From the IMG/VR virus record IMGVR_UViG_3300036791_000978, positions 1 through 37,558 of that record: 37,558 bases of DNA; one strand, 5' to 3'. This DNA is from a virus. The translations under genes were made by a program, and so were the position numbers. Positions 1 through 37,558 of this stretch are shown here, piece after piece; the stretch's first letter is position 1, and each line of letters opens with the position of its first letter. Under the pieces are notes generated by a model. That model was given only the letters and a program-made list of their open reading frames with translations, did not search any database and was not told where the DNA came from.

Positions 1-67
1 TCCTAGTTTTGAACAGCAACAAAACCAGGAAATTGCCAGGATCAAAGAGAACGTATCTAAAAACCTG
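1..67. repeat. Left copy of 67-bp terminal overlap
   Basis: Bases 1-67 match bases 37492-37558 with one difference (G at 6, A at 37497); the 61 bases after the mismatch are identical. The repeat lies inside a continuous reading frame that is in phase across the junction. It is therefore best read as the overlap of a circularly assembled genome of about 37,491 bp, not as a physical terminal repeat of packaged DNA. The single mismatch changes Ser to Asn in the encoded protein and may be strain variation or an assembly error. Confidence 0.9.
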
Positions 68-1753
68 CAAACTGATCCGAGGTTAAAAGGTACTCTTGCG
101 GGTGATGCTTCCAGTATGATCGGCCAATCTGTGGCTGATATGGCGACCTTAGCAACGCCTGCATTGTGGCCAATGTTTGCAGCCAAAATCTCTAACCAGA
201 TACGCGACCAGGTTAAGGAACAGCATCCAGATTGGTCTGAGGATGAGGTGGCGAAACAGTCCACTTACGGAACGCTTGTCGCCACATTGGGACAAGTTGC
301 GGCGGGACATATTTTCGGCACAGTAGCCGAACCGTTACTGGACTGGATCAAACAACCGGTATTAAGAGCTTTGGGCCACATAGGTGTGGGTGCTGCCGGA
401 GGAGTTGGCTTAACTGCTGGGGGTCAGGCTGCTGTTAACATCGCCACCGGCCAACCGGTTGGGCAAGGTGTTGCTCAGGCTGCTGTTACCGGAGGATTGA
501 TGGGGGTAGCTGGTGGGATAATGCATGGACCTGGAGTAGGTGAATTGCGCAGACCTGCTGAGACTCGCCCCGAAGTGACACCACCAGCGCCAACGGAGCC
601 AACCACTCCGACGAAGGGGCAATGGTTGCAATACCCGCCACCGCCAACCACTCCGGTAGAGCCACCACTTCGGCCAGTTACCGGGCCTGAGATAACTGGG
701 CCGGAAACAACCCCGGAAACAATGCCTTGGTACAAGCCGGGGCCAATTGTTACGCGCGCGGAAGAACGAACGGCATTTACGCCCAGTGAATTGCAACAGG
801 CAATTGCGGAAGCGCCTGAGCGAGGAACGACAGAACAGGTCGCACAATCTCTTAGGAATCTGTATCCGGAACCGGATTGGTCCAGACAACGTGCTTATTT
901 ACAGGAACAGCCCTATGAGCCTGTAGAAACGCTTCCACCGCTAAGAGAGCCGACAGAGCCGACGCCTCCGCCGCCTTCAGGTGAAGCGCAACCGTCGCGC
1001 GAACAGCCTGCATCTGTCGCCCAGGCGCCGACTCCGCCACACGCTGAAAAGCCTCCAAACGCTCTCCCGACCGAGCCCGCTCCGTTAGAACAGGGAACAG
1101 ATAAATACGTTTCATCTATTGCTAACAGATTCGTACAACAAAAGGTTGAGGCGGGCGATATCGGTGAGATCGCTCCTGGCCAGGGTTACGCAACCAAGGA
1201 TCTTGTTGCCACAGGGCTGAAAATGTCGCCGGAACAGGTTACCCAGCACATGTCTGATCTGATGCAGGGCGTTGGAGATCCGAAAGCGCAAGCAGCAGCT
1301 ATCAGGGCAGAGGAAGCAAGGCTCAGTCAACGTTCGGCACAAGCTTCGAAAATTGCGGAAGCTAACCCCAGCGATGCTCAGGCACGCATCCAAGCCGATA
1401 ACGCTTTTAACGATTTGACCGATTTCCACAATGGACCGCTCGCCAAGCTCAAGAACAATTGGCACGCATCTGGGATAGCCATGCAAGGCGAACACGAAGT
1501 AGATTTATCGACCTTCAACGGGCAGCGGGAAAACTGGCTGCGTGCTAACGACGGTAAACCTCCTCCGGCTGCTATGGAACCGGCCTTTCGTGAAAGTGCC
1601 GCTAGAGCCAGGAAAGTCATTGATGCTGAAAAGGTCGCTGCGAAAGCGTTTAGCGATGAAGTAGGTAAACCTCTGAGCATAAAAATTCCTTCGGCAGACG
1701 AGGCGCGGTCTAATATCATGGAGAGAATGGGCATTGGTCCCTGTATTGTGTGA
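2..1753 (+). CDS. Large internal virion/ejection protein, C-terminal part (gene begins at 35336)
   Basis: This frame is open from base 2 and continues the gene that runs off the right end of the window; joined through the overlap, the product is 1302 aa. This part holds the C-terminal ~560 residues. They include a Gly/Ala-rich hydrophobic stretch (about 360-480, containing GVGAAGGVGLTAGG), then a long Pro/Thr/Glu-rich linker (about 550-770), then a helical, charged, Gln/Ala-rich region. Hydrophobic plus low-complexity architecture is usual for podovirus ejection proteins that enter the envelope with the DNA. An internal ATG at 116 exists, but starting there would lose the amidase domain. The frame ends at TGA 1751-1753, and the next gene lies one base ahead in phase and overlaps it. 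A CCC-T sequence at 1739-1742 could allow a +1 shift into that gene. The role is inferred from architecture and position. Confidence 0.8.
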   Translation, partial: PSFEQQQNQEIARIKENVSKNLQTDPRLKGTLAGDASSMIGQSVADMATLATPALWPMFAAKISNQIRDQVKEQHPDWSEDEVAKQSTYGTLVATLGQVAAGHIFGTVAEPLLDWIKQPVLRALGHIGVGAAGGVGLTAGGQAAVNIATGQPVGQGVAQAAVTGGLMGVAGGIMHGPGVGELRRPAETRPEVTPPAPTEPTTPTKGQWLQYPPPPTTPVEPPLRPVTGPEITGPETTPETMPWYKPGPIVTRAEERTAFTPSELQQAIAEAPERGTTEQVAQSLRNLYPEPDWSRQRAYLQEQPYEPVETLPPLREPTEPTPPPPSGEAQPSREQPASVAQAPTPPHAEKPPNALPTEPAPLEQGTDKYVSSIANRFVQQKVEAGDIGEIAPGQGYATKDLVATGLKMSPEQVTQHMSDLMQGVGDPKAQAAAIRAEEARLSQRSAQASKIAEANPSDAQARIQADNAFNDLTDFHNGPLAKLKNNWHASGIAMQGEHEVDLSTFNGQRENWLRANDGKPPPAAMEPAFRESAARARKVIDAEKVAAKAFSDEVGKPLSIKIPSADEARSNIMERMGIGPCIV

Positions 1754-1754
1754 T

Positions 1755-3317
1755 ATGGCAACTCCATGTTATAACGGGCCAAATCCCGTAAAGGATGAAG
1801 AGCGCCTGACAATATGGCGCTGGGCCAAGGAGAACGCTATCGATCAGGGAGCCTCGCTCGATAAGACCACTAAGATGATCAACGATCATTTTTTTGGTGG
1901 AGTCGGAAGACCGGAATGGATCAACGACATTCTGTCTGGACGTAAGACACCGTACCGACAGGTAGCTGATAAGCTATGGATGGCACAAGCCAACCGGCGC
2001 CGGATCATTCAGCAGGCACAGGAACTGTCCAGCAGACAAAGGACACCTGCCTTGCTTAAACCGATCAACTTTCTCACGGACCTTCCCAGGAAAACGGCAA
2101 CATTCGGACATGCGGTTGTTTTCCCGGTATCGCATGCAGGCGATCTGGCACTCAGGCCGTCAACCTGGGAAACATTTTTCAGAGGCATTAAAAACACTTA
2201 TGGCGGTGCGTTTGATCCGGCTGCCCATGCGCGAGTCATGGCTGCCATGGAGAATCATCCTCTTTTCAGAATGGCTTTAGAAAGCGGGCTCGACGTAGGC
2301 GCTAAATCTCAGGAGAGCGGGTTGATATCGGGCTGGTTAAAGGGCCAGTCTCAACGCGCATGGGATATGTTGAAGGCGATGCGCTTTGAGTTGTGGCAAC
2401 GCCAGATGGATAAGCACATGGAACCCGGCATCAGCCATCAGCAAGCGGTTGAAATGGGCAAAAGCATAGCAGGCTGGGCCAATCATGCGACCGGCTCAGT
2501 CAAGACATCGATGGGTAAAGCTGGCAGTTTAATGTTTGGACCCAAACTGACCGCATCCAAAATCGCTCGTCTTACTGTCGATCCAGGCCAAACGGCTAAA
2601 ACCCTTTTAGACTGGAAAAACGCAACACCTGGCGAAAGGACAGCAGCTAAGCTCCGACTTAGTGGTGCTGCGCAATATGTGGGTTCTCTGGCTGCGTTTC
2701 TCGCTGCTAACCAGGGGTTGCTGATGGCGACAGGATCAAAACAAAACATCAATTTCACTAATCCTTCGAAAAGCGATTTCTGGAAATTTAAAGCAGGCGG
2801 CCTGGAATTTGGTTTACCGGGAATACACAGCGAACTCAGGACCATTGGGCAAATCCTTGGCGCAGCTCATATGGGCTCTAAAGAGCTGCGTGGTGAATCA
2901 CGGCAGTCCAAAATAAATGATATCGTTGGTCAGTACATCATGAATAAGGTCAATCCAGCCATAGGCTTAGGTAAGGATGTTCTTACGGCCGAAGATTGGC
3001 AGGGGCGTCCGATGCCATGGAACGAAGATCCAGGTAAAATCACGAAGTCCGGTTTCGACAAAACGAGGCTGAGTTGGGGCGAATTTGCGAGCAAGCAGCT
3101 CCCAATACCGCTGCAAGGCCCAGTAGGTTATTTTTATAAAAAACTGAAAGACGGCGGCGCTAGTGCCCTTGATGCATCAACCATTATTAAAGGACTGATA
3201 TTGAGTGGAATGGGCGCAACCGGATTGCATGTCAGTGAAGAGCCTGGCGCCAAGAAGGAACCCTTGCAGCAAGCCATTCGCCGAACACGTACCGCGGCGC
3301 AACTGCAGGCGCGCTAG
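1755..3317 (+). CDS. Putative internal virion protein, downstream partner or frameshift extension
   Basis: This is a 520-aa product if it starts at ATG 1755; the frame is open back to 1683 and also offers TTG 1734. No Shine-Dalgarno sequence precedes ATG 1755, which sits two bases after the stop of the upstream ejection protein. The protein is mostly helical and basic-amphipathic, with Trp-rich segments in the first 30 residues and a hydrophobic helix near residues 310-330 (AQYVGSLAAFLAANQGLLMA). It resembles the C-terminal parts of large polyvalent or ejection proteins of podoviruses in overall character, but I recognise no specific domain. It is either translated by coupling or fused to the upstream protein by a +1 shift, which would give about 1823 aa. 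It ends 3 bp before the convergent leftward gene at 3321, with no visible terminator between them. Confidence 0.75.
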   Translation: MATPCYNGPNPVKDEERLTIWRWAKENAIDQGASLDKTTKMINDHFFGGVGRPEWINDILSGRKTPYRQVADKLWMAQANRRRIIQQAQELSSRQRTPALLKPINFLTDLPRKTATFGHAVVFPVSHAGDLALRPSTWETFFRGIKNTYGGAFDPAAHARVMAAMENHPLFRMALESGLDVGAKSQESGLISGWLKGQSQRAWDMLKAMRFELWQRQMDKHMEPGISHQQAVEMGKSIAGWANHATGSVKTSMGKAGSLMFGPKLTASKIARLTVDPGQTAKTLLDWKNATPGERTAAKLRLSGAAQYVGSLAAFLAANQGLLMATGSKQNINFTNPSKSDFWKFKAGGLEFGLPGIHSELRTIGQILGAAHMGSKELRGESRQSKINDIVGQYIMNKVNPAIGLGKDVLTAEDWQGRPMPWNEDPGKITKSGFDKTRLSWGEFASKQLPIPLQGPVGYFYKKLKDGGASALDASTIIKGLILSGMGATGLHVSEEPGAKKEPLQQAIRRTRTAAQLQAR

Positions 3318-3320
3318 GTG

Positions 3321-3554
3321 TCAATCCAGGTCCCATCCGTTATCGGGCTCTTCGGTCTGAGGATTCCCGTCAGAATCCAGAAGCGGATGTTCTTTTAAAT
3401 GTTCAAAGAAGCCAGCTAGTATGACCGTCAATACAATGACAAGGGCAATGTTACTCGCCCATTCGTCCTTGTTCTTCCAATTAAAGCATCGTGCGATAAT
3501 TACTGCTAGGAAGAACCATGCGATTATCGGTATAACTTGTTCAGTTATTGTCAT
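3321..3554 (-). CDS. Small two-helix membrane protein
   Basis: This 77-aa protein has a hydrophobic N-terminal helix (about residues 7-23, IPIIAWFFLAVIIARCF), a short charged loop, a second membrane helix (about 32-49, SNIALVIVLTVILAGFF), and an acidic hydrophilic tail. ATG 3554 was chosen because it immediately precedes the first helix and has a weak AAGAGA eight bases upstream; the longer open frame reads into the antisense of the next gene. Two helices and a charged tail would fit a holin or antiholin, but a clearer lysis cassette is at 22.8-23.8 kb, so this may be an accessory membrane protein. It is the last gene of the leftward cluster. Confidence 0.6.
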   Translation of the reverse strand: MTITEQVIPIIAWFFLAVIIARCFNWKNKDEWASNIALVIVLTVILAGFFEHLKEHPLLDSDGNPQTEEPDNGWDLD

Positions 3555-3645
3555 ATAGTAATCTCTTATTAGCCGAGTCGGCCAAACGTTTTGCCCTTCG
3601 CGTACGAATATGGTCTTACTGGCTTGACCGACCCATTTAGCTAAA

Positions 3646-4185
3646 TCACGGATCAATCCATTGGCCTGTCGATCCGTCTGGAGCGACCCAAACAAACTCG
3701 GCATCGCCGACGTGGTAGGTGTCGCCAATGTGGTTGCCGGTGAGCGGCAACGATTCCTGATCTGGCAGGGTTCCCAGGATTCTGATGCGCACAGATTCGC
3801 CATAAGGCATCCGGGCCTCCAGCCCGACAGGGAGAGCGCGGCGCACCTCAGGGGCGAAGAAGCGCTCATCGTTTGGAGAGCTCACCAGTAGAGGGGCAGG
3901 CTGCGGCACGGGCGTAGGCGTCGACACTGGGGTGGGCGTCGGCAATGTTGGAGCCGCGGGAGTAGCTTCGTCATGGCGGCGAAGGTCTGAGAGGCTCACC
4001 GCGACAACCAAGGCAGCTGGAATTGCGAAGGCGACCGCTATAGAGAACCAGGGGTGTTTCGGTCTGCGCACAGGGAGCGTAACTTTGAGGATGCGCGGCT
4101 GTCTGGGCGACACGAGCTCCGCGCGTACCTCGAGCGGCAGCTCACAATCAAAGCGTGCTGATTTGTTCCTGGTGGAACTTTTCAT
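3646..4185 (-). CDS. Membrane-anchored protein with Pro/Thr stalk and fibre-like C-terminus
   Basis: This is a 179-aa product from ATG 4185, with GAGAA six bases upstream. The order is: basic cytoplasmic N-terminus (1-44), one membrane helix (about 45-65, WFSIAVAFAIPAALVVAVSL), a Pro/Thr linker (about 75-97), then an outer domain. The C-terminal segment, with GNHIGDTYHVGDAEFVWV and a terminal WIDP, resembles the short beta-rich repeats common in phage tail fibres and receptor-binding proteins; that is a family impression, not a domain hit. Predicted topology is N-in, C-out. The architecture would suit surface display in the infected cell, for example superinfection exclusion, but this is inference. 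Its start codon overlaps the stop of a zinc-ribbon-like frame. Confidence 0.65.
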   Translation of the reverse strand: MKSSTRNKSARFDCELPLEVRAELVSPRQPRILKVTLPVRRPKHPWFSIAVAFAIPAALVVAVSLSDLRRHDEATPAAPTLPTPTPVSTPTPVPQPAPLLVSSPNDERFFAPEVRRALPVGLEARMPYGESVRIRILGTLPDQESLPLTGNHIGDTYHVGDAEFVWVAPDGSTGQWIDP

Positions 4186-4316
4186 AGGTTCTCGCACTCT
4201 GTGCAGGTTTCGCCTTCGTAGACCTTGCTGTCGCACTGCGGACAGCGGGTGTAGTATGGGCCATCGGGAGTGCCATCCCAATCGGGAGCGGTGTCATGCG
4301 TACCGCCTTGGGCCGC
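4182..4316 (-). other. Orphan zinc-ribbon reading frame without a start codon
   Basis: This stretch on the minus strand is open for 44 codons between TAG (4317-4319) and TGA (4182-4184). It encodes a convincing zinc ribbon: CPQC, 13 residues, then CTEC, followed by three residues and the stop. No ATG, GTG or TTG lies in this frame. It is the +1 frame relative to the coiled-coil gene ending at 4294, and the two frames overlap around the end of that gene. It may be a frameshifted C-terminal extension (programmed or an assembly indel) of the coiled-coil protein, which itself carries a CSLC pair, or a decayed gene. The TGA overlaps the ATG of the next leftward gene. Confidence 0.4.
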
Positions 4317-4536
4317 CTATTCGCCCATCCCCATATAGGCCATCATTGTCGATGATCCCGGCCAGCGCATCGCAAAGAGAACAAATGCCAGTTTTCAATT
4401 TGTCGATCTCCGCGTTACGCCGGCCGATTTCACGCCGAAGCGCTCCAATCTCGGTATCCCGCAATTCGAGGAGTCTCTTCAGACGACTGATTTCGTCCAT
4501 TGCTTCGCTATAGGCTTCGTCTCGGATGTCGTTCAT
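4294..4536 (-). CDS. Small coiled-coil protein with CxxC pair
   Basis: This 80-aa product from ATG 4536 has an almost continuous charged helix (about 5-45) with heptad-like Leu/Ile spacing (SRLKRLLELRDTEIGALRRE), followed by CSLC near residue 52 and a Gly-rich tail. A start at 4563 is possible, but it would place a perfect 17-bp palindrome (4544-4560) inside the gene; with ATG 4536 the palindrome lies just upstream, where an operator belongs. No Shine-Dalgarno is visible at either start. The function is unknown. A zinc-ribbon frame follows directly in the +1 phase. It is the first gene after the leftward terminator, so it probably has its own promoter. Confidence 0.6.
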   Translation of the reverse strand: MNDIRDEAYSEAMDEISRLKRLLELRDTEIGALRREIGRRNAEIDKLKTGICSLCDALAGIIDNDGLYGDGRIGGPRRYA

Positions 4537-4543
4537 TTTGTAA

Positions 4544-4560
4544 ATATTGTTCAACAATAT
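4544..4560. promoter_or_regulatory. 17-bp palindrome, candidate operator (left copy)
   Basis: ATATTGTTCAACAATAT is a perfect inverted repeat about a central C, 7 bases upstream of the leftward ATG 4536. It overlaps a candidate -10 element. A 14/17 match lies at 6238-6254, next to the rightward ATG 6258. In RNA it could also fold into a hairpin next to the start codon, so control at the transcript level is an alternative. Confidence 0.65.
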
Positions 4561-4581
4561 CATTCGACGGGGTGGCGTCAA
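4554..4581 (-). promoter_or_regulatory. Candidate sigma70-type promoter, leftward
   Basis: On the minus strand, TTGACG (4581-4576) and TATTGT (4559-4554) are separated by 16 bases. The -35 matches consensus at 5 of 6 positions and the -10 at 4 of 6. The -10 lies inside the 17-bp palindrome, so a bound repressor would block it. The transcript would start about 10 bases before ATG 4536. Confidence 0.4.
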
Positions 4582-4590
4582 ACTTTAGCG

Positions 4591-4631
4591 AAAAAAAAGG
4601 CCGCTCTGGCATCGGCACCGAGCAGAGCGGC
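4591..4631 (-). terminator. Intrinsic terminator for leftward transcription
   Basis: On the minus strand, an 8-bp GC-rich stem (GCCGCTCT at 4600-4607 pairing with AGAGCGGC at 4624-4631) with a 16-nt loop is followed by an uninterrupted run of eight T residues (4598-4591). It would end the transcript carrying the RHH gene (5078-4902) and the coiled-coil membrane gene (4905-4705), separating them from the genes further left. Confidence 0.85.
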
Positions 4632-4704
4632 ATCACAGGATGAACGATTAGGATTTAGCCTCTAATCGGCAACACCTTATGATTCCTGCCAAGGCTGGCA
4701 AGCA

Positions 4705-4905
4705 TCATTTCCAGAAATGATTAACGAAAACGGCCAGCACGATCAGGCCGTAGGTACCAAAAGCCAGCTGATACATTCGCCCTTGCAGATCGAGAAAGCG
4801 GGCGAGCATTTCTGCCTTGAACTCAGCGATCTCGGCCCGCAGTTCAGATCGAAAGAACTCCTTGGTGACCAGTTCGGCTGAATCTTCGAGATCGGAAATT
4901 TTCAT
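4705..4905 (-). CDS. Coiled-coil protein with C-terminal membrane anchor
   Basis: This 66-aa protein has an acidic start, a coiled-coil-like helix (about 10-42, FFRSELRAEIAEFKAEML) and one C-terminal membrane helix (about 46-63). It resembles in layout the small DUF1640/CCDC90-type proteins often found beside DNA-binding partners in bacteria and phages; that is a resemblance only. Its ATG overlaps the stop of the RHH gene upstream by 4 bases (ATGA), so the two are translationally coupled, and a terminator follows at 4631-4591. An RHH protein coupled to a small membrane peptide recalls toxin-antitoxin pairs, but no toxin motif is visible. Confidence 0.65.
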   Translation of the reverse strand: MKISDLEDSAELVTKEFFRSELRAEIAEFKAEMLARFLDLQGRMYQLAFGTYGLIVLAVFVNHFWK

Positions 4906-5078
4906 TCTCGCTCACGATCAATGTATTGGTCGAGCGCTTCGCGAATGAGGTCAGAAATGCTTCGCCGGCTACGATGTTTGTAGATCCGAAGATGACGCAA
5001 GGACTCAAGCTGGTCTACGAATGGCCGAATGCCCATTTGGCACGTTTTTCGATTTGGATCGAGGATCTCGGAATCCAT
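4902..5078 (-). CDS. Ribbon-helix-helix DNA-binding protein
   Basis: This is a 58-aa product from ATG 5078; a GTG at 5105 is also in frame, and neither has a clear Shine-Dalgarno. The fold signature is a short N-terminal strand region (about 12-18, TCQMGIR) followed by two helices ending in SISDLIREALDQYIDRE, typical of Arc/MetJ/CopG-type dimers that bind DNA through a beta ribbon. Its C-terminal helix is similar to that of the rightward RHH gene at 5422 (ALIWDALDEYIQRED), so the two are probably distant paralogues. It faces the divergent control region and likely binds sites there. It is coupled to the membrane gene at 4905. Confidence 0.7.
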   Translation of the reverse strand: MDSEILDPNRKTCQMGIRPFVDQLESLRHLRIYKHRSRRSISDLIREALDQYIDRERE

Positions 5079-5096
5079 ACAAAGAATTTCGGTACA

Positions 5097-5107
5097 CTGT
5101 GCCACAA
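5097..5107 (+). repeat. Inverted repeat arm CTGTGCCACAA (left)
   Basis: This arm is perfectly inverted at 5172-5182 (TTGTGGCACAG), with 64 bases between them. Each arm contains the 9-base palindrome TGTG-S-CACA, so each may be a complete binding site for a small dimeric regulator. The centres are 75 bp apart, close to seven helical turns, which would suit DNA looping. Confidence 0.7.
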
Positions 5108-5171
5108 ACGCATCATCGACGCAATAAAAACGAAATTAAGCCTATTTACCGATTTTTTTAAGTTGACGCAG

Positions 5172-5182
5172 TTGTGGCACAG
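5172..5182 (+). repeat. Inverted repeat arm TTGTGGCACAG (right)
   Basis: Perfect inverse of 5097-5107. It lies between TTGACG (5164-5169) and TATCGT (5188-5193), which could form a weak rightward promoter with an operator in its spacer. Confidence 0.7.
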
Positions 5183-5253
5183 GTCGTATCGTTCGTGCCA
5201 GCGTAGTCCTACAGTGCATTTAAACAGTACGGTAAATATTGAAGATGCCATCA

Positions 5254-5259
5254 ATTATA
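5254..5259 (-). promoter_or_regulatory. Candidate leftward -10 element (TATAAT)
   Basis: A perfect TATAAT lies on the minus strand upstream of the leftward RHH gene, preceded by TG. No good -35 is visible at 16-18 bp. It would give a leader of about 165 nt that spans both TGTG-S-CACA sites. Confidence 0.3.
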
Positions 5260-5372
5260 CAATCGGAACAACATCCTATTTTACATGACATTTACTGTAT
5301 TTACCTATCGGTAACATACTTACATTACGTTGTGACTCATTCGGGTTACACTCGAGAATTTCAGGCCGAAAA

Positions 5373-5401
5373 TCGACTGAGCGCTTGGCACTTTTTATAA
5401 A
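5373..5401 (+). promoter_or_regulatory. Candidate promoter for the rightward regulator genes
   Basis: TCGACT (5373-5378) and TATAAA (5396-5401) are separated by 17 bases. The -10 matches at 5 of 6 positions and the -35 at 4 of 6. Transcription would begin close to 5408, at the strong GGAAGGAG ribosome site (5407-5414) of the gene at 5422. Confidence 0.45.
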
Positions 5402-5421
5402 TAACTGGAAGGAGTTCCGCT

Positions 5422-5589
5422 ATGCCTAACACCACTCGAGAAAGTTCTAATTATGAATATCAGGTGCCTCGAGGCCAACTGGACGCGCTCTTGGACATTG
5501 CCATGAAGAAGGATCGCGATATCCAGGCGCTGATCTGGGACGCGCTCGATGAGTATATTCAGCGAGAGGACAGGACATGGAAGAAGTAG
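5422..5589 (+). CDS. Small ribbon-helix-helix protein
   Basis: This 55-aa protein has a very strong ribosome binding site (GGAAGGAG, 7 bases before ATG). After a polar N-terminus come a strand-like segment (about 11-15, YEYQV) and two helices (LDALLDIAMKKDRD and ALIWDALDEYIQRED), the layout of Arc/CopG regulators. It is similar in its last helix to the leftward RHH protein at 4902-5078. It is the first rightward gene after the control region and overlaps the next gene by 13 bases. A role as repressor of the divergent promoters is inferred. Confidence 0.7.
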   Translation: MPNTTRESSNYEYQVPRGQLDALLDIAMKKDRDIQALIWDALDEYIQREDRTWKK

Positions 5590-5780
5590 CAGAGCTCGAG
5601 TGGGGCCGCGCTCAAGACGTGTTCGCAAAATTCAGGATTGGCCGCACGGCTTTGGAACGGCTGGCGCGTGAGGGCAAGATCAAGTCCGTTAGCATTAAAC
5701 TAAAGCCTGGCTCCCGACGCTTTACCCGAATTTTTTCTTTCCAGTCTATTCGAGAGCTTTTAGCAGGTGCCAACTTATGA
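5577..5780 (+). CDS. Excisionase/MerR-like helix-turn-helix protein
   Basis: This 67-aa protein starts inside the end of the RHH gene. Residues about 10-35 (WGRAQDVFAKFRIGRTALERL) form an HTH resembling the DNA-binding domain of excisionase and MerR-type proteins. It is followed by a basic wing (KLKPGSRRFTRIF) and a short final helix, which is the pattern in which a helix-turn-helix selects the site and a basic wing reads the minor groove. No integrase is present in the genome, so it is more likely a transcription regulator or replication-control protein than a true excisionase. It ends in convergent overlap (6 bases) with the leftward RHH gene at 5775. Confidence 0.65.
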   Translation: MEEVAELEWGRAQDVFAKFRIGRTALERLAREGKIKSVSIKLKPGSRRFTRIFSFQSIRELLAGANL

Positions 5781-6011
5781 GGTTTTGGGTGAGCGCCGGA
5801 TGCGGGGAGGGATCTTCGGGAGCAGTGTCTCGGAATTTCTCTGCTGGGTGTAAATATCCTGTTGCACCAGCCAGCAGAGGTATTGGCTGCGGTTCATGCC
5901 GCGGCTGGCAGCTTGCGCGTTCATGGGGTCCTCGAGTTCCAAGGGCGCAGTAAAAGACAAGGAAACAAACTTTTTGCCTTTTGCGGTGTGATGTTTGGGT
6001 TTGCTGGGCAC
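5775..6011 (-). CDS. Ribbon-helix-helix protein, leftward
   Basis: This is a 78-aa product from GTG 6011, with no clear Shine-Dalgarno. Basic residues precede a ribbon strand (KFVSLSFTAP), then two helices separated by GMNRSQ (RGMNRSQYLCWLVQQDI), matching the RHH layout. It is most similar to the protein encoded in the opposite direction at 6051 (TYSITVPAEL, then SSYLSWLISIDL), so this is a divergently transcribed paralogous pair with only 39 bp between starts. Its 3' end overlaps the HTH gene convergently. It may be a counter-regulator to the 6051 product. Confidence 0.6.
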   Translation of the reverse strand: MPSKPKHHTAKGKKFVSLSFTAPLELEDPMNAQAASRGMNRSQYLCWLVQQDIYTQQRNSETLLPKIPPRIRRSPKTS

Positions 6012-6050
6012 TTCGTAAAGATACTATTCGGCAATATTAAAGCGAGCTAA

Positions 6051-6218
6051 ATGAAAAAACCAAAAGCTGCCAGGCGCAAAACCAAAACGTACTCAATCAC
6101 GGTTCCGGCCGAGTTGTTGCCGGCGATCAAGTGGCGAGCGTTCGAAACGCGGCGCAATGTTTCCTCTTATCTGAGCTGGCTGATTTCCATCGATCTAGAG
6201 AAAAAGCCTAAATCATGA
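6051..6218 (+). CDS. Ribbon-helix-helix protein, rightward
   Basis: This 55-aa, very basic N-terminal tail (12 residues) is followed by a ribbon strand (KTYSITVPAEL), helix 1 (LLPAIKWRAFETRR) and helix 2 (SSYLSWLISIDLE). It is a clear RHH arrangement and a paralogue of the leftward protein at 5775-6011. The ATG follows AGCGAGCTAA with only a weak ribosome site. The gene ends 20 bases before the 17-bp palindrome at 6238-6254, so this protein is a reasonable candidate to bind it. Confidence 0.65.
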   Translation: MKKPKAARRKTKTYSITVPAELLPAIKWRAFETRRNVSSYLSWLISIDLEKKPKS

Positions 6219-6237
6219 CTTTTTTTAGCCGTATTCA

Positions 6238-6254
6238 ATGTTATTCAATAATAT
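6238..6254. promoter_or_regulatory. 17-bp near-palindrome, candidate operator (right copy)
   Basis: ATGTTATTCAATAATAT matches the perfect palindrome at 4544-4560 at 14 of 17 positions and has an 11-bp perfect core (TTATTCAATAA). It ends 3 bases before ATG 6258, which has no Shine-Dalgarno. A protein bound here, or an RNA hairpin formed by it, would control entry into the whole early operon. Confidence 0.6.
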
Positions 6255-6257
6255 CCT

Positions 6258-7028
6258 ATGAATGACGAATCTCAATTACCAGTGGTCAGTGATCAGCTCG
6301 AGCTGCATTGGAGCCAGTCGAATAAAGTGGCTGAGCTCTGCAAGGCAATCGTGGAAGCAACGGCTATCCGGTTGCAGGGCAAAAATTATATTCCAATCGA
6401 AGGTTGGCAATCGATTGCCGCAGCTTGGGGGTGTACTCCATCGACCGAAGAGCCGCAACGAACCGAGGATGGCTATCGGGTCAAAGCGATCCTTAAACGC
6501 GACTCAGACGGCGCCATCCTTTCGACCGCCTATGGGTTTGTTGGTGACGACGAGCCGCTTTGGGCTAAACGAAGCAGGCATGCCAACGAGGGCATGGCGC
6601 AGACCAGGGCAATGAGCAGGGTTTGCGCAAACAAGTTCCGATTTATCCCGGTATTGATGAAGATCGCGGATTTGGCAACTACTCCTTTCGAGGAAATGCC
6701 AGGCGTCGATGATCATCCGTCACACTCGCGCAATCCGGAGCCGCCACCAGCTCGCCGGCCGGTAGAGCCTGAACCGGCGAGGGCTAATAGCGAACCAGCC
6801 AATGGCAACAACACCCTGACAGGGATTGTCAGTGGATGCCGAAAGTCTACTTTCGAGGGTCGCGATTATTATTGGGCGCAAATTGCGGACAAAGCGGTTT
6901 TCACTTCTGAGGAGCAGCTTGGGAGCAAGCTTTTTGGAGCTGTCGACCAGATGATCGAGGCTCTAGTTAAGCCAGCAAGGAAAGCCGGCAGATGGGTTCT
7001 TCAAGATTTTCATTACGCATCAGAATAG
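6258..7028 (+). CDS. Putative single-strand annealing/recombination protein
   Basis: This 256-aa protein has a conserved-looking core at about 35-150: NYIPIEGWQSIAAAWGC, a beta-rich segment, then EGMAQTRAMSRVC and an F(R)FIPVLM strand. Phage proteins with 'EGW...LG' followed by 'SMAQTRA' occur widely in recombination gene clusters and have been likened to Rad52/Erf-type annealing proteins; I rely on that resemblance, not on an alignment. A Pro-rich linker (about 155-190) leads to a C-terminal beta domain of about 70 residues that could be OB-like. It is the first gene of the coupled early operon and lies one base before the next gene. It has no Shine-Dalgarno and directly follows the right palindrome. 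Confidence 0.55.
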   Translation: MNDESQLPVVSDQLELHWSQSNKVAELCKAIVEATAIRLQGKNYIPIEGWQSIAAAWGCTPSTEEPQRTEDGYRVKAILKRDSDGAILSTAYGFVGDDEPLWAKRSRHANEGMAQTRAMSRVCANKFRFIPVLMKIADLATTPFEEMPGVDDHPSHSRNPEPPPARRPVEPEPARANSEPANGNNTLTGIVSGCRKSTFEGRDYYWAQIADKAVFTSEEQLGSKLFGAVDQMIEALVKPARKAGRWVLQDFHYASE

Positions 7029-7029
7029 T

Positions 7030-7737
7030 ATGGAACTAACCCTAAGTTTATACCAACAAACGCCGACGCCACCTGTCGAATTGCAGATTACCTTAGATGA
7101 GGAAACGCGCGCGGATATTGCAGAAATTCTTCATCGTGCCGAAGAGTTACCTGCGGTCAAAGATGACCAATCCCTTAGCGTCTGTATTGAAACTGGCAAG
7201 GAAGTTAAGGCGCTTATTAATGCGCTTGAACAATCTCGGGAATCGCTCAAAAAACCGTTCCTGCACGCTTGTCGCGCGATTGACGATGCGGCCCGGAAAG
7301 CTCGAGCCAAACTCGGAGAGGTTTATGCGGATCTGATGTCGGCAGCGGCAATTTACGAGTCTGCGCAAAAACAGAAACGCGACCAGGAGCGGTTGCGCCA
7401 TGAAGCCGAGTTGGAGCGATTGGCGAAACAAGCGCATCAGGAAAAAGACGAGCAGAAGCGCAATGAACTAATCCAGCAGGCGCAAGCGGCAGCACTCGCG
7501 GCTAACAAAGCCGTGCAACCGACTAGCGGGATGGCTCTAACAAAATCCTACAAATTTGAAATCGAGAATATCGAGGAGGTCTGGAAGTTCAATCGCCGGC
7601 TGCTAAAAGTCGAGCTGTCCCAATCCAGTTGCATGGACCTGATCCGGGCGATGCGGGATGGGGGAGCCAAGGAGTACAAAATTCCAGGGATCAAGGTCAC
7701 GGAAATTACCGGAGCGCGCGTGAGCGGAACAAAATGA
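7030..7737 (+). CDS. Coiled-coil protein, probable recombination partner
   Basis: This 235-aa protein begins with a short beta segment. A long Lys/Glu/Gln/Ala-rich coiled coil (about 35-165) follows, then a C-terminal globular part (about 175-235) ending with a strand-rich segment (KEYKIPGIKVTEI). Similar coiled-coil proteins, sometimes annotated as DUF1351 or likened to Gam or nuclease inhibitors, sit next to annealing proteins in many phages. It starts 1 bp after the upstream stop, and its own stop overlaps the next start (ATGA), so it is translationally coupled on both sides. The exact biochemical role is not visible in the sequence. Confidence 0.6.
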   Translation: MELTLSLYQQTPTPPVELQITLDEETRADIAEILHRAEELPAVKDDQSLSVCIETGKEVKALINALEQSRESLKKPFLHACRAIDDAARKARAKLGEVYADLMSAAAIYESAQKQKRDQERLRHEAELERLAKQAHQEKDEQKRNELIQQAQAAALAANKAVQPTSGMALTKSYKFEIENIEEVWKFNRRLLKVELSQSSCMDLIRAMRDGGAKEYKIPGIKVTEITGARVSGTK

Positions 7738-7910
7738 CTATGAACAAGGAAATTTTGACTTCACTCCAACGGATTCGATTGTACCGCGACAGGCTGCAGG
7801 ACGACGTAGTAGGCAATGATCCTGTGCAAGGCATGGCGGACGCGGCTGAACTTTCAACTATAGCCAAGCTCTTGTGGTCGCAATTCCAGAAGGAAGCTAA
7901 CTGTGAATGA
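7734..7910 (+). CDS. Small helical protein of unknown function
   Basis: This 58-aa product starts at the ATGA overlap with the upstream stop and ends in another ATGA overlap with the next gene. It appears to be two helices (about 5-22 and 33-52) with no cysteine pattern, signal or membrane segment. I do not recognise it. Tight coupling on both sides argues that it is expressed as part of the early operon. Confidence 0.6.
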   Translation: MTMNKEILTSLQRIRLYRDRLQDDVVGNDPVQGMADAAELSTIAKLLWSQFQKEANCE

Positions 7911-8146
7911 TTTTTATAATCGGGCCAGATGGATCGAGAGATATCTATGAGATCGAGGATGCGCTCAAAAGCTGGATACTGCGCGACTGGATACCAACTT
8001 GTACGCATTGCCACAAGCAACTCCATTTAGAGTTCGATATGCAAATAGGAGCCGGCACAGCTGAATGCAGGTGCAATTTGGAAATTTCCAGACGCGGCGA
8101 AAGGCGAGAATTCAATTCAAAGAGAAAGTTTGTTAGAATTAAATGA
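7907..8146 (+). CDS. Small protein with zinc-binding cysteines
   Basis: This 79-aa protein has a short N-terminal alpha/beta part (IFIIGPDG, then a helix IEDALKSWILRDW). A CTHC pair near residues 32-35, followed about 20 residues later by CRC, suggests a small zinc ribbon (TCTHCHKQL...AECRC). The C-terminus is basic. It is coupled by ATGA overlaps to both neighbours, between the helical protein and the ParB-like gene. A DNA-binding or adaptor role in the recombination/replication operon is plausible but unproven. Confidence 0.6.
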   Translation: MIFIIGPDGSRDIYEIEDALKSWILRDWIPTCTHCHKQLHLEFDMQIGAGTAECRCNLEISRRGERREFNSKRKFVRIK

Positions 8147-9036
8147 AACCAGAAGAATTAAAGTCGAGCGGCAAAGTGCATCCGGTAGCGGCGATGTTTC
8201 CGATGATGAACGATGAGGATTTAGAAGCGCTCGCGGCAAGTATCGCTAAAGATGGGCTCAAAGATCCAATTGTGTTGGATGAAAATGGCGATCTAGTGGA
8301 TGGCAGGAATCGAGACGCGGCATGCAAGAAACGAGGAATCAAGCCTCGTTACGTGCTTTTGGATGGCGATGATCCGGTGGCTTTTATCTTTGCTAAGAAT
8401 TCAGTGCGCCGCCATATGACTAAGGGGCAGCGGGCCATGATAGCCGTGAAGGTCGAATTATTGCGATGGCAAACGGAGCGGGTGAAAAAGGGCCTGGAAT
8501 CTTTAGAAACTAAAGATTCAGACTTCTTAAAGCATGGCAGAGGGAAAGTTTTGGCTGCAATGGCTGGCGTAGACGAGGCCCATATTAGCCAAGCAAAGCA
8601 GGTGATTCTTTACGCGACTGATCTGATGGACCCAGTAATTGCAGGCGGAAAAACAAAACTAGACGACGCCTACCAAGAAGCCAAAGAAAGGGAAGCGGAC
8701 TTAAACTCTGCGGAGAACCAAAAGAGGCGGTTGCGTGTTGCCGCCAGGGATCTGGCCGATCTGGTAGATGAAGAACGGATGACGTTACCCGAAGCGCGGG
8801 CCGCCCTTGAAAAACGCATGGAGACGGAAAAAAAAAATCGCATTTCAACCACGAGCCAAATCAGCCAGTGCATCGGAATTCTTAATCCAAGGGCCTATAC
8901 CGTTGATCAGCATATCGAGGAATTAATAAAGTGGTTTGATCCGAAGTTAGCTAGTGAAGAAATCACCCCGGAGATCCTGAACAATTGTACGGGCGTATTT
9001 CGGGGATTAGTGAACAAACTCAAAACAAAGGAATAG
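8143..9036 (+). CDS. ParB-like nuclease/partition domain protein
   Basis: This 297-aa protein begins with a ParB N-terminal domain: HPVAAMFPMMNDEDLEALAASI (read as two parts), DPIVLDENGDLVDGRNRD with the DGRNRDAA box at 53-60, and RNRDAACKKRG. This box binds and hydrolyses nucleotide in ParB-type proteins. A helical middle (about 85-160) contains the segment after KNSVRRHMTKGQRAMIA, typical of the second ParB helix block that binds DNA. The rest is helical and charged. It is coupled to the upstream gene and precedes 9041 by 4 bases. No ParA-type ATPase is present, so it may act as a transcription regulator or methylation-related protein, or in segregation with a host ParA. Confidence 0.8.
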   Translation: MKPEELKSSGKVHPVAAMFPMMNDEDLEALAASIAKDGLKDPIVLDENGDLVDGRNRDAACKKRGIKPRYVLLDGDDPVAFIFAKNSVRRHMTKGQRAMIAVKVELLRWQTERVKKGLESLETKDSDFLKHGRGKVLAAMAGVDEAHISQAKQVILYATDLMDPVIAGGKTKLDDAYQEAKEREADLNSAENQKRRLRVAARDLADLVDEERMTLPEARAALEKRMETEKKNRISTTSQISQCIGILNPRAYTVDQHIEELIKWFDPKLASEEITPEILNNCTGVFRGLVNKLKTKE

Positions 9037-9040
9037 AAAG

Positions 9041-9688
9041 ATGCTCAATAAGAAGCTAAATGCGTTCTATAGTCACGAATTCGAAAAGGCAGCGAATCTG
9101 GTAAAAACAGACACTGAGTACGGAATACGGCGAATCGGAGAAACCGTGTTGGCTGATCTAAATAACGTTCGTGACACTTTGTTGAAATTGTATCAGACCG
9201 TGGTTCTAAATCGTCAAAATATTAGCGATGATCAACTACAAGATCTTGAAGAGATCAGCTCGAAACTGATTGTGCTGAACTTGGATCAACAAGTTTCCAG
9301 TCAACTAAATAGATGGGATCGCGGTAAAAACCCGCGGATGCTTAAACAGAATAAAGAGAAAGCCGGTTTAGTACAACTAACGCTATTTGATCCTATGGCC
9401 CACTTGACGTTAGATGAAGATTTAAGGGTAAACATGGCAGAAGCCGAACGACCGCAGGCATTACGGGCGCTTAATTGGGCGGAAACTGAGTACGACCGAC
9501 AAATAGAGAATCTGCAACAGGCTAAGCAAGAATATTGCGGTCACCTGCGGCAGAGAGTGAATTTATGGGTTCCGCAGTTCCAAACAATGCTGGATCTTGA
9601 AAGCAGGGTTTTCGGATGGAAGCCTGCATCGCCGAATAGTAATCAAGAATCCAATCAAGAGGATGATGGCTCTTCAAATGGGCATTGA
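9041..9688 (+). CDS. Helical protein of unknown function
   Basis: This 215-aa protein is almost entirely helical and charged, with coiled-coil-like segments (about 70-90 and 145-175) and no recognisable catalytic motif. GGAATAGAAAG precedes the ATG. It ends 10 bases inside the next gene, which begins with the duplicated MGIDPSDL module. The C-terminus is Ser/Asn/Asp-rich and looks disordered. Position in the early operon suggests a role in DNA metabolism. Confidence 0.55.
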   Translation: MLNKKLNAFYSHEFEKAANLVKTDTEYGIRRIGETVLADLNNVRDTLLKLYQTVVLNRQNISDDQLQDLEEISSKLIVLNLDQQVSSQLNRWDRGKNPRMLKQNKEKAGLVQLTLFDPMAHLTLDEDLRVNMAEAERPQALRALNWAETEYDRQIENLQQAKQEYCGHLRQRVNLWVPQFQTMLDLESRVFGWKPASPNSNQESNQEDDGSSNGH

Positions 9689-9738
9689 TCCAAGCGATTT
9701 AGTTGAGGCGATGCGCCGTTGCCTGGCCCCGGAGGTAC
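9663..9738 (+). repeat. Duplicated gene start, copy 1 (MGIDPSDL module)
   Basis: Bases 9678-9738 match 9970-10030 at 55 of 61 positions. Both copies are also preceded by ATGATGG, 6-8 bases upstream of the ATG. Both encode MGIDPSDLxEAMRRCLxPEV at the start of otherwise unrelated proteins. Confidence 0.9.
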
Positions 9739-9980
9739 AGACTGGAAAGGAAACTTTGGAGATTGTCGAGCGAATCAAGCCTCTGTTAGCGGGCCATGAG
9801 CCTGTCGTGCAGTCGGCCGTCCTCGCTGAACTGCTTTCCATATGGCTCGCGGGCCACTGGATTGCGAAACAATGCGAGCAGACATCGCTGATGCGCAGAG
9901 CGCTTTTATCGGCTCATTGCAGTCTTGTATGGGAGTTAACGCTAGTGAACGCGGAAATGATGGAAACTAATGGGGATTGA
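9678..9980 (+). CDS. Unknown protein sharing an N-terminal module with the VRR-NUC protein
   Basis: This 100-aa product starts at ATG 9678, chosen because the same start context and first 20 residues recur at 9970; ATGs at 9663 and 9666 are also in frame. Residues 1-20 (MGIDPSDLVEAMRRCLAPEV) are nearly identical to the start of the next protein. The remainder (25-100) is helical and hydrophobic, with LAELLSIWLAGHWI, and has no motif I know. It overlaps both neighbours. It could be a regulator that competes with the nuclease for a shared partner bound by the common N-terminus. Confidence 0.6.
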   Translation: MGIDPSDLVEAMRRCLAPEVQTGKETLEIVERIKPLLAGHEPVVQSAVLAELLSIWLAGHWIAKQCEQTSLMRRALLSAHCSLVWELTLVNAEMMETNGD

Positions 9981-10030
9981 TCCAAGCGATCTAAACGAGG
10001 CGATGCGCCGTTGCCTGGACCCGGAGGTAC
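9957..10030 (+). repeat. Duplicated gene start, copy 2 (MGIDPSDL module)
   Basis: Second copy of the module at 9663-9738. Six differences fall in the 61-bp core, two of them silent. The copy begins the VRR-NUC gene. Confidence 0.9.
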
Positions 10031-10446
10031 GCAAAGAGTTGGACACTAAGGCCGGTTTGGCCAACGCGGGCCTGACCAGCCAGGAGGCGCGTTCTAAGGG
10101 GTTGCGCAAGCTGGAACGTGAGCAACAGCGCATCCTGGCCGCGTGGCTAGCGATCCAGGAAGAGCAGGGGAGACTTTCCTACGATTGGAGTGCAACCAAC
10201 CGACGGGTGACTTGCCGGGTGGGTATGCCCGACTTCAAAGTGTACCGCGGCGGCCGAGTCCTCTTTGGGGAGATGAAGATCGATCGGGCCAGCCTCTCAC
10301 CGATGCAACGGGATATGCACGACCGGCTCCTGCGCGCCGGCTGCGAGGTCGAGATTTGGGCAAGTGCGGATTCGGCGATCCGAAGGATCAAGAATTGGAT
10401 TTGGACCAACTGGCGTGAGTGGGAAAATGACGATCATGAACATTGA
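9970..10446 (+). CDS. VRR-NUC family nuclease
   Basis: This 158-aa protein has the duplicated 20-residue N-terminus, a helical linker (about 30-60) and a VRR-NUC domain (about 60-145). The key catalytic pattern is visible: GMPDFKVYRGGRVLFGEMKID (read in two halves; Asp of PDF, then Glu and Lys of GEMK), followed by SPMQRDMHDRLLRAG, the usual Gln-containing helix. These nucleases cleave structured DNA such as junctions and flaps. It probably processes recombination or replication intermediates together with the annealing protein. Its ATG overlaps the previous stop, and its stop overlaps the next gene. Confidence 0.85.
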   Translation: MGIDPSDLNEAMRRCLDPEVRKELDTKAGLANAGLTSQEARSKGLRKLEREQQRILAAWLAIQEEQGRLSYDWSATNRRVTCRVGMPDFKVYRGGRVLFGEMKIDRASLSPMQRDMHDRLLRAGCEVEIWASADSAIRRIKNWIWTNWREWENDDHEH

Positions 10447-10630
10447 TGCGCAAATCGACACTTTGAGCCGGGCGCTGGTGACAGTCTTAGGCGTCGCTAT
10501 CCTGGTGATCAGCGGAGCGCTGATTTATATCTGCTCGATTTTACTGGTGCTGCGTCGGGAACTCCAGAGCCGTTATCGCCTGGCACAGCTCGCTAGGCGC
10601 GGCCGGCGCCATCGTGAGCATGGAGTTTGA
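10427..10630 (+). CDS. Small single-span membrane protein with basic tail
   Basis: This is a 67-aa product from ATG 10427 (ATG 10436 is also possible), overlapping the nuclease stop. It has a short N-terminus, one long hydrophobic helix (about 17-42, VTVLGVAILVISGALIYICS) and a strongly basic C-terminal tail (RRELQSRYRLAQLARRGRRH) that should stay cytoplasmic. Function is unknown. A membrane-proximal nucleic-acid or replication-tethering role would fit the basic tail. It is followed by another small membrane peptide. Confidence 0.55.
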   Translation: MTIMNIDAQIDTLSRALVTVLGVAILVISGALIYICSILLVLRRELQSRYRLAQLARRGRRHREHGV

Positions 10631-10697
10631 CTGGCCCCTGGCGATCAGAGTTTTGGTCGCTACGCTCTTTATTTGCTGGATCATCCGGACAATGTGA
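10620..10697 (+). CDS. Very small membrane peptide
   Basis: This 25-aa frame is almost entirely one hydrophobic helix (ending IRVLVATLFICWIIRTM). It overlaps the end of the preceding membrane protein by 11 bases, with GTGAG just upstream of the ATG. Tiny peptides of this kind are common in phages but hard to prove; the evidence is hydrophobicity and coupling only. Confidence 0.35.
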   Translation: MEFDWPLAIRVLVATLFICWIIRTM

Positions 10698-10728
10698 TTG
10701 ACCGGCACTCAAGGCCATCGGGTAGAAT
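10698..10728 (+). promoter_or_regulatory. Weak candidate promoter before 10738
   Basis: TTGACC (10698-10703) and TAGAAT (10723-10728) each match consensus at 5 of 6 positions, but the spacer is 19 bases, longer than usual. It lies in the only non-overlapping gap of this part of the operon. Transcription would start within a few bases of ATG 10738, which has no Shine-Dalgarno. Confidence 0.25.
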
Positions 10729-10737
10729 GCCGTTGCT

Positions 10738-10986
10738 ATGTTAAGCGACGATCAACTTGAAGAACTGCACACGCAGGCCTGGCGCGATTTCATTACCAAC
10801 GAGGTTGAATATTTGCGCGCAGTTGGGGGACGTGACCCGATAAAGTTTACGGTTTATCGGGCTAAAACCATGCCGTACATGGGTGAGCTTCGAATCGGAA
10901 ACCAGATTTTCCGAATAACTTCAAAAATCGGGCAGGAAGGGCCCCATAGCCTCGAGTTTGAGATTAGGCCGGAGCCCAGGGCATGA
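10738..10986 (+). CDS. Small protein of unknown function coupled to the RepA-like gene
   Basis: This 82-aa protein has a helical N-terminal half (LSDDQLEELHTQAWRDF) and a C-terminal beta-rich half (KFTVYRAKTMPYMGELRIG, then strands to the end). There are no cysteines and no membrane segment. Its stop overlaps the start of the RepA-like ATPase by 4 bases, suggesting fixed stoichiometry. I do not recognise the family. Confidence 0.6.
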   Translation: MLSDDQLEELHTQAWRDFITNEVEYLRAVGGRDPIKFTVYRAKTMPYMGELRIGNQIFRITSKIGQEGPHSLEFEIRPEPRA

Positions 10987-12029
10987 CCGGTCAAAATCCT
11001 AAGCTGAGCTGGTTTAAACAAGAATTAGAGGAGGCTAAAGCAGGAGAAGACGAGAGCGTCGAACATGGTCGCCTTTTCAAGGTTGAGAAAATATCCGATC
11101 TACCGGATTCGCCTCCCCCGATTGTCATTGGAGGCATCCTCTACCAGGCAGGAAAGCTTTTGATCAGCGCTCCGTCGAAGGCACGTAAGACGTGGCTGAT
11201 TCTCGAACTCGCCTATTGCGTGGCCAACGGGTTCCAATGGTGGGGTAAACTGGTTCCCTGCGGGCCCGTATTACTGTTGAATTTCGAGCTTCAGTCCTGG
11301 GAGGTACGCGCTCGACTGGAGCGAATCCAGAGATCTTATGGGATTGGCAATTTCGAGAACATCGATGTAATCAACCTTCGCGGGAAATCATTCAAGATCG
11401 ATGAGTTGCCGCGATTAGCCGGCCAGCTGGAAACTCAAAAATACCTGCTGACCGCTATCGATCCAGCCTACAAACTTTTAAGCGGACTTCAGGAAAGCAA
11501 CACCGGGGACATTATTCGTTTTCTGGCGTCAATCGAGGAGTTTGCGACAGTCCTGAATGCGGCCGCAGCAATCAGCCATCATTTTGCTAAAGGAGATGCC
11601 GCAGCCAAAGAGGCTATCGATCGGGCCAGCGGTTCGGGTGTCTGGGCTCGTGATCCGGACGCACTGGTGTTCTTGAGCCCTCATCGACTGGATGCACATT
11701 ACACGGTCAACGTCGAGGTTCGTTCGTTTGCCCAAGTGGACAAATTCGTTATCCGCTGGGATCATCCGCGTTTCTACGCTGTGGACGAGGTTGACCCTGA
11801 GGACTTGCGTCAATCTAAAACCGGCAGGCCGCGCAAGAGTTCGCCTTACGATTTTGCCGCTTGTATCACTGAAAGCGAAATGCTCTCGCATAACGAACTG
11901 ATCGAGCGAGCGCAAAAGATCCTCGGTTGTTCGGAATCAACCGCAAAAAGGCTGCTTAGTGAAGCTATGCGACTTCGATTGATCTATAAATCAGTTTCAG
12001 ACGGCAATTATGCCACTTACCCAAAGTAA
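10983..12029 (+). CDS. RepA-like AAA_25-type ATPase with C-terminal winged helix
   Basis: This 348-aa protein is an AAA_25/RecA-fold ATPase. The P-loop is APSKARKT (63-70), a variant in which Arg replaces the usual glycine and which occurs in RepA-like phage and plasmid proteins. The Walker B Asp is D160 (LLTAIDPAY). A HH pair at 199-200 (AISHHFAKG) and SGSGVWARDPDAL at about 216-228 match the family's sensor region. Residues about 285-348 form a winged helix (AQKILGCSESTAKRLLSEA). Relatives are hexameric helicase-type replication proteins or helicase loaders. Immediately downstream lies a GGTTCAAAA repeat array, consistent with a replication initiation unit. No other replicative helicase or polymerase is encoded, so host enzymes would complete replication. 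Confidence 0.8.
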   Translation: MTGQNPKLSWFKQELEEAKAGEDESVEHGRLFKVEKISDLPDSPPPIVIGGILYQAGKLLISAPSKARKTWLILELAYCVANGFQWWGKLVPCGPVLLLNFELQSWEVRARLERIQRSYGIGNFENIDVINLRGKSFKIDELPRLAGQLETQKYLLTAIDPAYKLLSGLQESNTGDIIRFLASIEEFATVLNAAAAISHHFAKGDAAAKEAIDRASGSGVWARDPDALVFLSPHRLDAHYTVNVEVRSFAQVDKFVIRWDHPRFYAVDEVDPEDLRQSKTGRPRKSSPYDFAACITESEMLSHNELIERAQKILGCSESTAKRLLSEAMRLRLIYKSVSDGNYATYPK

Positions 12030-12055
12030 TAAAATGTATTGCAATATGTATACAG

Positions 12056-12185
12056 GGTTCAAAAGGTTCAAAAGGTTCAAAAGAGGTCCAAAACTCCTAA
12101 TGACCGTAGGGTTCAAAAGGTTCTTCTTAAGAAGAGAAGAAAGAACCTTTGTGAACCCCAGCTTTACGTTCATTAGTTTTGAACC
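12056..12185. repeat. GGTTCAAAA repeat array, candidate replication origin
   Basis: Exact plus-strand copies of GGTTCAAAA lie at 12056-12064, 12065-12073, 12074-12082 and 12110-12118. A one-mismatch copy (GGTCCAAAA) is at 12085-12093, and an inverted copy (TTTTGAACC) is at 12177-12185. The first three are directly head to tail with 9-bp periodicity. The 168 bases between the RepA-like gene and the gene at 12198 hold no convincing coding sequence. Iterated short repeats beside an initiator gene are the standard form of an iteron origin, so this is the most likely origin of replication. Confidence 0.65.
12109..12158. promoter_or_regulatory. Large hairpin inside the repeat array
   Basis: GGGTTCAAAAGGTTCTT (12109-12125) pairs with AAGAACCTTTGTGAACCC (12141-12158), with one bulged base. 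A 12-bp perfect palindrome, CTTCTTAAGAAG (12123-12134), overlaps the left arm and the loop. It could be an origin structure, a transcript attenuator between early and late genes, or both. It is not a classic terminator, because no T run follows. Confidence 0.6.
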
Positions 12186-12197
12186 CACATCATACCC

Positions 12198-12500
12198 ATG
12201 AGTCAAACCCCTGATTTTCCTTTCTTTCAGAAACCTTCCGGCGAAGATTTTTTCCTTTGGTACGTTATCATCGATACTCCCAATGATCCTCACTGGAATG
12301 ATGGTTTCGTCTTGTTCGGTTCCTGGGATTCCACTGTTTCCCAGTTGCAAATGCGCCTCGGTCTTTTGGTCGACAAAAAAGCTCCGGGCAATTTACGGAT
12401 CGAAATGTTTCAAGGTCAGAATGCCAGAAATGTTCTCCCTGATCTCATTCGAGAGGAAAGCTTTTATCGGCAATTTCAACGCGATATGAGTAAAAATTAA
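12198..12500 (+). CDS. Unknown protein before small terminase
   Basis: This 100-aa protein is rich in aromatic residues (FPFFQKPSGEDFFLWYVI near the start) and has an alpha/beta pattern. It has no membrane helix, cysteine pair or motif I recognise. ATG 12198 is the first start after the repeat array. It ends one base before the GTG of the small terminase gene, so the pair is likely cotranscribed. Confidence 0.55.
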   Translation: MSQTPDFPFFQKPSGEDFFLWYVIIDTPNDPHWNDGFVLFGSWDSTVSQLQMRLGLLVDKKAPGNLRIEMFQGQNARNVLPDLIREESFYRQFQRDMSKN

Positions 12501-12501
12501 T

Positions 12502-13002
12502 GTGAAAATAGGTCGCCCTGCAAAGTTTACCCCAGCCCTTAAAGCCAAACTTGCCGAAGCTTTTTTTCTCGGGTTCAATGATGCCCAGGCCGCTTCTATC
12601 TGCGGCGTCGATGAGCGAACTATTCGCCGTGTCCGTGCCGGCGGCTTCTGCCCTGAGATAAAAAGGGCAGAGCTTGAAAAGGAGACCATTTATCGCACGA
12701 AAATTTGGAACGGCGAATTAGGTTGGCAGGGCGCCGCTTGGTACCTAGAAAGAAAACACGCAACCCAATTCAGTAGGCCTGAGGTGCTTATGCAGATCAG
12801 TAACAACACTCTGAACCAGGTCAACAACACGCTGGTCATTACCGCTGAAGTCGCCTCAACCATCAGCAAACGCCGCAAAGAAGTCGAATCGAAGGTCGAG
12901 AAGCTCTTTAAAGACCGCCGTAAACGCACAGCAATAGGCCTGCAAGACGCTAACGGTAACGGCGAGGGTAAGGATGGCGGACATAAACCAATGGATGCTT
13001 AA
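12502..13002 (+). CDS. terS: Terminase small subunit
   Basis: This 166-aa protein starts at GTG 12502; the overlapping ATG at 12500 is closed at once by TGA. An N-terminal HTH (about 5-50, with FNDAQAASICGVDERTIRRV) recognises DNA. The segment around 65-95 (WQGAAWYLERKHATQFSRPE) is the aromatic/basic stretch found after the HTH of many small terminases. A coiled-coil region (about 120-145) could mediate oligomerisation, and the tail is charged and disordered. It recognises the phage DNA and delivers it to the large subunit. It is 143 bp before the large subunit gene, with a small overlapping frame in between. Confidence 0.75.
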   Translation: MKIGRPAKFTPALKAKLAEAFFLGFNDAQAASICGVDERTIRRVRAGGFCPEIKRAELEKETIYRTKIWNGELGWQGAAWYLERKHATQFSRPEVLMQISNNTLNQVNNTLVITAEVASTISKRRKEVESKVEKLFKDRRKRTAIGLQDANGNGEGKDGGHKPMDA

Positions 13003-13171
13003 ATCGGCTCACAGCGCATTTTACTGGCAGTGCCTTCCTCTTTCCCGGCCAAGCGGCATTTCCTATCGCCTGGGCAACGGCAAATGCGGCACCATCACCG
13101 ACCCTCTGGCACTCCGAATCTTCTACACCCGCCTTTCGATCAGACGTGCCTGCGAAAACCAAAGTCCTTAA
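12974..13171 (+). CDS. Possible small gene between the terminase subunits
   Basis: This 65-aa frame starts at ATG 12974 with a good ribosome site (GAGG, 6 bases upstream) and bridges the 143-bp gap between small and large terminase, overlapping both. The product is Trp/Tyr-containing and moderately basic, with no known motif. The good start and bridging position support it; the overlaps in other frames and lack of recognisable similarity argue caution. Confidence 0.4.
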   Translation: MADINQWMLKSAHSAFYWQCLPLSRPSGISYRLGNGKCGTITDPLALRIFYTRLSIRRACENQSP

Positions 13172-14591
13172 CGACGTTCTTTCCTTCGCCCAGGTCGGCC
13201 TTAACCTCGAGCTTTACGACTGGCAGCTCGAAACCGATATTGCTATTGATCACGGCGCTCGCTATGAACGTATCAAGATCGCGCTGGTTGCTCCAAACGG
13301 CTCTGGAAAGACCCAAAGAATTGTCGCCCTCAGTGCGTTACGATGGCTTAATACACATCCTAGAGGGCGGGTCATCATCACCAGCGCCGATGCTAAGCAA
13401 CTTGACGCTCAGCTCATGCCGGCCATCAACGAGCATCGCGCTCGTTTCACAAGCTGGGAATTCATGCAGCGCATGGTTCGAACTCCCGCCGGCGGCTTCA
13501 TCTTAGCCTTTACGACCGACGAGCCAGCCCGAGCCGAGGGTCATCACGCGACCGCGCTTTCTCCGTTACTCATCATTGTCGACGAAGCCAAATCGGTTGA
13601 GCCTGAAATCTTTGCTGCGCTCGATCGGTGCACCTATAACGTATTGCTTTACATCAGTTCGCCCGGAATCAAGGCCGGCCGCTTTTACGAAGCGTTCACC
13701 ACGCATCGGGAGCAATTTATCCTGTTGCAACAGATCGGCTTGACCGATTGCCCACACATTTCCAAAGAGCGCATTCAGGATGTTATCGATACTTACGGCG
13801 AGGATAAGCCGTTTACGCGCAGCACTTTGTATGGCGAATTCATGGACCAGCTCGAGGGTCAGCCTATGATGTTCGGTTTTGATGAGCTCATGAAGACCAT
13901 CAACAACCCGCCGCACGCCCGGATCAGCCGGCACGAGTACGCGGCTTTCTGCGACTTCGCTGCCGGCCGCGATGAGAACTGCCTGGCGATCCGATCGGGT
14001 AACAAGCTACTCGAGCTGGAAGCCTGGCGCGAAAAGGATACCGTAGCCGCCACTGGCAAGTTCATCATTCTATTCCGCAAGTACAATCTGAGAGCGAACC
14101 AGATCTGGGGAGATGGCGGTGGTGTCGGCCATGCCATGTGCGATATGCTTGATGCCGCTGGCTGGTCGATTAATCGTTTTGATTTCGGTGCCAAAGCGCA
14201 CAACGAAGCCCTTTATGTCTCTCGAGGCGCCGAACTCTGGGATATGCTCGCGATGCGGGTCAAGAAAGGCGAGATTGTGCTGATCAATGATCCGACGCTG
14301 ATCAGCCAATTGACTACGCGCAAGATGCTCTACGACGCTCGCGGCCGGATCAAGCTGCAGGATAAGGAAGACATGCGCAAAGAAGGCTTGAAATCCCCTG
14401 ATCGGGCTGACGCGGTGGTGGGCGCTTTCGCGCACGGGATTCAGAGTTTTGCGCAGTACGCGAAGCGCACGCGCGATCCTTGGGAAGAGCTCACAGAGGC
14501 TTACGAAGGTCTGGACCGTGAACAGCTCCGTAGCGGCGAACTGGGCGCAAGCAGAGGTGAACTCGAAGATCTGGGAGCATGGACTGGCTAA
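13146..14591 (+). CDS. terL: Terminase large subunit
   Basis: This 481-aa protein starts at GTG 13146. The ATPase half has Walker A APNGSGKT (49-56), Walker B LLIIVDE (141-147) and a coupling motif LYISSPG (168-174). The nuclease half shows the RNase H-like acidic residues: D270 in FCDFAAGRDE, D323 in IWGDGGG, and D419/D422 in SPDRADAVVG. It pumps phage DNA into the prohead through the portal and cuts it into genome units. All catalytic residues expected for the family are present and the length is usual. It precedes a HNH endonuclease gene by 4 bases. Confidence 0.9.
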   Translation: MPAKTKVLNDVLSFAQVGLNLELYDWQLETDIAIDHGARYERIKIALVAPNGSGKTQRIVALSALRWLNTHPRGRVIITSADAKQLDAQLMPAINEHRARFTSWEFMQRMVRTPAGGFILAFTTDEPARAEGHHATALSPLLIIVDEAKSVEPEIFAALDRCTYNVLLYISSPGIKAGRFYEAFTTHREQFILLQQIGLTDCPHISKERIQDVIDTYGEDKPFTRSTLYGEFMDQLEGQPMMFGFDELMKTINNPPHARISRHEYAAFCDFAAGRDENCLAIRSGNKLLELEAWREKDTVAATGKFIILFRKYNLRANQIWGDGGGVGHAMCDMLDAAGWSINRFDFGAKAHNEALYVSRGAELWDMLAMRVKKGEIVLINDPTLISQLTTRKMLYDARGRIKLQDKEDMRKEGLKSPDRADAVVGAFAHGIQSFAQYAKRTRDPWEELTEAYEGLDREQLRSGELGASRGELEDLGAWTG

Positions 14592-14595
14592 GTGC

Positions 14596-15072
14596 ATGAT
14601 TATCAACGACTTACATCAAAGGATTAAGGATAAGATTTATATCGAACCTAATACCTGTTGTTGGCTTTGGCTTGGGAGAGTTGGGCCGCGAGGCTATCCA
14701 CACTTTGATGTTGGCGCTATAGGGCAAATGCGATTGAGCCGACTTATGTACGAAATGTATGTTGGTGGAATCGATGACGGCTTAGAGCTTCACCACCTAT
14801 GCGAGACTCCTTTGTGCGTGAATCCATCTCATTTGAAAGCGGTGACACATGCCGAGAACATGCACTACTACAATTCAAAGGTTCCACCAATGACCCGATG
14901 CATTCGCGGACATGCATACGTAGACGTCGGCTTTTACGTGGTAAATGGGAGCAAAGGTCTTGAACGGAGATGCAAGGAGTGTGCTCGGCTCAAAAACGCC
15001 AGAAGGCCTCCAGGATATCAAAACAAGGCTCGTGACTTTCGATACGGTTATGGAATTTATCGCAAGCCCTAG
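14596..15072 (+). CDS. HNH endonuclease (homing type)
   Basis: This 158-aa protein has an HNH_3 pattern: LELHHLCETPLCVNPSHL (about 72-90), with the paired His, the Asn-Pro-Ser-His-Leu ending and CETPLC cysteines, followed by HAENM. After it comes a zinc pair, TRCIRGHAY with RRCKECAR (about 105-140), which would bind DNA. The N-terminal CCWLWLGRVGPRGYP segment is typical of this free-standing homing family. It sits directly behind the large terminase; phage HNH proteins there sometimes help DNA cutting for packaging, but the sequence type fits a homing endonuclease better. It may be a mobile insertion that leaves the terminase intact. Confidence 0.8.
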   Translation: MIINDLHQRIKDKIYIEPNTCCWLWLGRVGPRGYPHFDVGAIGQMRLSRLMYEMYVGGIDDGLELHHLCETPLCVNPSHLKAVTHAENMHYYNSKVPPMTRCIRGHAYVDVGFYVVNGSKGLERRCKECARLKNARRPPGYQNKARDFRYGYGIYRKP

Positions 15073-15151
15073 GCGTCCTCCCCCCTCGTTATAATTCTCA
15101 CGATTTTGTTTCGTGCGTTGGGCGTTGCAATCTGCGAGAATCGACGCCGCT

Positions 15152-15913
15152 ATGAACAAACTCATTGCGGCCTTCGGGCTGCTTTTTTTTCTATTGGCTG
15201 GCTTTGCCAGTGCGTTTGAGACGGCGCAAGCCGTGACTGCGACACCCATTACGGCGGTGCCTTTTGTGATCAGCGCGCCAGGGAACTATTTCCTTGTGTC
15301 CGATTTAACCTCCAGTGCGCCTGGCGTCGCCATCACCATCGATGCCAATGAGGTAGTTCTGGACCTCAACGGCCGCTCACTCAAGGCTGCCGGTGCCGCC
15401 GCCAGTCCTAATATCGGAATTGCTATCGCGGTCCTCAATCATGAGGACGTCATCATCCAAAACGGTGATATCGACAAATTCGGCTATATCGGCGTTCTCC
15501 TGGATGCAACCGACGGCTTAAAAGAGCACAACCAGAAAAACCGTGTTGAGCACGTCAATTTTAACGGGGATGAGGTCGGCGTTCTCTCAGTTAGCGGTTC
15601 CATTGATGTGGTCGAGAACTGCGACTTTGACCAGGGCAGCGTGGGCATTTATGACATTGCCGGAGTTGGCGACCGGTTCCAGAAAGATAACTTCCAGGCC
15701 CAACACGGAGTCGAGGCCCTTAACGAAGGCATCGGGGTGGTTTCAGCCACCGGTGCAGCTGGCGGTACCCTGACCGAAGATTGTTTGTTTGCTGCCGAAG
15801 GAACCCTGGGAATATTCGATGGGGGTCCAAACGATAAGGTTCGCTTCGATACATTTATTCACAATGCCGCAAACCGGTCTGGCGGAATCGAGGAGTTGGC
15901 TGGGGATTTGTGA
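15152..15913 (+). CDS. Exported right-handed beta-helix protein
   Basis: This is a 253-aa product from ATG 15152. Residues 1-21 form a Sec signal peptide (basic start, hydrophobic core LIAAFGLLFFLLAGF, cleavage after ASA). The rest consists of repeated beta-strand turns (ITIDANEVVLDLNG, then VIIQNGDIDKFGYIGV, then VENCDFDQGSVGIYDI), the pattern of pectate-lyase-like beta helices. No catalytic residues can be assigned. It would be released to the periplasm or outside, either acting on polysaccharide or binding the cell surface. Its stop overlaps the GTG of a lipoprotein gene by 4 bases, so both are coexpressed. Being in the middle of the packaging/head genes, it looks like an accessory (moron-type) gene. 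Confidence 0.7.
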   Translation: MNKLIAAFGLLFFLLAGFASAFETAQAVTATPITAVPFVISAPGNYFLVSDLTSSAPGVAITIDANEVVLDLNGRSLKAAGAAASPNIGIAIAVLNHEDVIIQNGDIDKFGYIGVLLDATDGLKEHNQKNRVEHVNFNGDEVGVLSVSGSIDVVENCDFDQGSVGIYDIAGVGDRFQKDNFQAQHGVEALNEGIGVVSATGAAGGTLTEDCLFAAEGTLGIFDGGPNDKVRFDTFIHNAANRSGGIEELAGDL

Positions 15914-16341
15914 GAAGTCTGCTCCTGGTAATCGTTTTGAGCGTTGCCGGCTGCAATCGGCCGGTAACGCCCGTTGCGCACGAGGTTGCCAAAGAAGAAC
16001 CGACGCCTGACCCGCAGTTGCCTTCCCACGTTTCAGTAGCAGCAACACCTCAATCGCCTTTACCCCAGGCAAGTGCAGCTCCGCAAGACCATCCCGCGCT
16101 TGGCTTTCAGAACGAGACTGCAAACCAAGCCTGGAACCAGTACGTAGAGGACTTCCAGGCGATTAAATCCCTGCCGCCTCCTCAAGTCCAAGATCCCCTG
16201 AATTATCTTAACCAATTGGGTGACCGGCTTAAATCGCTCCAGCACTCTCGCGATGCGGTCGAAGCGAACCTGGCTTCGCCTGAAGAGAAAAAACGGTTTC
16301 GGGCCGCGGAGAAATCTCTATTCGATGGCCAAGAGCAATAG
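15910..16341 (+). CDS. Small lipoprotein
   Basis: This is a 143-aa product from GTG 15910. A short signal ends in the lipobox LSVAGC, so Cys15 is expected to be lipidated. Asn at position +2 does not match the Asp inner-membrane retention signal, so the outer membrane is expected in a Gram-negative host. A Pro-rich disordered stretch (about 20-65) follows, then helices (about 65-140) with coiled-coil character (LNQLGDRLKSLQHSRDAV). It is coupled to the beta-helix gene. Possible roles are surface modification or superinfection exclusion; an outer-membrane spanin subunit is less likely because it is far from the lysis genes. Confidence 0.65.
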   Translation: MRSLLLVIVLSVAGCNRPVTPVAHEVAKEEPTPDPQLPSHVSVAATPQSPLPQASAAPQDHPALGFQNETANQAWNQYVEDFQAIKSLPPPQVQDPLNYLNQLGDRLKSLQHSRDAVEANLASPEEKKRFRAAEKSLFDGQEQ

Positions 16342-16387
16342 CATTTGAGTTGCAAAGTCGTTCCTCCCAAGCGTATACAGCGCTATT

Positions 16388-16657
16388 ATGCCCAACGGTA
16401 CGCTGCCGCCCCCAGATGAGTTTGACTGGAACATGAGCCTCAAGGATTTCATTTTGAGCAACTTCCACTTGAGCCAAAACCTGATGGATAATCCCCCGCG
16501 CTGTATCCGGCTTTACGCTGAACGAGTGCAGGTCAACTGGGCATTGAGCGGCCTTAGCGATGGCAGCGAAGCCAGCGTGATCGAGATGACCTTCAGTGCG
16601 CGTCCGGCCGCGCCGGCGACAATCACCATAAGCACCGAGCCAGTAGCGTTTCATTAA
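16388..16657 (+). CDS. Small protein of unknown function near the portal gene
   Basis: This 89-aa protein has a Pro-rich start, a short helix (LKDFILSNFHL) and a beta-rich C-terminal half ending with SARPAAPATITIS. No signal peptide and no cysteine pair are visible. No clear Shine-Dalgarno precedes ATG 16388. It lies between the exported proteins and another small gene and could be a minor head component. Confidence 0.5.
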   Translation: MPNGTLPPPDEFDWNMSLKDFILSNFHLSQNLMDNPPRCIRLYAERVQVNWALSGLSDGSEASVIEMTFSARPAAPATITISTEPVAFH

Positions 16658-16674
16658 TAACCAGGAGATTAAAT

Positions 16675-16905
16675 GTGAGCAACGGAGTACAACCCCAGGC
16701 GATAGTCATCGGAACCGCAATTCCAGGTACCACCACTATTGATGCGATATTCACGGCGATTTACGGAACGCGCTCAGCAGCGTTGACGCCGAACACGTAC
16801 CGATACAGCGACGTCAACCAGGTTCAGTGTTATTTTCCAGATAACTCCATGATTGTCGCTCGTTTCGAGGCGCGCGCATTCGCACCCAATACGATTAGTG
16901 CCTGA
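16675..16905 (+). CDS. Small beta-rich protein of unknown function
   Basis: This 76-aa product starts at GTG 16675 with a good AGGAGA site 6 bases upstream (an overlapping ATG is closed by TGA). It is predicted to be mostly beta strand (QAIVIGTAIPGTTTIDAIFTA). It overlaps the start of the portal gene by 8 bases. Its function is unknown; position suggests a minor head protein. Confidence 0.5.
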   Translation: MSNGVQPQAIVIGTAIPGTTTIDAIFTAIYGTRSAALTPNTYRYSDVNQVQCYFPDNSMIVARFEARAFAPNTISA

Positions 16906-18931
16906 GGATAACAGCGAGCTGTACGCCGCGATCTCTGACGATCTGCGCGATCGTCAGATATGGGAGAGGCGCCAGATTCTCTGGATGCGGATGCGCGGGC
17001 ACGGCGTCCACCGGCCAAATAAACCGTGGCCTGGTGCAGCCAGTATGCATGTGCCAGTCGCAGACACCATCATTGGTAAGCTTCGGCCTTACTATGTCGT
17101 TTGGGTCTTTGGTCCGGAGCTCTTAGCCAGCTTCTACTCGCTCGACGATCAAGGCGATAGTTACACTGATTCAGTCGCTCAGTGGTTCGATTACCAGGTC
17201 CGCGAGAGCTCGAATTTTACTACCGAAGCCATTTGCGCAATCGATTCCTGTTTGCAGAACGGGATGGGGATTCTCAAAACCTACTGGGACGATGACAAGC
17301 AGAACGTGGCTTATGCCAGCGTGCATCCCTATTTTATTATTGTGCCGCCGTGGAGCACATTCGATCTACAGGAGGCTGATCGGGTCGTTCACGTGATGCA
17401 TTACAGTCGGGAAGAGTATGAGCGCCAAGCCGAAACCAAAGGGTTTAATTCGGACGAATCCTACATCGATAGTATCGTTGGCGAAGGCAAGCCGGATCGC
17501 AGATATGAGCAACAACGCTATGTGGCTGAAGGCATTAGTTACAGCCGGCTCAAGGATCTGATTATTTTATGGGAAGTCTATCTGCGTGAAAGTGACGGCC
17601 AGATAACGGTCAAGACTTTTGCTCCGGGCCAACCGGACGAACCTGCGCGAGCCGATTTCAAGTTGCCTTACCAGCACAAGCAGATTCCTCTAGTCTCTAT
17701 CCCTTACGAGCTAACCGATGGTGGCTGGTTTTCGAGCCGCGGTGTGTGCGAGTTGGTGCAGATGTTCGAGGCTTCCAGCTGCAAGATGTGGAACGAGAAG
17801 CTGGATTTCATGTCGATTGCCAACCGGCCGGTTCTCTCGACGCAAGGTGGTTCGATTAACGCGCAGAACATCAGGTGGGAGCCAGGCGCCGTCTATGATT
17901 CGGTGCTCCAATTAGTTCAGCAGCCGGAGCCGCCGATTAGTTTTGACCAGGAGATTGCCAGCACTCGCTCGATGGCTGAGCAGCGTGTGGGAATTCCTGA
18001 CTTCGGAGTCTCCACGCCCAGTCAGCCTGAGGCCAGCGGTACGGCTCCAAAAACAGCTACTGAAACCAATGTCATCACCAATGTGATGCAGCAATCCAAC
18101 GATTTGCGGGCCCGGATTCTTAAAGGCGCATTATCAAAAGTTTTCGAACAGAGCTGGGGTTTACTCAAGCAGTACAAGACTAGCAGCTTGGATTACTTCT
18201 GGCGCAATGAGCGTTTGACTCTCAAAGATTCGGCTTTCGACAACAAGTATGTACTCAAGCCCAACGGCTCGGTTGATGGGTACAGCAGAGAAAAAGAGAT
18301 TCAGAAGTTGATGCAGTTGCGGCAACTGGGGCAAGGCTCACCCTGGATTATACTCCCGGAGGTCGACCGCAAAATCATTGAACTCATGGATGCCCAATGG
18401 ATTGCCGATCTCTACCAACAACCGAAAGATCTCGCAGCAGACCAGCAGGAACAGCAAGCCATAGAGAATTCGGTGATGAGTGACGGGTTCCTTCCCCCGG
18501 TCAAGCCTAATGATGATCATGTGGTCCACATGCAGATTGAGGATGGGTTCATCGGCTGGAAAGCGCAACACGGCCAACCGATTACTCCCGATCTGATGCC
18601 GATCTTCATGCAGCATATGCAGATGCATATCCAAGCTGCAAAACAAAACCCGCAATACATGCAGGCGCACGGGAACGATGTCGCTACCTTCCAGCAGAAA
18701 CTCGCCGCGACACAGAAGCAGCAGAAAGCTCAAAGCCAAGCCGGGGCAGCTATGACGGCTTTGCGCGGCGGCGCGCCTCCTGGGATGCCTGGAATGCCTC
18801 CCGGTGGACCTCCGGGCGCAGCTGGTGCAATGCCACCCCCAGGTGCACCGCCGCCGCCTCCACCGCCGATTCCGGGCAACCCTGCGGCTGGGCCGCCGTC
18901 ACCTAACGGTTCGGGAGGTTTGCCGATGTGA
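16898..18931 (+). CDS. Portal protein (podovirus type)
   Basis: This is a 677-aa product from GTG 16898; the frame also has TTG 16853, but that would overlap the previous gene by 53 bases. The N-terminal part (about 5-60) is helical and charged, followed by KPWPGAASMHVPVADTI, a segment common in large portal proteins of short-tailed phages. The middle contains long helices and a conserved-looking TATETNVITNVMQQSNDLRARI at about 385-407 (read in two parts). The last ~90 residues are Gln/Met-rich, then Pro/Gly-rich. Portals form the dodecameric ring where DNA enters and the tail attaches. Size and position between terminase and scaffold/capsid genes support the call. Confidence 0.85.
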   Translation: MPEDNSELYAAISDDLRDRQIWERRQILWMRMRGHGVHRPNKPWPGAASMHVPVADTIIGKLRPYYVVWVFGPELLASFYSLDDQGDSYTDSVAQWFDYQVRESSNFTTEAICAIDSCLQNGMGILKTYWDDDKQNVAYASVHPYFIIVPPWSTFDLQEADRVVHVMHYSREEYERQAETKGFNSDESYIDSIVGEGKPDRRYEQQRYVAEGISYSRLKDLIILWEVYLRESDGQITVKTFAPGQPDEPARADFKLPYQHKQIPLVSIPYELTDGGWFSSRGVCELVQMFEASSCKMWNEKLDFMSIANRPVLSTQGGSINAQNIRWEPGAVYDSVLQLVQQPEPPISFDQEIASTRSMAEQRVGIPDFGVSTPSQPEASGTAPKTATETNVITNVMQQSNDLRARILKGALSKVFEQSWGLLKQYKTSSLDYFWRNERLTLKDSAFDNKYVLKPNGSVDGYSREKEIQKLMQLRQLGQGSPWIILPEVDRKIIELMDAQWIADLYQQPKDLAADQQEQQAIENSVMSDGFLPPVKPNDDHVVHMQIEDGFIGWKAQHGQPITPDLMPIFMQHMQMHIQAAKQNPQYMQAHGNDVATFQQKLAATQKQQKAQSQAGAAMTALRGGAPPGMPGMPPGGPPGAAGAMPPPGAPPPPPPPIPGNPAAGPPSPNGSGGLPM

Positions 18932-18995
18932 CCAAAGCCATTCTCCAGTGGTATTTGCGGACCATCCTAGCCAAGCCGTTTTTGCGTGCGGTCGA
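18926..18995 (+). repeat. Duplicated gene start, copy 1 (VTKAILQWYLR module)
   Basis: These 70 bases match 19465-19534 at 66 positions; the first 36 are identical. The copy begins with ATGTGA, which ends the portal gene (ATG TGA) and starts the next frame (GTG). It encodes VTKAILQWYLRTILAKPFLR followed by AVD. Two of the four differences are silent. Confidence 0.95.
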
Positions 18996-19470
18996 CTTGA
19001 TCATCGCAGGAATCGCCGCCCTGGCTTTCGGCATCTACGAACTGATCACGCACTGGAAAGAGGTTTCAGTTCATGAAACCCCTGCTCTGACAGCCTTCGA
19101 CAACTGTCCTGACGCGCAGGTCACTGAAGGTGTGCACCCGCCTCCGGCTGCATTCGAACATCAGGACTCCGAACGTTCCTATCATGATGGATTAATCCGC
19201 CGAAACAAGATCGCCTCCAGGCTCAAGCCGGATTACCTGATCTTCCAAAACTGCTTTTTTCGTGACCTGCTGCACGCCTGCCAGAGTCAGGATAGCAGCC
19301 GCCATCTTGTCTCCGTCTGTCGCATCCCCGATGTGCTCCTTATCCGTCACGCTTTCCAGATACTCCTCGTAATCCTTGATCAATTCCTGGTTAACCATAA
19401 TCTCCTAAATCCGTTTCAGGGCTTTCAGGTAGCCCCGGTTCCTGAGCGGTTTAACTTCCATTGCATGTGA
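18928..19470 (+). CDS. Frame with duplicated N-terminus and a membrane helix; C-terminal part doubtful
   Basis: This is a 180-aa frame from GTG 18928, which overlaps the portal stop. Residues 1-23 are the duplicated module. They are followed by a predicted membrane helix (about 24-43, LIIAGIAALAFGIYELITHW). From about residue 90 on, the frame runs antisense to the leftward gene 19192-19398, and its content there looks non-genic, so the true product may be shorter or non-functional. The frame ends at the TGA in the ATGTGA of the second module copy. It may be a remnant created when the leftward gene was inserted. Confidence 0.4.
   Translation: MTKAILQWYLRTILAKPFLRAVDLIIAGIAALAFGIYELITHWKEVSVHETPALTAFDNCPDAQVTEGVHPPPAAFEHQDSERSYHDGLIRRNKIASRLKPDYLIFQNCFFRDLLHACQSQDSSRHLVSVCRIPDVLLIRHAFQILLVILDQFLVNHNLLNPFQGFQVAPVPERFNFHCM
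19062..19080 (-). terminator. Weak hairpin downstream of the leftward accessory gene
   Basis: GGTTTCA (19062-19068) and TGAAACC (19074-19080) form a 7-bp stem with a 5-nt loop; on the minus strand it is followed by TCTTTCC. It lies 110 bp downstream of the leftward gene ending at 19192. The tail is only partly T-rich, so termination is uncertain. Confidence 0.35.
19192..19398 (-). CDS. Leftward accessory gene inside the head operon
   Basis: This 68-aa protein is acidic at the start, with helices (QELIKDYEEYLESVTDKEH; AAAILTLAGVQQVTKKAVL) and no membrane segment. AGGAG lies 6 bases before its ATG (19398), a far better site than most genes here have. It is the only gene I can support on this strand between 6.0 kb and the right end. 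It sits between two near-identical copies of a gene start (18926 and 19465), as if inserted with a duplication. No convincing promoter is visible. It is a candidate moron or regulator expressed apart from the late genes. Confidence 0.65.
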   Translation of the reverse strand: MVNQELIKDYEEYLESVTDKEHIGDATDGDKMAAAILTLAGVQQVTKKAVLEDQVIRLEPGGDLVSAD

Positions 19471-19534
19471 CCAAAGCCATTCTCCAGTGGTATTTGCGGA
19501 TGATTCTTGCCAAGCCGTTTTTGCGTGCGGTCGA
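19465..19534 (+). repeat. Duplicated gene start, copy 2 (VTKAILQWYLR module)
   Basis: Second copy of the 70-bp repeat at 18926-18995. It starts the gene at 19467. Confidence 0.95.
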
Positions 19535-19841
19535 TTGGACCAAGGAGGAACGCGCGCAATTTGACTTGTTCGCTCGGTCAAGTTGCGGTATGAAGCTTTT
19601 CGAATTCCTGCGCCAACTTGTCGCTAACGCAACGTTTCGAGCTGTTTACCAGAACTCGGTGAGCGCCAACGGCCATGCACGAGGAATGCAGGATATTTTA
19701 GGTGCCCTTCACAAGCTTCGCGCTTTCCCAGCTTACGAGGAGAGCCAGACAGAAAGCTTGGACGAGGTGCTTTCGCCTGGTGAACGCTCTGTGCCCGATA
19801 GCTGGCGTCCACCCGTAGGCGGTCGTGGTGCTATCGGATAA
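19467..19841 (+). CDS. Head-region protein with duplicated N-terminal module
   Basis: This is a 124-aa product from GTG 19467. Residues 1-23 are the shared module (VTKAILQWYLRMILAKPFLR then AVD). After it, WTKEERAQFDLFARSSCGMKLFEFLRQL and the helical remainder (to about 95) resemble the small conserved helical proteins often found between portal and scaffold genes in podoviruses; the function of those is not known. The C-terminus is acidic and then Pro/Gly-rich. It ends 7 bp before the scaffold gene. This copy has the body expected for the location, so it is probably the original gene and 18928 the derived copy. Confidence 0.6.
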   Translation: MTKAILQWYLRMILAKPFLRAVDWTKEERAQFDLFARSSCGMKLFEFLRQLVANATFRAVYQNSVSANGHARGMQDILGALHKLRAFPAYEESQTESLDEVLSPGERSVPDSWRPPVGGRGAIG

Positions 19842-19848
19842 GCTTGAT

Positions 19849-20718
19849 ATGCCAGAAGAAACATCCAGCTCGAGTTCTGCCTCCGAGGCAATGCCGAGCA
19901 GTACGCCAACTAGCACTGAGACTCAAAGCAGTGCACCGTCTCAAGAACCGAGCCAGAACGCCCATACGCACAAGCTTGGTGAGAGCGCTCCCAATCAGCA
20001 GAATGGCGACCAGAAGCCGAAACCTTTAAGCCGGTACGAGCGCACCAAGCGACAGCGTGCCGAGATAGCCAGACGCGAAGCCACTTTACAGCAGCGGGAA
20101 CGTCAGCTTGCCGAGATCGAGCGAGCGCGAACCGAAGCCGCCAAGCCTAAGCGCGACTATACTCTTGGTGACCTGCAGAAGTATCGGCGCCAATGGGAAA
20201 GCGAAGGCAATTACGATCTGGTCGAAAAGGCGGATAAAGAAATCGCCGCCATGCAGGCTGAGCTAGAGGCCGAACGCAAGGCGCGGACGGTCGAAATGCC
20301 GCCGATGGGCACTCCGGAACATCGTACACAGTGGGAAGCCGCTGAACGCGAGTTGTATCAGGCCGATCCGGAATTTATGAGGGCTGGCACCAGGTTGGAT
20401 ACCAGGCTGCGGCAGATTATGAGCAGCGAGGATGGCAACGTTTATCGCCAGCATCCGCGCGGGATAATCGCGGCATATCATCGGGCAAAAATGGAACTCT
20501 TGGAAGCCGATAGAAATGATCTGCAGACGAGATTCCAAAAACTTGAAGAAGAGAACAAGCGTCTGAACGGACTGACCTCATTGAGCGGTGGAACGCGCAG
20601 CAGTGTCGGTAACGGATCAACAGTCGGATCTGTATCTGAGTTTGCCAAGTTATCGACCAAAGACATGCGCAAACATCTGCTCAAAGGAGCCAATCGCGGC
20701 TCAACGCCATGGTTCTAA
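19849..20718 (+). CDS. Scaffolding protein
   Basis: This is a 289-aa product from ATG 19849, with GGATAAG 7 bases upstream; a GTG at 19825 is also in frame. The N-terminal ~60 residues are Ser/Thr/Pro/Gln-rich and disordered. A long charged coiled coil follows (about 60-155, RYERTKRQRAEIARREATL), then a second helical region and a Gly/Ser-rich segment before the basic C-terminus (KHLLKGANRG). Disordered N-terminus, coiled coil and basic C-terminal helix placed directly before the capsid gene is the usual form of a phage scaffold, which guides prohead assembly and then leaves. Confidence 0.75.
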   Translation: MPEETSSSSSASEAMPSSTPTSTETQSSAPSQEPSQNAHTHKLGESAPNQQNGDQKPKPLSRYERTKRQRAEIARREATLQQRERQLAEIERARTEAAKPKRDYTLGDLQKYRRQWESEGNYDLVEKADKEIAAMQAELEAERKARTVEMPPMGTPEHRTQWEAAERELYQADPEFMRAGTRLDTRLRQIMSSEDGNVYRQHPRGIIAAYHRAKMELLEADRNDLQTRFQKLEEENKRLNGLTSLSGGTRSSVGNGSTVGSVSEFAKLSTKDMRKHLLKGANRGSTPWF

Positions 20719-20741
20719 CAACACGTCTCTAAATCCCATCT

Positions 20742-21767
20742 ATGCCACCTCCTGTTTACGGTGCGGTAACCACCACAGACAAAGCTGCTGAATACCGCAT
20801 TTATTTCGCTAAGAAGTTGCTGGAGCACCAGATCAACTTGCTCCAGCTCTATGATCCGGCTTACAAGGCCAGTATCCCGCAAGGGCAGGGTAGCAAGACT
20901 ATCCGTATGTTCCGACCGCCACCGGCCGATATCACTAACGTCATTACCTTGACCGAAGGTACGCCGCCATCCAATGCCCCCTACAAGCTCATTTACGAGT
21001 TCATTACCCGTACTCTGCAGCAGTACGGCGGGTATGCGCAGGTATCGGATATCGTCGATGAGACGGAATTCCTGGATACCGGCGAAGCCCTCATGACCAA
21101 GTTTGGCGAGGAAGCCGCGCTTTGGTGTGACACCTTGATCAGAAACGCCTGCATTAACGGGACCACGGAGGAACCGACAAAGTTCCAGAGACGTTATGCG
21201 AGCACCGCTACCGATTTTGCATCCTTGGTCGCCTTAACCCCCGCTCAGGGCCGGATGTCGAGTGCTGACCTCATGGACTGCACGACAGAGCTGCGCTTGG
21301 GCAAAGCAAAAGAATTCGACGACGGCACCTTTTGTTGTGTGCTCGGGCCCGCGCAAGAACACGATTTAGTGCAAGAAACCGGTACAGGCTGGATGTACGC
21401 GTCAGCGTTCCAGAAGCCAGGAAATATCTGGAAAGGTGAAGTCGGCACGCTCTTTGGAATCAAGGTGCTGCGAACGACCAACCCGATGTATCAGACTAGC
21501 GGCGGTGGCGAAGGCGTAGCTCAACCCGGCTATACTCCCGGCAGCATCATTGCGGCGCTACTTTTCGGCAAGGACGCATTCGCGGTTCCGGATTTGGAGG
21601 GCGAAAACCCGCCTAACCCGCGGGTCAACACCATCACCGAAGCGGATTCGGCTAACCCGTTTAACCAATTTTTGACCTACAGTTGGAAGACGTTCTATAA
21701 CGCGGTGTGTCTCTCGAATTGGAACGGAGTCGTTCTCCAGACTCAAACGGCCTATACCCCAACTTAA
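20742..21767 (+). CDS. Major capsid protein, N4-gp56-like
   Basis: This 341-aa protein begins with AVTTTDKAAEYRIYFAKKLL, the typical start of the N4 gp56 family, followed by the GQGSKTIRMFRPPPADIT strand region. The middle contains TLQQYGGYAQVSDIVDETEF, the conserved segment of HK97-fold capsids of this family. The length is normal. It forms the icosahedral shell. It is directly followed (1 bp) by a small acidic protein that may decorate the capsid. No protease gene is visible beside it, so maturation cleavage is not suggested. Confidence 0.85.
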   Translation: MPPPVYGAVTTTDKAAEYRIYFAKKLLEHQINLLQLYDPAYKASIPQGQGSKTIRMFRPPPADITNVITLTEGTPPSNAPYKLIYEFITRTLQQYGGYAQVSDIVDETEFLDTGEALMTKFGEEAALWCDTLIRNACINGTTEEPTKFQRRYASTATDFASLVALTPAQGRMSSADLMDCTTELRLGKAKEFDDGTFCCVLGPAQEHDLVQETGTGWMYASAFQKPGNIWKGEVGTLFGIKVLRTTNPMYQTSGGGEGVAQPGYTPGSIIAALLFGKDAFAVPDLEGENPPNPRVNTITEADSANPFNQFLTYSWKTFYNAVCLSNWNGVVLQTQTAYTPT

Positions 21768-21768
21768 T

Positions 21769-22203
21769 ATGCCACCAGCAGCAATTGGAATTACGGTAGC
21801 GCCTAAGGATAGCGGTACATACACCTGCAAGATCCCGGTCAACAGCTTGAGTGAGGACGGTGTTCCGCCTGAAGTCGGTGATAGCGTCGACTATAGCGTC
21901 AAAGGAACCGTGAAAGCGGTCTCTGGCGGGAGTGCCACCATCGATATTGATAGCGTTAACGGCGAGCCTGTCGGTGAAGAGGCAGCCGAAAGCCCGGAAG
22001 AAGAATCGACCGAAGAGGAAGGCGAAGAAGGTGCGGGTGGCGGCAGCGGTCCACCGACCAGCGGTGCTGGCGGGATAACGCCAGGCTTGCCGGCTGTGGC
22101 ACCAGGGATGCCGAGACGAAAGCGGTTCACGATTCCTGGTTTGGCTGCGATGGGCAATCGGTTGCGTACAGGGGCAAGGCGCAATCCGACGCCGATGTTT
22201 TAG
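21769..22203 (+). CDS. Putative capsid decoration or stabilising protein
   Basis: This 144-aa protein starts 1 bp after the capsid stop. The first ~68 residues form a beta-rich domain (GITVAPKDSGTYTCKIPV; VEYSVKG-like strands at GDSVDYSVKGTVKAV). A strongly acidic stretch (about 68-85, EEAAESPEEESTEEEGEE), a Gly/Pro linker and a basic C-terminus (RRKRFTIPGLAAMGNRLR) follow. This layout next to a capsid gene often belongs to small capsid-associated proteins. The role is inferred from context. Confidence 0.55.
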   Translation: MPPAAIGITVAPKDSGTYTCKIPVNSLSEDGVPPEVGDSVDYSVKGTVKAVSGGSATIDIDSVNGEPVGEEAAESPEEESTEEEGEEGAGGGSGPPTSGAGGITPGLPAVAPGMPRRKRFTIPGLAAMGNRLRTGARRNPTPMF

Positions 22204-22206
22204 GCC

Positions 22207-22401
22207 ATGCCGCTCAACATCATTATCAGGCGTCCCGGTACTGAAGCGCAACGCAAGAAAGCGGTTCTCTACCGGGAATGCCTGAAACATTATTACGGCC
22301 GGGAATGCCGGGATGGCACTCGAATGAAGCTACCCAAAACAGCCACCAAACAACAGATCAAGGAGCTTTATGCGAACGAGCAGCCTGGCGCCGGTCAATG
22401 A
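22207..22401 (+). CDS. Small basic protein of unknown function
   Basis: This 64-aa product begins with MPLNIIIRRPGTEAQRKKAV and is basic throughout. It overlaps the next gene by 32 bases in a different frame. No motif is recognised. It is probably a small conserved late protein. Confidence 0.5.
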   Translation: MPLNIIIRRPGTEAQRKKAVLYRECLKHYYGRECRDGTRMKLPKTATKQQIKELYANEQPGAGQ

Positions 22402-22831
22402 TAAGGTCCGCGAAATGGAACAGCTTTATGGACCATTCGAGATCACTTTTGACGGAGTGCCGGCGCTTGGCTGGGAGAACTACAATCTGCGCAAGCTGCA
22501 GTTGCCTGAGACGTTGCAGCTGACCTATTTCCCGAACGCCTATCTGCGATTTGTGCGCTGCAACCGGCGTATGCTGGGAGCATTGGACGGAGTGTTACGC
22601 GAGATAGTAAAAACCTGGCCGGTGGAAGAACGGGCCGCGCATGGGCTAAACCAGTTCGTCAAATGTTACTGTTTTGGCGATGGTTCTGGACCGAACTTGC
22701 ACTGGTACGGGGCGGCCTGGGAACTCAGTCCGCAAGTTAGTGGCGATGTCTTAGCAGATGTGGCGAAGATTTTTACTAGGAACGGGTTCACCCGCAGCGA
22801 GAAACGCGTTCGCGCTTTTGAATACTGGTGA
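22370..22831 (+). CDS. Possible M15-like peptidase with altered metal site
   Basis: This is a 153-aa product from ATG 22370, with GGAG 4 bases upstream. The segment NLHWYGAAWELSP (109-121) matches the SxHxxGxAxD metal-binding pattern of M15 (VanY/D-Ala-D-Ala carboxypeptidase) peptidases, except that Ser is Asn and the Asp ligand is Glu118. The preceding KCYCFGDGSGP (98-108) fits the strand before that motif in M15 enzymes. No clear third His ligand is visible near the C-terminus (VRAFEYW). It lies directly before the holin and endolysin genes. It could be a degenerate cell-wall peptidase or a structural protein that merely resembles one. Confidence 0.4.
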   Translation: MRTSSLAPVNDKVREMEQLYGPFEITFDGVPALGWENYNLRKLQLPETLQLTYFPNAYLRFVRCNRRMLGALDGVLREIVKTWPVEERAAHGLNQFVKCYCFGDGSGPNLHWYGAAWELSPQVSGDVLADVAKIFTRNGFTRSEKRVRAFEYW

Positions 22832-23231
22832 GCCTGGCAATCCACCGTCAAACAGTAACAATACTCGCTCAGCGGTGCTCAGCACATTGGCCGGCAGCGG
22901 CAATCAGCTTGTGCAACTTGGCACTTTGGTGCTGGTGGGGATCTCGGGACTCACGAGTTTCTTTCAGACCAGTCAGGTGGGTGAGCAAGGCAAGCGAGAG
23001 CAAGACCGGGCGATTCACGAGATTCACCAGCTCTATGAGAAGGTGGATGATTTCGAGAAGCGGCAAAGGCAAAGCCTCGAGATTCAGCAGCAAATAATGG
23101 ATTCAAATAACAAACAGCTGCAGAACCAGACCAGCATGCTGCAAAACCAGGAAAGCGTGTTGCACGTATTGCGCGACAACCAGCAGCGTTACCTGCGCAG
23201 CTTGATCCCACCGCAAGGGCCAGGTCCATGA
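22818..23231 (+). CDS. Holin-like membrane protein with coiled-coil tail
   Basis: This is a 137-aa product if it starts at TTG 22818; an ATG at 22758 would overlap the previous gene by 74 bases. A short polar N-terminus is followed by a membrane helix (about 31-50, LVQLGTLVLVGISGLTSFF) and then a long charged coiled coil (about 55-130) rich in Gln, Glu and Arg. Proteins with a single membrane helix and a C-terminal coiled coil placed just before the endolysin gene often act as holins. Its stop overlaps the start of the endolysin by 4 bases, so they should be made together. Confidence 0.6.
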   Translation: MNTGEPGNPPSNSNNTRSAVLSTLAGSGNQLVQLGTLVLVGISGLTSFFQTSQVGEQGKREQDRAIHEIHQLYEKVDDFEKRQRQSLEIQQQIMDSNNKQLQNQTSMLQNQESVLHVLRDNQQRYLRSLIPPQGPGP

Positions 23232-23833
23232 CACCAGCCGAAAAACGTCACGCTATGGGTAAAGCGATCGTTGAGTTTGAAGGCCGCTATGAGAACGGCA
23301 AGCTGCAACATTACAAGTTGCCGGCAGGAGATGGTGGTGGCCGAGGGGAAGTTGCTGGAATCAACGAAAAATATCATCCAAAGGAATACGCCAAGTTGCG
23401 AGGCCTGATCGAGGGTGGCGCTCATCAAGAGGCGGAACACGAGGCGGCCCGTTACATCGAGGAATATACGCGGGACGTATGCTCATTTTTCCCCAGTCCC
23501 GAAGCCGCCAACTCCAATCCGGCTATTGAATTTATCTTGCGCGACACTGCTTTTAATCGCGGGCTTAAAGGTGCCGCGACCGTGCTGCAGATTGCCCTTG
23601 GGATGTCGGATATTGATGGTGTGGTTGGCCCGATGACGCATCGGGAATTTGCGCGCCAGCTTGGGGAACCTGGTTCGGCTGAGGTACTGGAAAAGCTGAC
23701 CAAAGCTCGCGAGACTTACGAGCGTAACGTGTACGCGTGGAAACCGCATGCGCGCGATGAAAGTTCTAAATTCTGGAAAGGGCTTTCAAGTCGTTGGGCT
23801 AAGGCACATTCAATTGCTGGTGAATTTGCATGA
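23228..23833 (+). CDS. Endolysin, GH108-type muramidase/peptidoglycan-binding
   Basis: This 201-aa protein has an N-terminal segment IVEFEGRYENGK (about 14-25), in which the Glu lies where GH108 muramidases have their catalytic acid, and the conserved GEVAGINEKYHP (about 40-51). The C-terminal half has RDTAFNRGLKGAATVLQIAL and DIDGVVGPMTH (about 98-135), the predicted peptidoglycan-binding domain seen in this endolysin type. It has no signal peptide, so release depends on the holin. It would cut cell-wall glycan strands to lyse the host. It overlaps the holin before it and the fibre gene after it by 4 bases each. Confidence 0.75.
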   Translation: MTPAEKRHAMGKAIVEFEGRYENGKLQHYKLPAGDGGGRGEVAGINEKYHPKEYAKLRGLIEGGAHQEAEHEAARYIEEYTRDVCSFFPSPEAANSNPAIEFILRDTAFNRGLKGAATVLQIALGMSDIDGVVGPMTHREFARQLGEPGSAEVLEKLTKARETYERNVYAWKPHARDESSKFWKGLSSRWAKAHSIAGEFA

Positions 23834-24876
23834 GCGATATCTCAACGCCGATCCGGTTTAAGAACAGCGAGAACGGGAGCCAGCCGACACCGAACAAGCT
23901 CAATCTAGCGTTTTCTGAAGCGCTGATTCAGCCGAGCTTTTTTGGACGCCAGCCGACGACTAGCGGATATGCAACGGGCGATTATCTGTTGCTCCTTAAA
24001 GCCGATGGGAACTATTACAGAGTTCCGCCAAGCACGATAGGCGCCGGCGCTCAAGGTCCGAAAGGTGATCCGGGCCCGGCTGGACCTGCTGGGCCACAGG
24101 GGCCGCAAGGTGTTCCAGGCGCGACTGGCGCGACTGGACCGGCTGGACCAACGGGCGCCACTGGTGCACAGGGGCCAACCGGCTTGACTGGCGCAACTGG
24201 TCCACAGGGCGCTCAAGGTAATCCGGGGGCGACGGGTGCAACTGGGCCTGCTGGTCCTGTTGGAATGACCTGGCGCGGGAACTGGAGCGCGGCCACTGCT
24301 TATGCACTCAATGACGTCGTTGCCCAAGGTGGCTCATCTTATATTTGTGTTTTAGCCAATACCGGCAACTCGCCTCCAAATGCGACCTACTGGAGTTTGG
24401 TTGCTCAGATTGGTGCTACCGGGCCACAAGGTGCTACCGGCGCGACGGGTCCAGCTGGACCAACCGGCGCAACGGGTCCACAGGGTCCGCAGGGACCGCC
24501 GGGAACGAGCGTTGATCCAGGCACCTGGACGGCGCTGACTTATGCGACGGGTTGGAGCGAATGGGACACTGCCAGATTCAGGGTTGAAACTAACGGCAGT
24601 GTGCAAACAGTATTTTGCAAGGGGCGTATTTCTCAGGCGGCGGGGAGCGCTCCGTTTGCATTTACTTTTCCTGTTGGAGCAAGACCGGCTACGGCACGTG
24701 GGACGGCTTTATGCGGCGTTCAGGTCGCGGACGGTGGCGATAATGTTTTGTATACGGTAACGGTTGGTACTGATGGAGTCGTAGATATTTATCCGATGGT
24801 TAAACATTGTTTTGTTTGGCCAATCGAAACAGATCAACAGGTGGTTTACCTGGATGGTCTAAGCTTTAGTTTATAA
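23830..24876 (+). CDS. Tail fibre protein with collagen-like repeats
   Basis: This 348-aa protein has an N-terminal module (1-75) similar to that of the next fibre (shared pattern KLN...IQPxF...PxTS...A..D.LL.L.A.G.Y). Two collagen-like Gly-X-Y blocks follow (about 75-140, and about 198-224, both Gly-Ala-Thr/Pro-rich). Between them is a short Trp-containing domain (about 142-195) resembling CBM5/12 chitin-type binding modules ([20 protein letters not shown]). The C-terminus (about 225-348) is beta-rich. Collagen-like blocks give a trimeric shaft. The N-terminus should attach to the tail and the C-terminus may bind the host surface. It overlaps the endolysin gene by 4 bases. Confidence 0.8.
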
Positions 24877-24880
24877 AATT

Positions 24881-26206
24881 ATGCCCGACATCGTAACATC
24901 GCGCACCTTCGCCGACGGTGAGAAGAATATCACGGCCGCCAAGCTGAATGACATCGTTGGATCGAGCGTGATTCAGCCGGCGTTTGTCTCGTCGAAACCG
25001 GCAACCTCGACGGTAGCGCCAACCGATAATCTGTTAGTGTTACAGGCGGCTGGAGGCACCTACGCGAAAGCGCCCTTCCAGACGATAATCGACTCGGTAA
25101 ATGCGAACCTTAATACCAATGCAGCAATTTGGAGTGCTCGGCTACGGAGCTTTAACGCTATCGGCAATCCCACCTTTGAAGTGGATCAGCGCAATGTGGG
25201 CAATGCCGTAGCAAACGTCGGCCCAGGAGTATACACTATAGACAGGTGGTTTAAAGGAGGCAGTGGCACTTATCAGGTCGCTATGCAACAAAATTCTAGC
25301 GGAGCCGGGTCTGTTGTGCCGGGGACAAATTATAGGATCAGCAGCAAGTATTTCGCTACTACCCTAACAACAGCGCAACCTACTTTAGCGGCAGGTGATT
25401 TTCTGGTAGTTCGTCAAATGCCTGAAGGCATTCAATTACGTGAACTGATAAATGACGTTCACTCTTTGCAATTACTGGTTAACTCATCTGTGGCGTTCAG
25501 TTTCTCTATTGCAATACGTGATCCGGCATTGGCTCATTCGTTCGTGCATCTGTGTACAATTCCAACAGCGAGCGTTTGGACAATGATCCAGATTCCAAAT
25601 ATCCCGGTATTTCCGGCAGCGGGAAACTGGAGCATCTTTCCGGGGGCACAGGGATACGATATTTCAATTACTTTAGCGTGCGGATCAACTTACATAGCAC
25701 CAGCGGCGGACAGTTGGCAAAACGGCAATTTCCTTGGCGCTCCAGGAATGGGCAATTTTGTTGCCAGTCCGGTCAACTCGACGTTCTCCATTGGCTTTAT
25801 CCAGCACGAGCCGGGAGCGCTTTGCTCGACCGCCATGGACCTGGATTTCTCTAGGAACCTGGATTCCTGCCTTCGTTATTACCAAAAAACCTACGACTAT
25901 GATCTAGCCATAGGAACGGCTAATGCGAATGCTGACGTTGCCATTTCTCAATACAGCACCACGCTAGCTTTCGGGTATAACCGATTCCATAAACCGATGG
26001 CTAAAATACCCACTGTTACCATTTACAATGTGACTACTGGTGCAGCCAATAGCGTGCGGCAAACTGCCGGCGTTACTGATTATGCAGTCAGCAGCGTCAA
26101 CAATACTGGCAAAGCCGGATTTCCTAGTATTACGTTTGCAGCTACCCCCGCAATAGTAGCGGGGTCAAGCATTCGTTGCCACTACACCGCCGATACCGGC
26201 TGGTAA
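24881..26206 (+). CDS. Second tail fibre or receptor-binding protein
   Basis: This 441-aa protein has N-terminal residues about 5-70 homologous to the previous fibre (ITAAKLNDIVGSSVIQPAFV versus [20 protein letters not shown]), so both probably dock to the same tail protein. The remainder is a beta-rich lectin-like region with a jelly-roll-type pattern (GVYTIDRWFKGGSGTYQVAM) and no enzyme motif that I can see. It starts 4 bp after the first fibre gene. It likely forms a second, alternative receptor-binding protein. Confidence 0.75.
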   Translation: MPDIVTSRTFADGEKNITAAKLNDIVGSSVIQPAFVSSKPATSTVAPTDNLLVLQAAGGTYAKAPFQTIIDSVNANLNTNAAIWSARLRSFNAIGNPTFEVDQRNVGNAVANVGPGVYTIDRWFKGGSGTYQVAMQQNSSGAGSVVPGTNYRISSKYFATTLTTAQPTLAAGDFLVVRQMPEGIQLRELINDVHSLQLLVNSSVAFSFSIAIRDPALAHSFVHLCTIPTASVWTMIQIPNIPVFPAAGNWSIFPGAQGYDISITLACGSTYIAPAADSWQNGNFLGAPGMGNFVASPVNSTFSIGFIQHEPGALCSTAMDLDFSRNLDSCLRYYQKTYDYDLAIGTANANADVAISQYSTTLAFGYNRFHKPMAKIPTVTIYNVTTGAANSVRQTAGVTDYAVSSVNNTGKAGFPSITFAATPAIVAGSSIRCHYTADTGW

Positions 26207-26212
26207 AATGTT

Positions 26213-27517
26213 ATGAAATTAAGCCTTTTACTATTGTATTGGTGTTGGGCGCTACCCGCCGAAGCACAATTGGCCAAGGGCTTCAGTAAAACTTTTGGAG
26301 GCGATTTCGGAGTTGACGCTCATCCTTTTGACCCTGGCGCGCTTTCAATCTTTAACTATTGGACGGGCAACGATGCGGCCCTTTGGTACGAAAACGAATC
26401 AGCCCTTGGCATTTTTAACCAGTGGATTGAACATGAACTCTCCTGGGCTGGTTCTTCCCAATATGAGTTGCCCAGCGTGCTTTGGGGTTATTACGACGTC
26501 CCAGAGCACAACGAACCGGCCTGGCTGGTACCTTTAAGTAACGATGCGCAGATCCAGGCTTATATCGGCTGGCTCCAACATCTGGCCGGGATTTTACCTA
26601 AAGGTTCACGAGTCGATCTGATCGCTGAACCTTTGCACACCAACATGTCAACGTTGGAACGAGCCTTAGGGGGAACTGGCGCAACCGGTTGGGATGGATT
26701 CATTGCGGCGATAAAGCTCGCGCGCCAGTATTTGCCGGGAATTCAACTGGGCGTGTTGGAGTACTACATTGAGTTCAACGATGATTCGCTTGATCCAACG
26801 CCCAACGCGACCAGTCAGTACATCGCGATGGTGAAGACTTTGGCGACCAATGGTGCTGCTCTGGACTTTGTCGCCTGCGAGGGCGATTTCCTCGAGAACG
26901 TCCCGACCCAGGATCTCACTACCGCCATGCAACGGCTTTCGGATGGAACCGGCTTACCCGTAGTGATCAGTCAATTGGCGATCAACACGACTGATCTGGC
27001 CAATTTTCAGCGAATCTTTACGGCACTTTGGCAATCGCCATACGTCGTCACGGTAGATTATTGGGCCGATTCGCATGAAACCGGGACTAGTTATTGCGAT
27101 ACTTGTAACGATGTCCTCTGGAGCGGAGGTCAGCCGACCGATAAACTGCTGTGGCTAGAGAGCTACATTCCAGGGAGCCATCCGCCTAACAATTTTGCTG
27201 CTTCGCCTTCACCAACTCCTGCGCCTTCTGCAACACCAACTCCATCTCCTTCACCCACTGCGACGCCATCTGTTTCGCCTTCAGCGACTCCAACACCAAC
27301 ACCTTCTGCAACTCCGGTTCCAAGTCCGACTGTAACGCCATCGCCAAGTGCGACGCCGAGTCCTGTTCCAACTGTTTCGCCAAGTCCAACTCCGACGCTA
27401 GTAACGCCAACGCCAACTCCGGAGTCATCGCCTCGGGATCGCCGGCATCATGATCGGGATGATTTAGATTTTGGTTCATTGTGGCAACAATTTCTTCAAT
27501 GGTTACAATCTCATTAG
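26213..27517 (+). CDS. Exported GH10-like protein, nucleophile position substituted
   Basis: This is a 434-aa product from ATG 26213. Residues 1-18 form a signal peptide (KLSLLLLYWCWALPAEA). A TIM-barrel resembling GH10 endo-beta-1,4-xylanases follows (about 30-325). It shows an acid/base Glu at 139 (VDLIAEPLH), the GH10 hallmark RALGGTGATGWDGFIAA (150-166) and ARQYLPG. The strand that normally reads ITELD reads VVISQLAI here, with Gln254 at the nucleophile position, so glycosidase activity is doubtful. A Pro/Ser/Thr-rich stretch (about 330-404) and a charged tail follow. It may bind polysaccharide instead of cutting it. Its location after the fibres suggests a role at the cell surface. Confidence 0.75.
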   Translation: MKLSLLLLYWCWALPAEAQLAKGFSKTFGGDFGVDAHPFDPGALSIFNYWTGNDAALWYENESALGIFNQWIEHELSWAGSSQYELPSVLWGYYDVPEHNEPAWLVPLSNDAQIQAYIGWLQHLAGILPKGSRVDLIAEPLHTNMSTLERALGGTGATGWDGFIAAIKLARQYLPGIQLGVLEYYIEFNDDSLDPTPNATSQYIAMVKTLATNGAALDFVACEGDFLENVPTQDLTTAMQRLSDGTGLPVVISQLAINTTDLANFQRIFTALWQSPYVVTVDYWADSHETGTSYCDTCNDVLWSGGQPTDKLLWLESYIPGSHPPNNFAASPSPTPAPSATPTPSPSPTATPSVSPSATPTPTPSATPVPSPTVTPSPSATPSPVPTVSPSPTPTLVTPTPTPESSPRDRRHHDRDDLDFGSLWQQFLQWLQSH

Positions 27518-27527
27518 AGAATAAAAA

Positions 27528-27617
27528 ATGCCTGCAAAAAGTGCTAAACATCGCTGGCTAGATGAAGATGATCATCGCGAATTCTTAATACAAGGAAAGG
27601 AGGGACGACAACATTGA
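27528..27617 (+). CDS. Possible 29-residue peptide before the tail tubular A gene
   Basis: This short frame, from ATG 27528 to TGA 27617, is highly charged (HRWLDEDDHREFLIQGKEG). Its stop overlaps the TTG of the next gene (TTGA), which carries a strong AAGGAGG site inside this frame. It may be translated as a coupling leader or be a chance frame. Confidence 0.35.
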   Translation: MPAKSAKHRWLDEDDHREFLIQGKEGRQH

Positions 27618-28624
27618 ATGTAGAGCAGATCGCACAGTTTGCTTGCCAGACCGTTGGAGACACTTCCAGCGATATGCAGAACTATGCCATGGACGCTCTG
27701 CGGCTAAAGTATCAGACACTCTATGATGCCCATGCCTGGCGCGAGAGTATGCGGGTAATCGATCTGGTGCTTGATCCGACGCTGGGTGGAGTCTTCTTTA
27801 TTCCGTTAGATGCCGAGGAGGTCATCTTCCTGAAGTTCAGTCGGGACGCCCTCAATTACATGCGGCTGCGCTATCGGGAACGCGACTGGATTGAGCGAGT
27901 TAGTTTCGGCAATGCTTTCATGCCGTACAGCCAGCCGCTCTTTTATCGATCTGAGAACTTGGCGTGGCCTTACCTTTCCCCCGGTAAGCTGACTCTGCAG
28001 ACTTCTGCGCTGACCAGTTTTGCGGTGCATATCGAAGGGATTACGACTGGCGGCTTTGGCGCAAGTGACGATTTCCTCTTGAGCGCTACGCAGAATTCCA
28101 GCGGGTTAATTATTCCAACCAGCGTGCAAACCGCTAACGCTTACGACAAGGTAACTTCATTCTCTAAGGGGTTCGGAGCGCTCTCCGTCTTCGCGGAAGT
28201 TCCCTCCACCCTCACCGTGCAGGTTCCGGCCGAAGTCCCTGAGTTGATTTATTCGCAATTCGTCATCTACCCCAATCCGATCTGGACCGCTGCCGATGGG
28301 GTAACGCTCTTGCCGGCTTACGTGCAAACGCAGGTAAAACTCAAAGCCGATGTGCTTGGCAACGCTATGAGTGTGCCGCGGATCTCGCACATCTGGGATG
28401 CGCTGATCGAGTACACCTTGAGTGCGCTTTACACCCGGACTCGGCAATTAGCTAAAGCCGATGCGCGCGAACAGAAAGCCATCGGGCACATTCAGGCGGC
28501 AGTCAATACCGAGAAAAACCAGAGCGAGTTCCGGCAACAGGTAGTTCCACTTATTTACGAAAGCGGCGACTATCTGGGCTGGGATCGTTACCGCGCGACG
28601 AGTTCGCATCCATGGGGATACTAA
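27614..28624 (+). CDS. Tail tubular protein A-like (head-tail adaptor)
   Basis: This is a 336-aa product from TTG 27614, with a strong AAGGAGG upstream. Its first ~40 residues (IAQFACQTVGDTSSDMQNYAM; LRLKYQTLYDAHAW) are the helical start of podovirus gatekeeper/adaptor proteins, followed by a beta-rich central region and a helical C-terminus (ADAREQKAIGHI). In podoviruses such proteins join the portal to the nozzle and close the DNA channel. The order A-like then B-like is as in T7-like phages. The sequence is diverged, so the assignment relies mainly on order and architecture. Confidence 0.65.
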   Translation: MNVEQIAQFACQTVGDTSSDMQNYAMDALRLKYQTLYDAHAWRESMRVIDLVLDPTLGGVFFIPLDAEEVIFLKFSRDALNYMRLRYRERDWIERVSFGNAFMPYSQPLFYRSENLAWPYLSPGKLTLQTSALTSFAVHIEGITTGGFGASDDFLLSATQNSSGLIIPTSVQTANAYDKVTSFSKGFGALSVFAEVPSTLTVQVPAEVPELIYSQFVIYPNPIWTAADGVTLLPAYVQTQVKLKADVLGNAMSVPRISHIWDALIEYTLSALYTRTRQLAKADAREQKAIGHIQAAVNTEKNQSEFRQQVVPLIYESGDYLGWDRYRATSSHPWGY

Positions 28625-28628
28625 GGAT

Positions 28629-30203
28629 ATGCCGTTTCAACCAGGCACAGTATGGAACGATCAGCTCAATGATGAGGTGATGGTCGATGGCAGTGTCCCG
28701 ATTAACGGCATTAACAACACCTTACCGCCCAGCGCCATCGATAAAAATCTCGCAGCCGATCAGACCAATCGGCTCAGTGCATTCGATTCATTAAATCGGC
28801 CGCGGCCTGGCACGATTGCCCGGATGCAAACGACCGGTGGCTTTGATTCGATTCACCATGTCGGTAGCGGAAAGTTTCTCTACAACAGCGCCGGCCAATG
28901 GGGCCTGTACAATTCGCGCAGCCAAGTCAACACGGGCGGATTAGCGGGTGCGCCTGCCTTTGCGACTGGTGACCAGATCTATTCGGCCTTATGCGACCAG
29001 GTGCTTTACTTCTCGCGAGGCGGCACGCTCTACAAGTACACGCCGGCGACCGGCGCCTTCGGCACCGTTGCGTTACCCAGTGCATGGCCAACGGCTTCTT
29101 ATCCGATCTGGGCTTTTGAACGGCTGATCTATGTATATCAGAACACGCTGGTTTGTTCGGACATTCTCAATCCGGAATACTTTGATACGATTACCGGCGA
29201 AGTGACTCTTGACCCGATTGCTTCAGATCTGATTACCGGTCAGTGCATGTGGCAAAATCAGACCATCGCAGTGTTCCGTAACGGCTCGACTTGGATAATT
29301 GTTACCGGGCCGAACCTGGATGTTCCCAACTGGGAAGTTAACCGGGCCAGTGCGACAGTCGGCTGCTGTAGCCATGGAACTATTGTGCAATGCGGAGTGG
29401 AAGTCTATTTCCTGAGTGAGACTGGCCGCGGCGTATACGCTCTATCGCAAATGCCGACATCAAACCAGATGGGGGTCTGGACGCCGATTTCTATTCCGGT
29501 AAAGAAGTACATTGATCGGATCAACTGGAGCGCAGTTTCCAACGCGCGAGCAACTTACTGGAACGATTTGTATATCCTGAGTGTGCCGTTGGATGGGGCG
29601 ACTCACAACAATTTCATGTTGGTCTATTCGGTGACCTTGGACACCTGGCAAGGCCAGTGGTGTTTTGATATTCTCGGCGGCGATTACGGGTTCCGGGATT
29701 CGGCTAGAGATCGGACCAACCCGAGCAAGACCATTCTAATGGCGGGAACCCTGGACGGGATTGCTTCTGAATTCAGCTATCCGACTGATCAGCGTTATTA
29801 CGATACCGACCTGGCTAATAACCAAGATCCGATTGCCTCGAGTATGATCAGTCGGTCATATACCTTCACTGATTACACTTTTCCGAATTTTAATCAGCTG
29901 CAACCGTACTCGGCCAGGCTACAATTTCTCGAGAGCGAAGAGAACGTTGACGTAACGGTGGTTATCGATCGAACGATTGAACCATTGACGCTCAATAGCG
30001 TCACGAGCGGAGCGTTATTACAATTGACGATTCCCGCGTTGCCCTTCGACCTGGACGTCACCGGTTACTACAATTTGCCAATCTCGCTGATGAGTATCGG
30101 TGTCTGCACTGAACTCCAGATTGAAGTGACCGGAGAAGGCAACTGGACACTGTTCCAAATAAAGGTGGCGGCATGGCAAACGGCACCATTACTCGCCCTA
30201 TGA
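28629..30203 (+). CDS. Tail tubular protein B-like (tail nozzle)
   Basis: This 524-aa protein begins 4 bp after its partner. It consists of repeated beta strands with Trp/Tyr at regular spacing (LVCSDILNPEYFDTITGEV; VFRNGSTWIIVTGPN), consistent with the beta-propeller nozzle of short tails. The end (ITGEGNWTLFQIKVAAW-like) is typical of phage tail nozzle proteins in similar positions. It would form the lower tail through which DNA leaves. The next gene starts inside its last 31 bases. Confidence 0.7.
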   Translation: MPFQPGTVWNDQLNDEVMVDGSVPINGINNTLPPSAIDKNLAADQTNRLSAFDSLNRPRPGTIARMQTTGGFDSIHHVGSGKFLYNSAGQWGLYNSRSQVNTGGLAGAPAFATGDQIYSALCDQVLYFSRGGTLYKYTPATGAFGTVALPSAWPTASYPIWAFERLIYVYQNTLVCSDILNPEYFDTITGEVTLDPIASDLITGQCMWQNQTIAVFRNGSTWIIVTGPNLDVPNWEVNRASATVGCCSHGTIVQCGVEVYFLSETGRGVYALSQMPTSNQMGVWTPISIPVKKYIDRINWSAVSNARATYWNDLYILSVPLDGATHNNFMLVYSVTLDTWQGQWCFDILGGDYGFRDSARDRTNPSKTILMAGTLDGIASEFSYPTDQRYYDTDLANNQDPIASSMISRSYTFTDYTFPNFNQLQPYSARLQFLESEENVDVTVVIDRTIEPLTLNSVTSGALLQLTIPALPFDLDVTGYYNLPISLMSIGVCTELQIEVTGEGNWTLFQIKVAAWQTAPLLAL

Positions 30204-30649
30204 ACACGCATCACACATCTTTTGTTAAGGTGATGGAGAAAGCAGGGCCATTTATTCAGGAACGTTATGCTGCGTGGGCCCTGGCAAGTATCGAAACGCT
30301 CTGTGATTACTTCGCCTGGTACTGGAACCGGGGTACTCTTGCGATTTATTTTGATCGCCTTGGCGAGGTTGACGGGGTTTGCCTGATCAAGTTGTTTCGT
30401 TATTTATCACAATCCATGGATAAATGGGTGCATGAGCCTTGCGGGCAATTTGCCCTAGTTGAAGTATTGATCGCTGATCATCCTAAGGCAATTGCCGGAA
30501 CTTTCCGCGAGCTCTTTGCGCGCTGGGGTAAGCAGGATTTTATACTTTGGGACAGAGGCGAACGGACAGAAGGCGGCCCGCACAGGCTATACACCTGGAA
30601 ACAATATCTGAAATTAACCAAACGCTTGACCAGTGGTCTGGTGTCATAA
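30173..30649 (+). CDS. Internal virion protein, acyltransferase-like fold
   Basis: This is a 158-aa product that overlaps the nozzle gene. It has an alpha/beta pattern with YFDRLGEVDGVCLIKLF (about 60-76), a strand-loop-helix around 93-120 (QFALVEVLIADHPKAIAG), and a basic end. The layout resembles phage internal virion proteins likened to toxin-activating acyltransferases or GNAT folds. The typical acyl-CoA loop is not obvious, so catalysis should not be assumed. Genes for internal core proteins follow. Confidence 0.5.
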   Translation: MANGTITRPMNTHHTSFVKVMEKAGPFIQERYAAWALASIETLCDYFAWYWNRGTLAIYFDRLGEVDGVCLIKLFRYLSQSMDKWVHEPCGQFALVEVLIADHPKAIAGTFRELFARWGKQDFILWDRGERTEGGPHRLYTWKQYLKLTKRLTSGLVS

Positions 30650-30666
30650 CAGAAAAAGATAAGATT

Positions 30667-31194
30667 ATGGGTTCTGCACCAAGTCCGCCGCAACCGCCAA
30701 CTCCGGGTGAAGCCGCGCAAGCCGCAGTTGGGACTGCTGGCGCCGGCGAGATGATGTCTATCGCTAATCAGCCGGTTGAACAATATGCCAATCTCTATAC
30801 GAGCGGTCAGTTGGGGCCAAATGAAATACAGACCCAGCAAGCGCTCGCAGACAGGGCTGCTTATCAGGGAGCTGTCGCGCAACAGGACATTCAGAGTCGC
30901 GTTGATCCGCTGGCCTATGCCCAGCGCCAGATGCGGTTGCAGGCCGATACAGCGCGGCTGGCCAGGATCTACGGCACTGACCCAAGCGCATTTTCGTTCC
31001 GTGGTCCAAGCGCATATCAGGTGCCGGGAGTATCAGGTGCACCCTCTTTAGCTAACTTGACTCAAGCTGGTCAAGCAATCGCCGGTAATCTCTCTACAGC
31101 CAGTGTGAATGCCGGCGGCGGTGATCCTCGACTGACGCCGGGTAGTGCGCAGGATCTACCGACGCAACCCGCGTCACAAGGATATTTTACTTAA
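30667..31194 (+). CDS. Internal virion protein, Gln/Ala-rich
   Basis: This 175-aa protein has a Pro-rich start, a helical centre rich in Gln, Ala and Tyr (about 35-115) and a Gly/Pro-rich end. There is no membrane helix and no catalytic motif. AAGATAAG precedes the ATG. It lies within the run of structural genes between the tail nozzle and the large ejection protein and is probably packaged. Confidence 0.55.
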   Translation: MGSAPSPPQPPTPGEAAQAAVGTAGAGEMMSIANQPVEQYANLYTSGQLGPNEIQTQQALADRAAYQGAVAQQDIQSRVDPLAYAQRQMRLQADTARLARIYGTDPSAFSFRGPSAYQVPGVSGAPSLANLTQAGQAIAGNLSTASVNAGGGDPRLTPGSAQDLPTQPASQGYFT

Positions 31195-31204
31195 AGGAGG
31201 GCGT

Positions 31205-33061
31205 ATGGCAGCTCAGGTTCCGGTTCCTACAGCGACGGTCGGCAACAAGAACTATTTTACCGGTCAGACGATCAATTATTCCGGCTCTCCATACACGCCG
31301 CTTTATGACCAGACTGGAACGCTGCAAGGGTTCAGCAACAATGCAGGCGCTTTTGTCGATCCGAACTCGGCGTTAGCCGGATTGGTTGCGCCAAAGATCG
31401 ATGTCAGCGGTGCGGCGGGCGGCGGCGCTGCGGCAGGTCCGGCCTCTTACCTGAATCCGACTCCAGGCAATACGAACATGCCGGCAATCATGCCGGGTAG
31501 CGGCGCTACCCACATGTATTATTCGACTCCCTCAACCGGGCCAGGCGCGGCGGCTTACGATCCTAATACGTACTCGATGGCGGCGGGCGCGCAGAACCTT
31601 TTCGGGGGCACCCCTTACATGGGCTACCAGATCTATCAGGCTCCTGGTGGAATGGTGGCGGCATATGACCCGAACACCGGCACTTTCGGACGACTGCAAG
31701 GCAATAGCTACGTGCCGATGAGTCGCGACGAGGCGACCCAAGCGGGCTTGATCAGCGCGACGACTACGCCGGCATTGCCTGAACAGAATGCCCTCGGGAT
31801 GATGGGTCAGATCGATCCGACCGGGGAAGCGTTGCGCCAATCGCTAGGTCAAAGCTATCTATCGACTTTGGGCCAAGCGCCCATGCCAACGGCGCCGACC
31901 ATGGCGCAAGGCCCATCATTCGCTGGTGGCCAGGCACCTGCGGCTGGCGATGTCCAGAGTTATCTAAATCTGTACAAGCAGATCGATCCACAAGGTTACG
32001 CGCAACGCCAGGGAATGGCACAGCAAGTCGGCGATTACGTAACCAGGGTGACTGGTCAAGCTCCGAGTAGCGCCCAGGATGCTTTAGCCAAGTATTCCCA
32101 ACTTGATCCGGCAGGATACGCGCAACTCGGTCAATTAGGTGGAGCAATGGGTTCGTATTTGAGCAGTGCCCAGCAACAGGCTGCTTTAGGTACGCAGCTT
32201 GATCCGGAAACGGTTCGCGAGATTACGCAAGCCACTCGACAAGGCCAGGTTGCGCGCGGGAACGTTTACGGCACACCTCAATTGATGCAAGAAGCCATCA
32301 CTCGCGGTCAAGCTGGCCTGGCAATACAACAACAGCGGCAAGCGGCTTTAGGGCAAGCAACTCAAGGGATGCAGAGTTATTTAGGCAGTGGTCTCACCCC
32401 TGGCGAATTTGGACAAAATCTTTATCAGCAGGGTTTAGCTCAGCAGCAAGCAGCTCTTGGAACACAGCAAGGCTGGTTGTCGAGCGGGCAAAGTTTAGGC
32501 GATATCGCCAACAATCTGTATCAACAGGGGTTTGCTCGCAATTTGGGAGCTTATCAGGCTCAACAGCAAGCGGCCATCGCGCAAAATCAACAGGCACTAA
32601 ACCTTTATCAGTCGCAGTTGGGGGCACGCAGCGGAGCGCAGCAGGGTGCACTTGGTTATCTTGGCAGCGGCCAGACACCCCTGGGAGCAGCGACCAGTTA
32701 TATGGGGATGGGTGAGCAGGCGGCTGGGGCTGCGGCCCAAGGCGGTACGCAATATAATCCGGCCAGTCTGAGCCCGACCTACACGGGTGCAGGCGCATCA
32801 CAATTCCCGCAATACGGAATCGATACCAGCCAGCTGGCCAATCAGTGGTACAACAGCCTGGGTGCATACGGCGGCGGAATGCCAACGAGCGGAGGCAATC
32901 TTGGGAAGGCCGCTGGCTCTGCTGCGACCGGAGCCCTGTCTGGGGCGGCTAGCGGAGCCGCACTCGGAAGCGCCGTGCCCGGAATCGGCACGGCAGTGGG
33001 AGCCGTAGGGGGAGCTTTAGTGGGAGGTTTAGGAGCAGGTGCTAGTAGCTATTATTCGTGA
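31205..33061 (+). CDS. Large internal virion protein with Gly-rich hydrophobic C-terminus
   Basis: This is a 618-aa product from ATG 31205 after a strong AAAGGAGGG site. It contains long Gln/Ala/Gly/Tyr-rich repeated segments, including near-repeats such as 'LYQQGLAQQQAALGTQQGWL' and 'LYQQGFARNLGAYQAQQQAA' (about 407-475). The C-terminal ~60 residues are a Gly/Ala-rich hydrophobic zipper (GAASGAALGSAVPGIGTAVG), the type of segment that inserts into membranes in ejection proteins. It probably leaves the capsid with the DNA and helps form the trans-envelope channel. Confidence 0.6.
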   Translation: MAAQVPVPTATVGNKNYFTGQTINYSGSPYTPLYDQTGTLQGFSNNAGAFVDPNSALAGLVAPKIDVSGAAGGGAAAGPASYLNPTPGNTNMPAIMPGSGATHMYYSTPSTGPGAAAYDPNTYSMAAGAQNLFGGTPYMGYQIYQAPGGMVAAYDPNTGTFGRLQGNSYVPMSRDEATQAGLISATTTPALPEQNALGMMGQIDPTGEALRQSLGQSYLSTLGQAPMPTAPTMAQGPSFAGGQAPAAGDVQSYLNLYKQIDPQGYAQRQGMAQQVGDYVTRVTGQAPSSAQDALAKYSQLDPAGYAQLGQLGGAMGSYLSSAQQQAALGTQLDPETVREITQATRQGQVARGNVYGTPQLMQEAITRGQAGLAIQQQRQAALGQATQGMQSYLGSGLTPGEFGQNLYQQGLAQQQAALGTQQGWLSSGQSLGDIANNLYQQGFARNLGAYQAQQQAAIAQNQQALNLYQSQLGARSGAQQGALGYLGSGQTPLGAATSYMGMGEQAAGAAAQGGTQYNPASLSPTYTGAGASQFPQYGIDTSQLANQWYNSLGAYGGGMPTSGGNLGKAAGSAATGALSGAASGAALGSAVPGIGTAVGAVGGALVGGLGAGASSYYS

Positions 33062-33082
33062 GCCCTTATTGGAGCATTAAAT

Positions 33083-33262
33083 ATGGCAAAGAAGAATTGG
33101 ATCGCGGGAGCAATCAAGTCACCGGGAGCACTTCATAAACAGATGGGTGTGCCTGCGGGTACAAAAATTCCGGCTAAGAAGCTCGCAGCGGCAGCGAGCA
33201 AAGGCGGCAAGCTGGGTAAACGTGCGCGACTGGCTCAAACGCTGCGCAAGCTTCACCCATGA
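33083..33262 (+). CDS. Small basic conserved phage protein
   Basis: This 59-aa protein is highly basic (KKNWIAGAIKSPGALHKQMG at the start; GGKLGKRARLAQTLRKL at the end). Very similar short proteins with 'IKxPGALHKQxGVPxG' and 'KLGKRARLAQTLKK' recur in tail gene regions of many phages, annotated without function. The start follows GGAGC, and its stop overlaps the next gene (ATGA). Confidence 0.7.
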   Translation: MAKKNWIAGAIKSPGALHKQMGVPAGTKIPAKKLAAAASKGGKLGKRARLAQTLRKLHP

Positions 33263-33417
33263 AAGCGCTCTGGTACTGTTGCTATTGGCTGGTGATCTTC
33301 GGCGTGACCTTACGCGTGCTCCTAAAGATCGAAAACAATACGCGGCCACCGTTAAGGAATTATGCCAAGCAAGACACAGAAGCAGAGGCGGCTCTTTGGG
33401 GCGGCATTAGCCGCTAA
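33259..33417 (+). CDS. Small membrane peptide
   Basis: This 52-aa product starts at an ATGA overlap. One N-terminal hydrophobic helix (about 3-21, LWYCCYWLVIFGVTLRVLL) is followed by a charged hydrophilic tail. Its 3' half overlaps the next gene (from 33362) in another frame. No motif is recognised. Confidence 0.45.
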   Translation: MKALWYCCYWLVIFGVTLRVLLKIENNTRPPLRNYAKQDTEAEAALWGGISR

Positions 33418-33526
33418 GCGCGGAGCGAAAAGCTTTCCGGAAGCGCAAAAGATTGCCGGCCAGATGACGGAGAAACAGCTGGAGGATTTTGCCCGTAAGC
33501 CGAAGAAGAAGAAGGGCTATCTATGA
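33362..33526 (+). CDS. Small basic phage protein (DUF3008-like)
   Basis: This 54-aa protein starts MPSKTQKQRRLFGAALAAKR and is basic at both ends. Short phage proteins beginning 'MPSKTKKQxRLM' are common in structural regions, and this one matches that form. It overlaps the preceding membrane peptide and is coupled to the following membrane protein by ATGA. Function is unknown. Confidence 0.65.
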   Translation: MPSKTQKQRRLFGAALAAKRGAKSFPEAQKIAGQMTEKQLEDFARKPKKKKGYL

Positions 33527-33714
33527 TCGCCGCGCTGATTCATCTGCTGATCGTCATTATTATTCTGGGCTTGGTGTTTTGGCTCTTGTGGTGGGCGTTG
33601 TCTTATCTTCCGATGCCCGCTCCCTTCGCACAGATTGCTCGATTCCTCGTTGTGCTGATTTTCGCCCTGATTCTGATCTACCTTTTGTTACCACTAGCTA
33701 ACGTGAGGATGTAA
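33523..33714 (+). CDS. Small two-helix membrane protein (Thivi_2564-like)
   Basis: This 63-aa protein has helix one (about 5-27, LIHLLIVIIILGLVFWLLWW), a short Pro-rich turn (YLPMPAPFAQIAR) and helix two (about 42-58, FLVVLIFALILIYLLLPL). The turn sequence with Pro and Phe between two helices resembles a family of short phage and bacterial membrane proteins (Thivi_2564 type). A Lys-rich stretch with AAGAAGAAGAAGG precedes the ATG, which overlaps the upstream stop. Function is unknown, and a lysis role is possible but not indicated. Confidence 0.65.
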   Translation: MIAALIHLLIVIIILGLVFWLLWWALSYLPMPAPFAQIARFLVVLIFALILIYLLLPLANVRM

Positions 33715-33717
33715 CCT

Positions 33718-35334
33718 ATGGCTGCTGCACCTGTCGTTCGACCTTCCACATTAAATTTAAGACGACCCTATCTCCCGCGACGTTATGGGAGCCCTTACGG
33801 TCAACCCGCCGCGGGTAGCGGCATAAATGTCGGGCAGATCGGCAAAGGGATTAGCGACCTGGTAGCCGCGATCCAGAAAGGGCAGGCGGCAGAGAAGCTT
33901 CGGCAGCAACAAGACCAGCAGAACGCCATCGCGAACCGGCTCATGAACACGTCTAATCCGATGCTCGGCACGGTTGCTCCGCGCGCGGCTCTGGTAGCGC
34001 CAGGGGTTAACCCGGCGACTGGCGCCGCGAATGTTCTAAAGGCTGGCGTACCAACAACCGGTACTGCGCCGATTACGGGCGGGGTAAACGAAATCGCGGT
34101 ACGCCAACAATTAATTAATCAGGCTATTGAGGAAGCCAAACTGCGCGCTGCCTTGGGGGGCGGTGGGGGCGGTGGTGGTGGTGCCAGAGGACCGGTCGGG
34201 CCTGCGGCAGGCAGTAGATCAGGCTGGGCGCGTCAAGGGGTTGGTGGTGCTGCTGGTGGTGGCGGCCGTGCTGCAACTAGCGGTGGTGGCACTCGCGCTG
34301 CTGCAGGTAGCGGTGGAGGTGCCGGAAAAGCCGGAGCGGTTGATACCAATGCGCCACAGAATCCGGCTCAATACAATTTCAACACGCTGAGCAACCAGTT
34401 TGATACGCAGCAAGGCCGCAAAGGTGCGTATGCCGAGATATCGCCTTTCCTCAACAATGTTCACCCGGCTTATGATCCAAAAGATCCGAATCAAACGCCT
34501 CCGGACACAGGTTTATGGATGAATGCTAAGGGCGGGCTCGACTATTACCAGGACGGCAAGTTGAAAACCAGTATGATGGGCAATGATGCCGATTACTGGT
34601 TGCAACGGTTTAATACCGCCAGAAGCAATGCTGGCATGGACCCCATTCATACGCCACTGCAAGGCAGTGGTACTCCGGATGATCCGTACATTCTCAAAAA
34701 TTCCTGGGATTTAGGCAGTGTGCCTTATAACCAGTACTTTACGACGATCGATAGTCCAAAGGTCGGACAGAAGTTGAGACGTGAAGATATCCCGAAAGAG
34801 GCACTTGCTTCAGCGGTGGGCCTTGGCGGCAGCGGCGGTGCAGGCGAGGATTATTTCAGCAGTTACAAAGGTGCCACCGGAGGCCGGACGACTGGCCCGG
34901 ATTTACCTGCGCCGACTCCTTTGGCGCCTGAGACTGGCTACTCAGGGTATGAAGCGTCGTTTGGCGCGGAAGGCCTCGTGCCATCTCCTACCGCCGATTT
35001 TGGTGATCCCTTTGCGTCGAGGTTCAATCAGCCGGTGCCGCCGACGGTTCCGGACGATCAAGCTTATACGTCAAGGTACAATCCGCCGACGTTGCCCGCG
35101 ACCGATGAGCAAGCGCAAACGGCGAGATTCAATCCGCCAGTGGCGCCGCCATCTAGCGTGACGCCTGATGACCAGGCCTATGCGCAAAGGTTCAATCCGC
35201 CAGTACCTCCTGCCGCGGCGCCAATGAATACCTTGACCAACGAATCGGTGGGGGCGCCAGCGCCAGATGTAGCGTCGCCATCTTCGGATGTTAATTCCCA
35301 ACTGAATTCGTATCTGTTAATGGGCGGTACATGA
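33718..35334 (+). CDS. Internal virion protein with tandem RFNPP repeats
   Basis: This 538-aa protein has a basic Pro/Tyr-rich start (LRRPYLPRRYGSPYGQ), then a helical Gln-rich segment (about 38-75). A Gly-rich disordered stretch (about 145-205) precedes a central globular region (about 215-370). Near the C-terminus (about 430-505) four tandem repeats of roughly 20 residues share the core RFNPPV/RYNPP followed by DDQAY/DEQAQ. The repeats may bind a partner in the virion core. Its stop is 1 bp before the ejection protein gene. Confidence 0.6.
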   Translation: MAAAPVVRPSTLNLRRPYLPRRYGSPYGQPAAGSGINVGQIGKGISDLVAAIQKGQAAEKLRQQQDQQNAIANRLMNTSNPMLGTVAPRAALVAPGVNPATGAANVLKAGVPTTGTAPITGGVNEIAVRQQLINQAIEEAKLRAALGGGGGGGGGARGPVGPAAGSRSGWARQGVGGAAGGGGRAATSGGGTRAAAGSGGGAGKAGAVDTNAPQNPAQYNFNTLSNQFDTQQGRKGAYAEISPFLNNVHPAYDPKDPNQTPPDTGLWMNAKGGLDYYQDGKLKTSMMGNDADYWLQRFNTARSNAGMDPIHTPLQGSGTPDDPYILKNSWDLGSVPYNQYFTTIDSPKVGQKLRREDIPKEALASAVGLGGSGGAGEDYFSSYKGATGGRTTGPDLPAPTPLAPETGYSGYEASFGAEGLVPSPTADFGDPFASRFNQPVPPTVPDDQAYTSRYNPPTLPATDEQAQTARFNPPVAPPSSVTPDDQAYAQRFNPPVPPAAAPMNTLTNESVGAPAPDVASPSSDVNSQLNSYLLMGGT

Positions 35335-35335
35335 A

Positions 35336-37558
35336 ATGGCCTCACCGGATACTGATACTGATACCGATACTGAGGCTCAGGTAGATACCGAGGAAGCGCC
35401 GCAGGCGGATCAAGAGTTTCAGCCTGCAGGTAATGCGGCGGTAATCCGCTGGCAAGACGCTCAGCCGCCAGCCGATCAAGTCGATCAAGCCGCGCAACCT
35501 GCTGAAGAACCGGAATACCAGCCTGCGGGCAAGGCGGCCGTCGTCAGGTGGCAACAGCCGCAAGCTCAGGCTCAGCCGCAACCGTCGCAACAGTCTGATC
35601 AACTGGCGGAATTTTTCCCTAGCGAATTCCCGGCATCACCAGGGGCGCCCGCGGAGGCGGCACCAGCGGGTGGGTCGCAAGAGCCCGCGATTACAAATCA
35701 GGCTCGTTATTATACGCCCTATGATGGTACGCGGCCTATCGATGCAATCATCCTGCACTCGAGCGATGGGCGCACGGTTGCTGGTGACGTCAACACGCTG
35801 GCAACGGGTGATCCAGATCACAAGGTTAGCGCGCATTACTACACGACTGCTGATGGGCAATCGCTACATTTTGTCAACGATAACGATATAGCGTACCACG
35901 CCGGCGCGACTAGCGGAAAGCTGGCAAACTACAATAACGAAAACACTATCGGGATTGAGCAGCAGCATGTTGATGGAGAACCCTGGAAAGATTCTCAGGT
36001 TCAGGGTACGGCTCAAACCGTTGCTGATCTTCTACGCCGTTATCCAAATTTAGATATAAACCACGTTCTAGGGCACTCCGATATCGCTCCAGAGCGAAAG
36101 CAAGACCCGCTCAATTTTCCCTGGGACACGTTTCGTAAATATGTAGCTCAGGATCTAGCGCAAGGAGCAGGGGGGACGCCAGCGCAACCATCTGCGGCGG
36201 CGCAACCTTCCAGCCAGCTGGCTGATTTTTTTCCCAGTGAGTACGGGCCGCCTCCGGAGGCAACTGCAGCAGGTCCGCCCAAAGCGCAGCCGGTTCCAGG
36301 CGGACCTGTGCCACGTGCACGGCCCGCAGCTCAGGGGGCAAATGGACTCTACGACTACGAGAACCCGCAAGATTTCGTTACTGGCCCGGCAACGATATTC
36401 GGTGATAAAAACGATATTGCAAGTGGTCAAGACAGTGGCGTTGGTGCGCCCCGTCTCGGCGGTTTACCCACGACAGACATATACGGCGTAGCGGTGCCCG
36501 AATGGGTTTTAAGGTCCAGATTAGGCAATAGTCCAGCGGCTTGGCGCAAGGCGCGTATGGATGTTGTCGATCCCTCTAGCGGTAACAGGTTACGGGTTCC
36601 CATCGTTGACTTGGGGCCGAGCTCTGCTCAGGAAGAGAAGGGGATTGTGGCCGATCTTACCCCCGGCGTAGATAAATTCTTCAACAATCAGGGCGGCGGC
36701 AAAAATCTCATGTTCAATCTGGTCAGAAATGCTGGACCGGACGTGAACAGCAATACGCCAGAGTGGAACAACGAACAGGCGGCGATCGCGAGCGGGATAG
36801 ATGTCGGACAGACGTCCAAAGCCGCGCAAACTTATCCGCCAAGAGGACGTGCCGGCGGCGGTGCTGCCGCTCCGGCAGAGCAGCAAGCCTGGGGGGTTCG
36901 CTTGGTTGATGACGCCGAGATTGAGGGGGCGCGTCAAGCGACGCAGCAACAGAAGCAACAGCAAAATCTCGATGCGTTGCCAATCTTGAATAATTTGCAG
37001 CAACAGAACCCGAATCCGGCCGCTATGATAAAGGTGTTAAGCCAGCCGATCGAGGGTGTTAGCGACGATACTCGCAACGACTACCTGGCCAACTATAAGC
37101 AGCAAGCAACCAAACAAGCGCAGGAATTCTATAACGAACCAGATCCGGACAAGGCATTAGCTAAAGCGACCGGCAGCGTTGGGGTGTTTGGGTTAGGTGC
37201 AGATTTCTGGCACAAGATTATAGCCGGAGCACAGGAATACCAGTTGCCTGCCGCACAAGCGGGTCCGTACGGCACAGCTAAGAACGATATTAATTCATTT
37301 TTTGGCAAAGCAGGGATTACTGGTGATGCTGATCAGCACGCTTTCTTAGCCAAAATGGCTACGATGTCGCACGATGAACGCGAAAAAGCGATTGCGGCTG
37401 TGTTGCCTCCATCTATTCCAGGGGTAACCATGGATTTAGGGCCATCCACTAATCCTGAGTATCTATCAAGAGCGTTCGATAAAATATTTGATCCTAATTT
37501 TGAACAGCAACAAAACCAGGAAATTGCCAGGATCAAAGAGAACGTATCTAAAAACCTG
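35336..37558 (+). CDS. Large internal virion/ejection protein with zinc amidase domain (continues at 1-1753)
   Basis: The frame begins at ATG 35336 and runs off the right end; it continues in phase through the 67-bp overlap to the stop at 1753, giving 1302 aa in total. Residues 1-110 are disordered with an Asp-Thr repeat and two copies of a 'QPAGxAAVxRW' motif. Residues about 122-270 are an N-acetylmuramoyl-L-alanine amidase domain (Amidase_2/PGRP type) with zinc ligands H141 (IILHSS), H247 (LGHSDI) and D257 (KQDP), plus the IGIEQQH strand, so it should be active. The motif QLA-E/D-FFPSE flanks the domain on both sides (89-97 and 294-302). The rest is a mixed helical region. It would open the cell wall locally while DNA enters. 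It has no signal peptide and is probably carried inside the capsid. Confidence 0.85.
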   Translation, partial: MASPDTDTDTDTEAQVDTEEAPQADQEFQPAGNAAVIRWQDAQPPADQVDQAAQPAEEPEYQPAGKAAVVRWQQPQAQAQPQPSQQSDQLAEFFPSEFPASPGAPAEAAPAGGSQEPAITNQARYYTPYDGTRPIDAIILHSSDGRTVAGDVNTLATGDPDHKVSAHYYTTADGQSLHFVNDNDIAYHAGATSGKLANYNNENTIGIEQQHVDGEPWKDSQVQGTAQTVADLLRRYPNLDINHVLGHSDIAPERKQDPLNFPWDTFRKYVAQDLAQGAGGTPAQPSAAAQPSSQLADFFPSEYGPPPEATAAGPPKAQPVPGGPVPRARPAAQGANGLYDYENPQDFVTGPATIFGDKNDIASGQDSGVGAPRLGGLPTTDIYGVAVPEWVLRSRLGNSPAAWRKARMDVVDPSSGNRLRVPIVDLGPSSAQEEKGIVADLTPGVDKFFNNQGGGKNLMFNLVRNAGPDVNSNTPEWNNEQAAIASGIDVGQTSKAAQTYPPRGRAGGGAAAPAEQQAWGVRLVDDAEIEGARQATQQQKQQQNLDALPILNNLQQQNPNPAAMIKVLSQPIEGVSDDTRNDYLANYKQQATKQAQEFYNEPDPDKALAKATGSVGVFGLGADFWHKIIAGAQEYQLPAAQAGPYGTAKNDINSFFGKAGITGDADQHAFLAKMATMSHDEREKAIAAVLPPSIPGVTMDLGPSTNPEYLSRAFDKIFDPNFEQQQNQEIARIKENVSKNL
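37492..37558. repeat. Right copy of 67-bp terminal overlap
   Basis: Matches bases 1-67 with a single difference (A at 37497 against G at 6). It lies inside the ejection protein gene and shows that the sequence closes into a circle. Confidence 0.9.

Follow-up and report, generated by a model that had tools for sequence, protein, structure and literature searches.

The start of the gene that follows the portal gene occurs twice in the window, as we call the whole 37,558-nucleotide stretch analyzed here (IMG/VR record IMGVR_UViG_3300036791_000978, positions 1 to 37,558), and the two copies enclose broken pieces of genes from other phages, across which a single frame of 180 codons stays open from the first start to the second (Table 1). 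Taking the explanation as a whole, we think it probable that non-homologous recombination inserted a mosaic of pieces from other phages after the portal gene, ahead of the downstream gene coupled to it, and that the open frame relays ribosomes across the scrap. The repeat, the foreign origin of the insert, the broken genes, the open frame, the overlaps, the Shine-Dalgarno strengths, and the state of the site in relatives are observed or computed.

Table 1. Features of the portal region and of the second duplicated gene head (window positions)
Feature	Positions	Strand	Basis or remark
Copy 1 of second duplicated head	9677-9738	+	
ORF: duplicated head joined to the body of an intact small gene (KETLEIVERIKPLL...)	9678-9980	+	stops inside copy 2
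Copy 2 of second duplicated head	9969-10030	+	start of VRR-NUC gene (9970-10446)
Portal protein gene, SU10-like	16853-18931	+	PF23899 E = 2e-9; PHROG portal
GGGAGG, strong Shine-Dalgarno in portal end, ahead of copy 1	18913-18918	+	anti-Shine-Dalgarno duplex -11.0 kcal/mol
Copy 1 of repeat	18926-19003	+	portal Met-stop and first 23 codons of downstream gene
Chimeric 180-codon frame: gene head, tape-measure-like piece, antisense R/gpU	18928-19470	+	proposed relay
Tape-measure-protein-like membrane segment LIIAGIAALAFGIYELITHWKEVS	18997-19068	+	in frame of copy 1
About 41 nt between the two foreign pieces	19069-19109		no match in loci compared
Inverted foreign fragment: spike-gene end, R, gpU start	19110-19466	-	homologous to L044 99-414
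gpU, first ~25 codons, then abrupt break	19110-19185	-	compared with L044
Leftward ORF, remnant of R from internal Met	19192-19398	-	comparison with L044 relatives
Amber TAG at R codon 19 (TAC in L044)	19405-19407	-	sequence comparison
Copy 2 of repeat	19465-19542	+	true start of downstream gene; gives relay frame its stop TGA
Downstream gene, 124 aa, intact	19467-19841	+	conserved; between portal and scaffold-like gene

The duplicated gene head

The two copies form a direct repeat of 78 nt at 91% identity and an offset of 539, far above chance since self-BLAST returns it at E = 3e-25. An earlier, sequence-only reading counted four differences, two silent, over the first 70 nt and placed an ATGTGA at the opening of each copy; we find exactly this. 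Both copies encode VTKAILQWYLR(T/M)ILAKPFLRAVD, where CC to TG within one codon exchanges Thr for Met; ATC to ATT and CTA to CTT are silent, as is a fifth difference at base 71 (GAC to GAT), and the copies differ at 7 of 78 positions altogether. That the start of the target gene is repeated, and that the gene itself is kept intact, is likewise borne out: the downstream gene is complete in the window and conserved in every relative whose locus covers that region.

Origin of the insert

The insert had been proposed to be a foreign cassette carrying a leftward gene with a strong AGGAG. Foreign it is, the reverse strand matching the baseplate module of the contractile-tail phage loci L044-L048, but it holds no working gene cassette. 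Read leftward, 19466-19110 aligns with L044 99-414 (blastn E = 3e-64; identity 74% over the whole match, almost complete in some blocks), and the insert is homologous, in inverse orientation, to L044 and to L046-L048, where the native order is the baseplate spike gene (...NGS*), a small gene R overlapping its end, gpU (a PF06995 match in L044), and a gp25-like gene. The inverted fragment in the window retains the spike-gene end. Its gpU piece differs from L044 at 4 of 76 nt, all of them third codon positions, after which similarity is lost; because the differences are all third-position, most of the gpU divergence would predate loss of function, having accumulated while the gene was functional in the donor line, and the transfer is therefore more recent than that divergence. 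As a separate observation, two tandem gp25-like genes (79% over 228 nt) follow gpU in L047 (4259-4932).

The leftward ORF (68 aa) and its AGGAG do exist, but the ORF is a remnant of R rather than the cargo of a cassette. A single base difference from L044 makes both the amber codon in R, at a position where none of four relatives has a stop, and the AGGAG. On account of the amber codon and the truncated gpU we rejected a working cassette with a leftward gene. We consider it highly improbable that this ORF functions as a moron, an accessory gene with expression from its own strand: although it carries an AGGAG, and relatives of R, a small baseplate-region gene, are conserved next to gpU, its start is an internal Met behind the amber, the AGGAG lies merely 3 nt from the ATG, its orientation is opposite to that of the late operon, a consensus scan of 18700-19900 found no sigma-70-like promoter or terminator, and the R product had no match among annotated phages.

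The other foreign piece, the membrane segment in the frame of copy 1, shares 52-86% amino acid identity over 14-25 residues with L041, L042, and L043, of which L041 matches tape-measure PHROGs; its donor tape-measure gene was not found among annotated phages. By these matches, the insert is scrap from at least two sources. Profile searches of the inserts with Pfam and PHROGs gave no match. A selfish (homing or transposable) element was also considered and rejected, as Pfam and PHROG searches revealed neither nuclease nor transposase and there is no inverted repeat. Searches of bacterial genomes with portal and gpU gave no match and thus pointed to no host.

The site in relatives

Searches of viral contigs with the portal and the downstream gene yielded 46 other loci with a readable junction, some of them mutually close. 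In 20 of these the start of the downstream gene sits directly on the portal stop, with a 4-nt overlap; another 21 have an insert of 119-497 nt between the two genes, in most cases a single small forward gene, at times a pair, belonging to several unrelated families; and the other five have short gaps of 2-49 nt or, in one locus, an uncertain portal end. The sequence-only reading had suggested looking for relatives without the 539-bp unit and for other genes at the same spot, and both exist; it had named as contrary evidence the presence, in all relatives, of both copies and a conserved product of the 18928 frame, which was looked for and not found. Two real genes arising by ordinary duplication were rejected for the same reason, no relative carrying the 18928 product. 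The window's own insert is absent from all 46 loci and from every other contig searched; the closest relative, L001 (~89-90% DNA identity), has a different gene of 50 codons at the site.

Inserts at this site follow a pattern of translation signals. The last portal codons contain a Shine-Dalgarno sequence for whichever gene comes next: it serves the downstream gene where no insert is present, and in loci with an insert the first inserted gene takes that site. Shine-Dalgarno strength of the downstream gene is greater in loci without an insert (Mann-Whitney p = 0.0012), and within loci with an insert that of the first inserted gene exceeds that of the downstream gene (p = 0.0002), both p-values being rough because of phylogenetic dependence among the relatives. 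Among the 21 inserts, 17 have an ORF of 35 codons or more whose stop coincides exactly with the downstream start, and in 20 the insert ORF stops within -8 to +28 nt of that start. The window lies at the extreme of the Shine-Dalgarno pattern, with -11.0 kcal/mol at copy 1 and +1.5 kcal/mol at copy 2, where the downstream gene has no Shine-Dalgarno of its own; it might use an unrecognized start.

Several further observations concern the site. Small-gene families recur there in L053, L099, L018, L006, L012, L026, L088, L090, L076, and L028, for example those marked by IEYIGGPYAG...CPxCxGxG, xRLTPRQW, MITEREK, and YVKFKEWDAYF, which are common to otherwise different phages. In L018 (3262-3723) the portal tail and the 5′ half of the downstream gene are 83-98% identical to the window and the remaining portal 70%, a pattern that looks like local exchange around the insertion site; L018 is also nearer to copy 1 than to copy 2 (98.4% over 62 nt). 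In L006 (7710-8230) and L010 (7692-8223) a duplicate of the portal tail (69-73%) lies past the portal stop, behind a handful of codons that resemble the start of the downstream gene, and in L010 a further small gene follows the duplicated tail.

The last two loci bear on the order of events. If an ordinary tandem duplication of the portal end and gene head had come first, with foreign DNA later replacing the interior, relatives might be expected to show what these two do, namely a repeated portal tail at this site behind a short stretch like the downstream start; the window's insert, however, has no portal-tail remnant, and the resemblance to the downstream start in L010 amounts to just 5 of 6 residues, so that we think this order rather unlikely.

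A chimeric frame as a putative translational relay

The rightward frame from copy 1, unmentioned in the sequence-only reading, runs antisense to the leftward ORF and is open for 180 codons; its stop TGA (19468-19470) overlaps the GTG of copy 2 (19467) as GTGA, and the geometry of the overlap (4 nt) is the same at both ends of the inserted frame. An open frame of 157 codons occurs in 0.7% of random sequences of this composition. We nevertheless ceased to count the openness of this antisense frame as proving selection: the antisense frame of L044 is open too, and selection on the 180-codon frame is unproven for that reason.

Because copy 2 lacks a Shine-Dalgarno and copy 1 retains the strong one in the portal end, the chimeric frame is probably a translational relay. 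In the explanation that we favor, i) the left crossover would fall within the downstream gene, at its codon 23, and the right crossover just ahead of its start, which would duplicate the head and preserve the full gene; ii) the cargo would consist of the tape-measure-like piece followed by the inverted baseplate fragment with its nonsense-cut R and truncated gpU; iii) the Shine-Dalgarno of the portal end would now drive copy 1; iv) ribosomes initiating at copy 1 would translate the 180 codons across the scrap, halt at the TGA within the GTGA of copy 2, and restart on the real downstream gene; and v) the slot would owe both its ends to the head duplication, the start to copy 1 and the stop to copy 2. 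We infer the order of these events, the translation of the relay frame, and a filtering of recombinants for a frame that is open and in phase. Reporter work in E. coli found reinitiation reduced by 80-100% at a stop-start spacing of 38 nt (PMC10666635); for this reason an insert of 535 nt with no open frame through it should uncouple or silence the downstream gene, barring a start signal of its own. Of all the features here, the 18928 frame, which links the portal to the downstream gene, is the likeliest to be of consequence.

The frame could instead encode a working small membrane protein, made by fusing the duplicated gene head to the tape-measure segment. A strong start signal, a frame of 180 codons, and a predicted membrane segment at residues 22-40 would suit such a protein, but two thirds of the product is antisense to R/gpU, and apart from the head that it shares and the tape-measure motif, it has no homologue in phages or viral contigs; we regard a functional product as very unlikely.

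A second duplicated gene head

The copies at 9677 and 9969 (62 nt, 90%) show the same layout as those at 18926 and 19465, with a real gene body between them. The left edge of each is a start-stop overlap with the upstream frame (NGH*, NGD*). The body belongs to a family of small genes with members in L101-L104, and L101-L103 encode it without the head; L100 has a single VRR-NUC head behind a different upstream gene. In both cases in the window, copy 1 is the nearer to the heads of relatives. The 9678 product had no match among annotated phages.

This second duplication also weighs against an artefact of assembly or library construction in which pieces of different phages were joined. The window is a metagenome contig, only this contig carries the structure, three unrelated pieces (one of them inverted) lie within 539 nt, and the contig ends differ at one base of a 67-nt repeat, so that a strain mixture is present. 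An artefact would nonetheless need three separate joins without long overlaps, with the frame maintained across all of them and the stop landing on a gene start; nor does a repeat-driven misjoin explain head copies that differ from each other. We judge it unlikely.

Mosaicism and known systems

Phage mosaicism is usually ascribed to random non-homologous recombination followed by selection, and unselected recombination products seldom come to light, since the joins that survive are only the clean, gene-for-gene ones. Under the recombination and relay explanation, a raw product would still be visible here, between two morphogenesis (head) genes; scrap would be tolerated because the duplicated head preserves start, overlap, and phase for the next gene. 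Only tentatively do we suggest that, by duplicating a gene head together with the start-stop overlap, this phage family repeatedly opens translation-ready slots in coupled operons. If so, whatever DNA lies between the heads would become a coupled cistron provided that it is open in phase, so that scrap could be carried and later swapped for useful genes.

The closest published case is gene 68 of mycobacteriophage Island3, an extra gene that shares ~50-60 bp with the end of its neighbor; its close relative Brujita has a single copy, and the two Island3 copies differ slightly (Pope et al. 2011, PMC3029335). Common to both cases are extra DNA beside a gene with a shared edge, slightly differing copies, and single-copy relatives. 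The Island3 insert, however, is one forward orphan gene and the sequence it shares is a 3′ end, whereas in the window a 5′ end with its start signals is shared and the insert consists of partly inverted foreign scrap. Here the edge repeat of 78 nt is accompanied by 20 single-copy relatives without an insert; no near-identical genome pair differing only by the insert was found, L001 having another insert. By this analogy, the window holds the gene-start counterpart of the Island3 gene-end case, with scrap as cargo.

Morons are defined by their position, as DNA lying between a pair of genes that are direct neighbors in relatives (PMC3029335), and the window's insert is so placed, but it has no promoter or terminator by consensus scan and no intact gene, and the head of the target gene is repeated beside it. 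The overlap geometry is also that of termination-reinitiation coupling at 4-nt ATGA/GTGA overlaps (PMC10666635): the upstream stop overlaps the downstream start as GTGA, and the start's own Shine-Dalgarno is weak (+1.5 kcal/mol). The upstream frame differs in being a chimera through foreign DNA and not an evolved gene, and the coupling is putative.

Finally, window positions 1-67 and 37492-37558 are near-identical, with one mismatch, which suggests a complete, circularly assembled genome of ~37.5 kb, though the record is classed as linear.
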